A stretch of 64,000 nt of DNA from Pseudonocardia sulfidoxydans NBRC 16205 (lineage in GTDB: Bacteria > Actinomycetota > Actinomycetes > Mycobacteriales > Pseudonocardiaceae), in NCBI RefSeq assembly GCF_007989085.1, contig NZ_BJVJ01000003.1, positions 62,001 to 126,000 on the forward strand. Direction: 5' to 3'. Each line of letters starts with the position of its first letter. Positions within the stretch are counted from its first letter, which is position 1. The notes below the pieces were generated by a model. The model was not told where the DNA came from. It did no database searches and was given only the letters and a program-made list of their open reading frames with translations. A program made the translations under genes and the position numbers. Of this stretch, positions 1 through 64,000 are shown one piece after another.

Positions 1-85
1 GAGGATCCGATCGTCGCTGCGCTGCATGGTCACCGACGCTAGGAGCCCGCGAACGGCCGGGCCAGGGCGTTGTTCCCGCTCAGCG

Positions 86-105
86 AACGCGGCCCGCGTT
101 AGGCT
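86..105 (+). promoter_or_regulatory. Inverted repeat and -10 element before the TetR gene
   Basis: AACGCG and CGCGTT flank a 3-base centre at 86-100, directly followed by TAGGCT (100-105), which fits the actinobacterial TAnnnT -10 pattern. Only six bases separate this element from the ATG at 112, so the transcript would be leaderless or nearly so. The position fits autoregulation by the TetR protein. No clear -35 box is visible. The regulatory role is inferred. Confidence 0.4.
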
Positions 106-111
106 CCCGGC

Positions 112-723
112 ATGCCCCGTCCCAGTCGTTGGTCGGAGATCCTCGTCGCCGCGGGTGAGGAGTTCCGCGAGCGCGGCTACGAGACGGCGACGCTGGAGAG
201 CATCGGCGCGCGCGTCGGGATCCTGAAGGGCAGCATCTACAACTATGTCGCCAGCAAGGAGGAGCTCCTGCTGGCGGTGGTGGAGCAGCCGGCCAAGCAG
301 CTGCTCTCCGAGCTCGACCGGCTCAACCAGGACACGGGCAGCAGCGCCGCGGTGCGCCTGCGGGAGCTGATCCGCACGCAGGTCCGCATCTTCAGCGAGT
401 GCTATCCGGCGGCGTTCGTGTACCTGCAGCACATCCGGATGAGCGGCGAGCGGTTCGACGAGTTCCGCGCGATGGACGCCCGCTACATGGCGGCGGTCGA
501 GGAGCTGGTCGCCGAGGGGGCCCGGACGGGGGAGTTCTCGCTGGCGGGCGATGCGCGGACGACGGCGCGCGCGATCGTCGGGATGCTCGACTGGATGCAG
601 CACTGGTTCACCCCGCGCGGGGAGAAGGCGGACCGGGAGCTGGCCGACCAGCTGTTCGCGATGGCCCTCGGCGGGTTGGCGGCGGGCGGCGGCGTGCACG
701 CGCTGGCCCGGGGCCTGCCCTGA
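112..723 (+). CDS. TetR/AcrR family transcriptional regulator
   Basis: The 203-residue protein has the TetR plan: an N-terminal helix-turn-helix (about residues 8-54, with the signature segment SIYNYVASKEEL at 41-52) and a helical C-terminal ligand and dimerisation domain. Such proteins are usually repressors released by a small molecule, often an acyl-CoA in catabolic clusters. The start follows a TAnnnT element by six bases with no Shine-Dalgarno, suggesting a leaderless message. The gene converges on the P450 at 754, and a 40-bp palindrome lies between them. Its targets are unknown; the adjacent DUF35-thiolase-P450 operon is a reasonable guess. Confidence 0.9.
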   Translation: MPRPSRWSEILVAAGEEFRERGYETATLESIGARVGILKGSIYNYVASKEELLLAVVEQPAKQLLSELDRLNQDTGSSAAVRLRELIRTQVRIFSECYPAAFVYLQHIRMSGERFDEFRAMDARYMAAVEELVAEGARTGEFSLAGDARTTARAIVGMLDWMQHWFTPRGEKADRELADQLFAMALGGLAAGGGVHALARGLP

Positions 724-727
724 GCTC

Positions 728-767
728 GTGAGTGGCAATAGTCGCTATAGCGACTATTGCCACTCAC
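728..767. repeat. 40-bp palindrome, family 1, copy 1
   Basis: This is a perfect palindrome with 20-base arms; the left arm is GTGAGTGGCAATAGTCGCTA. It lies between the convergent TetR and P450 genes. The P450 reading frame runs through one arm and ends at a TAG (754-756) inside it. The core ATAGTCGC is much more AT-rich than its surroundings. Related copies are at 7723, 14851, 24407, 50915 and 55911. There is no U-tract, so a terminator role is uncertain. Confidence 0.9.
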
Positions 768-1950
768 AGGGGAGTCGGACCAGTCCGCGCGAGAGCAGCA
801 CGGGGTGCCAGCGCAGCGGCTCGTCGGTCAGCGCCATCCCCGACAAGCGGCGCATCACCGCAGGGATCGCGACGGAGCCCTCCAACCGGGCCAGCGGCGC
901 GCCCAGGCAGTAGTGCAGGCCCACCCCGAACCCCAGCTGGCGGCCCGCGGCGCGGTCGGGGTCGAAGCGGTCGGGGTCGTCGAACACGTCGGGGTCGCGG
1001 TTGGCCGCCGACGGGCACAGGAACACCCGGTCCCCGCGCCGCAGCGTGCGGCCGCGGACCTCGACGTCGGTGGCCATCAGCCGGGCGATGGTCTTGGCGG
1101 GTCCGTCGTAGCGCAGGACCTCCTCGACGAGCCCGTCGGCGTCGGCGCGCACCTGCGGGTGGCGCAGCAGGGCGAGCAGGCCGTTGCCGATGAGGTTCGT
1201 CGTCGTCTCGTGGCCGGCGAACAGCAACAGGACCCCGGTGGAGACGACCTCGTCGTGGGTCAGGGCGTCGCTCTCGTCGCGGGCCTGGATCAGCGCGGTG
1301 AGCAGGTCGTCGGCGGGTTCGCGCTCGTGGGCGGCGACCAGCTCGGTCAGGTACGCGGTCAGCTCGGCCATCCCGGCCGCGCCGGCGGCGTGCCGCTGCG
1401 GGTCGCCCATGCCGCCGAACACGAGCCCCGCGATGGCGTCGGACCAGTCCTTGAAGACGTCGCGGTCCGCCCGCGGGACGCCCAGCAGCTCGGCGACGAC
1501 CGACGCGGTCAGCGGGTAGGCGAACTCGCCGACGAGATCGGCCCGCCCGCGGGGGGCCAGCGCGGTGAGCAGCTCGTCGACCAGCTCGACGACACGCGGC
1601 CGCACCCGCTCCACCGCGCGCGGGGTGAACGCGCGCGAGAGCAGTTTGCGCAGCCGGGTGTGGTCGGGCGGGTCCTTGAACACCATCCAGTCCTCGAGCA
1701 CCCCGAACGCCGCGCGGACAGCCGGGTCGGTGTCGTCGCGCTCCAGCCGGGCCCGGCGGTAGGGGGCGATGCGATCGGAGGAGAACCGGGGGTCGCGCAG
1801 GGCGGCGTCGACGTCGTCGTAGCGGGTGAGGAACCAGGAGCGGTAGCGATCGCTCCAGTGCACCGGGTCGTGCTCGCGCAGGGCGGCCAGCAGGGGATAG
1901 GGATCGGCGACGGCGTCCGGCCCGAGGATGTCGGGGACGACGGAGGTCAC
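754..1950 (-). CDS. Cytochrome P450
   Basis: This 398-residue class I bacterial P450 has all hallmarks: AGHET in the I-helix (about 245-249, the acid-alcohol pair for O2 activation), ExxR (277-280) and the heme loop FGVGLHYCLG (341-350, ligand Cys348). It should hydroxylate a small hydrophobic substrate using electrons from a ferredoxin; a candidate ferredoxin is encoded at 51463. The GTG start overlaps the thiolase stop (GTGA), so it is the last gene of a DUF35-thiolase-P450 operon. Its final codons lie in palindrome copy 1, giving a C-terminus that ends PCEWQ followed by TAG. The substrate is unknown. Confidence 0.95.
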   Translation of the reverse strand: MTSVVPDILGPDAVADPYPLLAALREHDPVHWSDRYRSWFLTRYDDVDAALRDPRFSSDRIAPYRRARLERDDTDPAVRAAFGVLEDWMVFKDPPDHTRLRKLLSRAFTPRAVERVRPRVVELVDELLTALAPRGRADLVGEFAYPLTASVVAELLGVPRADRDVFKDWSDAIAGLVFGGMGDPQRHAAGAAGMAELTAYLTELVAAHEREPADDLLTALIQARDESDALTHDEVVSTGVLLLFAGHETTTNLIGNGLLALLRHPQVRADADGLVEEVLRYDGPAKTIARLMATDVEVRGRTLRRGDRVFLCPSAANRDPDVFDDPDRFDPDRAAGRQLGFGVGLHYCLGAPLARLEGSVAIPAVMRRLSGMALTDEPLRWHPVLLSRGLVRLPCEWQ

Positions 1951-3077
1951 GGCGCCTCCAGCACGGCGACGACGCAGGCGTTCCCGTCGAGTGCCGAGAC
2001 CCCACCACCCATGGTCTCGACGAGCCCGATCCGCGCACCCTCGACCTGCCGGCCGCCGGCCTCGCCGCGCAGCTGCCAGACGATCTCGGCCAGCTGCGCC
2101 AACCCGGTGGCGCCCAGCGGGTGCCCGCGCGAGAGCAGCCCGCCCGACGGGTTGACCGGATGCGCGCCGCCGAGCGCGGTCACCCCGGTCTCGGCGGCCT
2201 TCCCACCCTCGCCGGGTGCGACGAGGCCCAGGGCCTCGGTGGTGACGATCTCCCCGATGGTGAACGCGTCGTGCACCTCGACGACGTCGACGTCGGTGGC
2301 GGCGTGCAGCCCTGCTGCGGCCAGCGCGTCGGCGGCGGTCTCGTGGACGATGTCGTAGCCCCACACGTGCGGGGACCGCCGTCCCCAGGGTGCACCGGAG
2401 CGCAGCGCGACCCCGCGGACGCCGACCTCCCGCGGGCCGCCCGTCGCCGGTCCGACGACGGCCGCGGCCGCACCGTCGGAGGTGGGACAGCACTGCAGCA
2501 GCGTCAGCGGGTCGGCGATCATCCGCGAGGCCAGCACCTCGTCGACGGTGTAGCGGCCGGAGTACTGGGCGCGCGGGTTGTGCAGGGCGTGCGCGTGGTT
2601 CTTCACCGACACCGCGGCGAGCTGGGCGGGGGTGACCGCGCCGTCGTGCAGGTAGCGGGTGGCCGCCATCGCGTAGAGGGCGGGCAGGGCGAGCCCGGTG
2701 GCGCCCTCGGGGTCGGTGTTCTCGGGTGTGATCGCGCCGTCGAAGGCGGTGCTCATCTGTTCGAGGCCGAGCGCGAGGACGCGGCCGTAACGGCCGCTGC
2801 GGACGGCCTCGCACGCCTCGGCGAACGCGGTGGTGCCGCTGGCGCAGGCGTTCTCGACGGTGACGACGGGGACGCGGGTGATGCCCATGGCGCGCAGGAC
2901 CCGTTGTGCCACACCGGCCGGCGCGAAGACGGTGCCGACCCAGACGGCGTCGACGGGCTCGGGGCCGGCGTCGGCCAGTGCCTCCGACACGGCGTTCCAG
3001 GCCAGGGTGACCAGGTCGGTGCCGGGTACGCGGCCGAAATGGGAGGTCCCGACACCGTGCACGGCGACGGCGTTCAT
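1947..3077 (-). CDS. SCP2-type thiolase (acetyl-CoA acetyltransferase family)
   Basis: The 376-residue protein has the thiolase fold of the lipid-transfer/SCP-x group. The nucleophilic Cys is present (Cys78 in ENACASG), as are the HDAFT segment and the C-terminal GHPLGATG motif, so thiolytic or Claisen chemistry is plausible. It follows a DUF35 zinc-ribbon gene with an ATGA overlap, the usual pairing in which DUF35 supports the thiolase or forms an aldolase complex with it. Compare the Cys-less homologue at 39672. It overlaps the downstream P450 by GTGA. Likely role: C-C bond cleavage on a CoA intermediate. Confidence 0.88.
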   Translation of the reverse strand: MNAVAVHGVGTSHFGRVPGTDLVTLAWNAVSEALADAGPEPVDAVWVGTVFAPAGVAQRVLRAMGITRVPVVTVENACASGTTAFAEACEAVRSGRYGRVLALGLEQMSTAFDGAITPENTDPEGATGLALPALYAMAATRYLHDGAVTPAQLAAVSVKNHAHALHNPRAQYSGRYTVDEVLASRMIADPLTLLQCCPTSDGAAAAVVGPATGGPREVGVRGVALRSGAPWGRRSPHVWGYDIVHETAADALAAAGLHAATDVDVVEVHDAFTIGEIVTTEALGLVAPGEGGKAAETGVTALGGAHPVNPSGGLLSRGHPLGATGLAQLAEIVWQLRGEAGGRQVEGARIGLVETMGGGVSALDGNACVVAVLEAP

Positions 3078-3430
3078 CCGATGACCTCCACGTGGGGATC
3101 GGGGGCTCCCGCGAGGAGCCGGACCCGTGTGCCGACGGCGGGTGCTGAGTCCCCGTCGACGTGGGCGAGTACCCGCGGGCCGTCGTCGAGATCGACGTAG
3201 GCCAGCGTGTAGGGCGGGGTGCGCCCGGCGACGGGGATGCGGACGACGGTCGCGCTCCACACCACGCCGTCGGGGCCGAACTCGGCCGCGACGACCGGGC
3301 CGCCGCACTCCGGGCACGCCGGCCACGGGTAGGCGACCGGCTCCGCGCAGGCCTGACACCGGACACCGGCGACATGCGGTGCGCCATCGGGCGCGACGAC
3401 GACGCGCGGACGTGGATCGACGACGGTCAC
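3074..3430 (-). CDS. DUF35 OB-fold and zinc-ribbon protein
   Basis: The 118-residue protein has an N-terminal zinc ribbon (Cys25, Cys28, Cys39, Cys42) followed by an OB-fold-like strand-rich half. DUF35 proteins partner thiolase-fold proteins and can bind acyl-CoA, as with the ChsH2 C-terminal domain and the Ltp2 aldolase. The GTG at 3430 was chosen because it precedes the conserved region and follows GGCGG; an in-frame extension upstream has no homology-like content. It is the first gene of the leftward operon and overlaps the thiolase start by ATGA. Confidence 0.85.
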   Translation of the reverse strand: MTVVDPRPRVVVAPDGAPHVAGVRCQACAEPVAYPWPACPECGGPVVAAEFGPDGVVWSATVVRIPVAGRTPPYTLAYVDLDDGPRVLAHVDGDSAPAVGTRVRLLAGAPDPHVEVIG

Positions 3431-3529
3431 GCCGCCATGAAACCAAACCACGGGTCGGTTATCAATGGCACGGAGCGTGTTCGCTCGGTGGGGCGGCCAC
3501 CTTTCCCAAGCACGTCGTGAGCCCAGTCT

Positions 3530-3590
3530 TGACACCCGGCGATGCCGCGCGACACAGTGACCTGAAGCACCTTCAGCAAACCGGCGTTTG
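3530..3590 (+). promoter_or_regulatory. Promoter and twin inverted repeats before the LLM oxidoreductase
   Basis: TTGACA (3530-3535) is spaced 17 bases from CACAGT (3553-3558), a fair SigA-type promoter. Immediately downstream are two abutting inverted repeats, CTGAAG-CAC-CTTCAG (3562-3576) and CAAAC-CGGC-GTTTG (3577-3590), well placed as repressor operators over the start region. This 236-bp gap separates the divergent operons at 3430 and 3667 and contains no gene. Assignments are by pattern only. Confidence 0.45.
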
Positions 3591-3666
3591 TCAAGTTCGT
3601 CGACCGTGTCCTCGGGTCACCCGCCCCGAAGCCGGACGACCGGAGCCGTCGAGAGGACCCCGACCG

Positions 3667-4776
3667 ATGAAGTTCGGCTTCTTCACCATGCCCGAGCACC
3701 CGCCGCGCGAGAACTGGACGCTGTCCTACGACCGCGACATCGCGAACATCGTGGATGCCGAGCGGCTGGGCTTCCACGAGTTCTGGGTGGGTGAGCACCA
3801 CACCGGCGGCTACGAGAACGTGCCCGTCCCGGAGTTCATGATCGCCAAGGCGTCGGCCGTGACGAGCCGGATCCGGCTGGGCACCGGCGTCATCAACCTG
3901 CCCTACCAGGACCCGTTCATGGTGGCCGAGCGGATGGCGTTCCTCGACCACCTCACCCACGGGCGCCTCGAGTACGGCTTCGGCGGCGGCGGCCTGCCGA
4001 CCGACAAGGAGCTGTTCGGGCTGGAGCCGTCGGAGGCCTCGCCGCGGACCAACGAGGCGCTGGAGATCATCTGGCAGCTCCTCACCTCCGACGACCCGGT
4101 CAGCTACGAGGGCCAGTACTGGAAGTACGAGAACCGTCAGCTGCAGGTCGGGCCGTACCAGGACGTGCCGCCCTTCGCGATCGCCGGCCTCACCGGCACC
4201 CACAACTACGCCAAGTGCGGCGAGCGCGGCTGGAAGCCCCTGTCGGTGCACTTCGCTCCGATCGAGAACGGCACCTACGAGCTCGCGCCCGACCTCAAGG
4301 GCATGGGCAAGGCGATGCTCGACGCCGGCGCCGCCGCGGGCATCGACCCGGCGGTGACCCGCGACAACTGGCGCATCGTCCGCGAGGTCTACGTCACCGA
4401 CGACAGGAACCAGGCGCTCAAGGACATCCGCGAGGGCGTCAGGCTCTCCTACGACTACCTGTTCGGGCTCGGCCTCGGCGCGCTGATGAAGATCGGCGAC
4501 GGCATGGAGGACGCCGACCTGACGTTCGAGTGGATGGTCGACAACATCCCGTGGATCGTCGGCAGCCCGGAGGAGTGCACCCGCCAGCTCAAGGAGCTGG
4601 AGGAGGAGGTCGGCGGCTTCGGCACGCTGCTGATCAACGTCCGCGACTGGGTGACCACCGACAAGTGGAACCGTTCGAACGAGATGTTCGCCCGCTACGT
4701 CATGCCGCACTTCACCAAGCGCGAGCGGCTCGACCGGCGCCGCAAGCTCGCGAACCGAGCCCTCGGGATCGACTGA
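3667..4776 (+). CDS. LLM-class flavin-dependent oxidoreductase
   Basis: The 369-residue protein resembles bacterial luciferase-like monooxygenases: a TIM-barrel start (MKFGFFTMPEH), the EFWVGEHH segment near residue 40, RLGTGV near 65, and a glycine-rich loop near 105. Such enzymes use FMNH2 or F420 for oxygenation, Baeyer-Villiger or desulfonation-type reactions. Spacing from a GAGAGG ribosome site supports the ATG. It heads an operon with two CoA ligases, suggesting that oxygenation yields an acid to be activated. Cofactor and substrate cannot be decided from sequence. Confidence 0.88.
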   Translation: MKFGFFTMPEHPPRENWTLSYDRDIANIVDAERLGFHEFWVGEHHTGGYENVPVPEFMIAKASAVTSRIRLGTGVINLPYQDPFMVAERMAFLDHLTHGRLEYGFGGGGLPTDKELFGLEPSEASPRTNEALEIIWQLLTSDDPVSYEGQYWKYENRQLQVGPYQDVPPFAIAGLTGTHNYAKCGERGWKPLSVHFAPIENGTYELAPDLKGMGKAMLDAGAAAGIDPAVTRDNWRIVREVYVTDDRNQALKDIREGVRLSYDYLFGLGLGALMKIGDGMEDADLTFEWMVDNIPWIVGSPEECTRQLKELEEEVGGFGTLLINVRDWVTTDKWNRSNEMFARYVMPHFTKRERLDRRRKLANRALGID

Positions 4777-4838
4777 TGGAGTCGGGGCGGTACCGGGACG
4801 TGACGCTCGAGCAGGACCTGGTCGAGAGGCCCTCCTGA
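4776..4838 (+). CDS. Tiny ORF coupled to the LLM gene stop (20 codons)
   Basis: An ATG shares its A with the LLM stop (TGATG) and opens a 20-residue frame beginning MESGRYRDV and ending ERPS, with a TGA three bases before the GTG of the CoA ligase. It shows no recognisable domain. It could be a translational relay that delivers ribosomes to the ligase start, or simply a chance frame. Similar tiny coupled ORFs occur at 18799, 28369 and 48845. Confidence 0.3.
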   Translation: MESGRYRDVTLEQDLVERPS

Positions 4839-4841
4839 GCG

Positions 4842-6365
4842 GTGCGCACGACTCTGAGGGAGGAGTTCGACCACGCGTTCCGGCGCTACCGGGAGCGGGT
4901 CGCGGTGGAGCACGCCGGCCGGCGGTGGACGTATCACGACGTCGACCGCTGGTCGGCGGCTGTCGCCGCGCAGCTCGCCGACCACGGCGTCCGCGCGGGC
5001 GACTCCGTGGCGCTGTACCTGCGCAACTGCGTCGAGTTCGTCGTCGCCGACGTCGCGGTGGCCCGCCTCGGCGCGGTCAAGGTGCCGGTCAACCCGCTGC
5101 TGCCGCCGTCGACGGTCGAGCACGTGCTCGGTGCGTCCAACGCCCGCGTCGTCGTGCGGGGCACGAGCCTGCCCCCGACGGCGGGCGTTCCGTCGCTGGT
5201 CGTCGACGACGGGGGCGGCCGGCCCCGCGGCGGCGACGAGGCCCTCGTCGCGCCGCCGCCCGGCCCGGCCCCGGCGCCTCCCGATCCGGGCATCGGCGCG
5301 GGCGACCGGGCCGCGATCTACTTCACCGGCGGCACCACCGGGCTGCCGAAGGGCGTCGTCCACACCCAGGCGTCGGCGGTCGCGGTGCACCGGGCCCAGC
5401 TGCTCGAGGCCGAGATCACCGCCGACGACCGGCTGCTGCTCACCACCCCGCTCGCCCACGCCGCCGGGCTCTTCGCCCAGAGCGCGCTGATCCGGGGCGC
5501 GACGTCGGTGATCGAGGACGGTTTCGACGCCTCGTCCGTGCTGCAACAGTTGCGCGACAACGGGATCACCTGGACGTTCCTGGTGCCGACGATGATCTAC
5601 CGGCTCCTCGACGCCGCGGGCGGACACGCCCGGCACACCCTGCGGACCGTCGTCTACGGTGCCGCGCCCATCGCGCCGAGCCGCCTCGTCGCCGCCCTGG
5701 ACGTGTTCGGGCCGGTGTTCGTGCAGCTCTACGGGCAGACCGAGTGCCCGAACTGGGGCACCCGCCTCGCCAAGTCCGACCACGACCCCGCCCGCCCCGA
5801 CCGCCTCGGCTCGGCCGGGCAGGCCTCGATCGACGCGGACGTCCAGGTCGTCTCCGACGCCGGTGACCCGCTGCCCGCGGGCGAGACCGGCGAGATCTGC
5901 CTGCGCTCGCCGTACACGCTGGAGTGCTACCTCGACGACCCCGACGCGACGGCCGCGAAGTTCCTGCCGCAGGGGTGGATCCGCACCGGAGACGTCGGCT
6001 TCCTCGACGACGACGGCTACCTCCACCTGCGCGACCGCACCTCCGACATGGTCATCTCCGGCGGGATGAACGTCTACTGCCGCGAGGTCGAGGACGCGCT
6101 GGTGCGCCACCCCGCGGTCGCACGCGTCGCCGTCATCGGCGTCCCGCACGACGACTGGGGCGAGGCCGTGCACGCCGTCGTCGTCCCCGGCGCCGGGTTC
6201 GACGCCGCCGAGCTGCTGGAATGGGCGCGCGGGGAGCTCGCCGCGTACGCCCGGCCCAAGACCGTCGAGATCGTCGACGCGCTTCCCGAGACCCCGTTCG
6301 GGAAGATCGACAAGAAGGTCCTGCGCGCGCCGCACTGGGCGGGCAGAGACCGTGCGATCGGCTGA
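4842..6365 (+). CDS. AMP-dependent acyl-CoA synthetase
   Basis: The 507-residue ANL-superfamily enzyme shows the ATP-binding loop FTGGTTGLPKG (161-171), the YGQTE adenylation motif, the GWIRTGD hinge region and the C-terminal catalytic Lys in FGKIDKK. It should convert a carboxylate to its CoA thioester. The linker between the N-domain and the P-loop is rich in Pro, Ala and Gly. The GTG start is the first in the conserved frame. It sits between the LLM oxidoreductase and a second, PaaK-like ligase in one operon; two ligases may serve different acids of one pathway. Confidence 0.92.
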   Translation: MRTTLREEFDHAFRRYRERVAVEHAGRRWTYHDVDRWSAAVAAQLADHGVRAGDSVALYLRNCVEFVVADVAVARLGAVKVPVNPLLPPSTVEHVLGASNARVVVRGTSLPPTAGVPSLVVDDGGGRPRGGDEALVAPPPGPAPAPPDPGIGAGDRAAIYFTGGTTGLPKGVVHTQASAVAVHRAQLLEAEITADDRLLLTTPLAHAAGLFAQSALIRGATSVIEDGFDASSVLQQLRDNGITWTFLVPTMIYRLLDAAGGHARHTLRTVVYGAAPIAPSRLVAALDVFGPVFVQLYGQTECPNWGTRLAKSDHDPARPDRLGSAGQASIDADVQVVSDAGDPLPAGETGEICLRSPYTLECYLDDPDATAAKFLPQGWIRTGDVGFLDDDGYLHLRDRTSDMVISGGMNVYCREVEDALVRHPAVARVAVIGVPHDDWGEAVHAVVVPGAGFDAAELLEWARGELAAYARPKTVEIVDALPETPFGKIDKKVLRAPHWAGRDRAIG

Positions 6366-6376
6366 GGAGTGAGCTG

Positions 6377-7726
6377 ATGTCCGGACCCCGCTCGGTCGCG
6401 GTCGACGACCGCGGGTACCCGCGCTTCTGGGACGAGGAGCGCGAGACCCTCGAGCCCGCCAAGCGTGACGCCCTGATCCTCGACCGGATCCGGCACCAGC
6501 TCGCCTACGCGTGGGCCGAGCTGCCGTTCTACCGGCGGCACTGGGAGGCCCACGGCTTCCACCCCGACCAGGTCACCGCGCTGGAGGACTTCACCACGAA
6601 GGTCCCGGTGATCACCAAGAAGATGCTCGTCGCCGACCAGGCGGAGCACCCGCCCTTCGGCAGCTACGCCCGCGAGCTCCCGCCCGGCGGGATCGCCCGC
6701 ATCCACGGCTCGTCGGGCACCTCCGGGACGCCGACGATGTACGCCGTCTCCAAGGCCGACTGGGACCGTGCGGGCGACGTGCACGCGATGGCGCAGTGGT
6801 GCGCGGGCGTCCGCCCCGACGACGTCGTGCAGGTCGGGTTCCCGTTCGGGCTGTTCTTCGGCGGCTGGGGCGTCGTCCAGGGGGCGGAGCGCATCGGCGC
6901 GACCCTGTTCCCGCTGGGCGTCACCGACTCCGAGAAGCACCTGCAACTCATCGCCCGGCTGGGCTCGACGGTTTTCAGCGCGACGCCGTCGTACTGCATC
7001 CATCTGCTGTCCGTGGCCGACAAGCTGGGCATCGACCTGCGCGCCTCCACGATCCGGCACCTGCTCGTCGGCGGTGAGCCCGGCGGCTCGCTGCCCGGTA
7101 CCCGCAAGATCATCGAGGAGGGTTGGGACGCGATCGTCTCCGACGCCGGCTCGACGTCGGAGATGTACCCGTTCCAGACCAGCGTCGGCTGCGAGGCCGG
7201 CACCGGCACCCACCTCTACACCGACGAGGTCTACACCGAGGTCGTCGACGGCGCCGACCTCAACGTGCCGATCCCGGTGGGGGAGCGCGGGGCGATCGTC
7301 TACACCCACCTCTGGCGCGACTCCCAGCCGATGATCCGCTTCGCGCCCGGCGACGAGACCTACCTTGCGACGGACCCCTGCCCCTGCGGGCGCACCTACC
7401 CGCGGCTGCCCGAGGGCGTCCTCGGCCGCCTCGACGACATGCTCGTCATCCGCGGCGCCAATGTCTTCCCGTCGGCGGTGGAGACGGCGCTGCGCAGCGT
7501 CCCGGAGCTGGGCCCGGAGTTCCGCATCCGCGTCTCCAAGCGCGGCGCGCTCGACGAGCTGACCGTCGAGGCCGAGGCCGACCCCGGTGACGACGCCCTG
7601 CGCGCCCGCACCGAGGAGGCCCTCGTCCGCGTCCTGGGCATCCGCACCGGCGTCACCCTCCTGACGCCCGGCACGCTCCCGGAGACCACGTTCAAGGCCC
7701 GCCGGGTGGTCGACGAACGCCTGTGA
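6377..7726 (+). CDS. Phenylacetate-CoA ligase-like enzyme
   Basis: The 449-residue protein matches the PaaK group in length and motifs: the P-loop HGSSGTSGTPT (about 112-122), the DAGSTSEMYPFQTS region, the CPCGRTYPRL segment and a FRIRVSK-containing C-terminal domain. PaaK-type enzymes activate arylacetates and benzoates, so an aromatic or alicyclic acid is a fair guess. SD GAGGAG precedes the ATG, 11 bases after the previous stop. The TGA stop forms the first bases of palindrome copy 2. Confidence 0.9.
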   Translation: MSGPRSVAVDDRGYPRFWDEERETLEPAKRDALILDRIRHQLAYAWAELPFYRRHWEAHGFHPDQVTALEDFTTKVPVITKKMLVADQAEHPPFGSYARELPPGGIARIHGSSGTSGTPTMYAVSKADWDRAGDVHAMAQWCAGVRPDDVVQVGFPFGLFFGGWGVVQGAERIGATLFPLGVTDSEKHLQLIARLGSTVFSATPSYCIHLLSVADKLGIDLRASTIRHLLVGGEPGGSLPGTRKIIEEGWDAIVSDAGSTSEMYPFQTSVGCEAGTGTHLYTDEVYTEVVDGADLNVPIPVGERGAIVYTHLWRDSQPMIRFAPGDETYLATDPCPCGRTYPRLPEGVLGRLDDMLVIRGANVFPSAVETALRSVPELGPEFRIRVSKRGALDELTVEAEADPGDDALRARTEEALVRVLGIRTGVTLLTPGTLPETTFKARRVVDERL

Positions 7727-7762
7727 GCGGCAATAGTCGCTATAGCGACTATTGCCGCTCAC
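7723..7762. repeat. 40-bp palindrome, family 1, copy 2
   Basis: This is a perfect palindrome with left arm GTGAGCGGCAATAGTCGCTA. The TGA of the PaaK-like ligase is at 7724-7726, inside the arm. It differs from copy 1 at position 6 (T to C), matched by the paired change at position 35, so complementarity is kept. The next gene is in the same orientation, making this the only copy at a non-convergent gene end. The following 220 bases to the next gene hold nothing I can identify. Confidence 0.9.
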
Positions 7763-7985
7763 AACTGCTCACGTCGCGCAACCTGGTGGCCGCCAACGAC
7801 TCCGGGGCCATCGGACACCTCGTCCCGGCCCACGCCGACACGCCGGTCACGGACGGTTGTGATCATGCGGGATTTCGTGACGATCAGTGATGTCGACGGC
7901 ATCTCCGTTCGGTGCCGTCGCACCTCCAGGTGAGCCTGGGCCATTCGGGTCTTGTGTCGTTGCCGTTGGGGTGCATCATGTTCCG

Positions 7986-8273
7986 ATGCTGTTCACCGGG
8001 ACGATGCCCGGAGTGGAGGGGCACGTCGGATACCTGGCCGGTCGGTACCGCAACGGAGCGCTGAGCGACGTGTGGACCGACGCGTCGCGGTGCGCCGAGC
8101 GCACCTTCACCGCGTGGGCGGCGGGGTGTTCGTGCGGCTGGTACGGCTCCCTCCAACCGTTGACGACGGTCGGCCAGTACGGTGCCCGTCGGCAGTGGGC
8201 GAACGAGCACCTTCCCGTGGTGCTCGCGGAGGCGACGGCCCCGAGCGTGTCGCCGACGGTCGCGGCCGGCTGA
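7986..8273 (+). CDS. Small protein of unknown function with CSCGWYG motif
   Basis: The 95-residue soluble protein begins MLFTGTMPG and carries a Trp/Cys-rich segment, AAGCSCGWYGS, around residues 42-52. It looks like a family of short actinobacterial proteins of unknown function; no membrane segment or known domain is visible. An in-frame GTG at 7971 is an alternative start; no strong Shine-Dalgarno decides between them. It stands alone between palindrome copy 2 and the convergent MFS gene. The Cys pair could bind metal, but this is speculative. Confidence 0.55.
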   Translation: MLFTGTMPGVEGHVGYLAGRYRNGALSDVWTDASRCAERTFTAWAAGCSCGWYGSLQPLTTVGQYGARRQWANEHLPVVLAEATAPSVSPTVAAG

Positions 8274-8308
8274 GCCCGCCGCCGACAGGGTCGTGTCGGC
8301 GGAGACCG

Positions 8309-9712
8309 CTACAGCGCGGGTGCGGCCACCCGGGGGATGCGCCGGTCGTCGGCACGGTGCAGCAGCGGGACCGCGACGGCCCCGAGCAGGCAGACCGCGG
8401 CCCCACCCCACGTCGCGACGTTCCAGCCGCTCACCAGGCTCGCGACCGGGTCGGGGGAGTCGGGGCGGATCGCCAGCACCGTCGCGAGGGTGACGCCGAA
8501 GGCGGCGCCGACGTAGCGGGCCGAGTTGTTGATGCCGCTGCCGGTCGCGGCGCGCTCGGGCGGGACCGCGGCGACGGCCTCCCGGCCGAGGGTGGCGTTG
8601 GCGAGCCCGGTCCCGGCGCCCGACACCGCCAGCCCGGGCAGCAGCGCCCAGAGCCCGCTCGCCGGGGTGAGCAGCGCGAGCGGTACGAACCCGGCGGCGG
8701 CGACGGCCAGGGCGAGCGCGAGCCGGGCGCCGCCGGACATGCCGGCGGGCAGCCGCCGGGCCGCGAGCGAGGCGAGGACGCTCATCAGTGACCAGGCCAG
8801 CAGGATCGCCGACGCCGCGACGGCGGTGTGTGCCAGCCCGCGTTCGAGGACGGTGCCGATGAACGACATCAGCCCGATGATCGCGCCGCCGGTCACGAAC
8901 GCCGCGAGGGTAGCGCCGACGAGCGCGGGCCTGCGGAACAGCGACGGCGGGAACAGTGGCTCGGCGCTGCGTGCGAGATGGACGCCGGTGGCGACGAGCG
9001 CGACCACGGCCGCCGCGGCGAGTACCGCGACGAGGGGTTGGGTCCAGCCCTGGCGGCCCTCGGTGAGGGCGGCGAGCAGGCAGCCGAGCCCGGTGCCGAG
9101 CAGCAGCGCGCCGACGACGTCGATGCGCCGGCCGGTGTCGCCCCGGGACTCGGTGAGCCACCGTTGTCCGGCGACCGCGATGCCCGCGGAGAGGACGGCG
9201 AGGACGAGGTAGCTCCACCGCCAGCTGCCCTCGGCCTCGCTCAGGGCGCCGAGCAACGGCCCGACACTGGGGCCCGCGCCCATCGCCGCGCCCCACACAG
9301 CGGTCGCCCGGGTGCGGGGCGGGCCGGGGGCGAAAGCGGCGCTGATCAGGGCGAGTGCGCACGCGATGAGCGCGGCGGCGCCGAGGCCCTGCACGACCCG
9401 CCCGGCGACGAACACCGCGGTGGTGGCCGCGATCCCGGACAGCGCCGCTCCGACGGCGGTGAGCACGGCCCCGGCGACGAACACGCGCCGCCTGCCGACG
9501 ACGTCACCGATCGCACCGGCGCTGAGCAGTGCGACGGCGAGCCCGAGGCTCGTCGAGCTGAGGATCCATGCGGTGCCGACGGGCCCCGCGCCGAGGTCGG
9601 AGCTCACGGCCGGGACGATCGAGAGCGGCGCGGTGAACGCCGTCATCGCCACGAGCGTGCCGCCCGCGGTGACGGCCAGGCAGCCTCGGGGAGCAGCGTC
9701 GGGGGCGGTCAT
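8309..9712 (-). CDS. MFS transporter, EmrB/QacA (DHA2) type
   Basis: The 467-residue integral membrane protein has about 13-14 hydrophobic helices, a GDVVGRRRVF loop (the RxGRR-type loop between helices 2 and 3) and a central GPSVGPLLGA segment (motif C of drug:H+ antiporters). Length and motifs fit the 14-helix DHA2 drug exporters. It is divergent from an HxlR regulator 84 bases away, the common regulator-exporter arrangement. Substrate unknown; toxic intermediates or antibiotics are possible. Confidence 0.9.
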   Translation of the reverse strand: MTAPDAAPRGCLAVTAGGTLVAMTAFTAPLSIVPAVSSDLGAGPVGTAWILSSTSLGLAVALLSAGAIGDVVGRRRVFVAGAVLTAVGAALSGIAATTAVFVAGRVVQGLGAAALIACALALISAAFAPGPPRTRATAVWGAAMGAGPSVGPLLGALSEAEGSWRWSYLVLAVLSAGIAVAGQRWLTESRGDTGRRIDVVGALLLGTGLGCLLAALTEGRQGWTQPLVAVLAAAAVVALVATGVHLARSAEPLFPPSLFRRPALVGATLAAFVTGGAIIGLMSFIGTVLERGLAHTAVAASAILLAWSLMSVLASLAARRLPAGMSGGARLALALAVAAAGFVPLALLTPASGLWALLPGLAVSGAGTGLANATLGREAVAAVPPERAATGSGINNSARYVGAAFGVTLATVLAIRPDSPDPVASLVSGWNVATWGGAAVCLLGAVAVPLLHRADDRRIPRVAAPAL

Positions 9713-9762
9713 CGTCGGCTCCTGGCATCGGTGGTGGGTCGGGCCGGACGCTACCACCGATG

Positions 9763-9797
9763 GTTCGGTGAACGAACTATGTGCGACGATGGTCGCA
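9763..9797 (+). promoter_or_regulatory. Inverted repeats between MFS and HxlR genes
   Basis: GTTCG-GTGAA-CGAAC (9763-9777) and TGCGAC-GATG-GTCGCA (9782-9797) lie in the short divergent intergenic region, the second ending on the A of the HxlR ATG. They are candidate HxlR operators controlling both genes. The two half-sites differ, so which one is used cannot be told. Confidence 0.4.
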
Positions 9798-10312
9798 TGG
9801 CGCTGCCCCGCGAGTACCCCGGCCAGTCGTGCGCGATGGCGCGGGCGCTGGAGATCGTCGGGGAACGCTGGACGCTGCTGATCCTGCGCGACGCGTTCTT
9901 CGGCGTCCGTCGCTTCAGCGACTTCTCCCGCCACCTCGGCGTCCCCCGCGCCGTCCTCACCGAGCGTCTGGAGTTCCTCGTCGCCGAGGGGGTGCTCGAC
10001 CGGGTGCCCGGGCCCCGTGGCCGCGACGAGTACGTGCTGACCGACAAGGGGATGGGCCTGTGGCCCGTCCTGCGTGCGCTGGGCGCCTGGGGCGACGAGC
10101 ACTACTCGCCCGCCGGCCCGCGGCGGACGTTCCATCACGAGGGGTGCGGTGGCCGCGTCGCACCCGGTGGGCACTGCGCCGGGTGCGACGCGCAGGTGCC
10201 CGTCGCGGCGACGGTGCTGGTCCCGGGTCCGGGCTACGAGGGCCCGGCCGAGGGCGACACGATCAGCGCTGCGCTGTCCGAACCGCACCGCCTGCTCGAG
10301 CCCCTCCCGTGA
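9797..10312 (+). CDS. HxlR family transcriptional regulator
   Basis: The 171-residue protein opens with the HxlR winged-helix signature (CAMARALEIVGERWTLLIL, about residues 11-29; RRFSDFSRHLGVPRAVLTER follows) and extends about 60 residues beyond the usual 110. The extra part has four cysteines, including CAGC, suggesting a small zinc-binding or redox-sensing domain. It probably regulates the divergent MFS exporter. Its stop is 17 bases before the first family-2 repeat. Confidence 0.9.
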   Translation: MALPREYPGQSCAMARALEIVGERWTLLILRDAFFGVRRFSDFSRHLGVPRAVLTERLEFLVAEGVLDRVPGPRGRDEYVLTDKGMGLWPVLRALGAWGDEHYSPAGPRRTFHHEGCGGRVAPGGHCAGCDAQVPVAATVLVPGPGYEGPAEGDTISAALSEPHRLLEPLP

Positions 10313-10329
10313 GCCCGCCGCCTTCTGCA

Positions 10330-10374
10330 CGAACGGCACAGTCGCGCAATTGAGTTGCAGCACTGTGCCGTTCG
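10330..10374 (+). repeat. Hairpin repeat, family 2, copy A
   Basis: Outer arms CGAACGGCACAGT and ACTGTGCCGTTCG (13 bp) enclose a conserved loop containing GCAATTGAGTTGC, itself partly self-complementary. It lies directly after the HxlR stop, in the same orientation as copies B (10401) and C (55821). A bidirectional terminator or a short mobile repeat are both possible; no U-tract follows the stem. Confidence 0.8.
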
Positions 10375-10400
10375 TTCGCTGCGCCGGCCGGAACCGGTTC

Positions 10401-10453
10401 TGCACGAACGGCACAGTCGCGCAGTTGAGTTGCGCCACTGTGCCGTTCGTGCA
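10401..10453 (+). repeat. Hairpin repeat, family 2, copy B
   Basis: The arms TGCACGAACGGCACAGT and ACTGTGCCGTTCGTGCA are perfectly complementary over 17 bp, with a 19-base loop containing the inner GCGCA/TGCGC stem. It is a direct repeat of copy A, 26 bases downstream, and lies before the end of the convergent ABC exporter gene at 10480. The loop sequence is asymmetric, so the element has an orientation. Confidence 0.85.
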
Positions 10454-10479
10454 CAAAAGGGGGTGCCGGGGCGGGCCGC

Positions 10480-12330
10480 CTACTCGGAGAGGAAGCCGCC
10501 CGACTGCCGCTCCCACAGCCGCGCGTAGCCGCCGCCGCGGGTGAGCAGCTCGGCGTGCGTGCCCTGCTCGACGACGCCGCCCTTGTCGAGAACGACGAGC
10601 CGGTCCATGCCGGCGACGGTGCTCAGCCGGTGCGCCACCGCGATGGCGGTGCGCCCCTCCATGAGCCGCCACAGCGCCTCCTGGATCAAGGCCTCGCTCT
10701 CCGAGTCGAGCGCGCTCGTCGCCTCGTCGAGCAGCAGGATCGGCGCGTCGCGCAGGACGGCCCGCGCGATCGCGACCCGCTGGCGCTGTCCGCCGGACAG
10801 CTTCACCCCGCGCTCACCGACGAGTGTGTCGAACCCGTCGGGGAGCGCCTCGACGAACTCCAGCACGTGCGCTGCCCGCGCCGCGTCGAGGATCTCCTGG
10901 TCCGACGCCCCGGGACGGCCGAACGCGATGTTCTCCCGCAGCGTGCGGTGGAACATCACCGGGTCCTGCGGCACCGAGGCGATCAGCCCGCGCAGGTCGG
11001 CCTGCGTCAGCTTGGTGACGTCCTGGCCGCCGACGAGGATCCGGCCGCCCTGGACGTCCATCAGCCGCAGCAGCAGGCGCACGATCGTCGTCTTGCCGCC
11101 GCCCGAGCGGCCGACGAGCCCGACCCGCTCGCCGGGCGCGATCACCAGGTCGAGCCCGTCGAACAGCGGGTCGGTCTTGCCTGCGTGGGTGAAGCGCACG
11201 CGTTCGAACGCCACACCGGCGGGTCCGCCCGCGACCGGTTCCGGATCGGGGTCGTCGACCACCGTCGGATCGTCGAGCAGCAGCTCGGCGAACTGGGCGG
11301 CCTCGGTCAGCGACCGTTCGAGGTGCCGGTAGGTCTGGTTGAACTCGAACAGGATCCGGGTGGTCTGGGTGAAGTACGCGACCGTCACGACGACCGCGCC
11401 CACGCCGGGGCCGCCCTCGCGCAGGGCGACCAGCAGCGCCAGCACGAGGCCGGTGGCGTTGGTCAGCACCGACATGGGCGCGACGAGGGTGTCGATGCGC
11501 AGGTTGTTGTAGTCCCACGCCCGCAGCGTGAGCCGCTTGTGCTCGGCGACCCGCCGCCGGTGCTCCGCGGCCTCGCGCAGCTCGGAGGCGTAGGCGCGCA
11601 CCGCGTCCATATTGGTGAGCGTGTCGGCGACGTGCCCGGACAGCCGGGTCCACGACGCCTCACGGGCGTCGACGAGCACCTGCCGGCGGCGGATCAGCGG
11701 AACCACGACGATCGCGGTCACGACGATCATCCCGACCAGTACGACGACCAGCCACGGGTCGTAGCGCCACAGCACCACGGACGCGAACGTCAGCGGCAGC
11801 AGCTGCGCCACGATCTGGAACGCCAGGGTGTCGACGAAGTCCTCGTACTGCGAGGCGAAGCTGAGTACGCGTTTGGTCAGCGACCCGGAGAAGTTCTCGT
11901 GGAAGAACGACGCGTCCTTGGCGAGCAGCGCGTCCATGCCGTCGACGTAGAGATTCTCGATGCCGCGCGCGTCGGCCCGGTTGAGGCAGTGGATGCCGAC
12001 GCGCCAGAACGCCTGGCCGGCGAGCAGTGACGCGAAGAAGGCGAGCACGAGCGGCGCCACGGTGGCCGTCGTGACGGCTGTGCCGGTGGCGATCTTGTCG
12101 ACCAGGGCCGCGACGGCCAGCGGTGGGAGGTAGGACAGTGCGATGTTGCCCATCGCCGGCAGCACGAGAGCGGAGCCGGTGAGCAACGTGTGGCGAGTGA
12201 GCTCGCGACCGTAGATTCGGGTGGCCAGGCGCAGCGCGGCCCCACGGCGCGACCGGACCTCCGAGCCGGCGGGGGTGCCGGTCGGCGGTGCGGGCGCGGC
12301 CGCGGGGCGTGCTTCGGCCGGAGCGGACAC
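10480..12330 (-). CDS. ABC exporter, fused membrane and ATPase half-transporter
   Basis: The 616-residue protein has a Pro/Ala-rich N-terminal tail, six membrane helices (about 50-340) and a C-terminal ATPase with Walker A GRSGGGKT near 400, signature LSGGQ near 500, Walker B ILLLDEATSAL and the H-loop AHRLST. This is the ABCB/MsbA-like half-exporter plan, working as a homodimer. The GTG at 12330 is chosen for its GAGGAG ribosome site; an upstream ATG at 12513 would add low-complexity sequence. Cargo unknown. Confidence 0.92.
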   Translation of the reverse strand: MSAPAEARPAAAPAPPTGTPAGSEVRSRRGAALRLATRIYGRELTRHTLLTGSALVLPAMGNIALSYLPPLAVAALVDKIATGTAVTTATVAPLVLAFFASLLAGQAFWRVGIHCLNRADARGIENLYVDGMDALLAKDASFFHENFSGSLTKRVLSFASQYEDFVDTLAFQIVAQLLPLTFASVVLWRYDPWLVVVLVGMIVVTAIVVVPLIRRRQVLVDAREASWTRLSGHVADTLTNMDAVRAYASELREAAEHRRRVAEHKRLTLRAWDYNNLRIDTLVAPMSVLTNATGLVLALLVALREGGPGVGAVVVTVAYFTQTTRILFEFNQTYRHLERSLTEAAQFAELLLDDPTVVDDPDPEPVAGGPAGVAFERVRFTHAGKTDPLFDGLDLVIAPGERVGLVGRSGGGKTTIVRLLLRLMDVQGGRILVGGQDVTKLTQADLRGLIASVPQDPVMFHRTLRENIAFGRPGASDQEILDAARAAHVLEFVEALPDGFDTLVGERGVKLSGGQRQRVAIARAVLRDAPILLLDEATSALDSESEALIQEALWRLMEGRTAIAVAHRLSTVAGMDRLVVLDKGGVVEQGTHAELLTRGGGYARLWERQSGGFLSE

Positions 12331-12492
12331 AGGTCTCCTCACGGAAGATGGATGGGGGACCGAACATCCTCCGCTCCCGGCGCGGCCGGGTCCACCGGGT
12401 TTCGCGACGACGTGGCGGCCGGGTTCCGCTCGGCGCCGAACGGCCGCCGGTGTCGGCGCCCGGCACGGTGTACACGACGAACGGCGAAGTCT

Positions 12493-12509
12493 AGGGTCAT
12501 CGTTATCAG
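12493..12509 (+). promoter_or_regulatory. AGGGTCAT-type promoter motif, copy 1
   Basis: The sequence AGGGTCATCGTTATCAG is 34 bases before the GTG at 12544. It matches AGGGTCATAGTAGTCAG at 51682 in 14 of 17 positions and AGGGTGATAGTAGTCAG at 21986 in 13. The CATCGT part may serve as a -10 element. No good -35 is visible here, so an activator-dependent promoter or operator is possible. Confidence 0.4.
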
Positions 12510-12543
12510 TCATTTCCAGTCGACGACGACGAGGAGCCGAAGC

Positions 12544-13164
12544 GTGGCCCGGATCCGGATGCTGACCGCCGAGGAGTTCCCCGAGGACCTGCGCGACATG
12601 GCGGAGTCACGGACGCCGCTGGAGCTGGGCAACCTGCGCTTCTACGCGCACTGCCCCGAGCTGGCCCGCGCCTACGCCACGTACATGGCCGAGCTGCGCA
12701 GGCCCGGGCTGCTGTCGCGGCGGCTCGTCGAGCTGTTACGACTGCGCGTGGCGTTCCACAACCAGTGCCGCAGCTGCATGGCCGTGCGCTACGCCGACGG
12801 GGCCGAGGACGGTGTCGACGAGAACCTCGTCTGCCAGCTCGCGAGCCCGGACGACCCGACGGCCGCGCCCGACCTGACCGACGCCGAACGGGCCGCGCTG
12901 CGTTTCGCCGACCTCATGGCGACCAACCACCTCGCCATCGACGACGCCGCGATCGCCGACCTGCGCGGGCACTTCTCGGAGGCGGAGGTCGTCGAGATCG
13001 GGATGAACGTGGCCGCGTTCGTCGGCTACGGCCGGCTGTCGATGGCCCTGCACATGGTCGACGAGCTGCCCGAACGGTTCCGCTCGGCGTCGGGGGCGAT
13101 GGTCACACCGTGGAGCACCGACGGCGGCGACGACGCCGTCCTCATCGGAGGAGCGAAGGCATGA
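12544..13164 (+). CDS. Carboxymuconolactone decarboxylase/AhpD-family protein
   Basis: The 206-residue helical protein carries NQCRSCMA (Cys75, Cys78) in the position of the AhpD redox CxxC. Members act as alkylhydroperoxidase-like reductases or as ring-lactone decarboxylases, and in catabolic clusters often have unknown roles. SD GAGGAG precedes the GTG. It is the first gene of an operon with an SDR (ATG overlapping its final codons) and a BKACE enzyme. The CxxC favours redox function over decarboxylation. Confidence 0.85.
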   Translation: MARIRMLTAEEFPEDLRDMAESRTPLELGNLRFYAHCPELARAYATYMAELRRPGLLSRRLVELLRLRVAFHNQCRSCMAVRYADGAEDGVDENLVCQLASPDDPTAAPDLTDAERAALRFADLMATNHLAIDDAAIADLRGHFSEAEVVEIGMNVAAFVGYGRLSMALHMVDELPERFRSASGAMVTPWSTDGGDDAVLIGGAKA

Positions 13165-13961
13165 GCGCAGCGCAGATCGACCTCACCGGCCGCGTCATCG
13201 TCGTGACCGGCGCCGGGCAGGGACTGGGGGAGTCCACCGCGCACGTGTGCGCGGGGCTGGGCGCGTCGGTCGTCGTGCTCGACGTCGACGGTGCGGCCGC
13301 GAAACGTGTCGCCGGCGAGATCGGGGACGCGGCGCTGGCCGTCGAGGCCGACGTCGCCGACGAGGACCAGATGGCCGCGGCCGCCGCCGCCACCGTCGCC
13401 CGCTTCGGGACGGTGCACGGGCTCGTCGCCAACGCGGGCGTCATCAGCTGGACGCCGATCGAGGACCTCGACGTCGCCGAGTGGGACCGCGTCATGGCCG
13501 TCAATGCGCGTGGACTGTTCCTGGGCGCCAAGCACTTCGGCCCGCCGATGCTGGAGCAGCGCGACGGCAGCGTCGTCACGATCAGCTCGGTCGCGGGCAC
13601 CGTGCCGGAGGCCCGCGCCGGTGCCTACGCCCCGAGCAAGGCCGCCGCGATCATGTTCGCCCGCCAGCTGGCGGTCGAGTGGGGCCCGCGCGGGGTGCGC
13701 AGCAACTGCGTGAGCCCCGGCATCATGCGCACCCCGATGTCGGAGAAGTTCAACTCCGACCCCGACGCGCTGCGTCGCCGGCTGGAGATGATCGCGAGCC
13801 GCCGCATCGGCGACCCGTCCGAGGTCGCCGCGGTGATCGCGTTCCTGCTGTCGGACGCGTCCAGCTTCGTCAACGCCCAGAACCTCGAGGTCGACGGCGG
13901 CATGATGCAGATGCTCATCGACGTCCTGCCCCGGCCCGGGGTGCCGGAGACGAAGTCGTGA
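13161..13961 (+). CDS. Short-chain dehydrogenase/reductase
   Basis: The 266-residue classical SDR has TGAGQGLG for NAD(P) binding (16-23), NAGV near 91, Ser142/143 and the catalytic YAPSK (Tyr156, Lys160). Asp41 after the second strand suggests NAD(H) preference. It overlaps the preceding CMD gene and, by GTGA, the following BKACE gene. A likely task is oxidation of a beta-hydroxy to a beta-keto acid, the substrate class of BKACE enzymes. Confidence 0.92.
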   Translation: MSAAQIDLTGRVIVVTGAGQGLGESTAHVCAGLGASVVVLDVDGAAAKRVAGEIGDAALAVEADVADEDQMAAAAAATVARFGTVHGLVANAGVISWTPIEDLDVAEWDRVMAVNARGLFLGAKHFGPPMLEQRDGSVVTISSVAGTVPEARAGAYAPSKAAAIMFARQLAVEWGPRGVRSNCVSPGIMRTPMSEKFNSDPDALRRRLEMIASRRIGDPSEVAAVIAFLLSDASSFVNAQNLEVDGGMMQMLIDVLPRPGVPETKS

Positions 13962-14854
13962 ACGCCGACCCGCTGTTCATCGAGGTCCGCTGCAACGAGT
14001 CGACGATGCGCGGCGCCAACCCGCACCTGCCGTACTCGACCGAGGAGATCGTCCGCGAGGCCGTCCGCAGCCACGACGCCGGTGCGGCGATCATCCACTG
14101 GCACGGCCGCGACCCCGACACGGGCGGGCCCGACAACAGCGTCGAGACCTACCGGGCCGCCCACGAGGGCATCCGCGGCGCGACCGACCTCATCAGCAAG
14201 CCGACGCTGGGCTACATCAGCCAGACCGGCGTCGAGGACCGCGTGAAGCACCTGCGGGCGCTGGCCGACGACCCGTGGCTGCGTTTCGACGCCGCCGCCG
14301 TCGACTTCGGGTCGCTCAACATCGACACCTGGGACGCCACGACGCGTAGGTTCACCCCGGGCGACGGCGTGTACGTCAACAGCCGCAACGACATCGAGGC
14401 CGTCCTGCGGATCCTCGACGACATCGACACCTACCTGACGACGGTCGTATGGGACATCGGCCAGATCCGCACGGCGAAGGCCTTCCGCGAGATGGGGCTC
14501 GCGCAGGCGCCGACGTTCTGGGAGCTGGTGTTCACCGGCGACTCCCGCCCGTCGGGCGCGGGCACGAACCTGCTGGCACTGCAGGCGATGGTCGCCGAGC
14601 TTCCGCCGGGGGAGCCGTGGCAGCTGATGTGTTACGGCGGCGACGTGCTGCCGCTGGCGGCGGCGGCGATCGTGCTGGGCGGGCACGTCGCGATCGGGCT
14701 GGGCGACCACGACTACGCCCGTTTCGGCACCCCGCACAACGGTGAGCTGGTGGGACGCGTGGCGGCGCTGGCCGAGACGATCGGCCGCCCCGTCGCGACC
14801 CCGGCGCAGGCCCGGGAACTGCTGGGCATGCGCCCCCTGCAACAGCCCCTGTGA
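13958..14854 (+). CDS. Beta-keto acid cleavage enzyme (BKACE, DUF849)
   Basis: The 298-residue TIM-barrel protein has the BKACE metal site: HWH (His47, His49) at the end of a strand, and Glu14 in the RCNE segment. BKACE enzymes condense a beta-keto acid with acetyl-CoA to give acetoacetate and a new CoA ester, bypassing ATP-dependent activation. Translation is coupled to the SDR by GTGA. The TGA stop (14852-14854) lies within palindrome copy 3, whose other arm holds the stop of the convergent P450. Confidence 0.9.
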   Translation: MNADPLFIEVRCNESTMRGANPHLPYSTEEIVREAVRSHDAGAAIIHWHGRDPDTGGPDNSVETYRAAHEGIRGATDLISKPTLGYISQTGVEDRVKHLRALADDPWLRFDAAAVDFGSLNIDTWDATTRRFTPGDGVYVNSRNDIEAVLRILDDIDTYLTTVVWDIGQIRTAKAFREMGLAQAPTFWELVFTGDSRPSGAGTNLLALQAMVAELPPGEPWQLMCYGGDVLPLAAAAIVLGGHVAIGLGDHDYARFGTPHNGELVGRVAALAETIGRPVATPAQARELLGMRPLQQPL

Positions 14855-14890
14855 GTGGCGATAGTCGCTATAGCGACTATCGCCACTCAC
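14851..14890. repeat. 40-bp palindrome, family 1, copy 3
   Basis: This is a perfect palindrome, left arm GTGAGTGGCGATAGTCGCTA, extended to 44 bp by flanking CT/AG. Stop codons of both convergent genes lie in it: the BKACE TGA at 14852-14854 and the P450 TGA at 14887-14889 on the other strand. It differs from copy 1 by A to G at position 10 with a compensating change at position 31. This is the clearest case of the element forming two gene ends at once. Confidence 0.95.
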
Positions 14891-15933
14891 AGGAGCAGGA
14901 TCGGGTAGCTGTCGTGGCGGCGCTGGGCCGTCGGGGCGAGGACGGGCGGGCGGTCCGGGTCGGGCCGCACGCCCAGCTCCCGCAGCCGCGCCAGGATCCG
15001 CAGGTGCACGCCCGGGGTGACGGCGGTGCCCGTCACGACGGCCCGGCCCAGGCACAGATGCGGGCCGCTGCCGAACGTGAGGCCCCACGGGCGGGCCCGC
15101 CCCGCGACCGCGCGGCCCGGCCGGAACTCGTCGGCGTCGGCACCGAAGACGGCCGGGTCGCGGTTGGCGGCGTGCAGGTCGACGGCGACGTGGTCACCGG
15201 CGCGGACGAGCCTGCCGTCGCGCAGGGTCACGTCCTCCAACGCCCGCCGTAGCAGCGCGACCGTCGGTGGATAGAGGCGCAGGGTCTCCGCGAGGGCGTC
15301 GGGGAGCCGGGTGTCGGGCACCGGGTGCCGCGACAGCTCGTCGACGGTGTGCACCAGCAGCGCCGCGTTGTTGAGCGTCGAGGCCGCGAGGAACAGCACG
15401 ACCTCGCGGACCGCGGCCTCGTCGTCCCACTCGCCGGGGTGTTCGGCCATGATCGCCGCGAGTGAGGTGCCCTCCGAGAACCGGGGGAACTCTGAGACGA
15501 GCGCCTCGCGCGCCGCGAGACCTTCCGCGAGCACGACCTCGTGCGAGCGCGTCGACCACTCGACCGTCACCGCCTCCAGCAACGGCCCGAGCAGGGCGAG
15601 CAGCCGCGGCGTCCGCGCGCCGAGCTCACCCAGCCCGATCATCGACGCCGCGAGCTGCAGGAACACCGACCGCCCCAGCGGTACGAGATCGTCGGCGTGC
15701 GCGCGAACACAGGAGTCCACGGTCGCGGCCACCACTGAGTCGTAGCCCGCGAGCGCGGTCCGCGACATCAGCGGCGCCAGCAGCCGACGCCTGTGCAGGT
15801 GGGCGGGACCGTCCAGAACCAGGACGGTCCCGCCCACGAGCGGCGCGCTCTCGTGCTTGGACTCCTGCGCGAACCGGCGCGACGTCAGGATCTCGTCGGC
15901 CTCGGCGAAGGAGGTCACGCGCGCGAGGGTCAC
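14887..15933 (-). CDS. Divergent short cytochrome P450
   Basis: The 348-residue protein keeps the heme loop FGSGPHLCLG (Cys294) and an ETLR ExxR motif but is about 50 residues short of a normal P450, and its I-helix reads FLAASTLNN where AGxET is expected, so both acid and alcohol are missing. It resembles the P450 at 47543 (shared VEWST and LDGPAH/LDGPGH segments). GTGA overlap with the molybdenum hydroxylase gene puts it in that operon. It may act with peroxide, have a non-oxygenase role, or be decaying. Confidence 0.82.
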   Translation of the reverse strand: MTLARVTSFAEADEILTSRRFAQESKHESAPLVGGTVLVLDGPAHLHRRRLLAPLMSRTALAGYDSVVAATVDSCVRAHADDLVPLGRSVFLQLAASMIGLGELGARTPRLLALLGPLLEAVTVEWSTRSHEVVLAEGLAAREALVSEFPRFSEGTSLAAIMAEHPGEWDDEAAVREVVLFLAASTLNNAALLVHTVDELSRHPVPDTRLPDALAETLRLYPPTVALLRRALEDVTLRDGRLVRAGDHVAVDLHAANRDPAVFGADADEFRPGRAVAGRARPWGLTFGSGPHLCLGRAVVTGTAVTPGVHLRILARLRELGVRPDPDRPPVLAPTAQRRHDSYPILLL

Positions 15934-18290
15934 TCCTTCTCGATCACACCCAGCAGCTCGAGCATCCGGGTCGGGGTGATCGGGGTCTCGGTGACCCGCG
16001 GCCGCCCGACCTGCGCGAGCGCGTCGTCGATCGCGTTGAGCAGCGCCGCCGGCGCGAGCACCGTGCCGCCCTCGCCGACACCGCGCGACCCGACGACCTT
16101 GTCCGACTCGAACTCCAGGTGCTCGATCTCGATCTCCGGCAGCTCCGGAGCGCTCGGCATCAGGTAGTCCATGAACGTCGCCGTCAGGTACTGACCGTCG
16201 TCGGAGTATGCCGAGTGCTCCAGCAGCATGCCGCCGACTCCCATCGCGATCCCGCCGATGACCTGACCCTCCACGACGGCCGGGTTGATCATCTTGCCGC
16301 AGTCCTCGACGACGAGGAACCGCTTGATCTCGATCTTGCCGGTGTCCTGGTCGACCTCGATCCAGCAGGCGTGGCTGGCCTGGGAGAACCCGCCGCCCTC
16401 GCCGTCGTAGTTGGCGACGAACTCCATCTCGGTGTTCGTGCCCGGCGGCATCTGGTCGGGCGCGAGCCAGCAGCCCATCGCGATCTGCGCCATCGGCACC
16501 GAGGCGCCCGGGGCACCCTTGACCGAGACGACGCCGTCGGCGATGTCGAGGTCGTCGACGCTCGCCTCCAGGATGTGCGTGGCGATCTCCAGGACCCGCT
16601 TGCGCAGCTCCCGCGACCCGTAGACGACGGCGCCGCTGGCCATCGTCGCCGCCCGGCTGCCGCCGGTGCCCAGCATGGAGAACGGGGTGGCGTCGGTGTC
16701 GCCGTAGACGATGCGGATGTCGTCGAACCCGACCCCGAGCTCGTCGGCGATCAGCTGCGACAGCGTCGTCTCGTGGCTCTGCCCGTGCGGGGTCTGCGGG
16801 GTGAACGCGGTGACCTTGCCGTCGATCTCGATGCGGATGCGGCAGGGCTCCGAGCCGAAGGGGAAGCCGACGGCCGCCCAGAACTCCTGCGTGCCCGGCG
16901 CGGGCTCGATGAAGGTCCCGACGCCGAACCCGAGCAGGCGGCCCTCCTTGCGGGCGGCCTCCTGCTCACGCCTGATCTCGTCGAGGTCGACCATCTCGAC
17001 CAGCTTCTGGAAGGTCTCGGCCGCGGTGACGTGCTCCAGCGTCACGTTGGTGATCATCTTCGTGGGCTGGTCGTCGAGGGTGATGAGGTTGCGGGTGCGT
17101 ACCTCCACGGGCGAGATACCGCACGTCTCGGCGATCTTGTCCATCAGCCGCTCGCGCACCAGCGTCTCGACGGCCCACGGCCCGCGCAGCGAGATGTAGG
17201 ACGCCTTGTTGGTGGCGACGATGTGGTGGCGGAACTGGTAGGCGGGCAGCTTGTAGGGGCCGGGCAGGGTCGTGCGGACCAGGCCCGCGTACACCGTGGC
17301 CGGCGGGTTGATCGGGTAGGCGCCCGCGTCGAGCTTCATCGTGACGCGCAGGCCCAGCAGGGTGCCGTCGGCCTTCACCGCGGCCTGCAGGGTCAGCTGC
17401 TCCTCACGCGCGGAGCCGGCCGCGACGAGGTGCTCGTTGCGGTCCTCCACCCACTTGACGGCCCCGCCGATCGCCTTCGCGGCGGCACAGACGGCGACGT
17501 CCTCGCGGTAGGCGGAGAACTTGAGCCCGAACCCGCCGCCGATGTTGTTGGCGGTGACCCGGAACTGGTGGATGGGGTGGCGGATCCAGCCGGCGAGCAG
17601 GAACCGCAGCGTGTGCGTGGTCTGCGTCGACGCCTCGTAGGTGAGCTGGCCGCTGCCCGTCTCGTAGGTGGCGACGCCACCGCGGGTCTCCATCGGGTTG
17701 CACGCCCAGCGGTGCTGGTCCAGCGACTGCTCGACGACGTGGTCGGCCTGCGAGAACGCGGCCTCGATGTCGCCGAAGAGCTGCTCGTCGGTGTGCACGA
17801 CGTTGCCGGGCACGACCTCGCCGAACAGCTCCGGCGCGCCCTCGGCGAGGCCGGCGGTGGTGCTCATGACCGGGTCGAGCGGGTCGATGTCGATCTCGAT
17901 CAGACCGGCCGCGTCCTCGGCGATGTAGCGGCTCTCGGCGACGACCAGCGCGACCGGTTCGCCGACGAACCGCACGACGTCGTGTGCGATCGCGGGGTAG
18001 GACGGGCTGTTCAGGCCCGGGATCGGCTGGGCGAAGCTCAGGTCCTCGGTGATCGCGCTCATGTCGGCGCCGGTGAAGACGCGCACGACGCCCTCGACCT
18101 CGCGGGCCGCGGACGCGTCGATCGACACGATCCGCCCGTGCGCGACGCTGCTGCGCAGGAAGTGGCAGTGGAGCATGCCGCGTTCCTGCACGTCGTCGAT
18201 GTAGCGGCCGGTGCCGGTCAGGATCGTGCGGTCCTCCTTGCGGTGGACCGACGCCCCGACGAGCCCGGAGATCGCGCTGCCGCCGGCCAT
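15930..18290 (-). CDS. Molybdenum hydroxylase large (Mo-binding) subunit
   Basis: The 786-residue protein belongs to the xanthine oxidase/CO dehydrogenase large-subunit family. Visible marks are the substrate-channel start (VGASVHRKED), GGGFGLKF, TPHGQSHETT near the pterin site and the catalytic Glu740 in GVGEGG. The active-site loop reads ISLRGPW, without the Cys of CO dehydrogenase CoxL, so a hydroxylase for an N-heterocycle, aldehyde or aromatic acyl-CoA is more likely. It follows the iron-sulfur gene by a TGATG overlap and is followed by a P450 via GTGA. Confidence 0.92.
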   Translation of the reverse strand: MAGGSAISGLVGASVHRKEDRTILTGTGRYIDDVQERGMLHCHFLRSSVAHGRIVSIDASAAREVEGVVRVFTGADMSAITEDLSFAQPIPGLNSPSYPAIAHDVVRFVGEPVALVVAESRYIAEDAAGLIEIDIDPLDPVMSTTAGLAEGAPELFGEVVPGNVVHTDEQLFGDIEAAFSQADHVVEQSLDQHRWACNPMETRGGVATYETGSGQLTYEASTQTTHTLRFLLAGWIRHPIHQFRVTANNIGGGFGLKFSAYREDVAVCAAAKAIGGAVKWVEDRNEHLVAAGSAREEQLTLQAAVKADGTLLGLRVTMKLDAGAYPINPPATVYAGLVRTTLPGPYKLPAYQFRHHIVATNKASYISLRGPWAVETLVRERLMDKIAETCGISPVEVRTRNLITLDDQPTKMITNVTLEHVTAAETFQKLVEMVDLDEIRREQEAARKEGRLLGFGVGTFIEPAPGTQEFWAAVGFPFGSEPCRIRIEIDGKVTAFTPQTPHGQSHETTLSQLIADELGVGFDDIRIVYGDTDATPFSMLGTGGSRAATMASGAVVYGSRELRKRVLEIATHILEASVDDLDIADGVVSVKGAPGASVPMAQIAMGCWLAPDQMPPGTNTEMEFVANYDGEGGGFSQASHACWIEVDQDTGKIEIKRFLVVEDCGKMINPAVVEGQVIGGIAMGVGGMLLEHSAYSDDGQYLTATFMDYLMPSAPELPEIEIEHLEFESDKVVGSRGVGEGGTVLAPAALLNAIDDALAQVGRPRVTETPITPTRMLELLGVIEKE

Positions 18291-18802
18291 CAGGCCTGCC
18301 CTCCCGTGGTGTCCGTTCCGGCGCCGGCGAGCGCTGCCTCGGCGCCGTCGACGATCGACTGGTAGCCGGTGCACCGGCAGATGTTGCCCGAGAGCTCCTC
18401 GCGGATCTCCTCGCGCGAGCACGGCACCGGCCGGCCCGCCTTCTTCTCCTCGCACATGCCGTAGATCGACATGACGAAGCCGGGGGTGCAGAACCCGCAC
18501 TGGAAGGAGTGGTTGTCGCGCAACGCCTGCTGCACCGGGTGCAGGGTCCCGTCGGCGGCGGCGAGGCCCTCGACGGTGGTGATCTCGCGGCCGTCGGCCT
18601 GCACGGCGAGCTGGGTGCAGGAGCGCTCGGTGTGCCCGTCGACGACGACGGTGCACGCCCCGCAGACGCCGTGCTCACAGCCCAGGTGCGTGGCGGTGAG
18701 GCCGAGGTCCTCGCGCAGGAAGTCGGCCAGCGTGCGCCGGACCTCGACGTGGGCGGTCCGCTTCCGTCCGTTGACGGTGACGGTGATCTCTCGCGTACTC
18801 AT
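18290..18802 (-). CDS. Molybdenum hydroxylase [2Fe-2S] small subunit
   Basis: The 170-residue protein has both clusters of the family: a plant-ferredoxin-like site (Cys42, Cys47, Cys50, Cys62) and a helical C-terminal site (Cys102, Cys105, Cys142, Cys144). It passes electrons from the Mo centre to FAD. Its ATG overlaps the stop of a 26-codon ORF (ATGA) that itself starts on the FAD-subunit stop. Confidence 0.95.
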   Translation of the reverse strand: MSTREITVTVNGRKRTAHVEVRRTLADFLREDLGLTATHLGCEHGVCGACTVVVDGHTERSCTQLAVQADGREITTVEGLAAADGTLHPVQQALRDNHSFQCGFCTPGFVMSIYGMCEEKKAGRPVPCSREEIREELSGNICRCTGYQSIVDGAEAALAGAGTDTTGGQA

Positions 18803-18879
18803 CGCTCGTCCTCGCTGAGGCTCGGCCGGCGCTTCGCGCAGGCGCTGTGCTGACTGGTCACTCGCTGAGGCTCGTTCAC
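18799..18879 (-). CDS. Tiny ORF bridging FAD and [2Fe-2S] subunit genes (26 codons)
   Basis: A GTG overlapping the FAD-subunit stop (GTGA) opens a 26-residue frame (start VNEPQRVTSQHSACAKR) that ends in a TGA overlapping the next ATG (ATGA). The 14-base sequence CTCGCTGAGGCTCG occurs twice within it on the + strand (18811-18824 and 18861-18874). Exact coupling on both sides suggests continuous ribosome passage rather than a functional peptide, but either is possible. Confidence 0.4.
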   Translation of the reverse strand: MNEPQRVTSQHSACAKRRPSLSEDER

Positions 18880-19751
18880 CGGTTCTCCCGGGCGCGGGCA
18901 GCGGCGGTCGCGACGGTCTTGCGGATCAGGACGCCCGCGACGTGTTTGCGGTACGCGGCCGATCCGTGCAGGTCCGACGACGGGGACAGGGCGGCGACCG
19001 CGGCCTGGGCGGCCTCTTCGAGGACCGAGTCGTCGACGGTCCGCCCGGTCAGCGCGGCCTCGGCCTTGCTGGCGCGCACCGGCGCGATGTCGACCCCGGA
19101 CAGCGCGATCCGGGCCTCGGCGACGACGTCGCCGTCGAGCCGGACCTGGGCGCCGACGCCGACCATGGCGAAGTCGCCGTGGCGGCGGGCGACCTCCTCG
19201 TAGGCGGCACCGGTGGCCGGGCCCGCCGCGCGGACGCGGACCGCGGTGAGGATCTCGTCCTCGGCGAGCGCGGTGGTGAAGAAGCCGGTGAAGAACTCGG
19301 CCGCGGGGATGGTGCGCTCGCCGCCGGGGCCGCGGGCGACCAGTTCGGCGTCGAGGCACGCGGCGACCGTCGGGAGCTCGGCGGCGGGGTCGGCGTGGGC
19401 GATGCTGCCGCCGATGGTGCCGCGGTTGCGGATCGCGGTGTGCCCGATGAACGGGATGGCCTCGGCCATCAGCGGGCAGGCCTTCTTCACGACGTCGGAG
19501 TGCTCGGCCTGGCGCTGACGCACCAGGGAGCCGATCGTGAGGACGCCGCCCTCCTCGGTGATGGTGGCCAGTTCGTCGATGCGGTTGATGTCGACGACGA
19601 GGCTCGGCTGGGCGAGGCGCAGGCTCAACAGCGGGACGAAGCTCTGTCCGCCGGCCAGCACCTTCACGTCACCTGCGTCGGGTGCCGAGAGGGCAGCGAT
19701 GGCGTCGTCCAACGACGCCGGTGACACGTACTCGAAGACGGGGGGCTTCAT
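18876..19751 (-). CDS. Molybdenum hydroxylase FAD-binding medium subunit
   Basis: The 291-residue protein starts MKPPVFEYVSP and shows the two FAD motifs of CoxM/CutM: AGGQSFVPLL (about 42) and TIGGSIAHADPAAE (about 109). It takes electrons from the iron-sulfur subunit to an external acceptor. It is the first gene of a leftward operon (FAD, tiny ORF, [2Fe-2S], Mo, P450). The ATG at 19751 begins the conserved domain; a longer frame upstream is unsupported. Confidence 0.93.
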   Translation of the reverse strand: MKPPVFEYVSPASLDDAIAALSAPDAGDVKVLAGGQSFVPLLSLRLAQPSLVVDINRIDELATITEEGGVLTIGSLVRQRQAEHSDVVKKACPLMAEAIPFIGHTAIRNRGTIGGSIAHADPAAELPTVAACLDAELVARGPGGERTIPAAEFFTGFFTTALAEDEILTAVRVRAAGPATGAAYEEVARRHGDFAMVGVGAQVRLDGDVVAEARIALSGVDIAPVRASKAEAALTGRTVDDSVLEEAAQAAVAALSPSSDLHGSAAYRKHVAGVLIRKTVATAAARARENR

Positions 19752-19788
19752 GGGCGCCCTCACCTCTCTGTGAGATCGTCCGTGGCTG

Positions 19789-19922
19789 GGGGATATTGTT
19801 ATCAGAGATTGCTGTGGCGGGACAGTCCGGGAACGGTATTCCGGATTCTCGGCGAGAACCCCGGAAAAATCTCCGAGAATGCGGATTTCTCGCCTCATGT
19901 AGGTGCGTCACCACCATAGGAT
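19789..19922. promoter_or_regulatory. Divergent promoter region between Mo hydroxylase and 19952 gene
   Basis: This 200-bp AT-richer gap includes GGGGATATTGTTATCAG (19789-19805), a weaker match to the AGGGTCAT motif; on the complement it offers TAACAA as a possible -10 for the hydroxylase operon. An inverted repeat ATTCTCGG/CCGAGAAT surrounds about 19844-19880, and TAGGAT (19917-19922) is a TAnnnT element ahead of the GTG at 19952. All roles are inferred. Confidence 0.35.
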
Positions 19923-19951
19923 CAGCGCCGGGACGAGGGGAAGTACCACCC

Positions 19952-20794
19952 GTGACCAGCACCCAGGACCTGCAGACCGTCGTCGCCGAACACGACCGCG
20001 GACGCGTCGTCGCGATCGACTCGGCCTACGACGTCGACGACCGGAACACCGGCCGTGACGTCGTCGTCTCCGCCTCCTACTCCGGCGTCCTCCCGGCCCG
20101 GTTCGTCGCCGACCGGCGACCCCGCGCCGCGATCGGCCTCGACTGCGGGATCGGCCCCGAGGGCGCCGGCATAGCCGGGCTCTGGTTCTACGAGGCGCTC
20201 GGCATCCCCGCCGCCACCGCCGACGTCAGCGGCGTCCTGCTCGGCGACGGCGTCGACGTGTACCGCAACGGCGCGATCAGCCGGGTCAACGCCGTCGCGG
20301 CCGCGTGCGGCGTCGTACCGGGGATGTCGGTGGCCGACGCGTCGCGGCTGCTCCTGACCGCCCCTCCGGTGACGCGGGCGCCCGACGAGATCACCAACCG
20401 CACCGTGATGGAGGAAGGGCCCGCCGGGCGCGCCGTCGTCTGCACCGACTCCATCGCCTTCGGCACCCCGGCCGACCGTGACGCCAACGTCCTGGTCACC
20501 GCCGGGCACACCGGCCGCTCCAGCGTCCCGTACCTGCGGAAGTTCCGCCCCCACGGCTTCATCTGTTCCGACGGCGGGCGCGGGCGCGAGGACTCCGGCG
20601 TCGCCGGCCTCGCGATCGTCGAGGCCGACGGACTCGCGGGCGCGACCGTCGACGCCCGCACCGCGATGATGGGCGACGGTCTGTCCAGCTACCGCGACGG
20701 CGTCATCTCGGCGCGCAACGCCCTCGCCGCCGACTGCGGGGTCGAGGTCGGGATGGCCGCCCGCGACGCCGCCCACCTGCTGTTGTTCCGGTGA
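19952..20794 (+). CDS. Unrecognised protein with internal duplication, paralog 1
   Basis: The 280-residue protein has two tandem copies of a roughly 120-residue unit. Each contains a D-S motif, GAGIAGL or SGVAGL, a G-D-G..Y..G.IS..N stretch and GM..rDA..LLL. It is a paralog of the 38420 gene. I do not recognise the family and give no function. It is probably cytosolic, with no signal or membrane segment. It overlaps an EthD gene by GTGA, and the paralog precedes a DUF35/thiolase pair, so both likely serve the catabolic pathway as an enzyme or a ligand-binding accessory. Confidence 0.8.
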   Translation: MTSTQDLQTVVAEHDRGRVVAIDSAYDVDDRNTGRDVVVSASYSGVLPARFVADRRPRAAIGLDCGIGPEGAGIAGLWFYEALGIPAATADVSGVLLGDGVDVYRNGAISRVNAVAAACGVVPGMSVADASRLLLTAPPVTRAPDEITNRTVMEEGPAGRAVVCTDSIAFGTPADRDANVLVTAGHTGRSSVPYLRKFRPHGFICSDGGRGREDSGVAGLAIVEADGLAGATVDARTAMMGDGLSSYRDGVISARNALAADCGVEVGMAARDAAHLLLFR

Positions 20795-21435
20795 TCACCC
20801 GGTTCGGGCTCGCGCCCCGCCTCGCTTCCCTGTCGCTGCCGTCGTTCCAGGACCACTGGCGTGACCGGCACGGTCCGATCATCGGTGCAATGCCCGGGCT
20901 GCGCCGGTACTGGCAGAACCACGCCCTGGCGTCGACGCTGCCGTGGCCGGGTTTCGACGCCTGCTCCGAGATGGACGCCGACGACGTCGCCGCCTTCGAC
21001 GCCGCCTTCGAGCACCCGCACTACCTCTCGGCGGGACGTGCCGACGAGGGCCGGTTCGTCGACCGCAGCGGTGGCGGCGCGGTGCTCACCGAACGCGTCG
21101 CCGGCAGCGTGGTCGCCCAGCCGAGCGGCGTCCGGCTGCTGACGCTCATGCGCGCCGCACCCGGCGTCGCCACCGCCGACCTGGCCGCGGTGCTCGCCGC
21201 CCCCGGCCGCGGCGGTGCCGCGACCGCTGTCGAGGCGTTCGTCCGGCTCCCGCAGCTGCCCGGGATCGTCGACGCCGTCGAGGCGCTGTGGTTCCCCTCC
21301 GCCGCTGACACGGTCGCCCACATCGGCTCCGCGGCGGCGCAGTCCGACCGTCGCGCACTGTCGGGGCTCGTGGCGGGCACCGAGCGGGTCGTCGCGACCG
21401 TGCACGTCGTCGCGCTGGGTCAGCTGCGCGAGTAG
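20791..21435 (+). CDS. EthD-domain protein
   Basis: The 214-residue protein begins with an EthD-type ferredoxin-like fold: FQDHWRDRHGPI (about 19-30) and MPGLRRYWQNH (about 34-44). A second, weaker repeat may fill the C-terminal half. EthD proteins accompany P450 or other oxidative degradation genes and some act as dehydratases or decarboxylases. The GTG overlaps the stop of the preceding gene, and its 3' end overlaps the convergent SnoaL-like gene by 16 bases. Confidence 0.82.
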   Translation: MITRFGLAPRLASLSLPSFQDHWRDRHGPIIGAMPGLRRYWQNHALASTLPWPGFDACSEMDADDVAAFDAAFEHPHYLSAGRADEGRFVDRSGGGAVLTERVAGSVVAQPSGVRLLTLMRAAPGVATADLAAVLAAPGRGGAATAVEAFVRLPQLPGIVDAVEALWFPSAADTVAHIGSAAAQSDRRALSGLVAGTERVVATVHVVALGQLRE

Positions 21436-21959
21436 GCCTGCCACGTCGGCAGCGACTCGGGGATGTCGGCCGGGGCCGGCTCGGTCCCGGGCCAGCGTCG
21501 GCGCAGCGTCCCGGCGAGCACGTCGGGCAGCTCGGCCAGGGGAGCGGCGTAGAGCTGCAGCGCCCGGCGCGACACGAACCGCCAACGCCCCTGCTCGCGG
21601 CGGTACACGTCGAGATAGCGCAGCGCGACGACGAACGGCGTCGGCAGGATCGCCAGCTCTGCGTGCGCCGAGACGACGCCGGTCGCGTCGTCGGGGCCGG
21701 TGAACTCGATCGTGTGGCTGTGCGGGTAGTGGTAGGTCATCCCGTAGCGGTCGAGCTGGCCGCGGTAGTACTCCATCACCGCGGCGCGGCCGGTCATCGG
21801 ACCCTCGGTGGAGTCGAAGACGGCGTCCTCGGTGTAGAGCGCGGCCACCCCGTCGACGTCGCGGTCGTCGAGCAGCCGCCCGTAGACGGCGATGAGTTCG
21901 CCCAGCTCTGCCCGGTCCTCGAGCCGCCGGATGCGTGCCTGCAGGTCGTCGTCGACCAT
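21420..21959 (-). CDS. SnoaL-like (NTF2-fold) protein
   Basis: The 179-residue protein has the NTF2-like pattern: an N-terminal helix pair, then YGRLLDDRDVDGVAALYTEDAVF (positions about 25-47) and paired strands ending with RWRFVSRRAL. Such proteins include polyketide cyclases, steroid isomerases and ring dioxygenase beta-type folds, and function cannot be told from fold. It is transcribed alone, divergent from the hydrolase gene at 22006, and overlaps the EthD gene tail. Confidence 0.82.
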   Translation of the reverse strand: MVDDDLQARIRRLEDRAELGELIAVYGRLLDDRDVDGVAALYTEDAVFDSTEGPMTGRAAVMEYYRGQLDRYGMTYHYPHSHTIEFTGPDDATGVVSAHAELAILPTPFVVALRYLDVYRREQGRWRFVSRRALQLYAAPLAELPDVLAGTLRRRWPGTEPAPADIPESLPTWQAYSRS

Positions 21960-21985
21960 CGTTCCTCCGTTGTGGTCCCGAATCC

Positions 21986-22002
21986 AGGGTGATAGTAGTC
22001 AG
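21986..22002 (+). promoter_or_regulatory. AGGGTGAT-type promoter motif, copy 2
   Basis: AGGGTGATAGTAGTCAG sits three bases before the ATG at 22006. The GATAGT part (21991-21996) would be a -10 element, making the message essentially leaderless. The wider block CCGAATCCAGGGTGATAGT matches that at 51676 with two differences. The position over the start could also make it an operator. Confidence 0.45.
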
Positions 22003-22005
22003 CAT

Positions 22006-22776
22006 ATGGACGACGACGGTTCCACAGACGTGACGGTCGAACGACGAGGCGACGTGGCCTGGATCCAGCTGAACAGGCCGGACCGCATGAACGCCTACGA
22101 CGCCGCGATGGGCCGGGAGCTCACCGACGCCGTCCGCGACGCCTCCGACGCCGGGGTGATCGTCCTGACTGGCAGCGGTCGCGCCTTCTGCGCCGGCGGC
22201 TACCTCGCCAACCTCACCGACCCGGACCCCGAGGAGCTGCGGGGCATGTTCTACGCCTCGCTCGAACTCTTCGACGTCATCCGGAACTCGCCCCGACCCG
22301 TCATCGCCGCCGTCAACGGCGCCGCCGGGGGCGGGGGCAACGAGCTCGTCGTCGCCTGCGACCTCGCCATCGCCGCCCGCAGCGCCAAGCTCGGCCAGAC
22401 CGGGCCCCGCGTCGGCAGCGCACCCGTCCTCGGCGGGACCAACCTGCTCGCGATCTCGGTGGGGGAGAAGCGCGCCAAGGAGATCTCCATGATGTGCCGG
22501 CGCTACACCGCCGAGCAGGCCATGGAGCTGGGCTGGCTCAACGCGGTCGTCGACGACGACGAGCTGGAGGCCGAGGTGACCCGCTGGGCCGACGAGCTGC
22601 TCGCGCTCTCCCCGCGCTACCTGGAGATCGCGAAGATCAGCTCCAACGTGTGGTGGAACGCCTGCCGCGACAACTACGTCTCCGGGCTGGGCATGCTGGT
22701 GCAGGCCATCGGGTCGCCGGACATGCGGGAGGGCGCGGCGGCGTTCATGGAGAAGCGCGCCCCCAGGTTCCGCTGA
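22006..22776 (+). CDS. BadI/MenB-like crotonase (beta-diketone CoA hydrolase group)
   Basis: The 256-residue crotonase has oxyanion-hole segments FCAGGY and GAAGGGGNELVVACD. Beyond that it matches the MenB/BadI subgroup rather than hydratases: GQTGPRVGS, EKRAKEI, CRRYTAEQA and the C-terminal EKRAPRFR. BadI hydrolyses 2-ketocyclohexanecarboxyl-CoA to pimeloyl-CoA, and mycobacterial EchA20-type enzymes open sterol-ring diketones, so alicyclic ring cleavage is the likely role. It is followed by a CoA ligase through TGATG. There is no Shine-Dalgarno, so it is probably leaderless. Confidence 0.83.
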   Translation: MDDDGSTDVTVERRGDVAWIQLNRPDRMNAYDAAMGRELTDAVRDASDAGVIVLTGSGRAFCAGGYLANLTDPDPEELRGMFYASLELFDVIRNSPRPVIAAVNGAAGGGGNELVVACDLAIAARSAKLGQTGPRVGSAPVLGGTNLLAISVGEKRAKEISMMCRRYTAEQAMELGWLNAVVDDDELEAEVTRWADELLALSPRYLEIAKISSNVWWNACRDNYVSGLGMLVQAIGSPDMREGAAAFMEKRAPRFR

Positions 22777-24410
22777 TGCGGACCTACGACGATCTGCGGC
22801 TCACCTTCCCCGACCGGACGACGTGGACGCTGCCCGCGGTCCTGCGGCACCGCGCGACGACCCACGCCGACGCCGTGTTCCTCGACGTCCCGTTCCAGGG
22901 CACACAGCTGACCTACGCCCAGACCCTCGACGCGGCCGAACGCGTCGGCGGGGCGCTGCTCGCGGGCGGCTGCGTGCAGGGCGACCGCGTCCTGATCATG
23001 GGCGCCAACAGCGTCGAGTACCTGCTCGCGTGGATGGGCGCATCGGTCGCGGGGCTCGTCGAGGTCCCGATCAACACCGCCTACCGCGGCACGTTCCTGG
23101 AGCACCAGGTCCGCACCGTCTCGCCCAGCGCCGCGGTGGTCGACCCCGAGTTCGTCCCGCATTTCCTGACCCTCGACGCGGCACGCGCGGTGAAGACCTT
23201 CTACGTCACCGGCGCCGCCTCGGGCGAGGCGGTCGCGGCCCTGCGCGCCGGTGGGTGGGAAGCGCACCCGTTCGCGGACCTGACCGGTGCCGACCGCCCG
23301 GCCGAGCTGCCCGAGGTCGCCGCCTCCGACCTCGCCGCCATCCTGTTCACCAGTGGCACCACCGGCCTGTCCAAGGGCGTGATGATGCCGCACGCCCACT
23401 TCCACTTCTTCGCCGACGAGTGCGTCTCGCTCTGCCGGCTCACCGACGCCGACGCCCACATGGCCGTCGGCCCCCTCTTCCACGGCAACGCCCAGTTCCT
23501 CGCCTGCTACCCGGCGCTGATCGTCGGCGCCCGGTTCGTGCTGCAGCAACGCTTCAGCGCCTCACGCTGGGTCGACCAGCTGCGCGAGTCGCGCGTGACC
23601 GTCACCAACTTCATCGGCGTGATGATGGACTGGGTCCACAAGCAGCCCCGCCGCGACGACGACGCCGACAACCCCCTGCGCTGCCTCTACGCCGTCCCGC
23701 TCGCCACCTCGATCGCCCCGGACTTCAAGGCGCGCTTCGGGATCGAGGCGTTCGTCGAGAACTTCGGGCTCACCGAGATCTCCATGCCGATCCTCACGCC
23801 CTACGGCGCGGACCGGCCCGCGGGGGCGGCGGGCCTGCTCGTCGAGGACTACTTCGACGTCCGCCTCGTCGACCCCGAGACCGACGAGGAGGTGCCGGTC
23901 GGCGAGGTCGGGGAGCTCGTCGTCCGCGCGCACCTGCCGTTCACGATGACGTCGGGCTACTACGGGATGCCCGAACGCACCGTCGAGGCCCAGCGCAACC
24001 TGTGGTTCCACACCGGCGACGGGCTGCGTCGCGACGCCGACGGCTGGTACTACTTCGTCGACCGGCTCAAGGACGCCCTGCGCCGGCGCGGGGAGAACAT
24101 CAGCTCGTTCGAGGTGGAACAGCCGATCCTCGCCCATCCCGGGGTGGTCGACTGCGCGGTCGTCGGTGTCCCCGCCGATGCCGAGGCCGGCGAGGACGAG
24201 CTGCTCCTCGTCGTCGTCCCGGAGGAAGGGGCCACCCTGACCGCCGCCGACGTCTGGGACTGGTGCGAACCCCGCCTGCCCGCCTTCGCGATCCCGCGCT
24301 ACGTCCGCATCGCCGACGCCCTCCCCATGACCCCCTCGGGCAAGGTCCGCAAGCTCGAACTCCGCGAGCAGGGCGTGGACGCCGCGACCGCGGACCGCGA
24401 CACCCTGTGA
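22776..24410 (+). CDS. AMP-dependent acyl-CoA ligase, CaiC-like
   Basis: The 544-residue ANL enzyme shows FTSGTTGLSKGV (about 191-202), the FGLTE adenylate motif, LWFHTGD and the catalytic C-terminal Lys in PSGKVRK. Sequence texture (EVPINTAYRG, RRRGENISSFEVE) resembles carnitine/crotonobetaine-type ligases. It is coupled to the BadI-like hydrolase (TGATG), so it may activate the acid whose ring the hydrolase later opens. Its TGA lies inside palindrome copy 4. Confidence 0.92.
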   Translation: MRTYDDLRLTFPDRTTWTLPAVLRHRATTHADAVFLDVPFQGTQLTYAQTLDAAERVGGALLAGGCVQGDRVLIMGANSVEYLLAWMGASVAGLVEVPINTAYRGTFLEHQVRTVSPSAAVVDPEFVPHFLTLDAARAVKTFYVTGAASGEAVAALRAGGWEAHPFADLTGADRPAELPEVAASDLAAILFTSGTTGLSKGVMMPHAHFHFFADECVSLCRLTDADAHMAVGPLFHGNAQFLACYPALIVGARFVLQQRFSASRWVDQLRESRVTVTNFIGVMMDWVHKQPRRDDDADNPLRCLYAVPLATSIAPDFKARFGIEAFVENFGLTEISMPILTPYGADRPAGAAGLLVEDYFDVRLVDPETDEEVPVGEVGELVVRAHLPFTMTSGYYGMPERTVEAQRNLWFHTGDGLRRDADGWYYFVDRLKDALRRRGENISSFEVEQPILAHPGVVDCAVVGVPADAEAGEDELLLVVVPEEGATLTAADVWDWCEPRLPAFAIPRYVRIADALPMTPSGKVRKLELREQGVDAATADRDTL

Positions 24411-24446
24411 GCGGTAATAGTCGCTAGAGCGACTATTACCGCTCAC
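24407..24446. repeat. 40-bp palindrome, family 1, copy 4
   Basis: Arms of 19 bases (GTGAGCGGTAATAGTCGCT) flank an AG centre. The CoA ligase TGA (24408-24410) is inside the left arm. Position 9 is T here against C in most copies, and its partner position is A, keeping pairing. The convergent SDR gene ends 118 bases away, with a third inverted repeat between. Confidence 0.88.
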
Positions 24447-24463
24447 GACCCCGGCCGGGCGGA

Positions 24464-24529
24464 CGCCGAGATGCACCTCGGCGTCGCTCGGACCGCTCGG
24501 GACGAACAGCCCTGACGTGCATCTCGGCG
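24464..24529. repeat. Long-loop inverted repeat between convergent genes
   Basis: CGCCGAGATGCAC (24464-24476) is perfectly complementary to GTGCATCTCGGCG (24517-24529), with a 40-base loop; the left arm can alternatively fold locally as CCGAG-ATGCAC-CTCGG. It follows palindrome copy 4 in the same convergent junction and is unrelated in sequence to repeat families 1 and 2. It may be a terminator or another dispersed element. Confidence 0.7.
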
Positions 24530-24563
24530 GGGAGGCGCGCGCAACCTCATCGCTGCGCGGGGG

Positions 24564-25370
24564 CTACGAGGAGACCCAGCCCGCGTCGACGGGGAAGACC
24601 TGGCCCGTGATCATTCTGGCCTCGTCGGAGGCCAGGTAGACGACCATCGAGGAGATGTCGTCGACGGTCACGTGGCCGCGCTCGCCCTTGAACATGTTGT
24701 TGGCGTTGAAGTCGACGAACGCGACGTCGGAGTCGACGCCCAGCTGCCCGGCGATCCCGGTGATCATGCCGGTGTAGATGGTGCCGGGGGCGATGCCGTT
24801 GACGTTGATGCCCCACTCGGAGAGCTCGTTGGCCCAGCTCTTGGTCGCGAGCACGACGCCACCCTTGGCCGCGGCGTAGTGCGACACCTGCGGCAGGGCC
24901 TTCAGTCCGCCCGCCGACGACGTGTTGATGACCTTGCCCGATCCTTGCGCCTTCATGATCGGCGCGATGAACCGCATCGTGTTGAAGATGCCCTTGAGAC
25001 AGACGTCGATGACGGCGTCGAGGCTCTCGTCGGAGATCTCGTCGACGGCTTCGACGATGCAGACCCCGGCGTTGTTGCAGAGGATGTCGATGGTGCCGAA
25101 GCGGTCGACGGCGGTGGCGACGGCGTCGCGCATCTGGGCGGAGGAGCGGACGTCGGCCTGGATGGCGATGGCCTCGGAGCCGATCCCCTCGACGGCGGCG
25201 ACGGTGGCGTCGAGCTCCTCGCGGGTGGCGAGGGGATAGATGGGTTTGATGTCCTCGCAGATGTCGACGGCGACGATCTTCGCGCCTTCGCGGGCGAGGT
25301 ACTTCGCGTGCGAGGCGCCTTGGCCGTGCCCGGCCCCGGTGATGAACGCGACCTTGTTCTCCAGCTTCAC
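24564..25370 (-). CDS. SDR of the mycofactocin-coupled type
   Basis: The 268-residue SDR has TGAGHGQGASHA in the cofactor loop, VDICEDI after the second strand, a YPLATREEL insertion and the YAAAK active site. The HGQG loop and the insertion are typical of SDRs with non-exchangeable NAD that use mycofactocin as redox partner. No mycofactocin biosynthesis gene is in the window. It is the last gene of the binding protein, flavoprotein and SDR operon. It likely oxidises an alcohol of the imported substrate. Confidence 0.85.
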   Translation of the reverse strand: MKLENKVAFITGAGHGQGASHAKYLAREGAKIVAVDICEDIKPIYPLATREELDATVAAVEGIGSEAIAIQADVRSSAQMRDAVATAVDRFGTIDILCNNAGVCIVEAVDEISDESLDAVIDVCLKGIFNTMRFIAPIMKAQGSGKVINTSSAGGLKALPQVSHYAAAKGGVVLATKSWANELSEWGINVNGIAPGTIYTGMITGIAGQLGVDSDVAFVDFNANNMFKGERGHVTVDDISSMVVYLASDEARMITGQVFPVDAGWVSS

Positions 25371-25382
25371 TGTGTCCCCCTG

Positions 25383-26984
25383 TCAGAGTTGTTCTGCCAC
25401 CAGCAACCCCAGCGTGATGGCGCGGCTGAGTGAGAAGCCACTGTTGTAGGCGGTGCCCGACGACGTGAACGCCGCTGCGGCACCCGCCGCGTGCAGGCCG
25501 GCGACGGGTGTCCCGCCGGCGGTGAGGACCTGGCCGTCGGGGTCGACGGCGATGCCGGTGAGGCCGATCCCGGTGCTGACCATCGTGAGCCGCATGCCGA
25601 AGAAGGGCGGCTGGTCGACGGGCCCGAGGTTGGGGTGCGGTTGCTGAGTCGGGTCGCCCTGGAAGCGCTGCCAGGTGGTGTTGGTGCCGCGGCCGAACTC
25701 GGGGTCGGACCCGTGTGCGACGTGGTCGTTGAAGCGGGCGGCGGTGGCCTCCAGCTCCCCGCCGTCGATCCCGAGTGCGGTGCCCAGCTCCCGCAGCGAG
25801 GAGGCGGACGACACGACCTCCGGTGGGTAGGTTCCGCCCGGTGGGGTGGGGCCCAGGCCGTAGCGCTGGTGGTGGCGGGTGTCCCAGATCATGAAGCAGG
25901 GCAGGTGCTCGCTGCCCGGTTCGAGGGTCTTCTTGACGATCTCCCAGTAGACGGCGTCGTCGCAGAACCGCTTGCCCGTCCTGTCGACGACGAAGGTGTG
26001 CGGCAGGGAGTGCTCGCGGGCGACCTGGAACCCGGGGTAGCCGCCGACGGGGTAGCCGACCTGCACGGGCACCCGGTTGGCGGGGATCTCGACGACGGCG
26101 CCGCCGGCCTGGCGGGCCAGCCGGATGCCGTCGCCGGTGAGGGTGCGGGGTGCGACGCTGCCGCGGTCGGCGGGTTTGAGGCCGAGGAAGTCGTGGGCGA
26201 GGTCGTCGTCCCAGTCGTAGCCGCTGGTGGCGATGACGACGGCGCCGTCGAGGATGCGTCGGGCGCCGTCGGGGGTCTCGGCGACGACGCCGGTGACGCG
26301 CCCGCCGTCGAGGCACAGCTCGATCGCGGTGTGCTCGAGCAGAATCTCGACGCCGCGTTCGAGGGCGGCGACGAGGAACCCGGCGACGACGCCGGTCCCG
26401 AACGTCAACCGGTCCTCGGGTGGCGGTGAGGATGACGAGGACGCGCCGAACGCCGATGCCCGCAGCCCGGCGCCCAGGATCTCGGCGTAGGTGGTGCCGA
26501 CGGGGAAGTGCGGCGACACCCGCAGCCGGTCGCGCCAGGCGCCGAGGCGCCGCGCGTCGTAGGCGGCGGTGAGGTAGCGGCCGGTGGCTCGCGAGCCGGG
26601 CGCGTCCTGGTAGTAGTCCGGGTAGTCGGGGATGATCTCCCAGGTCACGGCCCCGGCGTCCTCGAAGTACCGGGCGGCTCGCGGCGCCTCGGTGAGCCAG
26701 CGCGCCAGGGCGTCGTCGTCGATGAGCTCGGGGTGGGAGGCTCCGACGGCGCGGACGTACTCCTCGGCGGCCCGCAGGTCGTCCTGGATGCCTTGGGCGG
26801 CTTCGAGGTGGTTGGCGGCGACCCAGACCTGCCCGCCGGAGAAGGACGCCGCGCCGCCGGCGAGGTCGCCCTTCTCCAGCACGGTCACGGCGATGCCGCG
26901 GTCGGCGGCGGCGACGGCCGTCGCGAGACCGGCGAGGCCGGCCCCGACGACGACCGCCGTGCGGGTGGCGGGACCGTCGGTCAC
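25383..26984 (-). CDS. FAD-dependent dehydrogenase, 3-ketosteroid dehydrogenase-like
   Basis: The 533-residue flavoprotein has the Rossmann FAD motif VVGAGLAGLATA (about 12-23), GGAASFSGGQVW near 42, and the C-terminal FAD segment AGLHAAGAAAAFTSSGTAYNSG of the fumarate reductase/KstD superfamily. KstD-like members desaturate 3-ketosteroids or cyclic ketones. It resembles the 51741 gene in plan. The GTG overlaps the stop of the binding-protein gene, an unusual coupling of uptake and ring dehydrogenation. Confidence 0.86.
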   Translation of the reverse strand: MTDGPATRTAVVVGAGLAGLATAVAAADRGIAVTVLEKGDLAGGAASFSGGQVWVAANHLEAAQGIQDDLRAAEEYVRAVGASHPELIDDDALARWLTEAPRAARYFEDAGAVTWEIIPDYPDYYQDAPGSRATGRYLTAAYDARRLGAWRDRLRVSPHFPVGTTYAEILGAGLRASAFGASSSSSPPPEDRLTFGTGVVAGFLVAALERGVEILLEHTAIELCLDGGRVTGVVAETPDGARRILDGAVVIATSGYDWDDDLAHDFLGLKPADRGSVAPRTLTGDGIRLARQAGGAVVEIPANRVPVQVGYPVGGYPGFQVAREHSLPHTFVVDRTGKRFCDDAVYWEIVKKTLEPGSEHLPCFMIWDTRHHQRYGLGPTPPGGTYPPEVVSSASSLRELGTALGIDGGELEATAARFNDHVAHGSDPEFGRGTNTTWQRFQGDPTQQPHPNLGPVDQPPFFGMRLTMVSTGIGLTGIAVDPDGQVLTAGGTPVAGLHAAGAAAAFTSSGTAYNSGFSLSRAITLGLLVAEQL

Positions 26985-28174
26985 TGGCAGACCGGTTCGC
27001 CGTCGGACTTGAACACGCCCTGGGTGACCTTGGCCAGCTGGATGCAGGTGCTGGCGGTGCGGTCGGTCGCCGTGATGGTGACGGGCGGCATGATCCCGCC
27101 GATCTCGAGGTCCTTGGTCTCCTGCAGCGCGGCGAGGAACGAGTCGCGGGTGAGGTCCTTGCCGGCCCGCTGGAGCGCGTCGACGATGATCTTGCCGCCG
27201 ACCCAGCTGTTGAGCGCGTACATGCTCTGCGACTTGCCGGGCTCGTACTTGTCCATCGCGGCCCGGAACTCGGCGGTGCCGGGGACGTCGCTGGCGGGCG
27301 GCGCGTAGGGGTTGACGGTGATGACGCCTTCGGCGAGCGGGCCGGTCAGTTTGGCGAGGTCGGGGCTGGTGTTGCCCAGCGAGCTGTACCACTGCGGCTT
27401 GTAGCCGGTCTGGTCGGCTTCCTTGAGCGCCACCGAGATCTGGTTGACGTTGCCGATGAACACCAGGTCGGTCACGCCGGAGGCCTGCAGCTTCTGCAGC
27501 TGGGTGGCGTAGCTGGTGGTGGTGCGTTCGAAGCTGACGTTCTCGGTGAGCGCGGTCTTGCCCTTCTTGAAGCCGTCCGCGACCTCCGACGACGTGCCGT
27601 CGTTCTGGTAGAGGATGCCCCACTTCCCGGCGGCCAGGTTCGGTTGCGTGGCGATCCAGTCCGAGAGCAGCTGGAACTGTGCCGACAGCGGCAGCATCGA
27701 GGCGAAGGACCGGTCGTAGGTCGAGAGCTGGGTGCTCAGCGCCATCGGGAACAGCAGGGGCACACCGGCCTGCTGCAGTGTCGGCATCCCGGCGAGTGTG
27801 GTGGCGGTGCCGTTGTTGCCCCAGACCCCGAGGACGGGCTGCTGGGTGGCGAAGTAGCGGGCCCCGGCGACGGCCTGCTTGGGGTCGTACTGGTCGTCCT
27901 GCACGGCGAGGGCGAGTTTGCGGCCGTTGATGCCGCCGGCGGCGTTGACGGTCTGGACGAGCGCGTCGGCGCCGGCCTGGCCGTCGGTGCCCAGCGCGGC
28001 GAACGGCCCGGTCATGGGGCTGACCATGCCGAGCGTGATCGTGTCGGCCGTGATGCCGGGGGACGCCGCTCCACCTCCGCCCCCGGACTCCGACGACGAC
28101 ACGGTGGCGCCGCCGCAACCTGCGAGAACGGTGGCGGCGATCGCTGCCACGGCAACGCCCACTACTCGACGCAT
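26981..28174 (-). CDS. Branched-chain-type ABC transporter substrate-binding lipoprotein
   Basis: The 397-residue protein starts with a lipoprotein signal ending in the lipobox LAGC (Cys20), then a Ser/Gly linker and a periplasmic-binding-like domain of the LivJ/Leu-Ile-Val family. Such proteins also bind aromatic acids, amides and urea. It is divergent from the permease and ATPase genes at 28410-31859, which it most likely serves. A GGAAGGA site precedes the ATG. Co-transcription with catabolic genes points to uptake of the pathway substrate. Confidence 0.92.
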   Translation of the reverse strand: MRRVVGVAVAAIAATVLAGCGGATVSSSESGGGGGAASPGITADTITLGMVSPMTGPFAALGTDGQAGADALVQTVNAAGGINGRKLALAVQDDQYDPKQAVAGARYFATQQPVLGVWGNNGTATTLAGMPTLQQAGVPLLFPMALSTQLSTYDRSFASMLPLSAQFQLLSDWIATQPNLAAGKWGILYQNDGTSSEVADGFKKGKTALTENVSFERTTTSYATQLQKLQASGVTDLVFIGNVNQISVALKEADQTGYKPQWYSSLGNTSPDLAKLTGPLAEGVITVNPYAPPASDVPGTAEFRAAMDKYEPGKSQSMYALNSWVGGKIIVDALQRAGKDLTRDSFLAALQETKDLEIGGIMPPVTITATDRTASTCIQLAKVTQGVFKSDGEPVCQ

Positions 28175-28221
28175 GGGTCGTCCTTCCCCGGCGGCAGCAC
28201 TGCCGCCTCGGCGGAGAATCT

Positions 28222-28312
28222 ATGTTAATAGTGTGGCGACATTAGGACCCGCCGACCGTCACGCGCAAGATGCCCGGGCGGGGTTCCCTCCGTCCCAATC
28301 CATGTATATCTT
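28222..28312. promoter_or_regulatory. Divergent promoters between binding protein and permease operons
   Basis: In the 235-bp gap, TAACAT on the complement (28227-28222) is a TAnnnT -10 element for the binding-protein operon with a leader of about 45 bases. On the + strand, TATATC/TATCTT (28305-28312) followed by TTATCAG is a -10 candidate for the permease operon and resembles the other TTATCAG/AGTCAG motifs. No convincing -35 boxes are seen. Confidence 0.38.
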
Positions 28313-28368
28313 TATCAGTTGAATCGGTCGGCGCCCACCGTGGGAGCCGCCGGAACGGGAGGTCGACG

Positions 28369-28413
28369 ATGACCGCGCGCGTTCCGCCCGACCAGGTCGG
28401 ACGATCCACGTGA
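28369..28413 (+). CDS. Tiny leader ORF coupled to livH (14 codons)
   Basis: ATG at 28369, preceded by GGGAGG, opens MTARVPPDQVGRST and stops with a TGA overlapping the livH GTG (GTGA). The only good ribosome site upstream of livH belongs to this ORF, so livH is probably translated by termination-reinitiation. No amino-acid run suggesting attenuation is seen. Confidence 0.45.
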   Translation: MTARVPPDQVGRST

Positions 28414-29285
28414 GCGCCTTCCTGCAGGCGATCGTCAACGGGCTCATGACCGGGGGCGTCTACGCCCTGCTCGCGCTGTCCATCGCCCTGATCTTCAAGA
28501 CGATGGACGCGGTGAACTTCGCGACCGCCTCCATGGGCGCCTTCTGTGCGTTCCTGTTCTTCCAGGTGGGGACGATCCTCAACCTCGGCTGGGCCGCCGG
28601 GCTCGCGGTCGCGGTCGTCGGTGCGGTCCTGCTGGGCTGGGCCGTCGAACGGGGGATCGTCCGGCCGCTCGGCTCGGGTGACCTGTTCCGGCTCGTGCTC
28701 GCCACGATGGGGCTCGACATCGTCCTCAACAACGCGACGCAGATCTTCTTCGGCTCCGGCGTCCAGAACATCAACGCGCCCCTGCCCTCCGGCGGGGTCG
28801 CGGTCGCGGGCCTCAACATCGACCTGACCCGGCTGGTCATCCTCGGGGTCGCCGTCGCCGGCGCGATCGTGCTGGGCGTCGTGCTGCGCTACACCAACCT
28901 CGGTGTCGGGATGCGCGCCTACGCCCAGGACCCGCAGGCCGCGACGCTCATGGGGGTCCCCGCCCGGACCGTCTCGCGCTGGACGTGGATCATCTCCAGC
29001 CTGCTCGGGCTGATCGCGGCGATCATGGTGGCGTCGGTGTCGGTGCTGTCGGTCGGCTTCCTGCAGGGCACGTTCATCTCCGCGTTCACCGCGGCCGTCC
29101 TCGGCGGGCTCTCCAGCCTGCCCGGCGCCGTCGCGGGCGGGTTCATCCTCGGAGTCCTCGAGGCGCTCTCGATCGCCTACGCCCCGCGCGCGGTGACCAT
29201 CGCGCTGCCCGTCCTGATCATCCTGGTGGTGCTGCTGATCCGGCCCGCCGGTCTGTTCGGCCGACTCTCGGCGTCGCGGGCATGA
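28410..29285 (+). CDS. livH: Branched-chain-type ABC transporter permease LivH
   Basis: The 291-residue membrane protein has eight or so helices, a typical LivH start (FLQAIVNGLMTGGVYALLAL), the cytoplasmic loop GMRAYAQDPQAATLMGV that contacts the ATPase, and a C-terminal RPAGLFG. It forms the pore with the LivM domain of the next gene, whose ATG overlaps its stop. The GTG start is coupled to a 14-codon leader. Confidence 0.93.
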   Translation: MSAFLQAIVNGLMTGGVYALLALSIALIFKTMDAVNFATASMGAFCAFLFFQVGTILNLGWAAGLAVAVVGAVLLGWAVERGIVRPLGSGDLFRLVLATMGLDIVLNNATQIFFGSGVQNINAPLPSGGVAVAGLNIDLTRLVILGVAVAGAIVLGVVLRYTNLGVGMRAYAQDPQAATLMGVPARTVSRWTWIISSLLGLIAAIMVASVSVLSVGFLQGTFISAFTAAVLGGLSSLPGAVAGGFILGVLEALSIAYAPRAVTIALPVLIILVVLLIRPAGLFGRLSASRA

Positions 29286-31138
29286 GCGCGCCGGCGGACG
29301 GACGCGCCCGGCCGGTGTGGGCGCGCATCCCCGGTCGCGACGTCCTGCTCGCCCTGCTCGCGATCATCGTCGTCTTCGGCATCTCGGGCGTCCTGACCGG
29401 CTACCAGGCCTACGTCGTCACCGTCGTCGTCATCTTCACGATCATCGGCGCCAGCCACACCGTGCTGTTCGGCGCGGCCGGCCAGCCCTCGGTGGGGCAC
29501 GCGGCGCTGCTGGGCGCCGGGGTCTACGCGACGATCGCCGTCTCCCGCATCACGTCGTTCGGGATGGAGGGCGAGCTCGTCGCGGGCATCGTCGTCGGCG
29601 CCCTGATCGGTGTCGTGATCGGGCTGCCGTCGCTGCGGATCGGCAGCCTCTACCTGGCGATCGCGACGCTCGCGCTGTGCATCGTCGCCCAGCAGATCTA
29701 CTTCGAGTGGACCGGCCTCACCGGTGGTGGCGGAGGCACACAGGTGCCGCCGCCGACGCTGTTCGGCACCGCCTACACCCCGCTGGGGCTGCTCTACATC
29801 GCGCTCGTCGTGATGGGTGTGGCGATGCTGTTCGCCCGCAACCTGTTGCGCGGCAGGCAGGGCCGGGCCTGGAACGCGGTGCGGACGAGCCCGCTCGCGG
29901 CGTCGAGCCTGGGCATGTCGCTGGGCTGGCAGAAGGTCGGCGCGTTCGGCGTCTCGGGGGCGATGGTCGGCTGCGCGGGCGTGCTCTACGCCCACACCGT
30001 CAACTACGTCTCGCCGCAGGACTTCTCGCTGGAGCTCTCGATCGTCACCCTCGTCATCGCGATCATCGGTGGCCAGCGCTACCTGTGGGGCGCCGCGCTC
30101 GGCGCGATCTTCGTCGAGGGCCTGCCGGAGATGCTGCGCACCACCGGGGAGTTCCGCTACGTCATCTACGGCGTCGTGTTCGTCGTCATCATGATCTTCT
30201 TCCCGGGCGGTTTCGCGGGCGGGATCGTCGCGCTGTGGCGACGGTTCGGCCCCGGCCGCAAGCGGCTCGCACCCGCGGAGATCGAGCTGGCGCCGACGGC
30301 GACGATCGTCGAGGCGGAACTGGCCCAGAGCACGGCCCGTGGAAGCCGGCCGGAGGCACCCACCGTGTCGGGGGACGGCGGGATCGGGCTCTCCATCCGC
30401 GACGTCCGCGTCGCGTTCGGCGGCGTCACCGCCGTCGACGGGGTGTCCGCGGAGATCGTCCCCGGCTCGGTGGTCGGGCTCGTCGGCCCCAACGGGGCGG
30501 GCAAGACCACCCTGCTCAACGCCGTCTCCGGTTTCGTCGGCCTCGCGGGCGGGGAGATCGCCGTCGGCGACACCGTGCTGCGCCCGCGCCGGCCCGCGCA
30601 GCGCCGCGCCCTCGGGGTCGGCCGGACGTTCCAGAACCTCAGCCTGCACGAGGGCCTGACGGTCATGGACCACCTGATGATCGGCCAGCACGCCGTCGCG
30701 GGCTACGGGTCGGTCAGCCAGGTGCTCCGGCTGCCGCCCTTCGTGCGCGGGGAACGTCGCATGCGGGCGGACGCGATCGAGACCGCCGAGATGCTGGGGC
30801 TCGCCGACCTGCTCGACGAACGCGTCGAGAACCTGGCCTACGGCGTGCAGAAGCGGGTCGACGTCGCCCGCGCCGTGGTCGCCCGGCCCCGGCTGCTGCT
30901 GCTCGACGAGCCCGCCGCGGGCCTCACCCCCGACGAGGGGGACGACCTCGTCGGCCGGGTGCTGGTGCACAGCCGCCACGTCGGGGCGACCGTCGTGCTC
31001 GTCGAGCACAACATCGAGCTGGTCATGCGGGTCACCGACCGGGTCGTGGCACTCAACTTCGGCCGGGTCATCGCCGACGACGTCCCCGACGTCGTGCGGC
31101 GCCAGGACGACTTCGTGGAGGCCTACCTTGGCGGCTGA
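29282..31138 (+). CDS. livM: Fused LivM permease and LivG ATPase
   Basis: This 618-residue protein joins a LivM permease (about 1-330, ending FPGGFAGG) to a LivG ATPase (about 365-618) through a charged linker. The ATPase has Walker A GPNGAGKTT, Walker B LLLLDEPAAGL and a His switch in VLVEHNIE, but its signature reads AYGVQKRVD instead of LSGGQ, common in LivG. The fusion fixes stoichiometry within one polypeptide. It overlaps livH by ATGA and livF by 11 bases. Confidence 0.93.
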   Translation: MSAPADGRARPVWARIPGRDVLLALLAIIVVFGISGVLTGYQAYVVTVVVIFTIIGASHTVLFGAAGQPSVGHAALLGAGVYATIAVSRITSFGMEGELVAGIVVGALIGVVIGLPSLRIGSLYLAIATLALCIVAQQIYFEWTGLTGGGGGTQVPPPTLFGTAYTPLGLLYIALVVMGVAMLFARNLLRGRQGRAWNAVRTSPLAASSLGMSLGWQKVGAFGVSGAMVGCAGVLYAHTVNYVSPQDFSLELSIVTLVIAIIGGQRYLWGAALGAIFVEGLPEMLRTTGEFRYVIYGVVFVVIMIFFPGGFAGGIVALWRRFGPGRKRLAPAEIELAPTATIVEAELAQSTARGSRPEAPTVSGDGGIGLSIRDVRVAFGGVTAVDGVSAEIVPGSVVGLVGPNGAGKTTLLNAVSGFVGLAGGEIAVGDTVLRPRRPAQRRALGVGRTFQNLSLHEGLTVMDHLMIGQHAVAGYGSVSQVLRLPPFVRGERRMRADAIETAEMLGLADLLDERVENLAYGVQKRVDVARAVVARPRLLLLDEPAAGLTPDEGDDLVGRVLVHSRHVGATVVLVEHNIELVMRVTDRVVALNFGRVIADDVPDVVRRQDDFVEAYLGG

Positions 31139-31859
31139 GACAGCGGGCGGTGCCGGGCTGGTCCTTCGCGGTGTCACCGGCGGCTACGGGCGTTCCACGG
31201 TCCTGCACGGCGTCGACATCGAGGTCCGGCCCGGTCAGAAGGTCGCGATCCTCGGCCCCAACGGCGCCGGCAAGACGACGATGCTGCGCGCCGTGTCCGG
31301 GCTCGTCGACGTGCGGTCGGGGGAGATCCTGCTCGGCGGCGAGCCGCTGACCGGGCTGCGCCCCGACCAGGTCGTGGCCCGCGGCGTCGCCCACGTGCCG
31401 CAGGGGCGGCGGGTGTTCCCCGACTTCACCGTCGTGGAGAACCTGCGGGCCGCCGCGTACACCCGGGGCGGGCGCGACGTCGACGACGACATCGCCAGGG
31501 TCCTCGACGCCTTCCCCCGGCTCGGGGAGCGCAGCGGCATCCGTGCGGGCTTCCTGTCCGGTGGTGAGCAGCAGATGCTCGCGATCGGCCGGGCCGTCGT
31601 GCAGCGGCCCCGGATCGTGCTGATCGACGAGATGTCCCTGGGCCTCGCGCCCATCCTGATCAAGGAGCTGTACGGGCGCTTCGAGTCCCTGTTCGCCGAC
31701 ACCCCCGCGGTGATCGTGGAGCAGAACCCGTCGGTCGCCCTCGAGCACTGCTCCTACGTCTACGTCCTGAGCAACGGTGAGGTGAAGGCGTCGGGGCCGG
31801 CGGCGGAGTTCACCTCGCACGAGCGGCTGATGCAGGCCTACGCCGGTGCCGTCGACTGA
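31128..31859 (+). CDS. livF: Branched-chain-type ABC transporter ATPase LivF
   Basis: The 243-residue ATPase carries Walker A GPNGAGKTT (about 43-51), the LivF-type VPQGRRVFP, signature FLSGGEQQML, Walker B IVLIDEMSLGL and VIVEQN. TTG at 31128 is chosen as start because it precedes the conserved strand and overlaps the livMG end by 11 bases. It completes the importer with the fused LivM-LivG protein. Confidence 0.92.
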   Translation: MAAETAGGAGLVLRGVTGGYGRSTVLHGVDIEVRPGQKVAILGPNGAGKTTMLRAVSGLVDVRSGEILLGGEPLTGLRPDQVVARGVAHVPQGRRVFPDFTVVENLRAAAYTRGGRDVDDDIARVLDAFPRLGERSGIRAGFLSGGEQQMLAIGRAVVQRPRIVLIDEMSLGLAPILIKELYGRFESLFADTPAVIVEQNPSVALEHCSYVYVLSNGEVKASGPAAEFTSHERLMQAYAGAVD

Positions 31860-31886
31860 CGTGCGCGAACGAGAGAGGAGCCCGGG

Positions 31887-33065
31887 GTGGACGAGCCCTA
31901 TGTGATTGATGCGGTGCGGTCGCCGATGGGCAAGGGCAAGCCGGGGGGCGCCCTGTCCGGGCTGCATGCCGTCGACCTGCTGGCACAGACCATCGCGGGC
32001 CTGGTGGCACGCACCGGCATCGACCCCGGTCGCGTCGACGACGTCGTCACCGGGTGCGTGAGCCAGGCCGGTGAGCAGTCGGGCAACGTCGGCCGGATGG
32101 CGTGGCTGGCCGCGGGGTTCCCCGAGCACGTGCCCGCCGTGACGGTGGAACGCAAGTGCGGGTCGAGCCAGCAGGCCGTGCACTTCGCCGCGCAGGGCAT
32201 CATGGCCGGCGCCTACGACCTGGTGGTCGTGGCGGGTGTCGAGTCGATGAGCCGCGTCCCGATGGGCGCGGCGAAGCTCGGGGCCGACTCGGCCGGGCCG
32301 TCGGTGACGGCGCGGTACGCACCGGGCCTGGTGTCGCAGGGCGTGTCGGCCGAGCTGGTCGCGGCCCGCTGGAAGCTGTCGCGTGAGCAGCTCGACGACT
32401 ACGCCGCCCGCTCGCACGCCCGCGCCGCCACCGCCGCCGACTCGGGGGGTTTCGACGGCGAGATCGTGCCGATCACGGTGGGGGACACCGTCGTCTCCGC
32501 GGACGAGTCGATCCGCCGCGGGACCACCCCGGAGAAGCTCGCCGGCCTGAAGCCCGCCTTCACCGACGAGGCCATGGCGGCCCGGTTCCCCGAGATCACG
32601 TGGTCGATCACCGCGGGCAACTCCTCCCAGATCACCGACGGTGCGTCGGCGCTGCTGCTGGCGAGCGACCGGGCCGCCCGCGAGCTGGGGCTCACCCCGC
32701 GCGCGCGGTTCCGCGGGTTCTCGGTCTGCGGCGACGACCCCGTCGAGATGCTGACCGCACCCATCCCGGCGACGCGGAGACTGCTCGACCGGGCGGGCGT
32801 CGGGATCGGCGACGTCGCCCTCTATGAGGTCAACGAGGCGTTCGCGTCGGTACCGCTGGCCTGGCAGGCGGCGTTCGACGCCGACCCGGACCGGCTCAAC
32901 GCGCGCGGCGGCGCGATCGCGCTCGGCCACCCGCTCGGGGCCTCGGGCGCCCGGCTGGCGACGACGCTGCTCGGTGCACTGGAGGCACGCGGCGGCGGGC
33001 TCGGCCTGCAGACGATGTGCGAGGCGGGCGGCATGGCCAACGCCATGCTGCTCGAGACGGTCTGA
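31887..33065 (+). CDS. Thiolase (acetyl-CoA acyltransferase, FadA type)
   Basis: The 392-residue classical thiolase has the nucleophile Cys91 in ERKCGSSQQA, NEAFA, GHPLGASGAR and the second catalytic Cys378 in MCEAGG. It should cleave a 3-ketoacyl-CoA to acetyl-CoA or propionyl-CoA plus a shortened acyl-CoA. It is 27 bases after livF, preceded by GAGAGGAG, and leads into an SDR and a hydratase, forming a beta-oxidation set co-transcribed with the importer. Confidence 0.94.
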   Translation: MDEPYVIDAVRSPMGKGKPGGALSGLHAVDLLAQTIAGLVARTGIDPGRVDDVVTGCVSQAGEQSGNVGRMAWLAAGFPEHVPAVTVERKCGSSQQAVHFAAQGIMAGAYDLVVVAGVESMSRVPMGAAKLGADSAGPSVTARYAPGLVSQGVSAELVAARWKLSREQLDDYAARSHARAATAADSGGFDGEIVPITVGDTVVSADESIRRGTTPEKLAGLKPAFTDEAMAARFPEITWSITAGNSSQITDGASALLLASDRAARELGLTPRARFRGFSVCGDDPVEMLTAPIPATRRLLDRAGVGIGDVALYEVNEAFASVPLAWQAAFDADPDRLNARGGAIALGHPLGASGARLATTLLGALEARGGGLGLQTMCEAGGMANAMLLETV

Positions 33066-33111
33066 CCCGGTCGAACCACAGCACGGCCAGGAACCATCCG
33101 GAAGGAATCAC

Positions 33112-33876
33112 GTGGACATCGCAGGCATCTCGGCCGTCGTGACCGGCGGCGCCTCCGGGCTCGGGCTGGCCACCGCGCGACGGCTGGTGAAGGCGGGGGC
33201 GAGCGTCGTGCTGCTCGACCTGGAGTCCTCGCCCGGCGCCGAGGCCGCCGCCGAGCTGGGGGACCGCGCCCGGTTCGTCGTCGGTGACGTCCGGACCGAG
33301 GAGGGCGTGACCCCGGCCCTCGACGCGGCCGCCGAACTCGGTCCGCTGCGCGCGGTCGTGCACTGCGCCGGACGCGGGCACGCCATGCGCATCCTGCAGC
33401 GCGACGGCAGCCCCGGCTCGCTCGAGGACTACTCCGCGATCATCGAGCTCAACCTGATCGGCTCGTTCAACGTGCTGCGCCTCGCCGCGGCGCGGATGGC
33501 GCAGCTCGACCCGGTCGACGGGGAGCGCGGCGCGATCGTGCTGACGGCGTCGGTGGCGGCGTGGGAGGGCCAGATCGGCCAGATCCCGTACGCGTCGTCG
33601 AAGGCTGGCGTCGTCGGCATGACGATCGTCGCCGCGCGCGACCTCGCGACCAAACAGATCCGGGTGGCGACGATCGCGCCCGGCATCTTCGACACTCCGC
33701 TGCTGGGCAGGCTGCCCCAGGAGGTGCGCGACTCGCTGGGCAAGATGGTCCCGCACCCCAGCAGGCTGGGCGCTCCCGACGAGTTCGGCGCCCTCGCCGT
33801 CCACGTCCTGGAGAACCCCATGATCAACGGCGAGACCATCCGTCTCGACGGCGGTATCCGGATGGCCCCGAGATGA
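33112..33876 (+). CDS. SDR, 3-hydroxyacyl-CoA dehydrogenase type II-like
   Basis: The 254-residue SDR has TGGASGLGLATA, LLDLE after strand two (NAD preference), CAGRGHA, a Ser near 148 and YASSK near 161. The layout (ERGAIVLTASVAAWEGQIGQ) resembles 17-beta-HSD type 10/3-hydroxyacyl-CoA dehydrogenases. Placed between thiolase and hydratase it fits the hydroxyacyl-CoA oxidation step. GGAAGGA precedes the GTG, and the stop overlaps the next ATG (ATGA). Confidence 0.9.
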   Translation: MDIAGISAVVTGGASGLGLATARRLVKAGASVVLLDLESSPGAEAAAELGDRARFVVGDVRTEEGVTPALDAAAELGPLRAVVHCAGRGHAMRILQRDGSPGSLEDYSAIIELNLIGSFNVLRLAAARMAQLDPVDGERGAIVLTASVAAWEGQIGQIPYASSKAGVVGMTIVAARDLATKQIRVATIAPGIFDTPLLGRLPQEVRDSLGKMVPHPSRLGAPDEFGALAVHVLENPMINGETIRLDGGIRMAPR

Positions 33877-34667
33877 CGGGCAACGGAGCCGCCCCGACCG
33901 CGACCGGAGGGCTGCTGGTCGAGCGCGCCGGCCCGGTGCTCGTGCTGACGATCGACCGCCCCCGGCGGCGCAACGCCGTGGACCTCGCGACGGCCCGGCT
34001 GATCAGCGCGGCGATCGACGAGCTGGACTCCGATCCCGAGCTGCGGGTCGGGGTGCTGACGGGCTCGTCGGGCTTCTTCTCGGCGGGCATGGACCTCGCG
34101 GCGTACTCGGCGACGGGGGAGCGTCCCGTCGACGAGCGGCGCGGCGGCTTCGGCATCGTCGGTGTCCCGCCGCGCAAGCCGATCGTCGCCGCCGTGGAGG
34201 GCCCGGCGCTGGGCGGCGGGTTCGAGATCGCCCTGGCCTGCGACCTGGTCGTCGCGGGGGAGAGCGCCTCGTTCGGGCTGCCGGAGGTCAAGCGCGGGCT
34301 GGTCGCGGCGGGCGGCGGTGTGCTGCGGTTGCCGCGGCTGGTGCCGCGCAACGTCGCGACGGAGGCGGTGCTCACCGGTCGTCCGCTGACGGCGGCACGC
34401 TGCCTGGAGCTGGGCCTGGTCAGCCGGGTCGTCGCCGACGGCGGCGCGCTCGCCGCGGCGAAGGAGCTGGCCGCGGAGATCGCGGGGAACGCCCCGCTGG
34501 CGGTGCAGGCGTCGAAGGCCGTGATGGCGGCGTCGGCGTTGTGGCCCGACGACGAGCTGTTCACCCGCCAGGAGCCGATGATCACCCAGGTCCGGACGTC
34601 GGAGGACGCGAAGGAGGGGGCGCGCGCGTTCGTCGAGAAGCGGGCGCCGCGCTGGCAGGGCCGATAG
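33873..34667 (+). CDS. Enoyl-CoA hydratase
   Basis: The 264-residue crotonase keeps both catalytic acids of hydratases: FEIALACD after the oxyanion loop GPALGGG, and Glu in GLPEVKRGL. It also has FSAGMDL. The C-terminal trimer helix ends EKRAPRWQGR. It should hydrate a 2-enoyl-CoA. It is the last gene of the importer-thiolase-SDR operon and converges on the acyl-CoA dehydrogenase 18 bases away. Confidence 0.92.
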   Translation: MTGNGAAPTATGGLLVERAGPVLVLTIDRPRRRNAVDLATARLISAAIDELDSDPELRVGVLTGSSGFFSAGMDLAAYSATGERPVDERRGGFGIVGVPPRKPIVAAVEGPALGGGFEIALACDLVVAGESASFGLPEVKRGLVAAGGGVLRLPRLVPRNVATEAVLTGRPLTAARCLELGLVSRVVADGGALAAAKELAAEIAGNAPLAVQASKAVMAASALWPDDELFTRQEPMITQVRTSEDAKEGARAFVEKRAPRWQGR

Positions 34668-34685
34668 CGCTCACAGGTTCGCGAA

Positions 34686-35828
34686 CTAGACCTCGTCGCA
34701 GAGGGCGCGGGCGATGCCCAGCTTGAGGACCTCCGAGGCGCCCTCGTAGATGCGCATCGGGCGGGCCTGGCGGTAGTAGCGCTCGATCGGGCTGTTCGCG
34801 ACGAGCCCCCAGCGGCCCATGACCTGCACGCACCGGTCGACGACGCGGCTCGCCGCCTCGGTCGCGGCCACCTTCGCCATCGACGAGCGGTTCAGTGCGC
34901 CGGCGGCGTCGTCACGGGCGGCGGCCGCGGCCTGGTAGGTGAGCAACCGGGCCATCTCGACGTCGTTCCACGAGTCGGCCAGCAGCTGGGCGACGGGACC
35001 GTGCTTGAGCAGGGGTCGGCCGAACTGTTCGCGGGTGCGGGCGTGGCGGGCGGCTTCGGCGAGCGCACCGGCGGCCAGTCCGCAGGCCGCGCCCGCGACG
35101 GACACCCGGAACACCGCGAGCGTGCCCAGGACCAGCGACATCGCCTTGCCCGGGACGCCGAGCCGGGCCTGCTGAGGCAGGACGACGTCGTCGAACTCCA
35201 CCTCGCCGAGCACGTGCGGGGCGATCAGCTCGGGGCTGGGGGTCGTGGTCAGACCGGGGGTGTCGGCCGGGACGAGCACCAGGGAGAGCCCGGCCTCCTC
35301 GGACACGAGCGTCACGAAGAAGTCGGCCGCGCCGGCGTTGGAGATGAACGACTTGGCCCCGCGGACGACGAGCGACCCGTCCTTCTCGGTCAGCGTCGTC
35401 GAGACGTTCTTGAGGTCGGAGCCCGCGTGCTCCTCGGTGAGCGCGAGCGCCGCGAGGGTCTCCAGCGACGCGACCCTGGGCAGCCACTGCGCGCGCTGCT
35501 CGTCGGTCCCGCCCACGGTGATGGCGTAGCTGCCGATGCCTTGGAGGGCGAACATGGAGTCGAGGTGCGACGACGCCCGCATGAACACCTCGCGGACCAG
35601 GCACACCGCGAGCGGGTCGACGCTCTCGGAGCGGCCACCGTAGGCCGCGGGGACCATGAGCCCGGACAACCCGCTGGCGCGCAACGCCTCCCGGATGCCG
35701 GGGTGGATCTCGCTCATTGCGTCGGCCTCGGCGGCGATGTCGGCGACGGACGCCGCAACGGCCTCGGCCTCCTCGCGCAGGGCCGTCTCGGCGGGCCCGA
35801 GACCGAACCACTTCTCCGTGGAGTCCAT
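34686..35828 (-). CDS. Acyl-CoA dehydrogenase
   Basis: The 380-residue flavoprotein follows the ACAD plan: N-terminal helices, ALTEEHAGSDL for flavin binding near 130, and the catalytic base in YEGASEV (Glu362). It likely makes the 2-enoyl-CoA used by the hydratase encoded next door. A TAnnnT element (TAACAT) lies exactly seven bases before the ATG with no ribosome site, so the mRNA should be leaderless. Confidence 0.94.
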   Translation of the reverse strand: MDSTEKWFGLGPAETALREEAEAVAASVADIAAEADAMSEIHPGIREALRASGLSGLMVPAAYGGRSESVDPLAVCLVREVFMRASSHLDSMFALQGIGSYAITVGGTDEQRAQWLPRVASLETLAALALTEEHAGSDLKNVSTTLTEKDGSLVVRGAKSFISNAGAADFFVTLVSEEAGLSLVLVPADTPGLTTTPSPELIAPHVLGEVEFDDVVLPQQARLGVPGKAMSLVLGTLAVFRVSVAGAACGLAAGALAEAARHARTREQFGRPLLKHGPVAQLLADSWNDVEMARLLTYQAAAAARDDAAGALNRSSMAKVAATEAASRVVDRCVQVMGRWGLVANSPIERYYRQARPMRIYEGASEVLKLGIARALCDEV

Positions 35829-35835
35829 GAATACT

Positions 35836-35841
35836 ATGTTA
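35836..35841 (-). promoter_or_regulatory. -10 element giving a leaderless acyl-CoA dehydrogenase mRNA
   Basis: On the complement, TAACAT is followed by AGTATTC and then the ATG, so transcription would begin at or next to the start codon. The flanking region is AT-rich (GCTAATAAAG) against a GC-rich background. No -35 consensus is evident. Confidence 0.5.
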
Positions 35842-35921
35842 CTTTATTAGCGGGCTGAGCGACAGGGCGGGCACGTCCCCCGGCCCCTCCATCCCGGTGT
35901 ACTCGACGAGGAGTGGTCACC

Positions 35922-36680
35922 ATGGCAGGCACTGTCTCGACCTCCGGTGGTCGGCGCACGGCGGAACTGGTCGGCGACGCGCCGTGGCTCTCGCGCCTCG
36001 AGGTCTCGACGCCCAAGTTCGTCGAGGGCCTCGCCCGCGTCGCCGACGTCATCACCACCGACGGAACGTTGCCCGTCGGCCTCAAGGCCCTGTTCGCCGC
36101 CGCGATCTGCGCGGTGAAGCGCGACGAGGCGCTGGTCGACCACTTCCTCGCCGTGGCCGCCAAGGCCGGGGTCGCGCGCGAGCACGCCGAGGGCGCCTCG
36201 GTCGGCCTGCTGATCTCCCGCGGTATCACCCCCCACCAGCTCTTCGTCGCCGCGACCGACGCCGCCTACGGCCCGGCCGACCACGCCGCCGCCGCGACCG
36301 ACGCGACCGACTCGTTCGACGCCGACGTCCCCGGCGCCTACGCCTACTTCGAGCGCTACTTCGGGTTCGTGCCCGACTACGTCGAGCTCCTCGGCGACCG
36401 CGTCGGCGCCGGCCTGGAGGGCTACTTCCTCATGCGCGAGTCGTCGCTGGGCGAGACGCCGCTGCCCGCGATGGACATGGAGCTGCTGCTCTGCGCGGTC
36501 AACGCCGCCGAGTACCAGCCGCGGTTCGTCGCCATCCACTCCCGCGGCGCCCGGCGCGCCGGCGCGACCGAGGAGCAGCTCGTCGAGGCCACGCTCGTCG
36601 CGATGCCCTTCGCCGGCGTCGCGAGCTGGCTGCCCGCGGCCCAGGGCGTCATCGACTCGCGCGACGTCGCCGATTCCTGA
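35922..36680 (+). CDS. Carboxymuconolactone decarboxylase-family protein
   Basis: The 252-residue all-helical protein looks like a CMD-fold protein with two related halves; conserved-type segments are AAAICAVKRDEALVDHF and IHSRGARRAGATEEQLVEA. The AhpD CxxC is absent, in contrast to the 12544 protein, which argues against peroxidase activity. AGGAG eight bases before the ATG supports the start. It forms a pair with the SnoaL-like gene 38 bases downstream. Function unknown. Confidence 0.72.
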   Translation: MAGTVSTSGGRRTAELVGDAPWLSRLEVSTPKFVEGLARVADVITTDGTLPVGLKALFAAAICAVKRDEALVDHFLAVAAKAGVAREHAEGASVGLLISRGITPHQLFVAATDAAYGPADHAAAATDATDSFDADVPGAYAYFERYFGFVPDYVELLGDRVGAGLEGYFLMRESSLGETPLPAMDMELLLCAVNAAEYQPRFVAIHSRGARRAGATEEQLVEATLVAMPFAGVASWLPAAQGVIDSRDVADS

Positions 36681-36718
36681 ACCTCGCATCTCCCGCCACC
36701 ACGAGAGGACGCCGCACC

Positions 36719-37270
36719 ATGGCTGTGCTGGATCTGAAGAAGGGCTGGGACAGCTACGACGAGCTGGCCCGCAAGACCGACAACCCCCGCCACAAGGCGA
36801 TCCTGGAAGTCATGAAGGACCACATCAAGTGGGAGGTCCTCGGCTACCCGGACAAGGTGCTGGAGACCGTCGCCGAGGGCGGGGTCTACAAGTTCTGGGG
36901 GCTGGGCGCCTACGTGGAGCTGCCCGACTTCGACGCGATCCGCGGCTTCTACCAGGGCATGGTCGACGACGGCACCAACGTGCTGCAGCTCGACATCGAC
37001 CACCTGGCCGTCGCCGACTGGGGCATCGCCGCGCACGGCACCTGGCACCAGGCGTTCCCCGGCGACAAGGTGCCGGTCGTGGAGGTCGACGACCCGAGCG
37101 CGAAGTACCTGGTCAGCAGTCGGTTGGCCTGGTTCTTCCCGTTCTCCGAGGGCCCCGAGCCCAAGCTGGTCAGCGAGCTCGTCTACTTCGACCCGGCGCC
37201 GACCGCGGTCCGCAAGCTCGACCCGTCGGAGAAGCTCTACGACGAGCTCTCCGAGGCCGTGTTCAGCTGA
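36719..37270 (+). CDS. SnoaL-like (NTF2-fold) protein
   Basis: The 183-residue protein has a SnoaL-type arrangement of helices and strands, with YKFWGLGAYVELPDFDAIRG (about 57-76) forming the pocket entrance. It has no signal peptide. GAGAGGA precedes the ATG. With the CMD-family gene it forms a two-gene operon between the acyl-CoA dehydrogenase and a GntR regulator. A ring isomerase, cyclase or hydratase role is possible but unproved. Confidence 0.72.
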   Translation: MAVLDLKKGWDSYDELARKTDNPRHKAILEVMKDHIKWEVLGYPDKVLETVAEGGVYKFWGLGAYVELPDFDAIRGFYQGMVDDGTNVLQLDIDHLAVADWGIAAHGTWHQAFPGDKVPVVEVDDPSAKYLVSSRLAWFFPFSEGPEPKLVSELVYFDPAPTAVRKLDPSEKLYDELSEAVFS

Positions 37271-37277
37271 TGCCGGA

Positions 37278-37309
37278 CGGTGGCGCGCCACCGGGGACCA
37301 TGTCCCCGG
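37278..37309. terminator. Paired hairpins after the SnoaL-like gene
   Basis: CGGTGGCGCGCCACCG (37278-37293) is a perfect 16-bp palindrome, overlapping by three bases CCGGGGAC-CAT-GTCCCCGG (37291-37309), a strong 8-bp stem. The position just after the stop at 37270 fits transcription termination, though no U-run follows, as is common in high-GC actinobacteria. Confidence 0.5.
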
Positions 37310-37464
37310 CCTGAGAGAGCGGCCCGACCGGTGAGGGTAGCCTCTGCGCCACCCGATCGGGCCCGTACCGTCGTGAAGGACGGATTGCTGAGTATCATCG
37401 TCAGGATCTGGGTCGGCCTCGACCCGGGCCGACAGCAGTCCGGGTCGTAGAGCAGGGAGCCGAC

Positions 37465-38238
37465 ATGTCCGTCGTCCGCAGGGACGTCCCGCCGCGCTCG
37501 GCGCCGACGGGGATGCCGCCCAAGCGTGCCACCGTCATCGCGCAGCGGATCGTCAAGGAGATCAAGGACCGCAACCTGGCACCGGGCAGCCACCTGCCGC
37601 CCGAGCGCGACATGCTCGAGACCTACAACGTCGGCCGCAACACGCTGCGCGAGGCGTTGCGGGTCCTGGAGCTGCAGGGCGTGCTGACCATCCGTCCGGG
37701 CCCCGGCGGTGGGCCGGTGATCACCTCGCCGGACTCGCGGCACCTGGCCAGCACGCTCGCGCTGTTGATGCAGTTCGCCGACACCCCGTTCCGTGCGGTG
37801 ATCGAGACGCGTCAGCTGCTGGAGCCGATCACGGCCCGGCTGTGCGCCGAGCGGGGCGACACCGGGCTGCTGGCCGACCTGCGGCACTCGGTCGACCGGA
37901 TGGGCGAGAGCCTCGACGACCGCGACGCGTTCCTCGCCGAGAACCGCCGCTTCCACGACCTCGTGGCGTGGGGCTCGGACAACCCGCTGTTCGGCTACTG
38001 CATCAACTCGCTGCACTGGATCACCGACGGCACGGTGCTGGGTGTCGAGTATCCGCGCCGGTTCCGCAAGCTCGTCTGGCAGGCGCACGACGCGGTGTGC
38101 ATCGGGATCGAGTCCGGCGAGGGCGACAAGGCCGAGGCCGCGATGCGCGCGCACATGGACGACACGCTCACCTACTTCGAGCGGCACTACCAGCGGCAGA
38201 TGGACGAGGTCCTGAGCTGGGAGATGTACGGCACCTGA
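37465..38238 (+). CDS. FadR-type GntR transcriptional regulator
   Basis: The 257-residue protein has a GntR winged helix (about 22-90; LPPERDMLETYNVGRNTLRE) and an FCD effector domain with the His/Asp metal-binding pattern (ENRRFHDLV, AHDAVCIGIE, AMRAHMDDT). FadR/FCD regulators sense acyl-CoAs or organic acids. GGGAG precedes the ATG. It lies alone just upstream of the long 38420-46220 operon, so local control of the pathway is likely. The upstream gap has only a TATCAT-like -10 near 37387. Confidence 0.92.
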   Translation: MSVVRRDVPPRSAPTGMPPKRATVIAQRIVKEIKDRNLAPGSHLPPERDMLETYNVGRNTLREALRVLELQGVLTIRPGPGGGPVITSPDSRHLASTLALLMQFADTPFRAVIETRQLLEPITARLCAERGDTGLLADLRHSVDRMGESLDDRDAFLAENRRFHDLVAWGSDNPLFGYCINSLHWITDGTVLGVEYPRRFRKLVWQAHDAVCIGIESGEGDKAEAAMRAHMDDTLTYFERHYQRQMDEVLSWEMYGT

Positions 38239-38259
38239 CCCACGTCGCACCTGGCTCCA

Positions 38260-38294
38260 CGGCGCCGTCTCCCGCATCCTGGGAGGCGGCGCCG
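38260..38294 (+). terminator. Rho-independent-like hairpin after the GntR gene
   Basis: CGGCGCCGTCTCCC pairs with GGGAGGCGGCGCCG through a 7-base loop, 13 Watson-Crick pairs and one wobble pair. It lies 21 bases after the stop of the regulator and before the promoter region of the 38420 operon. Confidence 0.65.
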
Positions 38295-38419
38295 TCGCAT
38301 GTGGCGGATTCGGACCTGGTTCGGTGCTGCTGTTAATGATATACAGAGATTCGGGCGCTGATCGGTGGTCGGCGCCGCACGGGAACTCCGCAGGAACGAC
38401 GACGACGTCAGGACGGCGC

Positions 38420-39289
38420 ATGGACGGCAAGACGCTGCTGGAGCGGGAGCAGGACCACCCGCAGGACATCGTGGTCGAGCGCGACCGCGGCCGGATCTGC
38501 ACCATGGACTCGGCCCGCTACGTCGACGCCCGCAACACCGGGCGCGACGTCGTCGTCCCGGCCTCCTACGTCGGTGTCCTGCCCGCACGGATGATGGCGA
38601 TCCACCGCCCGCGTGGCGTCATCGGGCACGACGCCTGTGTCGGCAAGGACGGCGCCGGCATCGCCGGCCTCTGGTACCTCGAGGCACTCGGGATCCCCGC
38701 GGCGACCGCCGACGGCATGACCGCCGAGATGGGCAACGGCGAGGACCTCTACACCAACGGCATCGTCAAGCACGTCAACTACGTCGCCGAGACGTGCGGC
38801 GTGAAGCCCGGCATGCCCGTCCGCGAGGCCGCGGAGATCCTGCTGGCCAACGACCCCACCGACGTCGAGGTCGGCAACAAGGTCCGCCGCGAGATCATGG
38901 AGACCCACCCGAGCGGGCGGCGCGTCGTCGTCACCGACTCGATCGTCTGGGCCTACCCCGAGGACGAGAACCGCAGCGTGCTCGTCACCGCCGGGCACAC
39001 CGGCCGCAGCGGCGCCAAGTTCCTGCTCGAGGCGAGCCCCTGGGGGTTCATCTGCCACGACGGCGGCATGAGCAAGAACCGCTCCGGCGTGTCCGGGCTG
39101 GTCACCGCCGACGAGGCGGGCCTCGCGGGCGCCTGCATCGACGGCACCACCGCCCCGGTCGGCGACGCGTTCCTCGGCTACGAGCACGGCCTGATCAGCG
39201 CGCACAACGAGGCCGCCGCGAAGCGTGGCGTCGAGGTCGGGATGACGGTCAAGGAGGCCGCGCACCGATTGCTGCTGGGTGGAGAGTGA
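38420..39289 (+). CDS. Unrecognised protein with internal duplication, paralog 2
   Basis: The 289-residue protein has two repeats, about 22-142 and 164-286. Aligned pairs include RGVIGHDACVGKDGAGIAGL (65-84) with WGFICHDGGMSKNRSGVSGL (208-227), and GVKPGMPVREAAEILL with GVEVGMTVKEAAHRLL. HD, the Gly-rich turn and the AA..LL end are kept in both. It is the paralog of 19952. No known family is recognised; an enzyme with a pseudo-twofold active site is one possibility. It overlaps the DUF35 gene by GTGA and heads a long catabolic operon. Confidence 0.82.
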   Translation: MDGKTLLEREQDHPQDIVVERDRGRICTMDSARYVDARNTGRDVVVPASYVGVLPARMMAIHRPRGVIGHDACVGKDGAGIAGLWYLEALGIPAATADGMTAEMGNGEDLYTNGIVKHVNYVAETCGVKPGMPVREAAEILLANDPTDVEVGNKVRREIMETHPSGRRVVVTDSIVWAYPEDENRSVLVTAGHTGRSGAKFLLEASPWGFICHDGGMSKNRSGVSGLVTADEAGLAGACIDGTTAPVGDAFLGYEHGLISAHNEAAAKRGVEVGMTVKEAAHRLLLGGE

Positions 39290-39675
39290 CCGTCACCGAT
39301 CCCGGGCTGACCGACCTCTTCTGGGAGGCGGTCGGGCGGCGTGAGCTCGTCCGCCCCGTCTGCGGCGACTGCGGGCGCAACTTCTTCACCCCGCAGGTCG
39401 CGTGCCCCGCGTGTCTGTCGGAGAACTGGGCCTACGAGCGCTCCGATGGCCGCGGCCGCGTCTACTCGGCGACGGTCGTGCACAAGCCGCCGAGCCCCGG
39501 GTTCGCCGTACCGTTCCGGCTGGGCATCGTCGACCTCGACGAGGGCTGGAGCATGCTCGCCGAGCTCGTCGACGGCCCCGACGGGCGGCTCCCGGCGATC
39601 GACGCACCCGTGCGCGTGACGTGGATCGAGCGCGAGGGCCGGGTCCTGCCGGCGTTCACGGAGGACCCGGCATGA
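39286..39675 (+). CDS. DUF35 OB-fold and zinc-ribbon protein
   Basis: The 129-residue protein begins with the DUF35 helix (LTDLFWEAVGRRELVRPVC) and a zinc ribbon (CGDC ... CPAC) followed by the OB-fold with YSATVVHKPP and RLGIVDLDEGW. It overlaps its neighbours on both sides (GTGA and ATGA) and directly precedes a Cys-less thiolase-fold gene, the arrangement known for Ltp2-ChsH2 retro-aldolases of steroid side-chain degradation. It probably forms a complex with that protein. Confidence 0.88.
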   Translation: MTVTDPGLTDLFWEAVGRRELVRPVCGDCGRNFFTPQVACPACLSENWAYERSDGRGRVYSATVVHKPPSPGFAVPFRLGIVDLDEGWSMLAELVDGPDGRLPAIDAPVRVTWIEREGRVLPAFTEDPA

Positions 39676-40829
39676 ACCTGTCCGACGTCGCGATCGTCGG
39701 GGTCGGGCTGACCCCGCAACAGAAGCGCTCCGACCGCAACTCCCTGCAGGTCGCCCTCGATGCCGCGAAGCTCGCCCTGGCCGACGCGGGCCTGCACCAC
39801 ACCGACCTCGACGGCATCGCCGCCCGCTGGCCCGGCCCCGGCGGCACGGTGCTCGCCCCCGGCTCGGCCGACTGGTCCACACTGCTGGGCGTCCCGCTCG
39901 ACTGGATCGGCGACTCCTACCCGCAGGGCGTCCCCGCGCTCGTCGACGCCGCCGGTGCCATCCTCACCGGCCAGGCCACGACGGTGCTCATCACCGGCGG
40001 GCAGGCCGGCGTCCTCGGCGGCGGCCGGGTCGCGGCCTACACCCAGCCCGGCAACGAGTTCGTCGCGCCGTTCGGGGCGTTCACCTCGGCGCATTTCGCC
40101 CTGGTGGCGCAACGCCACCTCGCCCGCCATCCCCATGCGCGGCAAGGGATGGCGGAGATCGCGGCGACGATCCGCAACGTCGGATCCGCCAACCCCGAGG
40201 CCGTCATGGCCGGGCGCGGCCCCTACACCGCCGACGACGTCCTGGCGGCACCGCCGATCGTCGACCCCTTCACGCTGCTCGACCTGTGCCTGGCCTCGGA
40301 GGGTGGCGCGGCCGTGATCGTCACGACCCTCGAACGGGCGCGCGACCTGCCGCACCCGCCGATCGTCGTGCTCGGCGCGGGGATGGAGTGGCTGCGTCAG
40401 CAGTACGTCGACCCGGCCCGCTACGAGCAGACGTGGACGATCGGCGCCGCCGCCGCGCGCAAGGCGTTCGGACAGGCCGGGCTCGGCCCGTCCGACGTCG
40501 ACGTCGCCCAGCTCTACGACGTCAACTCCCTCGAGGTCGCCCGCCAGTTCGAGGCGCTGGGCTTCTGCGGGCCCGGCGAGGGCACCGACTTCGCGCGCGC
40601 CACCGGTATCGGCCTCGACGGCAAGCTCCCCACCTGCACCGACGGCGGGCTGCTGGCCTGCAGCCACATCGGGTGGGGCGGGCCGACGCTCAAGCTCGTC
40701 GAGGCCGTCCGCCAGCTGCGCGGCGAGTGCGGCGACCGGCAGGTCGCCGGCGCCGAGGTCGCGATCGCATCGGGCGCCGGTTCGGGCGCCCAGTACTACA
40801 ACCTCGCGCTGCTCGGCCGGGCGCGGTAA
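39672..40829 (+). CDS. Thiolase-fold protein without nucleophilic Cys, Ltp2-like
   Basis: The 385-residue thiolase-superfamily protein has ITGGQAG where the nucleophilic Cys is expected (about 107-113) and SHIGWGG in place of GHPLGATG. Tyr282 in QLYDVNSLEV matches the region where Ltp2 aldolases have a catalytic Tyr. With the coupled DUF35 gene, a retro-aldolase acting on a beta-hydroxyacyl-CoA with a tertiary alcohol is the best hypothesis. Compare the Cys-containing thiolase at 1947. Confidence 0.82.
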   Translation: MNLSDVAIVGVGLTPQQKRSDRNSLQVALDAAKLALADAGLHHTDLDGIAARWPGPGGTVLAPGSADWSTLLGVPLDWIGDSYPQGVPALVDAAGAILTGQATTVLITGGQAGVLGGGRVAAYTQPGNEFVAPFGAFTSAHFALVAQRHLARHPHARQGMAEIAATIRNVGSANPEAVMAGRGPYTADDVLAAPPIVDPFTLLDLCLASEGGAAVIVTTLERARDLPHPPIVVLGAGMEWLRQQYVDPARYEQTWTIGAAAARKAFGQAGLGPSDVDVAQLYDVNSLEVARQFEALGFCGPGEGTDFARATGIGLDGKLPTCTDGGLLACSHIGWGGPTLKLVEAVRQLRGECGDRQVAGAEVAIASGAGSGAQYYNLALLGRAR

Positions 40830-40846
40830 CTCGGGAGGAGACGCTC

Positions 40847-41989
40847 ATGACGACCATCGAGGCGCCCCGGAGCGCCGAACAGACCGATCCCAAGAAGACC
40901 GGGATCATCGACTCGGACGTGCACCCGAACTTCGTCAACGGCATCCGGGACCTCACCCCGTACATGACCGAGACGTGGCGCAACCGGCTCGGTGTCAGCG
41001 GTGACGACTGGGCGAAGGGCATGGCCGCCGCCCAGTTCACGCTGCCGCTGGACTACCTCTACATCAACGCCGCCGGCGCCTACCGCGAGGACGCGGCGCG
41101 CCCGGGGATGCCGCCCGCGACCGACCCGGACTTCACCGCGCAGCACCTGCTCGACAAGCACGGCATCTACCGGGCCGTCCTGCTGGCCGGGCAGTGCCTG
41201 GGCATCGGCGCGATGCCCGACGGCATGGTCGCCGCGACCATCGCGTCGGCCTACAACGAGTGGATGTGCGAGCGCTGGCTGCAGAACGACGTCCGCTGGC
41301 GCGGCGCGCTCGTCGTCGCCCCGCAGGACCCGGAGGCCGCGGTCGCCGAGATCGACCGGGTCGCGAAGCGTGACGGCATCGTCGCCGTCTTCATGCCGCT
41401 GGGCGAGATCCTGATGGGGGAGAAGCACTACTGGCCCATCTACGAGGCCTGTGCCCGCCACGAGCTGCCGCTGATCGTGCACCCGTCGGGCTGCGAGAAC
41501 GTCTTCGCCAAGGCCCCGCGGATGGCCGGCACGCCCACGTTCTACCTGGAGTGGCACACCGCGCTCGGCCAGATCCACCAGTCGAACACGCTGTCGATGA
41601 TCTGCCACGGCGTGTTCGAGAAGTTCCCGAAGCTGAAGTACATCATCGCCGAGGGCGGCTTCCTGTGGGCGCTCGAGGTCATGTGGAAGCTCGACCGTGA
41701 CTGGAAGGGCCTGCGCAACGAGGTCCCGTGGCTGACCAGGCCGCCGTCGGAGTACCTGCTCGACCACATCCGCTTCACGACGCAGCCGTTCATCGAGCCG
41801 CACGACCCGAGGCACGTCGGGCCGCTGATGGAGATGCTGCACGCCGACCGGACGCTGATGTTCTCCTCCGACTACCCGCACTGGGACTTCGACAACCCGC
41901 AGCGCTCGCTGCAGGCCGTGTCGAAGGAGCTGCGGCAGAAGATCCTCGTCGACACCCCGCGCGCCGTCTACGGAGACCGCCTTGACTGA
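40847..41989 (+). CDS. Amidohydrolase-2 (ACMSD-like) metal-dependent hydrolase
   Basis: The 380-residue TIM-barrel protein carries the metal motif DSDVH (Asp24, His26), a central His in LIVHPSG, a late His in CHGVFEKFP and Asp in FSSDYPHWDF. The amidohydrolase-2 family includes decarboxylases (ACMSD, resorcylate) and ring hydrolases. GGAGGAG precedes the ATG. It is followed, with an 8-base overlap, by a Rieske ferredoxin, suggesting a step near ring oxidation. Confidence 0.88.
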   Translation: MTTIEAPRSAEQTDPKKTGIIDSDVHPNFVNGIRDLTPYMTETWRNRLGVSGDDWAKGMAAAQFTLPLDYLYINAAGAYREDAARPGMPPATDPDFTAQHLLDKHGIYRAVLLAGQCLGIGAMPDGMVAATIASAYNEWMCERWLQNDVRWRGALVVAPQDPEAAVAEIDRVAKRDGIVAVFMPLGEILMGEKHYWPIYEACARHELPLIVHPSGCENVFAKAPRMAGTPTFYLEWHTALGQIHQSNTLSMICHGVFEKFPKLKYIIAEGGFLWALEVMWKLDRDWKGLRNEVPWLTRPPSEYLLDHIRFTTQPFIEPHDPRHVGPLMEMLHADRTLMFSSDYPHWDFDNPQRSLQAVSKELRQKILVDTPRAVYGDRLD

Positions 41990-42353
41990 GACTGTCGCCC
42001 GCACCCGACACGTCGTCGAGAAGCTCGAGAACTTCCCCTGGGGTGATCGGCGGATCGTCGAGATCGACGGCCGCTCGATCGGCGTGATCAACGTCGGCGG
42101 CACCTTCCACGCCCTGCGCAACAACTGCCCGCACCACGGCGCACCCCTGTGTGAGGGCGTGGTCAAGGGGACGATGGACGACACCCCGGCCCACGAGTAC
42201 TCCTACGTCCGCCACAACGAGTACATCGTCTGCCCGTGGCACGGCTACGAGTTCACGCTCGCCACGGGCCGCTCGCTCGTCGAGCCGGACAAGCTGCGCG
42301 TGCGCACCTACGAGGTGGCGGTCGAGGGCGACGACGTCGTCCTCTACGTCTGA
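41982..42353 (+). CDS. Rieske [2Fe-2S] ferredoxin-like protein
   Basis: The 123-residue protein has both Rieske ligand pairs, CPHHG (Cys49, His51) and CPWHG (Cys84, His87), without an oxygenase domain. The TTG at 41982 is the start in frame, overlapping the amidohydrolase by eight bases. It could supply electrons to an oxygenase, yet no Rieske oxygenase alpha subunit is in the window; a P450 or an outside partner is possible. A roughly 20-residue insertion (KGTMDDTPAHEYSYVRH) separates the pairs. Confidence 0.9.
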   Translation: MTETVARTRHVVEKLENFPWGDRRIVEIDGRSIGVINVGGTFHALRNNCPHHGAPLCEGVVKGTMDDTPAHEYSYVRHNEYIVCPWHGYEFTLATGRSLVEPDKLRVRTYEVAVEGDDVVLYV

Positions 42354-42368
42354 TCGGGAGAGCCCAGC

Positions 42369-43904
42369 ATGGACATCGGCGTCGCCGTCGCCGCTCACGC
42401 CCGCAAGACCCCTGACGCCGACGCGGCGATCGAGGGTGACCGCACGCTCAGCTACCGCGAGCTCGACGAGCGCACCAACCGGCTCGCCAACCTGCTGCAG
42501 GGACGCTACGGCGTCGCGCCCGGTGACCGGGTGGCGGTGTTGCTGCGCAACAGGTTGGAGGTCGCGGAGGCGATCGTCGGCGTCACCAAGGCGGCCGGGG
42601 TCTACTGCGGGCTCAACTTCCGGATGAGCCTGGAGGAGTACCGCTCGATCCTGGGCAACGCCCAGGCCCGGGTGCTCGTCACCGAGTCCGGGTTCCGCGA
42701 GATGGCGGCGACCCTGGCCGACGAGTTCGGCCTCGTGGTGGTCGACGTCGACGACCCGTCGGAGGCCGGCTGGGGCGGGCTCGGGGCGGCGTCGGCGTCG
42801 GCCCCGCCGACCCTGCACTCGCGGGCGCCGTCCGACGAGTTCTGCATCGTCTACACGAGCGGGACGACGGGCCAGCCCAAGGGCATCCTGTTCGACGCGG
42901 CCGCCGTCGCCACGCACGCGATGGTCGCCGGGCTGGAGTACGGGATGTCGCGGCACTCCCGCTGGCTCACGACGATCCCGCACAACTCCTCGGTGCAGAT
43001 CACGTTGGCGCCCACGTTCTTCCTGGGTGGGGCGGTCGGGTTCCTCGACGGCCGCGGCTTCGACCCGGGCCAGTTCGCCGCGGAGGCCACGAAGCAGGCC
43101 GCGACGCACACCTACCTGGTCCCGACGCAGCTCTACCGTGTGCTCGAAGCCGGCCTGGGCCACGACGACGTCGCCACCCTGACGTCGATCGGGTACGGCG
43201 CCGCGCCCATCGCGCACGACCGCGTCGGCGAGCTCGTCGGCCGGTTCGGGCCGGTCTTCAGCCAGCTCTACGGCATGGCCGAGATCGCCTCGATCGCGAC
43301 GATGCTCACCCAGGACGACCACCGCCGGATCGCGGCGGGCCGCACCGGGCTGATGGCGTCGGCCGGGCGGGCGTCGTACCTGGCCGACGTGCGGGTCGTC
43401 GACGCCGACGGCAACGACTGCGCGCCCGGCGAGCGGGGCGAGGTCCGCTTCCACACCCCGTACACGATGCGCTGCTACCACCGGAACCCGGAGAAGACGG
43501 CCGAGACGCTGGTCGACGGCTGGGTGCGGTCCGGCGACGTCGGCATGTTCGACGACGAGGGCTACCTCTACATCGTCGACCGGATGAAGGACCTGATCAT
43601 CCGCGGCGGCTACAACATCACGCCGTCGGAGATCGAGCACGTCCTGTACTCGCACCCGGCCGTCATCGAGGCGGCCGTCGTCGGGGTCCCCGACACGGAG
43701 TGGGGCGAGGCGGTCCTCGCGGCCGTGGCGCTGCGGGACGGCTCGGGTGTCGACGAGGCCGAGATCCGGGCGCACTGCAAGGCGGCCGGCCTGCCGAGCA
43801 TCAAGATCCCGGAACGGGTACTGACGATGGACTCGCTGCCGAAGAACGCCGTCGGCAAGATCGCGAAGCGTTCGGTGGTCGAGATCGTGACCGGAGGCAA
43901 GTGA
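42369..43904 (+). CDS. AMP-dependent acyl-CoA synthetase
   Basis: The 511-residue ANL enzyme has YTSGTTGQPKGI (about 162-173), YGMAE, GWVRSGDVG and the catalytic Lys in NAVGKIAKR. It has the length of medium- or long-chain and aryl acyl-CoA synthetases. It is the fourth adenylate-forming ligase in the window. GGGAGAG precedes the ATG, and the stop overlaps the next SDR start (TGATG). Substrate unknown. Confidence 0.92.
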   Translation: MDIGVAVAAHARKTPDADAAIEGDRTLSYRELDERTNRLANLLQGRYGVAPGDRVAVLLRNRLEVAEAIVGVTKAAGVYCGLNFRMSLEEYRSILGNAQARVLVTESGFREMAATLADEFGLVVVDVDDPSEAGWGGLGAASASAPPTLHSRAPSDEFCIVYTSGTTGQPKGILFDAAAVATHAMVAGLEYGMSRHSRWLTTIPHNSSVQITLAPTFFLGGAVGFLDGRGFDPGQFAAEATKQAATHTYLVPTQLYRVLEAGLGHDDVATLTSIGYGAAPIAHDRVGELVGRFGPVFSQLYGMAEIASIATMLTQDDHRRIAAGRTGLMASAGRASYLADVRVVDADGNDCAPGERGEVRFHTPYTMRCYHRNPEKTAETLVDGWVRSGDVGMFDDEGYLYIVDRMKDLIIRGGYNITPSEIEHVLYSHPAVIEAAVVGVPDTEWGEAVLAAVALRDGSGVDEAEIRAHCKAAGLPSIKIPERVLTMDSLPKNAVGKIAKRSVVEIVTGGK

Positions 43905-44653
43905 TGGACCTGGGACTCGACGGCAAGGTCGCGATCGTCACCGGCGCCAGCCGGGGGCTCGGTGCGGCGGCGGTGGAGGCGCTCGTCGCGGAGGGCGGGC
44001 TCGTGCTCGCGGCGGCCCGCACCACCGAGGCGCTGGAGAAGCTGCAGGCCACAGCCCCGGAGCGGATCGCGGTCGCGACCGTCGACATGCGCGACGCCGA
44101 CGCCGTGGGCGCGCTCGCCGACCTCGCCGTGGAGCGCTTCGGGCGGCTCGACATCGTCGTCAACAACGCCGGCATCGCGCCCGCGGGCAAGTTCTCCACC
44201 CAGCCCCAGGCCGAGTGGGAGGAGGTGTTCGCGGTCAACGTGCACGCCCCCGCGGTGCTCGCCCGGGCCGCCGGGAAGCACTTCCTCGCCCAGCGCTCCG
44301 GCAAGGTCGTCAACATCGCCAGCACGTCGGGGATCAACGGCAAGCCGATCCTCGTGTCGTACTCGGCGTCCAAGGGCGCACTGGTGCAGTTCACCAAGGC
44401 GCTCGGCGCGGAGTGGGCGCCCTTCGGCATCCAGGTCAACGCCATCGCACCCGGCGCGTTCACCACCGACGCGCAGGCGGCGGTGACGGGCGACCCGTCG
44501 ATGCTGGAACGTCGTCTGCGGAAGATCCCGGCCGGGCGGATGGCCGACCCGGCCGAGTTCGGCCCGCTCGTCTGCTACCTGGCGTCGCCGCTGTCGGACT
44601 TCGTGAACGGCTCGGTGCTCGTGATCGACGGGGGAGAGGTCACCAAGCTGTGA
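43904..44653 (+). CDS. Short-chain dehydrogenase/reductase
   Basis: The 249-residue classical SDR has TGASRGLG (14-21), NNAGIAPAG, the Ser of NIASTSG and YSASK, with VNAIAPG after it. It overlaps the CoA synthetase stop by TGATG and the following amidohydrolase GTG by GTGA. It resembles FabG-like and 3-hydroxyacyl-CoA dehydrogenase-type SDRs. Specificity cannot be assigned. Confidence 0.92.
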   Translation: MDLGLDGKVAIVTGASRGLGAAAVEALVAEGGLVLAAARTTEALEKLQATAPERIAVATVDMRDADAVGALADLAVERFGRLDIVVNNAGIAPAGKFSTQPQAEWEEVFAVNVHAPAVLARAAGKHFLAQRSGKVVNIASTSGINGKPILVSYSASKGALVQFTKALGAEWAPFGIQVNAIAPGAFTTDAQAAVTGDPSMLERRLRKIPAGRMADPAEFGPLVCYLASPLSDFVNGSVLVIDGGEVTKL

Positions 44654-45441
44654 TCCCAGGAATGATCATCGACGGACATACCCATGTGTATCCGGATGCC
44701 GTGGCGCGCAAGGCGATCGCCGGCTCCCCGGCCGACCTCAAGCGCTTCGGCGACGGGACGGTCTCGTCGTTGACGGAGGTCATGGCGGCCTCGGGCGTCG
44801 ACCGCTCGGTGTGCCTGGGCATCGCCAACACCCCCGACCGCGTCGACAACGCCAACCGCTTCGCCGGGTCGCTGGACGCCGACCGGTTCATCGGGTTCGG
44901 CTCCGTGCACCCCGGGCTCTCGCCGGAGGAGAACGTCGCGAGCCTGCGCGCCCACGGCCTGCGCGGCGCCAAGGTCCACCCGATGTTCCAGCAGCTCACC
45001 CTCGACGACCCGCGCCTGCTGGCCACCCTCGACGCCATGTCCGGGGAGTTCGCGGTGATCGTGCACGTCGGCGGTGCGGGCGAGGACCCCGGCGACCGCT
45101 GCAGCCCGGCGATGCTCGCCGACCTCGTCCGGCAGTTCCCGCGCCTCGACCTCATCGCGTGCCACTTCGGCGGCTACAAACGCTTCGAGGAAGCCGCGGA
45201 GGTCGTCATCGGGCTGCCCGTGCACCTCGACACGTCGTGGCCCCCGTCGCTGGCCACGCTCGACCCGCGTCGTGTCCGGGAGATCATCGAGAAGCACGGC
45301 CCGGAGCGGATCTGCTTCGCCTCCGACTGGCCCATGGCCGATCCGGGCGCCGAGATCGCGACGATCCGCGACCTCGGGTTCTCCGACGACGACACCGACG
45401 CGATCCTCGGCGGGAACCTCGCGCGGCTGCTGAAGCTCTGA
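44650..45441 (+). CDS. Amidohydrolase-2 family hydrolase
   Basis: The 263-residue metal-dependent hydrolase has HTH near the start (IDGHTHVYPD), VKVHP-type KVHPMFQ, IVHVGG, CHFGG and the late Asp in FASDWPM, the full set for this family. It is shorter than and only distantly related to the 40847 protein. The GTG overlaps the SDR stop; an ATG at 44662 is an alternative start. Lactone hydrolysis or decarboxylation are family activities. Confidence 0.87.
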   Translation: MIPGMIIDGHTHVYPDAVARKAIAGSPADLKRFGDGTVSSLTEVMAASGVDRSVCLGIANTPDRVDNANRFAGSLDADRFIGFGSVHPGLSPEENVASLRAHGLRGAKVHPMFQQLTLDDPRLLATLDAMSGEFAVIVHVGGAGEDPGDRCSPAMLADLVRQFPRLDLIACHFGGYKRFEEAAEVVIGLPVHLDTSWPPSLATLDPRRVREIIEKHGPERICFASDWPMADPGAEIATIRDLGFSDDDTDAILGGNLARLLKL

Positions 45442-45443
45442 GC

Positions 45444-46220
45444 ATGAGCACGCGGCGGGTGGCACTCGTGACCGGCAGCGCGCGCGGCATCGGGCGCGCG
45501 ATCGCCGAGCGTCTCGCGCCCGACCACGACTGCGTCGTCCACGGCCGCCGCGACGCCCGCGCCGCCGCCGAGGTCGCCCGCTCGATCGAGGCCCAGGGCG
45601 GGCAGGCGCTCGTCGTGACCGCCGACCTGGCCGATCCCGCCCAGGTCGCGGGCCTGGCCGAGGCCACGCTCGGCCGGTTCGGGCGCGTCGACACTCTCGT
45701 CGCCAACGCCGCGGCCACCGCGTTCCGCCCGCTCGTCGACGTCACCGGCCGCCACAGCAGGCTCACCTTCGCGACGGTCGTCGACGGACTGGTGGAGCTC
45801 GTGCACCGCCTCGCACCCGCCATGGGCGCGGGCGGGCGCATCCTCACCATCGGCGGTCTCGACGCCCGCTTCGCGCAGTCGGGCCACGGCCTGCTCGGTG
45901 GGGCGAAGGCAGCGCTGGAGGCGCTGACCCGCTCCTGGGCGGTGGAGCTGGGGCCGCGCGGCGTCACCGCCAACACGATCGTCCCCGGCCCGGTGCTCAC
46001 CGACTCGCTGGAGGCTTACCTCGGCGGGCGGGAGGACGTGCGGGCGCTGCTCGTCGACCACACCCCGGTGGGCCGGCTGTGCACGCCGTCGGACGTCGCG
46101 GACGTCGCCGCGTTCCTCGTCTCCCCGGCCGCGGCGATGATCTCCGGGCAGGTGGTCACCGTCGACGGGGGGATCAGCGCGCAGGGTGGGCCGTGGGGGG
46201 CGATGAGGGACCTGTGGTGA
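45444..46220 (+). CDS. SDR with altered catalytic site, FabL-like
   Basis: The 258-residue protein binds NAD(P) through TGSARGIG but lacks the usual YxxxK: the active-site helix reads SGHGLLGGAKAALEAL. In FabL-type enoyl reductases the Tyr lies seven residues before the Lys; here that residue is His. The Ser is also replaced (TIGGLDA). It may be an atypical reductase or a non-catalytic SDR. It ends the 38420 operon and overlaps the convergent MFS gene by 47 bases. Confidence 0.85.
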   Translation: MSTRRVALVTGSARGIGRAIAERLAPDHDCVVHGRRDARAAAEVARSIEAQGGQALVVTADLADPAQVAGLAEATLGRFGRVDTLVANAAATAFRPLVDVTGRHSRLTFATVVDGLVELVHRLAPAMGAGGRILTIGGLDARFAQSGHGLLGGAKAALEALTRSWAVELGPRGVTANTIVPGPVLTDSLEAYLGGREDVRALLVDHTPVGRLCTPSDVADVAAFLVSPAAAMISGQVVTVDGGISAQGGPWGAMRDLW

Positions 46221-47391
46221 GCGCCGCGCTCCCGACCCCGCGGCACCACAGGAAGCACGCCGCCGCCGCGGTCGTCAGGACGGCGCCTGCGACCCACGCG
46301 ACCGGGTAGCCACCGGTGACGTCGACGAGCAGCCCGAACACCGGTGCCGCGAACAGCGCGCCGAGGTAGAACCCGGCCATCGCCGCCCCCGACCCGCGGC
46401 CCACCGCGTGCGGTGCCGCCGCCACGACCGAGGCGTGCATGAGCGACACCGTGCCCAGCTGCGCACCGGTCGCGATCATCAGCGCGACCGCCGCGGCCGT
46501 GAGACCCCAGCCCGTCGCCAGCACGATCTCGGCGACGGCGAGCGTCGCGCACAGCGCCGCGGCCATCGGGAGCCGCCGCGTCGTGCCGAGGCGGTCGGCC
46601 AGCCGGGCGGCCCCGATCATGGGGGCGAGCGCGACGAGGGAGGCGACGGCCGTGAGCACCCCGGCGACGGGCAGCGTCGCCCCCGCGCCCTCGTGCAGGA
46701 ACGGCACCGCCCACGAGTAGATGGCCTGTGAGCCGCCGATCAGCAGGATCGCGGCCAGGGTGAACCGCCAGAACCCGCTGGGGAGCCGGCCGTCGGTCGC
46801 GACGTCCGCCGCGGGCGTGGCCCGGCCGTGGGCGTCCGGCAGCACGAGCGCCGCCGCGAGGCCGACCGCGACGACGACGGGGATCGACCACAGCAGGACC
46901 GGTCGCCAGCCGTAGGCGGCGCCGAGCCCTGGCACGACGAACGACGTCACCGCGACCGCCGCGGGCACGCCCGCCGTCTTCACCGCGAGCCCGACGGCGT
47001 GGCGCGCAACGGGGAGTGCGGCGGTGACGGAGACGTTGGTGCCGACGTTGGCCAGGGCGTACCCGATCCCGGACACGAGCGCGCAGACGACGAGCGCGGG
47101 ATACCCGGGCGCGAGCACCGGCACCGTCAGCGCGACGAGGAGCAGCGCCGTGGACGCGACGACGGTCCAGCGGGCCCCGATGCGTTCGGTGACCCGGCCC
47201 GCCAGCAGGCAGCCGATGCCGGTGAGCCCGAACATCAGCCCGACGAGCAGTCCGATCCGGGTGCGGGACAGGCCCAGGTCGGCCTGCAGGACGGGGCCGA
47301 GGAAGCCGAACAGGAACGCCGGGGCGGTCCCGAGCCCGACGGCGACGGTGCTGACGGTGACGACCGCCCGTTCCCCGCCGGTCCGGCGCAC
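46174..47391 (-). CDS. MFS transporter
   Basis: The 405-residue protein has 12 hydrophobic helices and a GRVTERIGARW loop after helix 2, the MFS motif A position. It lacks the long central loop and motif C of drug exporters, so uptake or export of an organic acid is possible. The GTG start is preceded by GAGGAGGCC. Its 3' end overlaps the SDR gene, and its 5' region shares a gap with the P450 gene at 47543. Confidence 0.87.
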   Translation of the reverse strand: MRRTGGERAVVTVSTVAVGLGTAPAFLFGFLGPVLQADLGLSRTRIGLLVGLMFGLTGIGCLLAGRVTERIGARWTVVASTALLLVALTVPVLAPGYPALVVCALVSGIGYALANVGTNVSVTAALPVARHAVGLAVKTAGVPAAVAVTSFVVPGLGAAYGWRPVLLWSIPVVVAVGLAAALVLPDAHGRATPAADVATDGRLPSGFWRFTLAAILLIGGSQAIYSWAVPFLHEGAGATLPVAGVLTAVASLVALAPMIGAARLADRLGTTRRLPMAAALCATLAVAEIVLATGWGLTAAAVALMIATGAQLGTVSLMHASVVAAAPHAVGRGSGAAMAGFYLGALFAAPVFGLLVDVTGGYPVAWVAGAVLTTAAAACFLWCRGVGSAALTTGPSSPPTAHPAR

Positions 47392-47433
47392 CCGGCCTCC
47401 TCACCGCTCTTGTCGGCCACGCAGCCGCAAACA

Positions 47434-47498
47434 AGGGTCATGGTATGCAGCGAACGGAGCCTTGAGAAGGCCTCCCAGATGCTGTTGACTATGACCCT
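47434..47498. promoter_or_regulatory. Divergent pair of AGGGTCAT-type motifs
   Basis: AGGGTCATGGTATGCAG (47434-47450, + strand) faces the P450 gene at 47543, and AGGGTCATAGTCAACAG (47498-47482, complement) faces the MFS gene at 47391. The two copies point in opposite directions in one 151-bp gap between divergent genes, consistent with a promoter or operator motif serving each. Confidence 0.4.
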
Positions 47499-47542
47499 GG
47501 ATTTCAGGCCCGCTGGATCGACGACGACCCCGGGAGACCTTC

Positions 47543-48784
47543 ATGCGCGAATGGACCCCACCGCCGCACATCGCGACGATGACGCAGATCTCCGACTTCC
47601 GCGAGATCGACGAGATCCTGCGTTCCAAGGACTTCCGGCAGGGATCGCACACCGAGAGCCGTCCGCTGTTCGCCGACTCGCTGCTCCTGCTCGACGGCCC
47701 CGGCCACCGCGAACGGCGCCGGCTGGAGAACCCGCTGTTCGACCGGACCGCCCTCATGTACTACGACCACGAGGCGCTCAACCCCGTCGTCGAGAAGATG
47801 GTCCGCGACTGCCTCGACGAGGCCGGCGACGACGGCACCGTGACCGTCGACCTGGTCCCGCTCGTCCGCGCGATGCTGCACCGGATCGCCGCGACCACGA
47901 CCGGTATCGACGGCGTCGACACCCCCGAGGCCACCGAACGGTTCCGCCGCTTCCTGGAGGATCTGGGCGCGGCCGCGACCGTCGAGTGGTCCACCAAGGA
48001 CCACGACGAGGTGCTCGCGTACGGGCTCGCGCGGCGCGCCGAGTTCGTCGAGGAGTTCTTCGGGCCGTCGGTGGAGCGTCGCAAGAAGCTCGTCGAGGAC
48101 TTCCACGCCGGCCGGATCGAGCGCGACGACGTGCCCGTCGACCTGCTCACCCTGCTGTACCTGCACTGGGACGACGCGTGGGACGACGAGTTCCCGCTGC
48201 GGGAGGCGACGCTGTTCCTCGTCGCCGCCACCCAGACGACGACGCACACGCTCCCGCACGTGATCGTGCACATGGAGGAGTGGCTGGCCTCGCACCCGGA
48301 GGACGCCGGCAAGAAGGCGGACCCGGACTTCCTGCGGCTCATGGTCAACGAGTCGCTGCGGCTGCACCAGCCCGCGCCGACCCTGCTGCGCTACGCCACG
48401 GCCGCGGTCACGCTGGCGTCGGGGCGCGAGGTCGCCGAGGGGGAGCGCGTCGCGCTGCTGTTCACCCCGGCCAACCGCGACCCCGGCGTGTTCGGTGACG
48501 ACGCCGCGACCTTCAACCCCTACCGGGGCACGCCGGAGGTGTCCGGGGTACGGCCGTGGGGGCTGACGTTCGGCGGTGGCGCGCACGTCTGCGTCGGCAG
48601 GCCGCTGGTCACGGGCCTGGCCAAGCGTGACGGACAGGCGCCGACCGAGGGCACGATGATGCGCATCCTGCGCGCCCTCTACGCCGCCGACGTGCGTCTC
48701 GACCCCGCGAACCCGCCGGTCGCGGCGGCATCGAGCAGTCACGACATGTACGACAGCATGCCCGTCGTGCTGACTCGGCGTTAG
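47543..48784 (+). CDS. Divergent cytochrome P450
   Basis: The 413-residue P450 has ESLR as ExxR and the heme loop FGGGAHVCVG (Cys350). The I-helix reads VAATQTTTH (227-235): Gln231 replaces the acid of AGxET while Thr232 remains. It is related to the short P450 at 14887 through VEWST, LDGPGH and the heme-loop context RPWGLTFG. The altered proton-relay pair suggests unusual oxygen activation. It stands just upstream of a canonical P450. Confidence 0.9.
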   Translation: MREWTPPPHIATMTQISDFREIDEILRSKDFRQGSHTESRPLFADSLLLLDGPGHRERRRLENPLFDRTALMYYDHEALNPVVEKMVRDCLDEAGDDGTVTVDLVPLVRAMLHRIAATTTGIDGVDTPEATERFRRFLEDLGAAATVEWSTKDHDEVLAYGLARRAEFVEEFFGPSVERRKKLVEDFHAGRIERDDVPVDLLTLLYLHWDDAWDDEFPLREATLFLVAATQTTTHTLPHVIVHMEEWLASHPEDAGKKADPDFLRLMVNESLRLHQPAPTLLRYATAAVTLASGREVAEGERVALLFTPANRDPGVFGDDAATFNPYRGTPEVSGVRPWGLTFGGGAHVCVGRPLVTGLAKRDGQAPTEGTMMRILRALYAADVRLDPANPPVAAASSSHDMYDSMPVVLTRR

Positions 48785-48844
48785 AGTTATAGCTACTATG
48801 GCCGGGGTCACGACGCCGACGTCCTGACCGGCCCGGGAGGCTCC

Positions 48845-48868
48845 ATGACCGCGACGGCCCTGCCATGA
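48845..48868 (+). CDS. Seven-codon leader ORF coupled to the P450 gene
   Basis: GGGAGG precedes an ATG that opens MTATALP and stops at a TGA overlapping the P450 ATG (ATGA). The P450 start itself has no ribosome site, so reinitiation after this mini-ORF is the likely way it is translated. An AT-rich stretch at 48784-48799 (GAGTTATAGCTACTATG) is a possible promoter upstream. Confidence 0.45.
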   Translation: MTATALP

Positions 48869-50094
48869 CTACAACAGCTCGGACCGCACTCGCCGAACTC
48901 GAGCAGTTCGCCACCGGCGCGAGCGCGCCGGACCCGTACCCGATCTTCGCGCGGCTGCGCGCCGAGGCGCCCGTCGTGTGGAGCGAGCCGCTGCAGGCCT
49001 GGCTCGTCACCGGCTGGGCCGAGGTCACCCGGGGATTCAAGGACGCGGCGTCGTTCGGCCCGTTGACCGCGGGCGCCGGCAGCAGCGCGATCTACGGCCG
49101 GACGATCCTGCACATGTCCGGCGACGAGCACCGCCGCAAGGCCGCCATCGTCGCCCGGCGCATCCGCAACCGCCGCGAGCTGCGCGGCACGATGCGGGAG
49201 CGGATCACCGCGCTCGTCTCCGCCCTGGGCGACGAGCTGCCCAGCGCCCCCGGGGTCGCCGACATCCGTGCCGGGCTGACCACCCCGTTGCCGCTCACCG
49301 TGATCGCCGAGCTGACGACGATGCACGAGGCCGTCAACTTCCCGCAGTGGTACCACGACCTCGCCGGCGCCAGCGTCTCCAACGTCTCCCGTGACCCCGC
49401 CGTGCACGCCCGCGGGGTGGCCGCCCGCGAGGAGATCGACGCCTGGCTCGACCCCGCGATCGCCCGCAAACGCGCCGACCCCGGCGACGACCTGCTCTCG
49501 GACCTCTGCACCGTCGAGTACGAGGGCCAGCGGCTCTCGGACACCGAGATCAAGTCCAACACCGCGTTCTTCCTCGCCGCCGGCATCGAGACCACCGACC
49601 GCGCACTGGTCAACCTGCTCGGCGGGCTGATCCGGCACCCCGAGCAGTGGGAACGACTCCGCGCCTCACCAGAGCTGGTGCCGTCGGCGGTCGCCGAGGT
49701 GCTGCGCTGGAAGGCGCCCGTTCAGGGCTCGGTGCGCCAGGCGCTGGTCGACGCGTCGCTCGGTGGGGCCTCGATCGCCGCGGGGGAGAAGCTGATCCTG
49801 CTCCTCGGCGCAGCCAACCGCGACCCCGCGGTGTTCCCCGACCCCGACACCTTCGACGTCGGCCGGTTCGCCGACAACGCCGACCCCCAGTTCACCCCGG
49901 TCGGCCCGTTGCGCGCCTTCGGCGGCGGCGAGCACACCTGCTCCGGGTCGCTGCTGGCCAAGCTGGAGATGGAGGTCGCCCTCGAGCACCTCCTGAGCCG
50001 CTACCGGCGGCTGTCCTTCGCGGGTGAACCGCCGGTCGACGCGGGCTTCATGCTGCGGTCCGCCCCGTCCCTGTTGCTCGAGCTGCACCCCTGA
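48865..50094 (+). CDS. Cytochrome P450
   Basis: The 409-residue canonical P450 has AGIET (239-243), EVLR and the heme loop FGGGEHTCSG (Cys359). It is followed by an SDR, a VOC protein and a ferredoxin in one operon, so the ferredoxin at 51463 is its likely electron donor and the SDR the likely next step for the alcohol made. Translation is coupled to the seven-codon leader. Confidence 0.95.
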   Translation: MTTTARTALAELEQFATGASAPDPYPIFARLRAEAPVVWSEPLQAWLVTGWAEVTRGFKDAASFGPLTAGAGSSAIYGRTILHMSGDEHRRKAAIVARRIRNRRELRGTMRERITALVSALGDELPSAPGVADIRAGLTTPLPLTVIAELTTMHEAVNFPQWYHDLAGASVSNVSRDPAVHARGVAAREEIDAWLDPAIARKRADPGDDLLSDLCTVEYEGQRLSDTEIKSNTAFFLAAGIETTDRALVNLLGGLIRHPEQWERLRASPELVPSAVAEVLRWKAPVQGSVRQALVDASLGGASIAAGEKLILLLGAANRDPAVFPDPDTFDVGRFADNADPQFTPVGPLRAFGGGEHTCSGSLLAKLEMEVALEHLLSRYRRLSFAGEPPVDAGFMLRSAPSLLLELHP

Positions 50095-50105
50095 GGAGAC
50101 GAACG

Positions 50106-50900
50106 ATGACCCGCTTGTCGGGAAAGAGGGCCGTGATCACCGGAGCCGGCTCCGGCATCGGCCGGGGGACCGCACTGCGGTTCGCCGCGGAAGGCGCGGC
50201 CGTCGTGTGCGCCGATCGCGACCTCGCCGGGGCCCAGGAGACCGTCACCCTGATCGCCGGCAAGGGCGGCACCGCGCTCGCCGTCGCCGCCGACGTCGCG
50301 AACGAGGCCGACGCCGCCGCGATGATCGACTTCTGCGCCGACGCCTTCGGCGGACTCGACATCCTCTACGCCAACGCCGGTATCCCCGGCGTCGGCACCG
50401 GCGCGGGCACCACGCTCGACGAGTGGCAGCGCGTCATCGACGTCAACCTCACCGGCGTCTTCCTCTCCGACAAGTACGCGCTCAAGCACCTCATCGCCCA
50501 GGGCGGCGGCGGGTCGATCATCAACCAGGCCAGCGTCGGCGGGCTCGTCGGCGTCGCCGGGATCGCCCCCTACGCCGCCGCCAAGGCCGGCGTCATCGGG
50601 CTGACCCGCCAGCTCGCCGTCGAGTACGGCCCCGCGCAGATCCGGGTCAACGCGCTGTGCCCCGGCACCGTGCCCACCCCGCTCGTCCGCGCCACCTACG
50701 AGGCCCGTGGCGGGTTCGGCACCGACACCGGCGAGTCCGTCGACGAGACGCTGGAGATGCAGCGCGCCCTGCGGTTCCCGCTCGGGCGCCTCGGCACCGA
50801 GGAGGACGTCGCCATGGCCGCGGTCTACCTGGGCAGTGACGAGTCGACATGGGTCACCGGCCAGATCTGGGCCGTCGACGGCGGGCAGACCGCAGCATGA
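50106..50900 (+). CDS. Short-chain dehydrogenase/reductase
   Basis: The 264-residue SDR has TGAGSGIGRG (13-22), ADRD after strand two (NAD preference), NAGIPG, the Ser of NQASVGG and YAAAK. GAGGAG precedes the ATG 11 bases after the P450 stop. Its stop overlaps the ATG assigned to the VOC gene (ATGA). It probably oxidises the alcohol formed by the P450. Confidence 0.93.
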   Translation: MTRLSGKRAVITGAGSGIGRGTALRFAAEGAAVVCADRDLAGAQETVTLIAGKGGTALAVAADVANEADAAAMIDFCADAFGGLDILYANAGIPGVGTGAGTTLDEWQRVIDVNLTGVFLSDKYALKHLIAQGGGGSIINQASVGGLVGVAGIAPYAAAKAGVIGLTRQLAVEYGPAQIRVNALCPGTVPTPLVRATYEARGGFGTDTGESVDETLEMQRALRFPLGRLGTEEDVAMAAVYLGSDESTWVTGQIWAVDGGQTAA

Positions 50901-51451
50901 GCACCGAACAGCCTGTGAGCGGGAATAGTCGCCATGGCGACTATTCCCGCTCACAAGGCCCGGTCGCCGAGCCGGCCCGCGGCACCGCCGCCGAGGGCAT
51001 CGCCCGGATGCATCACGTCGGCATCCAGGTCGCCGACCTCGACCGCTCGCTCGCCTTCTACGAGGGCCTGCTCGGCTTCGAGGTCATCACCCGGCAGGTC
51101 CGCGGCGAGGCCTACGCCGGCGAGGTCGTCGGCTACCCCGGCGTCGAGCTGCACCTCGCGCACCTGCGTCCGCCCAACTCGTCGGTCGTCATCGAGCTGA
51201 CCGAGTACCGCGGTGTCGAACGCACACCCGTCGACACCTCGACGGCCAACCCCGGCACCGCCCACACCTGCTACGTCGTCGACGACGTCGAGGCCGTCCA
51301 CGCCGCCCTGCTGGCCGCGGGCGTCCGCCCGGTGTCGCGCACGATCGTGTCCCCGGAGGTCGGGATCGCGAAGGGCGGCAAGGTCGTCTACGTCCAGGAT
51401 CCCGACGGCGTCCGCGTCGAGCTGCTGCAACCACCACCGTCATCGAGCTGA
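50897..51451 (+). CDS. VOC-family (glyoxalase-like) protein with palindrome-encoded insert
   Basis: The 184-residue frame carries a VOC metalloenzyme domain from about residue 38 (MHHVGIQVADLDRSLAFYE), with further likely ligands in the AHTCYVV segment and Glu in VRVELLQ. The start overlapping the SDR stop reads MSTEQP and then runs in frame through palindrome copy 5, adding VSGNSRHGDYSRSQ. ATG 51008 (Met38) is an alternative start without the insert, but its ribosome site is weak. VOC members include methylmalonyl-CoA epimerases and ring-cleavage dioxygenases. Confidence 0.8.
   Translation: MSTEQPVSGNSRHGDYSRSQGPVAEPARGTAAEGIARMHHVGIQVADLDRSLAFYEGLLGFEVITRQVRGEAYAGEVVGYPGVELHLAHLRPPNSSVVIELTEYRGVERTPVDTSTANPGTAHTCYVVDDVEAVHAALLAAGVRPVSRTIVSPEVGIAKGGKVVYVQDPDGVRVELLQPPPSSS
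50915..50954. repeat. 40-bp palindrome, family 1, copy 5
   Basis: This is a perfect palindrome, left arm GTGAGCGGGAATAGTCGCCA. Unlike other copies it lies between co-directional, overlapping genes and is read in frame within the N-terminus of the VOC gene, with no stop in that frame. Positions 9 (G) and 19 (C) differ from other copies and are matched by their partners at 32 and 22. Confidence 0.92.
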
Positions 51452-51462
51452 GGGGGAGCCCC

Positions 51463-51651
51463 GTGCGCGTCGACATCGATCTCGCCGCCTGTGCCGGGCA
51501 CGGGCAGTGCGCCGCGACGTCCCCGGACGTCTACCACCTCGACGACGACGGGTTCGTCCTCGACGACGTGACCGTCGCCGACGGCGCGGAGGACGACGCC
51601 CGCGAGGGCGCATCGGCCTGCCCGGAGAACGCGATCACCGTGCGGGACTGA
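51463..51651 (+). CDS. [3Fe-4S] ferredoxin of the P450 partner type
   Basis: The 62-residue ferredoxin has three cluster cysteines, Cys10, Cys16 (CAGHGQC, with His where a fourth Cys would sit) and Cys53 followed by Pro. This is the pattern of actinobacterial 3Fe-4S ferredoxins that feed P450s. AGGGGGAG precedes the GTG, 11 bases after the VOC stop. No ferredoxin reductase gene is present in the window. Confidence 0.93.
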   Translation: MRVDIDLAACAGHGQCAATSPDVYHLDDDGFVLDDVTVADGAEDDAREGASACPENAITVRD

Positions 51652-51660
51652 GTCCGGAGC

Positions 51661-51698
51661 GGTTGACCCGGCGCCGAATTCAGGGTCATAGTAGTCAG
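51661..51698 (+). promoter_or_regulatory. Promoter with AGGGTCAT-type motif, copy 3
   Basis: TTGACC is visible at 51663-51668, and CATAGT at 51687-51692 follows at 18 bases, a near-consensus SigA promoter. The -10 is embedded in AGGGTCATAGTAGTCAG (51682-51698), the best copy of the shared motif. A leader of about 45 bases with AAGGAGGT leads to the GTG at 51741. Confidence 0.6.
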
Positions 51699-51740
51699 TA
51701 TCTTCACCACGTAGCGTCGGTCACAAGGAGGTGCGGGCTC

Positions 51741-53375
51741 GTGCGCGTCTGGAACGGCGATCTCGGTTCGGAACACGACATGCTGGTCGTCGGGGCCGGG
51801 GCGATCGGCCTGACCGCGGCCCTGGTGGCCGCCGACGCCGGCGCCCGCGTCGCCGTCCTGGAGAAGGCGCCCTACCTCGGCGGGACCTCCGCGGTGTCCG
51901 GCGGGATGTTCTGGATCCCGATGAACACCCGGATGTCGGCACTGGGCCTGACCGACGACCGCGACGACGCGCTGCGCTACCTGCGTGCCGTCACCGACGG
52001 TCGCACCGCCGACGACGTCCTCGCCGCCCTCGTCGATCGCGGCCCCGAGATGCTCGACTTCCTCGAGCGTCGCGCCGGGCTGCGCATGGCGCCCATGGAC
52101 AACTTCCCCGACTACCACCCCGAGTGGGACGGTGCCCACCCCGGCGGCCGCTCGCTGGACCCCGAGCTCTACGACATCCGGCAGCTGGGCGAGCTCGCGG
52201 AGAGCCTGCGCCCCGACGCGCGCCTGCCGTTCACGATGCGCGAGTACGAGGAATGGCGCATCTTCACCCGCTTCCCGACCGACATGCTCGAACAACGGGC
52301 CGCCGACGGCCTCGTCGCGCGCGGCCGCGCCCTGGTCGCGCCGCTCGTCGCCGCGTGCGCCGACGCCGGCGTCACCCTGGTCACCGACTGCGGCGCCGAA
52401 CGCCTCGTCGTCTCCGACGACGCCATCGCCGGCGTCCTCACCGCCGACGGCAGGCGCATCGACGCCCAAGCCGTCGTCATCGCCTGTGGCGGGTTCGAGT
52501 GGTCACCGGAGATGGTCGACAACTTCCTGTCCGGGCCGGTCCACGGAAGCTGCAGCCCGCCCCACAACACTGGCGACGGAATCCGCATGGCCGCCAAGGC
52601 CGGCGTCCGCCTCGGCTCGATGCGCGAAGCCTGGTGGGGACCGATGGTCCTCGTCCCCGGCGACGAGACCGACGGCGCCCAGACCGGCACCCTGCTGCGG
52701 TTCGAGCGCACCGGTCCGCACACCGTGATCGTCAACCGCAACGGGCAGCGGTTCGTCAACGAGGCGCACAACTACAACGACATGACCAAGGCGTTCCACC
52801 TGTTCGACCCGGGCGCCTACGACTTCGCCAACCTGCCCGCCTACCTGATCTTCGACGAGCAGCACCTGCGCGAGTACGGCTTCCTCTCCCACCGGGCCGG
52901 GCAGCCGACACCGTCGTGGATCCGCACGGCCCCGACGATCGCCGAGCTCGCCGCGCTGCTGGAGATCGACCCGGCCGGACTCGGCGCGACGCTGGACCGC
53001 TTCAACGCCAACGCGCGCAACGGCGTCGACCCCGACTTCAACCGGGGTGCCAGCGCCTACGACCAGTACTGGGGCGACCAGCACGCCCCGCACCCCGCGC
53101 TCGGCCCCGTCGAGACCGCGCCGTTCTACGCCGTCGAGGTCGTCTCCGGGGTCATCGGCACCAAGGGCGGCATCGTCACCGACGGCGACGGCCGCGCCCT
53201 CGACGCCTTCGGCGACCCCGTCCCCGGCCTCTACGCCGCGGGCAACACCACCGCGCACCCGATGGGCCCCGGCTACCCGGGCGCGGGCGCCACCCTCGGC
53301 CCCGGCTCGACGATGGCCTACGCCGCGGGCCTCGCGGCCGTCGCGCAGCTCGGCCTGCGCCCCGTCTCGACCTGA
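51741..53375 (+). CDS. FAD-dependent dehydrogenase, 3-ketosteroid dehydrogenase-like
   Basis: The 544-residue flavoprotein has VVGAGAIGLTAALVAADAG near 16, EKAPYLGGTSAVSGG near 41 and the C-terminal LYAAGNTTAHPMGPGYPGAG motif characteristic of KstD/fumarate reductase-type enzymes. It is closer to KstD in this last segment than the 25383 protein. AAGGAGGT eight bases before the GTG fixes the start. With the cupin and OYE genes it forms an operon for ring dehydrogenation and reduction. Confidence 0.9.
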   Translation: MRVWNGDLGSEHDMLVVGAGAIGLTAALVAADAGARVAVLEKAPYLGGTSAVSGGMFWIPMNTRMSALGLTDDRDDALRYLRAVTDGRTADDVLAALVDRGPEMLDFLERRAGLRMAPMDNFPDYHPEWDGAHPGGRSLDPELYDIRQLGELAESLRPDARLPFTMREYEEWRIFTRFPTDMLEQRAADGLVARGRALVAPLVAACADAGVTLVTDCGAERLVVSDDAIAGVLTADGRRIDAQAVVIACGGFEWSPEMVDNFLSGPVHGSCSPPHNTGDGIRMAAKAGVRLGSMREAWWGPMVLVPGDETDGAQTGTLLRFERTGPHTVIVNRNGQRFVNEAHNYNDMTKAFHLFDPGAYDFANLPAYLIFDEQHLREYGFLSHRAGQPTPSWIRTAPTIAELAALLEIDPAGLGATLDRFNANARNGVDPDFNRGASAYDQYWGDQHAPHPALGPVETAPFYAVEVVSGVIGTKGGIVTDGDGRALDAFGDPVPGLYAAGNTTAHPMGPGYPGAGATLGPGSTMAYAAGLAAVAQLGLRPVST

Positions 53376-53402
53376 TCCAGCCCACCACCACGAGGAGAAC
53401 AC

Positions 53403-53837
53403 ATGAGGTCCCAGTTCCAGCCGATCATGGGTGGCGTCGGCGGACGGTCCCGCATCGACGACAACGAATGGCACTACCTCGCCGACCCGGACGAGAACCC
53501 CGAGTTCTTCGAACACATGACCGAGCCGGTCCAGATCCAGTTCCTCGGCAAGAACTGGGACGAGGGCCCCTGGATCATGCCGAACAAGTTCCCGCCCAAC
53601 GCCAAGGCCGACCGGCACGCGCACAACCACGCGACGATCTACTACATCACCAAGGGCTCGATGACGTTCAACGACGGATCGGGCTGGTACCACCCCGGCG
53701 ACCTGCGCTGGATCGAGCCGTACAACGAGTACGGCCCCGAGGAGGCCGGCCCCGACGGCGTCGAGTTCCTCCTGATCTCCGCCGGGCCGATCGACGTGCA
53801 GTGGGAGGGCGGCGACACCCACATCGTGAAGGGGTGA
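53403..53837 (+). CDS. Cupin-domain protein
   Basis: The 144-residue protein has one cupin barrel with the metal motif around RHAHNH (His72, His74, His76) and a second half with GDLRWIEPYNEYGPEEAG. Related small cupins bind metal and act as dioxygenases, isomerases or sensors. GAGGAG precedes the ATG, and the next gene begins five bases after its stop. The role in the pathway is unknown. Confidence 0.82.
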   Translation: MRSQFQPIMGGVGGRSRIDDNEWHYLADPDENPEFFEHMTEPVQIQFLGKNWDEGPWIMPNKFPPNAKADRHAHNHATIYYITKGSMTFNDGSGWYHPGDLRWIEPYNEYGPEEAGPDGVEFLLISAGPIDVQWEGGDTHIVKG

Positions 53838-53841
53838 CGCC

Positions 53842-55782
53842 GTGCCGTTCCCGCACCTGACGGCGCCGCTGCACGTCGGGCGGCTGCACCTGAAGAACCG
53901 CACCGTGTTCCCCGGCCACCAGACGCTGATGTCGCACGACGGCGTCGTCGGGGACACGATGTACCGCTACTACCTGGAGCGGGCCAAGGGCGGCGTCGGC
54001 GCGGTCGTCGTCGAGGGTGCGGCGGTGCACCCGTCGGCACCGAAGTTCCCGAACTACCTCTACGCCTACGACGACGCGATCGTCCCGTCCCTCGACCGGC
54101 TCGCCGACGGCCTGCACGAGTTCGACTGCAAGGCGATCGTGCAGCTCGCCCACAGCGGCTCACGGATGCCGTCGCTGGACTCGCAACGGCCGCTGTGGGC
54201 GCCGTCGGACGTGCGGTCGGCGATCTCGCCGGAGTTCCCGCACGCCATGACCGAGGCCGAGATCGCCGAACTGCTCGACGGCTACCTGCTCGCGGCGCGC
54301 AACGTCGGGCGCTCGGGTGCCGACGGCGTGGAGTTCCACTCCGCGCACGAGTACCTGCCCGGGCAGTTCCTCTCCCCGGTCAACAACCTGCGGACCGACC
54401 GCTGGGGCGGCTCGCTCGACAACCGGATGCGGTTCCTGCTCGACGGCCTCGCCCGGGTCCGGGAGGGCCTGGGCGAGAACAAGGTCCTCGGCGTCCGCAT
54501 CAACGGCAGCGACCTGCGCGACGACGGCGTGCAGACCGACGAGTACGTCGAGATCGCGCGCCGCCTGGAGGCGAGCGGACTCGTCGACTACATCTCCGTC
54601 AGCGCCGGGACGTCGGCGGCCAACCACCTCATCGTCCCGCCGATGGACGTCGAGGAGCGGGTGTTCACACCCTATGCCGCGGCCATCAAGGCGGCGGTGA
54701 CGTCCGTGCCGGTGTTCGCCGTCGGCAGACTCAAACGGCCCGAGACCGCCGAGGCGCTGCTCGCGGCCGGCGAGGCCGACGTCGTCGCCGAGGCGCGGGC
54801 GTTCATCGCCGACCCGGAGTGGCTGAACAAGCTGGTCAGCGCCCCCGACACGGTGCGCCCCTGCATCGCCTGCAACCAGGGCTGCTTCGGCAACCTCTAC
54901 CTCAACCGGCGGCTGACGTGCTCGGTCAACCCGGCGGTCGGGCGGGAGGCCGAGCTGGGCCTGGGCACCGTCCCGACGATCGCCGTCCGCAGGCGGGTCG
55001 CGGTCGTCGGGGGTGGGCCGGGCGGGATGGAGGCGGCGATCACCGCCGCGTCCCGCGGGCACGACGTCACCCTGTTCGAGGCGACGGGCCGGCTCGGTGG
55101 GCAGGTGCTGCTCGCCACCGCCGTGCCCGCGCGCACCGAGCTGGGCGAGATCGTCGAGCACCAGGTCGACGAGCTCACACGCCTCGGTGTCGACGTCTGG
55201 CTCGGCGCCCGCGCCCGTGCCGCCGACCTCGCCGGGTACGACGCCGTCGTCACCGCGACGGGGTCGACGCCACGGCCGGCGCCGTTCGGCGCGGCCCTCA
55301 CCCCGGAGGAGGCGATCGTCTCCACCGAGGACTGGTCGGGGCGCGACGTCGTGGTGGTCGACGACGTCGGCCACTTCGCCGCCTACCTGCCCGCCGAGCT
55401 GATGGCCGACCGCGGGGCGCGCGTCGTCGTCGCGACGGCCAAACTCACCGCGGGCACCGGGCTCGACTCGGCGACGATGATGACGATGCACATGCGCCTG
55501 GCGCGCAAGGGCGTCGAGTTCCTCGTGCACGCCGCGCCGGTCTCGGCGTCCGACGGCGCGGTGACGTTCCGCGACACCCTCTCGGGTGCATCACTGACCC
55601 GTCCCGCCGACGTGGTGGTCGCCGCCGTCGGCAACAAGGCGGGCGACGCCCTGGCCCACGAGCTGCGCGACTGCGCGGGATCCGACGACGGGCCCGACCT
55701 GCACCTGGTCGGCGACTGCGTCGCCCCGCGCACCATCACCGAGGCGATCCGCGAGGGCCGCCTCGTGGGCCGCGCTCTGTAG
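53842..55782 (+). CDS. OYE-type enoate reductase with [4Fe-4S] and FAD domains
   Basis: The 646-residue protein has an N-terminal FMN TIM barrel (about 1-340; AHSGSR, EFHSAHEYLPGQFLSP), a [4Fe-4S] site (CIACNQGC plus Cys in RLTCSVNP, about 346-370) and a C-terminal FAD/NAD domain (VVGGGPGGMEAA near 390). This is the 2,4-dienoyl-CoA reductase/trimethylamine dehydrogenase plan. It likely reduces an enone or dienoyl-CoA. The GTG lies five bases after the cupin stop. Confidence 0.9.
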   Translation: MPFPHLTAPLHVGRLHLKNRTVFPGHQTLMSHDGVVGDTMYRYYLERAKGGVGAVVVEGAAVHPSAPKFPNYLYAYDDAIVPSLDRLADGLHEFDCKAIVQLAHSGSRMPSLDSQRPLWAPSDVRSAISPEFPHAMTEAEIAELLDGYLLAARNVGRSGADGVEFHSAHEYLPGQFLSPVNNLRTDRWGGSLDNRMRFLLDGLARVREGLGENKVLGVRINGSDLRDDGVQTDEYVEIARRLEASGLVDYISVSAGTSAANHLIVPPMDVEERVFTPYAAAIKAAVTSVPVFAVGRLKRPETAEALLAAGEADVVAEARAFIADPEWLNKLVSAPDTVRPCIACNQGCFGNLYLNRRLTCSVNPAVGREAELGLGTVPTIAVRRRVAVVGGGPGGMEAAITAASRGHDVTLFEATGRLGGQVLLATAVPARTELGEIVEHQVDELTRLGVDVWLGARARAADLAGYDAVVTATGSTPRPAPFGAALTPEEAIVSTEDWSGRDVVVVDDVGHFAAYLPAELMADRGARVVVATAKLTAGTGLDSATMMTMHMRLARKGVEFLVHAAPVSASDGAVTFRDTLSGASLTRPADVVVAAVGNKAGDALAHELRDCAGSDDGPDLHLVGDCVAPRTITEAIREGRLVGRAL

Positions 55783-55820
55783 CCCGGCCCGGCCGGCCCC
55801 ACCCGGCCCACCCCCGGGGA

Positions 55821-55867
55821 ACGAACGGCACAGTCGGGCAGCTGAGTTGCGCCACTGTGCCGTTTGT
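55821..55867 (+). repeat. Hairpin repeat, family 2, copy C
   Basis: Outer arms ACGAACGGCACAGT and ACTGTGCCGTTTGT pair with one G-U wobble, around a loop containing GCAGCTGAGTTGC like those at 10330 and 10401. It has the same orientation as those copies. It sits between the convergent OYE and alcohol dehydrogenase genes, 43 bases before palindrome copy 6. Confidence 0.82.
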
Positions 55868-55910
55868 GCAAAGAAGGCGGTGCAGCGGCAGAACCCGCAG
55901 GTCAGGCCTC

Positions 55911-55950
55911 GTGAGCGGCGATAGTCGCCATAGCGACTATCGCCGCTCAC
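55911..55950. repeat. 40-bp palindrome, family 1, copy 6
   Basis: Arms of 18 bases (GTGAGCGGCGATAGTCGC and its complement) flank a CATA centre, which is the only imperfect part. The alcohol dehydrogenase TGA (complement, 55949-55947) lies inside the right arm. It shares this convergent junction with family-2 copy C. Confidence 0.88.
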
Positions 55951-56948
55951 AGGTGGACGAACACCTTCACGACGTCGGCGGCGCCGGTGATGGCGTGGTC
56001 GAAAGCGGCGGCGACGTCGTCCAACGGGTAGGTGCCGCTCACGAACTTCGCCACCGATTGTTGCTGTGCGCCCACCACCGCGAGGGCCTCGGGGAACAGG
56101 CCCGCGCGGGCGCCGACGATCGTCACGCCCTGGAACAGCACCTTGGGGACGGGGACGACGATGTCGTGCGCCGCGACGCCGACGACGACGAGCCGGCCGC
56201 CGTTGCCGACCGCGCCCAGCGCCGACTCGAGGCCGGGCTTCGTGCCGGACGCCTCGAAGGCGACGTCGGCGCCCTCGCCGTGGGACCAGTCGGCGACGGC
56301 GCCGGGCTCGGCGAGCGGGTCGACGACACGGGTGGCGCCCAGCTCGGCGGCCAGCGCGCGGCGGCCTTCCACCGGGTCGCACACGAGGATCTCGTGGCCC
56401 GCCGCCGCGGCGCACACCGTGATGGCCAGGCCGATCGGGCCGGCGCCGACGATCACGAGCCGCTCGTCGCCGCGCAGCTCGGCGCGGGCGACGGCCATCG
56501 TGGCGATGGAGAACGGTTCGACGAGCGCGGCCTCGGTCGGGGTCAGGCCGGGGGCGCCGAAGAGCTGGTCGACGGGGGCGACGACCTGGTCGGCGAGCCC
56601 GCCCGGTAGCGCGACGCCGAGCGCGCGGAACGACGTGCAGGCGGGCCAGGCGCCGCGGGTGCAGGGCCGGCACACCCCACACGGGATGGCCGGGTTGATG
56701 GTGACGGTGTCACCGACCTGCAGCGGGCCGTCGTAGCCACGGGGGAGCGCGGAGAGGGTGCCGCCGACCTCGTGGCCCTGCCGCAGCGGGAACCCGGTGT
56801 CGTGGCGCTCCCCGAGGTACATGTGCAGGTCGGTGCCGCAGAGCCCGACGGTGCCGACGTCGACGACGGCGTCGTCGGGGCCCGGGTCGGGGTCGGCGAC
56901 GGTCTCGACGTGGATCTCGCGGGGTCCGGTGGTGACGGCTGCGCGCAC
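55947..56948 (-). CDS. Zinc-dependent alcohol dehydrogenase (MDR family)
   Basis: The 333-residue MDR enzyme has catalytic zinc residues in GLCGTD and GHEVGG, structural zinc cysteines in CGVCRPCTRGAWPAC, and the NAD motif VGAGPIGLA. Its shape resembles sorbitol or threonine dehydrogenases. The GTG is three bases after the stop of the isomerase-like gene, so it is third in a leftward operon. Substrate unknown; a polyol or hydroxy acid is plausible given its neighbours. Confidence 0.9.
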   Translation of the reverse strand: MRAAVTTGPREIHVETVADPDPGPDDAVVDVGTVGLCGTDLHMYLGERHDTGFPLRQGHEVGGTLSALPRGYDGPLQVGDTVTINPAIPCGVCRPCTRGAWPACTSFRALGVALPGGLADQVVAPVDQLFGAPGLTPTEAALVEPFSIATMAVARAELRGDERLVIVGAGPIGLAITVCAAAAGHEILVCDPVEGRRALAAELGATRVVDPLAEPGAVADWSHGEGADVAFEASGTKPGLESALGAVGNGGRLVVVGVAAHDIVVPVPKVLFQGVTIVGARAGLFPEALAVVGAQQQSVAKFVSGTYPLDDVAAAFDHAITGAADVVKVFVHL

Positions 56949-56951
56949 GGT

Positions 56952-57761
56952 CTACTCCTGTCCGGGAAGCGTGGCCCGCGTCGCCTCGAGGAGCCGGCGG
57001 GCGCGGGTGGTGGGGTCGAGTGCGGCGGCGAGGTGGTCGGACTGCACCTCGACGCTGACGGGCAGCCCGTCGGGCAGGGCGGCGACCAGGTCGTGCAGCG
57101 GGAGATCGCCCTCGCCGGGCGGGAGGCGGTGGTGGCGGGCCTCATGGACGAGACCGTCGACGCCGTCGACGTCCGCAGGAGCTGCGGCGGGTCCGTCGCA
57201 GATCTGCCAGTACCCGATCCGTTCGGGGGCCACGGCGGCCACGGCGGCGACGTCGGCGGGGGTCTCGCCGCTGCGGTGCAGGTGCAGGGCGTCGACGAGG
57301 ACGGCCGCGGCGGAGGGTTCGGCGCCGATGTCGTCGAGGGTGGCGACGGCGGCGGCGAGGGTCGGGATGCGGGTGAACCGCATGAACTCCAGCCCGATCC
57401 GGGTCGGCCCGCCGGTGGCGGCCTTCACCAGTGTCGCGAGCTCGGCGCGGGTGTCGGCGGGATCGGGGTGGCTGCTCACGGTGAGCAGGAAGCGGGCGCC
57501 GAGGACGACGGCGAGGTCGAGCAGTCGCAGTGCCTCGTCGATGCTGCGGTCGGGGCCGAGGCGGACGACCTCGAGGTCGAGCAGGGTGAGGCCGTGGTCG
57601 TCGGCGCGGCGGCGCAGGGCCACGGCGGCGGCGGGGTCGGTGTCGGGGTCGAGCCGTAGTCCGGCGGCGTCGTAGCCCGCGGCCGCGGCGGCGTCGAGGG
57701 TCGTCTCGGGCCCCGCATCGAGGACCGTTCCGGCGGCGAGGGAGAGCAGCGGGGCGCTCAT
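56952..57761 (-). CDS. Sugar phosphate isomerase/epimerase-like TIM-barrel protein
   Basis: The 269-residue protein fits the AP-endonuclease-2 (xylose isomerase-like) barrel: Glu in GLEFMRF, the Asp/His pair in VDALHLHRSG, and Glu in VSVEVQSD as metal ligands. Family activities include sugar epimerases, inosose dehydratases and 3-dehydroshikimate dehydratases. It lies between the KPR-like and alcohol dehydrogenase genes. No ribosome site precedes the ATG, and the sequence before it is a short gap of 37 bases. Confidence 0.82.
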   Translation of the reverse strand: MSAPLLSLAAGTVLDAGPETTLDAAAAAGYDAAGLRLDPDTDPAAAVALRRRADDHGLTLLDLEVVRLGPDRSIDEALRLLDLAVVLGARFLLTVSSHPDPADTRAELATLVKAATGGPTRIGLEFMRFTRIPTLAAAVATLDDIGAEPSAAAVLVDALHLHRSGETPADVAAVAAVAPERIGYWQICDGPAAAPADVDGVDGLVHEARHHRLPPGEGDLPLHDLVAALPDGLPVSVEVQSDHLAAALDPTTRARRLLEATRATLPGQE

Positions 57762-57798
57762 GCGTAGTCGCTAGAACTGAGACGACGGGTGCTCGGGG

Positions 57799-58743
57799 TC
57801 ACCGGACACCCGCGAGTGCGAGCAGGCCCAGAACGGTGGTGTGCACGGGCACCGGGACCCCGTGGGCGCCGGCGAGCCGGGCCACGGCGGCGGCCATCCC
57901 GGACAGCTCGGTGCGGCGTCCGTTGCGGACGTCGGTGCACATCGACGTGTAGTGCTCGCCGGTGCCGGCCCAGACCGCGCGGGCGTGGTCGAGCGCGGCG
58001 TCGCGGTCGAGTTCGACGCCCTCGGCGTGGGCGACGGCCACGACCTCGGAGACCATGCGTTCGGCCAGGTCGCGGCCCTCGGGGCTGTTCCACACGGTCG
58101 CGACGGTGACCCGCGGGACCGAGCTCAGGGGGCTCATCGACGCGAGAGCCAGCTTGTTCCAGATCAGGGTGTCGACCTGCGGGACGGCCTCCGCGCCCAG
58201 GCCCGCCGCCTGCAGCGCGGCCGCGACGTCCGCACCGCGTTCCAAGGGTGCGCGGCCGCGGCCCATGCGTCCGAGGTCGGTGCGTGAGCCGCCGGCGGCC
58301 GTCGACACCGAGACGGTGATCCGGCCCGGTTCGGCCAGTGCCGCACCGACCGTCGTGGTCCCGACGAGCGTGCGTTCCTCGCCGAACACGTCGGCGACCA
58401 GGGCGTCGGTGCCCAGGCCGTTCTGCAGCGGGACCGCGACGCCGTCGGGGGCGAGGACGTGGGCGGCGGACGCCGCGGCCTCGCCGAGGTCGTAGGACTT
58501 GGTGAGCAGCAGCAGGACGTCGAGCGAGCCGGGGGCGACGTCGGTGGTGCGGGCGGCGACGGGGACGTCGACCTTCCACGGGTCGCTGCCGGGCGGGTCG
58601 ACCTGCAGCGGCCCGGCGGCCAGCGCCTGGACGTGGGCGCTGCCCCGTCCGACGAGGACGACGTCCGCTCCGGCGCGGGCCAGATGGGCGGCGTAGGCGG
58701 AGCCCACCCCGCCCGCTCCCAGTACCCCGATACGTCCCGTCAT
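57799..58743 (-). CDS. Ketopantoate reductase-like dehydrogenase (ApbA/PanE family)
   Basis: The 314-residue protein has the NADP motif GVLGAGGVGSAYA (about 5-17), LLLTKSYD, the catalytic Lys in IWNKLALAS and the helical C-terminal domain of ApbA/PanE enzymes. In a catabolic setting it probably reduces or oxidises a 2-oxo or hydroxy acid other than ketopantoate. GGAGGGAG precedes the ATG. It is first in the leftward operon and divergent from the aldolase gene. Confidence 0.88.
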   Translation of the reverse strand: MTGRIGVLGAGGVGSAYAAHLARAGADVVLVGRGSAHVQALAAGPLQVDPPGSDPWKVDVPVAARTTDVAPGSLDVLLLLTKSYDLGEAAASAAHVLAPDGVAVPLQNGLGTDALVADVFGEERTLVGTTTVGAALAEPGRITVSVSTAAGGSRTDLGRMGRGRAPLERGADVAAALQAAGLGAEAVPQVDTLIWNKLALASMSPLSSVPRVTVATVWNSPEGRDLAERMVSEVVAVAHAEGVELDRDAALDHARAVWAGTGEHYTSMCTDVRNGRRTELSGMAAAVARLAGAHGVPVPVHTTVLGLLALAGVR

Positions 58744-58936
58744 CGCGACTCCCTCCGGTCGGCCGCGGCGTCGCGACCCGTAGCAGCGCTCATCGGATTC
58801 CGGGACCCGGCCCGGCGCAAACCCTGACCACAAAAGCGTCACTAGAACCCTAGCGCCGCACCTACGGGCCGGGCTAGCCTTCCGGTCAGGCGACGCCGCC
58901 CAGGCCGGTGGCGGCGTCCCGGACCGGAGGATGCCG

Positions 58937-59710
58937 ATGAGTCTCACCGAGAGCGAGAAGGCGCCGACCACCGCGACGGGCGTCAAGGCCGTCGTCAGCG
59001 AGAGCGACCCGCGGTTCCAGATCGCCGCGTCGCGCCGGATCCTGCACCGCGAGGGACTGGACAGTCAGGTCGGCGGGCACGTGAGCCTGCGGGTGCCCGG
59101 TGAGGAGGCCTTCCTCGTCACGCCGTTCCAGTACTTCGACGAGACCCTGCCCGAGCACGTCAGCAAGGTCGGGTTCGACCTGAAGGTCATCGAGCAGGGC
59201 ACGCTGCCCGCCTCGCCCGGCATCAACTTCCACGCCTCGATCTACTCCGCGCGCCCGGACGTCAACTGCGTGATCCACACCCACGCGAAGAACATGGCGG
59301 TGCTGAGCACCACGGGTGAGCCGTTCGGCATGTACTACGACTACGCCTCGCTGCTCCTCGACGATGTCGTGCCGTGGACCGACGACCCGAACCTCGTCCC
59401 GTCCGAGGAGGGCGACCTCATGGTCGCGCAGCTCGGCGGGAAGAAGGCGCTGCTGATGGGCCACCACGGCTCGCTGCACGTGGGCGACACGCTGGAGCGC
59501 GTCACCATGGAGGCGCTGATCATGGAGATGTGCGCCGGCTACCAGCTGGCGGCCATGGCGGTGAACGGCAAGCAGCTCGACCGTCGGATCGCCGAGAGCT
59601 ACCGCGGCGCCTACCTCAAGAACGAGTTCCGCGAGCAGATGTGGATCGCGAACTACCGCCGGCTTCTGCGTAGCGATCCGGACCTCTTCGCCACGCTCAA
59701 GCAGGACTGA
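58937..59710 (+). CDS. Class II aldolase/adducin-family protein
   Basis: The 257-residue protein matches the class II aldolase fold, with zinc histidines in VIHTHAKN and GHHGSLHVG. ATG 58937 is preferred over 58931 because GGAGG lies six bases before it. The family includes fuculose-phosphate aldolases and sugar-acid or hydroxy-acid decarboxylases. A TAnnnT element (TAGCCT, 58875-58880) lies upstream. Together with the FMN dehydrogenase downstream it suggests processing of a small hydroxy acid. Confidence 0.88.
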   Translation: MSLTESEKAPTTATGVKAVVSESDPRFQIAASRRILHREGLDSQVGGHVSLRVPGEEAFLVTPFQYFDETLPEHVSKVGFDLKVIEQGTLPASPGINFHASIYSARPDVNCVIHTHAKNMAVLSTTGEPFGMYYDYASLLLDDVVPWTDDPNLVPSEEGDLMVAQLGGKKALLMGHHGSLHVGDTLERVTMEALIMEMCAGYQLAAMAVNGKQLDRRIAESYRGAYLKNEFREQMWIANYRRLLRSDPDLFATLKQD

Positions 59711-59826
59711 CAACCGAGCGTCGTCGGTCGGGTCACGACGGTCACGACGCCCTCCTGGCGGATCCGGACGGGTCCACGGCGGGGCGCGTGGCCGTCGCGG
59801 CGTGCCCGCGACCGGGAGGGACGGAC

Positions 59827-61104
59827 GTGGCAGGAGACGGACGCGGGACGGGCCGTCCGGCGGGTCTGCGGGCCCGGCGGGCCGCCGCCGCGATCACGGT
59901 TGCCGATCTGCGCCGTGCGGCGCGCAAGCGGTTGCCGCGCATGGTCTTCGACTTCGTCGACGGCGGTGCCGAGGACGAGCTGACGGTCACCGAGAACGAG
60001 GCGGCCTTCGACCGCGTGGCCTTCCGGCCGCGGGTGCTCGTCGACGTCGCGCAGCGGTCGCAGGCCGTCACGGTGCTCGGCAGGCGGCTGGAGATGCCGG
60101 TCATCCTCGGTCCGACCGGGTTGATGCGGATGGTCGGGCACGAGGGCGAGCTGGCCTCGGCCGCCGCGGCGCACGCGTTCGGCACGGTGTCGGTGACCAG
60201 CTCGGGGTCGAGCGTGTCCATCGAGGACGTCGCGGCGTCGGTGGGCTCACCGCAGTGGTTCCAGCTCTATCCGTGGGGTGACCGCTCGACCGTCGAGAAC
60301 ATCATCGCCCGCGCGCGCGACCTCGGGTTCGGGGCGATGGTCGTGACCGTCGACGTGCCGGTCGTCGGCGCACGGGAGAAGGACCTGCGCAACGGGCTCA
60401 CCGTTCCGCCACAGGTCAACGCACGTACGGGCTGGGACCTGGTGCGTCATCCGGGGTGGCTCGCCGGGCTGCTGAGCCATCCGAGGCCGACGTTCGCGAA
60501 CTTCACCGGGCTCATGACCGAGGCGAAGGGCACGACGGGCCTGGCCGTCTACACCAACGGGCTGCTCAACCCGGCCCACACGTGGCGCGACCTCGAGTGG
60601 ATGATCGAGCGCTGGGGCGGGCCGGTCGTGCTCAAGGGCGTCATGACCGGTGAGGACGCCAAACGTGCCGTCGACGTCGGCTGCCAGGCGATCGCGGTGT
60701 CCAACCACGGTGGCAGGCAAGCCGACTCGGTGCCGGCGGCGCTCGACGTGCTGCCCGAGATCGTCGACGCCGTGCCCGCCGAGGTCGACGTGCTCCTCGA
60801 CGGCGGTATCCGCCGCGGCGGGGACGTGGTTAAGGCGCTCGCACTGGGCGCCAGGGCCTGTCTCGTGGGCAGGCCCTGGGTGTACGGGCTCGCCGCCGGC
60901 GGGACCGCGGGTGTCGAGCGGATGCTCGCGATCCTGCGCGACGAGATCGACCGCACGCTCGCACTCGTCGGACGGCCGGGCGTCGGGGCGCTCGACCGGT
61001 CTGCCGTGGGCCCGTGGCCGCGTGCCGCCGCGGCCGTCCGCGACCCGTTCGCGGGCGACGTGGCGGCACCGTCTCCGAATCGTGAGCAACATAAACGTCG
61101 TTAG
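59827..61104 (+). CDS. FMN-dependent alpha-hydroxy acid dehydrogenase/oxidase
   Basis: The 425-residue TIM-barrel flavoprotein shows FDFVDGGAEDE, the FMN segment TSSGSSVSIEDVA, the catalytic His and Arg in SNHGGRQ, and the phosphate-binding DGGIRRGGDVVKALALGA. These mark the lactate, mandelate and glycolate oxidase family. GGGAGGGA supports the GTG at 59827 over an upstream GTG at 59788. It follows the class II aldolase gene and precedes the second ABC importer. Confidence 0.9.
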   Translation: MAGDGRGTGRPAGLRARRAAAAITVADLRRAARKRLPRMVFDFVDGGAEDELTVTENEAAFDRVAFRPRVLVDVAQRSQAVTVLGRRLEMPVILGPTGLMRMVGHEGELASAAAAHAFGTVSVTSSGSSVSIEDVAASVGSPQWFQLYPWGDRSTVENIIARARDLGFGAMVVTVDVPVVGAREKDLRNGLTVPPQVNARTGWDLVRHPGWLAGLLSHPRPTFANFTGLMTEAKGTTGLAVYTNGLLNPAHTWRDLEWMIERWGGPVVLKGVMTGEDAKRAVDVGCQAIAVSNHGGRQADSVPAALDVLPEIVDAVPAEVDVLLDGGIRRGGDVVKALALGARACLVGRPWVYGLAAGGTAGVERMLAILRDEIDRTLALVGRPGVGALDRSAVGPWPRAAAAVRDPFAGDVAAPSPNREQHKRR

Positions 61105-61108
61105 CTTC

Positions 61109-61138
61109 TTGACGACGCTTATTCGTGACGCCTAGATT
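61109..61138 (+). promoter_or_regulatory. Promoter of the second branched-chain-type importer
   Basis: TTGACG (61109-61114) and TAGATT (61133-61138) are separated by 18 bases in an AT-richer stretch. CGTCG and CGACG (61096-61117) form an inverted repeat across the -35, a possible operator. The binding-protein ATG is about 60 bases downstream with GGAGG before it. Confidence 0.55.
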
Positions 61139-61196
61139 TCCGCGGAGTTGCGGGCGTCACACGTCCGCGCACCACCCCCAGCCGGAGGAACCCCCG

Positions 61197-62402
61197 ATGA
61201 TGCGCAAGCCCCTCCTGATCGTGGCAGCGGCCGTCACCGCGCTGCTCGCGGCCGCATGTGGAAACGTCTCGAGCAGTTCGGGAGGGGGAGGGGACACCCC
61301 GCCGGGCATCACGGCCGACCAGATCACGATCGGCGCGACGCTGCCGATCACCGGCACCGCGGCCATCTCCGGGCAGGGACTGCAGGCCGGTATCGAGATC
61401 GCCGTCGACGAGATCAACGCCAACGGCGGCATCGGCGGCCGCAAGGTCAACGCGATCATCCTCGACGACGGCTACACCGCCGACCGCGTCGTCACCAACG
61501 TGCGGCGCCTGGTGTCGCAGGAGAACGTCTACGCGATCGTCGCCCCCGCGGGCTCGCAGGGCCTGCCCGGCACGTGGCAGTTCCTCTCCGAGAGCAAGAC
61601 GCCGACGTGGGGCCCGATCTCCCCGGCCGACCCCAAGCAGGCCGAGGTCTACCTGCTCAGCGCCACCCGCGCCGCTCAGGACGCGGTCGCGATCGACTAC
61701 TTCGCCAAGAAGGGCGCCAAGCGCCTCGCGGTCATCCAGCAGGACAACGACCTCGGTGTCTCGGCCAAGCAGGCGCTCGCCGCGCAGATGCCCAAGCACC
61801 CCGACATGCAGATCGTCGCCGACGAGACCACGCAGGCCGCCAACACCGAGGTCTCCTCGGCGGTCAACAAGGTCGTCGCGGCACAGCCCGACGCGGTGCT
61901 GCTCGCCGAGGACAACACCTCCAGCGCGCTGATCCTCAAGCAGCTGCGGGCGCAGGGCTTCACCGGCATGGTCTTCGCCGACCAGGGCGCGGGCGGCACC
62001 GGCGGCACCTCGACCGTCGGACCGGCCGGCGACGCGGCCGAGGGCTTCCTCGGCGGCATGCAGGCCGACACCGTCTCCACGGACAACCCCGCCGTCGAGC
62101 ACTGGCGCGAGCTGGCCAAGGCCAGCGGCAAGCCCCAGGCCGAGAGCGGCTTCTCGCTGCAGACCTACAGCTACGTCCAGGCGTTCGCCGAGCTGGTCAA
62201 GCGCATGGGTGACGACGTCTCCTACGCGAACTTCCAGAAGACCGCCGAGGGTCTCGCGACCGACCCGATCAAGCTGGGCTCCATCCCGGACATCGAGTGC
62301 GGACCGCTTCCCGACGGCCACACCTGCGCCAAGCAGGCCGGCATCGCGAAGTACACCGGCGGCAAGTGGGTCGTCGAGCAGCAGTTCATGGCTCCGGTCT
62401 GA
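61197..62402 (+). CDS. Branched-chain-type ABC transporter substrate-binding lipoprotein
   Basis: The 401-residue protein starts MMRKPLLIVAAAVTALLAAAC, a lipoprotein signal with Cys21 as the lipid site, then a Ser/Gly linker and a LivJ-type binding domain (TLPITGTAAISGQGLQAGIE). It differs clearly from the 26981 protein, so it should bind another compound. GGAGG precedes the ATG; the adjacent ATG at 61200 is an equal alternative. It is followed by two permease genes. Confidence 0.93.
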   Translation: MMRKPLLIVAAAVTALLAAACGNVSSSSGGGGDTPPGITADQITIGATLPITGTAAISGQGLQAGIEIAVDEINANGGIGGRKVNAIILDDGYTADRVVTNVRRLVSQENVYAIVAPAGSQGLPGTWQFLSESKTPTWGPISPADPKQAEVYLLSATRAAQDAVAIDYFAKKGAKRLAVIQQDNDLGVSAKQALAAQMPKHPDMQIVADETTQAANTEVSSAVNKVVAAQPDAVLLAEDNTSSALILKQLRAQGFTGMVFADQGAGGTGGTSTVGPAGDAAEGFLGGMQADTVSTDNPAVEHWRELAKASGKPQAESGFSLQTYSYVQAFAELVKRMGDDVSYANFQKTAEGLATDPIKLGSIPDIECGPLPDGHTCAKQAGIAKYTGGKWVVEQQFMAPV

Positions 62403-62471
62403 CCCACCACCACCGCACCTGAGTAACGCCCCGCGCCGCGATCGGCCGGGCCGAGCAGGAAGGAGAGAAAC

Positions 62472-63335
62472 GTGCTGCAGACCATCGTCAGCGGGCTGGA
62501 GTCCGGAAGCTGGTTCGCCCTGCTCGGCCTGGCCATCGTCGTCGTCATGAAGGCGGCCGACGTCCCCAACTTCGCCATGGCCGAGATGGGACTGGTCGCC
62601 ACCTACGTCGGAATCTCGCTCGCCGCGGCGGGCCTGCCGTTCTGGATCACCGTGCTCGCGACACTCGTCGTCGGCATCGCACTGGGAGTGCTCATCGACG
62701 CCGCGCTCATGCGCCGGCTCTCGAAGTACGGGCACTTCCCGTTGCTGCTCATGACGATCGGCCTCTCGCTCGCACTCAACGCGGTCGTCGGCCTGCTGTG
62801 GGGCCACGCCCCCCGCAGCTTCCCCGCCCCCTGGTCGGGTGTGTCGGTCGGCGTCGGCGGTGGCGTGTCCATCGGCGTCTCGCAGATCGTGTCGATCGTC
62901 GTCGGGCTCCTCGGCGCCGTCGCGATCACCATGTTCTTCCGCTCGTCGACGGGTTCGCAGATGCGGGCCGTCGCCGAGAACCGGGCGACCGCACGGCTCA
63001 TCGGTGTCAACGCGGGCCGGCTGTCGGCCATCGCGTGGGGCATCGGCGGGCTCATCGCCGCCGTGACCGTGATGCTGCAGGCGCAGTCGTCGCTGGTCTC
63101 GACGATCACGCCGACGTCGCTGATCATCTACGGCTTCGTCGCCGCCACGATGGGCGGCTTCACGTCGCTGATCGGCACGTTCGTCGGCGGCCTGATCCTG
63201 GGTGTCATCCAGCAGTTCGTGGGCACCTACATGTCGACCGCGGCGCAGTTCTCCGTCGCCCTGCTGGTCGTGTTCCTGGTCCTGATCCTGCGTCCCGACG
63301 GGTTCACCAAGGGAGTGAGGTTGCGCGATGTCTGA
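62472..63335 (+). CDS. livH: Branched-chain-type ABC transporter permease LivH
   Basis: The 287-residue protein has about eight helices, the LivH start LQTIVSGLESGSWFALLGL, the ATPase-contact loop MRAVAENRATARLIGV and ends with RPDGFTKGVRLRDV. AGGAGAG precedes the GTG. Its last eight bases overlap the next permease gene. It belongs to the second importer, with the lipoprotein just upstream. Confidence 0.93.
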   Translation: MLQTIVSGLESGSWFALLGLAIVVVMKAADVPNFAMAEMGLVATYVGISLAAAGLPFWITVLATLVVGIALGVLIDAALMRRLSKYGHFPLLLMTIGLSLALNAVVGLLWGHAPRSFPAPWSGVSVGVGGGVSIGVSQIVSIVVGLLGAVAITMFFRSSTGSQMRAVAENRATARLIGVNAGRLSAIAWGIGGLIAAVTVMLQAQSSLVSTITPTSLIIYGFVAATMGGFTSLIGTFVGGLILGVIQQFVGTYMSTAAQFSVALLVVFLVLILRPDGFTKGVRLRDV

Positions 63336-64000
63336 CTCGACCGAGGTGCTCGCGAGCGCCCCGACCACCGGGCCCGCCGCCGTCGCGGCCGGGATCAGAG
63401 CCAACGCCGGCGCCGCCGACGACGGCGGACGCGGGCCGGGCCTGCGGAAGGGCATCGTGGCGATCGTCGCCCTGGTGGTCCTGTTCGCGGTGCCGTTCGT
63501 CGCGAACTCCTATCTGGTGTTCGTCCTCAGCCTGACGCTCGTCTACGCGATCTCGACCGTCGGGTTCAACCTGCTCATCGGCTGGTCGGGCCAGATCGGC
63601 CTCGCCCACGCCGCCCTGTTCGCGATCGGCGCCTACGGGAGCGCGGTCACCGTCGAGCACGGGATCCCCTTCCTGGTCACGATCCCGCTCGCGGGTGTCG
63701 CGGCCGCGCTGCTCGCGGTGATCATCGGGTTCCCCGCGGTCCGGCTGAAGGGCTTCTTCCTCGCCATCGCGACGCTCGCGCTCGGCATGGCGATCGTCGA
63801 GCTCCTGGTGTTCGCCCGGCCCATCACCGGTGGTGGCGCGGGCATGAACGTCGACGTCTGGACGCTGCCCAGCATCACCGGCAGCGCGTCGACCTACTTC
63901 GTGATCCTCGTCGTCGCCGCGCTGACGTTCTTCCTCACCCGCCGCGCCCTGCTCGGCCGGTTCGGCCGCACCCTGCAGGCGGTGCGCGACCTCGGGCCGC
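63328..64000 (+). CDS. livM: Branched-chain-type ABC transporter permease LivM (partial)
   Basis: The open frame runs off the window end after 224 codons. After a 40-residue soluble N-terminus it shows LivM features: LIGWSGQIGLAHAALFAIGAY, a strand-loop FPAVRLKGFFLAIATLALG and the loop RFGRTLQAVRD. It overlaps livH by eight bases. Its ATPase partners should follow outside the window; whether this copy is also fused to LivG cannot be seen. Confidence 0.92.
   Translation, partial: MSDSTEVLASAPTTGPAAVAAGIRANAGAADDGGRGPGLRKGIVAIVALVVLFAVPFVANSYLVFVLSLTLVYAISTVGFNLLIGWSGQIGLAHAALFAIGAYGSAVTVEHGIPFLVTIPLAGVAAALLAVIIGFPAVRLKGFFLAIATLALGMAIVELLVFARPITGGGAGMNVDVWTLPSITGSASTYFVILVVAALTFFLTRRALLGRFGRTLQAVRDLGP

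Follow-up and report, generated by a model that had tools for sequence, protein, structure and literature searches.

A REP-like palindromic element with an open frame at a coupled SDR/VOC gene junction of Pseudonocardia, probably read as a protein tail

The window analyzed here is a 64,000-nucleotide stretch (C3:62001-126000) of the 6.58 Mb, 209-contig genome of Pseudonocardia sulfidoxydans NBRC 16205 (G000). Within it, a short-chain dehydrogenase (SDR) gene is followed by a gene of the VOC/glyoxalase superfamily, and a perfect palindrome lies at their junction (Table 1). An inverted repeat search gave two arms of 21 nt each (50914-50934 and 50935-50955) that are 100% complementary, with no spacer between them. 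The ATG at 50897-50899, proposed as the VOC start, overlaps the SDR stop codon TGA at 50898-50900, and the frame continues to 51451 without a stop, passing a second candidate start, Met38, at the ATG at 51008. A first-pass annotation had described this palindrome as a copy lying after an ATGA-coupled VOC start and translated without a stop as VSGNSRHGDYSRSQ, within a 37-residue extension ending before Met38. These points were borne out, as the palindrome is exact, the frame is open from 50897 to 51451 and the leader measures 111 nt. The annotation was also correct that the same frame is open on both strands: a minus-strand ORF from 50954 reads MSGNSRHGDYSRSQ, the same peptide, because the element is palindromic. 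Its numbering of the copy as the fifth holds by position, with six copies in the window.

Table 1. Coordinates of the SDR/VOC junction and of the other palindrome copies in the window
Feature	Position	Strand	Basis or remark
Palindrome copy of the family	728..767	.	
Palindrome copy of the family	7723..7762	.	
Palindrome copy	14851..14890	.	both flanking convergent genes, as called, terminate on its TGA
Palindrome copy of the family	24407..24446	.	
SDR (short-chain dehydrogenase) gene	50106..50900	+	ORF list; Pfam adh_short_C2 203 bits, adh_short 183 bits
ATGA stop/start overlap, proposed VOC start	50897..50900	+	sequence; present too in 5 close orthologs examined
37-residue leader (N-terminal extension) of VOC protein	50897..51007	+	111 nt; part behind element: frame 0 scores best
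VOC / glyoxalase-superfamily gene	50897..51451	+	Pfam Glyoxalase 66 bits, residues 37-176
42-bp perfect palindrome, copy 5	50914..50955	.	inverted repeat search, genome pattern
40-bp family core of copy 5	50915-50954		flanks CCT (50912-50914), AAG (50955-50957)
In-frame translation of element, VSGNSRHGDYSRSQ, residues 7-20	50915..50956	+	translation
Met38, alternative VOC start	51008..51010	+	codon-usage gene caller; GAGGG ending 10 nt before, this strain only
Palindrome copy of the family	55911..55950	.	

The copy at the junction is predicted to fold into a strong hairpin (-34.8 kcal/mol alone; z -7.2 in context). A search of Rfam over 50000-52000 returned three matches, all well under the gathering score, the best being a miRNA hairpin model at 33 bits against 90.5 (E 3e-4). 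Structure prediction for the VOC protein from a 6-sequence alignment gave a mean pLDDT of 55.3, with residues 1-34 below 50, and was too weak for use.

The palindrome belongs to a repeat family of high copy number. Half-site matches (at most 3 mismatches) numbered 10 in the window, against a mean of 0.01 in shuffles of it, and the whole genome contains 317 or 318 full copies according to which of two patterns was searched (at most 3 mismatches), with 0 for the reversed-pattern control. The family core reads GTGAGYGG-NRATRGTCGC-NNNN and back. By their CT..GA ends, 63 of 90 sampled copies could be oriented; the left end was CCCT in 42 of them and the right end GACC in 36, the other right-end classes being GAGG (11), GAGC (7) and GACG, which is CGTC on the opposite strand (1). 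These recurring ends indicate a whole element of about 46-48 bp that is slightly asymmetric. Among 69 copies, Watson-Crick pairing was kept by 65 at pair 6, where 36.6 were expected, and by 68 at pair 10, where the expectation was 36.3, and the arm sequence was conserved beyond the needs of pairing. The copies were mostly single: none of 81 neighbor spacings in the sample was below 500 bp, the minimum being 1013.

Across the genus, 17 of 62 Pseudonocardia genomes carried at least one copy, and eight of these carried 48 to 318. In a family-level sample, 19 of 297 genomes gave matches, 11 of them outside the genus, with at most 61 copies in one other genus. Four genomes of another genus of the family, g25 (G258, G301, G306 and G317), had 20 to 61 pattern matches each, and the copies listed for G258 and G306 often had AAG/CTT at the center. 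A search of a plasmid collection with one consensus palindrome gave 0 matches.

Several related structures were observed alongside the family. Outside the spacing sample, at G000:C11:20769-20975, two half-sites lie 169 nt apart and may form a close pair of elements. Near-perfect palindromes that keep the GTGAGYGG ends around a different inner arm occur at G000:C2:8843-8882 and, in Pseudonocardia sp. SCN 73-27 (G033), at C4 113051-113096, 140843-140880 and 174063-174110; examples of such arms are CGGTATTGGC and CATTACTGGC, as if arms were rewritten as a unit. The window contains another recurring inverted repeat, ACGAACGGCACAGTCG.., whose loop is 1-7 nt, at 10329-10375, 10398-10456 and 55821-55867, and it occurs also in stretches of G033 and of P. 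dioxanivorans CB1190 (G010). At 15799-15837 of the window, GTGGGCGGGACCGTCC forms an inverted repeat around a loop of 7 nt, and similar hairpins were seen in stretches of G033 and of Pseudonocardia sp. N23 (G038).

The genomic position of the copies was determined in 1.56 Mb of G000 holding 90 copies (at most 4 mismatches), with genes called by a home-made codon-usage caller trained on the long ORFs of this genome, whose individual gene ends may err. The flanking genes were convergent for 50 copies, codirectional for 35 and divergent for 4, and 1 copy lay within a gene. Convergent gaps thus hold 50 of the 89 extragenic copies, compared with 20% of intergenic bases (p=1.4e-13). A stop codon was found within 15 nt of the element edge for 78 of the 89, while 500 random intergenic placements gave a mean of 7.2 and a maximum of 15. 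The same rule held for 12/13, 12/14 and 3/3 copies in stretches of relatives, and the VOC copy fits it, its 40-bp core lying 14 nt downstream of the SDR stop. In many cases the element itself provides the stop. Of 135 gene-3' sides, 35 were stopped by its own TGA (bases 2-4) and 8 by its TAG (bases 12-14). Part of this TGA-over-TAG bias is due to TGA being the commonest called gene stop in G000 (1236/1438). In the common form of the element, these two codons close two of the three frames and leave the third open. Called genes contained only the one copy among 90, in the tail of a CydD gene, and 0 of 30 in the stretches of three relatives. The family is a REP-like palindrome found overwhelmingly at gene 3' ends.

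The strong hairpins that follow stop codons or separate convergent genes, together with paired arm changes among copies and between species, would suit a bidirectional transcription terminator that evolved as such, with the SDR/VOC copy acting as an attenuator that lowers VOC expression. This explanation is compatible with translation of the copy. However, the hairpin, though G+C-rich, is not followed by the U-tract of a canonical Rho-independent terminator: the T run was at most 3 in the 10 nt past the hairpin on all 136 of 136 transcribed sides, and a terminator scan of 50000-52500 returned 0 terminators. A hairpin would also not require so long a fixed sequence or recurring ends, and a terminator placed after CydD, ahead of its neighbor gene, would sever a likely operon. 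We regard the terminator reading as possible but doubtful. Given the missing U-tract, standard terminators are a poorer description of the extragenic copies than 3'-end hairpins, which would serve end protection or mark a U-less boundary.

Whether the VOC copy is translated was addressed with the best eight VOC matches, that of G000 included. The palindrome is present at this site in G000, G010, G033 and G038, whose VOC domains are 92-100% identical, and absent in Pseudonocardia sp. 73-21 (G034) and P. thermophila (G060) at 86% and in the more distant G011 and G024 at 66%. All six close genes keep the ATGA, with or without the palindrome. Their leaders are 111, 141, 159 and 129 nt long in the four that have the element, and 30 and 18 nt in the two that do not. 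All six lengths are multiples of three despite differing duplications, such as a 24-bp unit present three times beside the palindrome in G033 (an 8-residue repeat) and a 15-bp repeat in G038 (a 5-residue repeat; loci L048 / L077 and L049 / L078). In the four palindrome-bearing species the element always stands in the same open frame, and the argument from frame preservation covers four related leaders. Codon scoring placed frame 0 on top in 6 of 6 leaders, with positive scores in five and -2.4 in G010; in the four element-bearing species this score refers to the part behind the element alone. Between G000 and G033, pN/pS was 0.12/0.19 in the leader outside the element, 0.13/0.12 inside it and 0.03/0.19 in the VOC domain.

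The first-pass annotation had offered a start at Met38 as its alternative. The palindrome would then belong, untranslated, to the 3' end of the SDR gene, within a gap of 107 nt, and its frame would be open by accident. The gene caller prefers this start at 51008, GAGGG precedes Met38 in this strain and the Pfam Glyoxalase match begins at residue 37, although protein-family models begin anywhere from residue 34 to 47 and do not decide the VOC start. A leader pN near pS is what an untranslated spacer would also show, and PMC3733652 cautions that N-terminal REPs are often in truth extragenic, owing to misannotated starts. Against a Met38 start stand the frame kept in all four palindrome-bearing leaders through different duplications and the GACGG that replaces GAGGG in the other three of these species. 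Comparison with orthologs free of the repeat, which had been proposed as a check, weighs the same way, as two close relatives use the same ATGA and one of them, G034, has Leu in the place of Met38. A further argument comes from the in-frame CydD copies, where the question of a start site does not arise. The Met38 start is thus the less likely of the two, and we consider it unlikely; translation of the VOC copy from the ATGA is, on these comparisons, quite probable.

CydD provides a stronger case than VOC because an alternative start cannot take a C-terminal element out of the protein. The copy at C2:152639-152678, the sole one of the 90 sampled that the caller placed within a gene, lies in a protein matching TIGR02857 at 672.8 bits; its ATPase domain is followed by ...GTPPAPVSGNSRYSDYCHSQGVVSQGVVS and then by a stop overlapping a GTG. 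This GTG is probably the start of the next gene, which is presumably CydC. CydD matches occurred in 47 of 62 genomes, and 15 tails including that of G000 were read from 30 loci. In G000, G033, G038 and G010 the ATPase domain, the palindrome and the stop share one uninterrupted frame, and the predicted C-terminal tail of G010 includes VSGDGRYGDHRHPQGVAS. In G033 the palindrome is still perfect although its inner arm differs considerably, and in G038 it has decayed, with 5 mismatched pairs. Three further tails end in VSGNGR or VSG(D/N)VR, with a TAG near the palindrome center (G009, G047 and G057; L214, L218 and L220), and are possibly eroded half-elements supplying the stop. The element was absent from eight of the 15 tails.

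In a third gene, which we take from its sequence to be 3-hydroxyisobutyryl-CoA-hydrolase-like, G000 and G033 carry the element in frame after a GTGA, and G010 carries it upstream of the ATG; the other seven of the 10 genomes read (10 of 16 loci) were without the element there. This copy is probably translated, less surely than that of CydD because, as in VOC, the coding signal lies on one side of the element only. All three copies are at overlapping gene junctions and at protein termini, none inside a domain. The first-pass annotation had held that a lack of any other in-frame copy would speak against its reading; the CydD and hydrolase-like genes supply such copies in several species. These genes were retained with VOC from an open-frame scan that gave 8 candidate frames among 69 copies and 0 among 21 further copies. 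The other five candidates (sites 26, 41, 59, 65 and 67) were dropped by eye. At site 41 (C3:167868) the same frame recurs in G033, and AAGGAGG stands shortly before its Met, for which reason the element was judged to be 5' untranslated. Six open frames were listed in relatives, of which two are the VOC orthologs already counted and four were dropped by eye.

Comparison of species separates the variable from the constant features of the element. In the VOC palindrome, all 18 of 18 outer pairs are kept from G000 to G033, with two pairs changed on both sides, and 4 of 5 codon changes within the element alter the amino acid. The VOC palindrome has five mismatched pairs in G010 and one in G038, and the frame is open in both. 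Strict conservation thus holds for the frame, and neither for the peptide nor, in all species, for the palindrome, which is mostly conserved. Over 17 orthologous site pairs with flanks on average 89% identical, orthologous elements differed by 2.89 compared with 3.32 for non-orthologous ones (9 pairs) and by 2.14 compared with 2.40 (7 pairs). Since orthologous arms are hardly closer than non-orthologous ones, the element itself does not show one inherited insertion. These 17 site pairs hint at element turnover or homogenization. Alignments with empty sites at six sites revealed neither clean insertion points nor target duplications.

Position 13 of the arm also depends on lineage: it is A in 121 of 138 arms of G000 and mixed at orthologous sites in G033 (5 G, 4 A) and G010 (4 G, 3 A). 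Such a consensus, together with arm conservation beyond pairing, would be expected of a protein-binding or DNA-uptake type motif selected at the DNA level. However, half-sites never occur alone, since all 138 of 138 (at most 2 mismatches) fall within the 69 palindromes of 1.17 Mb of G000, and the positions of the copies track stop codons. A motif of this kind is therefore improbable; a single uptake-type motif was set aside for want of isolated half-sites in the 1.17 Mb. A MITE of an insertion sequence would share its terminal repeats with a full IS, and the same 1.17 Mb gave no half-site on its own.

Herein, we consider it probable that the feature at the SDR/VOC junction is a copy of a high-copy, REP-like Pseudonocardia element that stands in an open frame and is tolerated as an N-terminal tail. 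The palindrome, its copy number, its place behind stops, its frames and its presence or absence in relatives are read directly from the DNA; the events proposed below would connect them. The element normally sits directly behind stop codons and, with built-in stops in two frames, usually terminates whichever frame meets it. At the SDR/VOC junction, a copy would have landed behind the SDR gene and within the VOC leader in the open frame, leaving VOC translatable from the ATGA with an added N-terminal tail. The same arrangement is seen where CydD adjoins its downstream neighbor, there as a C-terminal tail, and probably also ahead of the hydrolase-like gene. At an ATGA or GTGA junction, a closed-frame copy would disrupt coupled translation, and an open-frame copy alone would spare both genes. 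Translating ribosomes would presumably keep the hairpin unfolded at coupled junctions, while extragenic copies may act as 3'-end RNA hairpins, as a transcript boundary or in mRNA protection. We infer tolerance of the encoded peptide, not selection for it, the tail being presumably neutral, and the copies at one site would go back to a single ancestral insertion. A bolder version, which we hold only tentatively and think rather unlikely, is that of a transposase-orphan, frame-gated actinobacterial element: two frames would end the genes they enter, and the open third would silence its own hairpin under translation, so that the element settles in coupled junctions and adds end peptides, its arms being remade repeatedly into perfect palindromes at a pace exceeding the divergence of the neighboring genes.

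Rickettsia and proteobacterial REPs provide the best-known cases of palindromic inserts read in frame, and such inserts now appear in a free-living, high-G+C actinobacterium. Their presence and absence across named species allow gain, frame choice and tolerance to be traced. They also raise a testable question, namely what spreads and homogenizes a 40-bp palindrome with no RAYT gene found. For annotation, our results suggest that terminal tails with VSG(N/D)xR-like peptides in Pseudonocardia may be element-derived. The interest lies chiefly in the same sites being occupied in several species, in three genes, two of them with inferred starts, and with the mobilizer not found. Among the titles and abstract openings of the open-access matches listed, no actinobacterial precedent was found.

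Three known systems offer comparison. In Haemophilus influenzae, the repeated uptake signal sequence (USS) occurs as dyad pairs at the 3' ends of genes (PMC5217627). The Pseudonocardia element shares with these inverted pairs a repeated dyad motif at gene 3' ends, and differs in that its half-sites were never isolated in 1.17 Mb. REPs of the GTAG and CGTC super-families (PMC3733652) are 20-40 bp palindromes found in high copy number, for the most part downstream of genes and in gaps whose ORFs are convergent or unidirectional; their ends supply stop codons, and some copies lie within ORFs, including N- and C-termini. The element resembles REPs as a short palindrome in more than 100 copies (318), mostly extragenic and behind genes (78/89 within 15 nt of a stop), with convergent gaps, stop supply and some copies at protein termini or in frame. 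The main text of PMC3733652 does not mention Actinobacteria, Mycobacterium, Streptomyces, Frankia or Pseudonocardia. In contrast to REPs, the element is a near-perfect palindrome and lacks the unpaired GTAG (GT(A/G)G head) or CGTC tag, its ends being mostly CCCT/GACC and the GACG right end appearing in 1 of 63 orientable copies. Unlike in the REP/RAYT system, the sample held no dimers or BIME clusters (0/81 spacings below 500 bp), with one possible pair on C11. The RAYT tyrosine transposase (Y1_Tnp, PF01797) matched in 5 of 62 Pseudonocardia genomes and in none of the eight with at least 48 copies, so RAYT/REP mobilization is unsupported. CGTC REPs are likewise without a dedicated transposase according to PMC3733652.

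Copies of Rickettsia palindromic elements (RPEs) are also found at internal protein positions. By PMC2229807 and PMC3733652, RPEs are palindromic repeats with an open frame that lie in frame in protein genes, their intragenic insertions being variably located; their length is 105-146 bp in PMC2229807, and PMC3733652 assigns the shorter RPE-4 and RPE-6 to the REPs with a CGTC tag. The resemblance to RPEs drawn by the first-pass annotation stands for in-frame copies in several genes, those of CydD in four species and those of VOC and the hydrolase-like gene with a presumed upstream start. It fails for RPE anatomy, the Pseudonocardia element being 40-48 bp without a CGTC tag, and for placement, as its translated copies lie at protein termini and not in domains (inside called genes 1/90, the CydD tail, and 0/30 in relatives). 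True membership of a RAYT-mobilized REP family or of the Rickettsia RPE family is accordingly very improbable. As tags, RAYT, close dimers and RPE forms all fail, we describe the element as one that works like REPs and RPEs and file it under neither.
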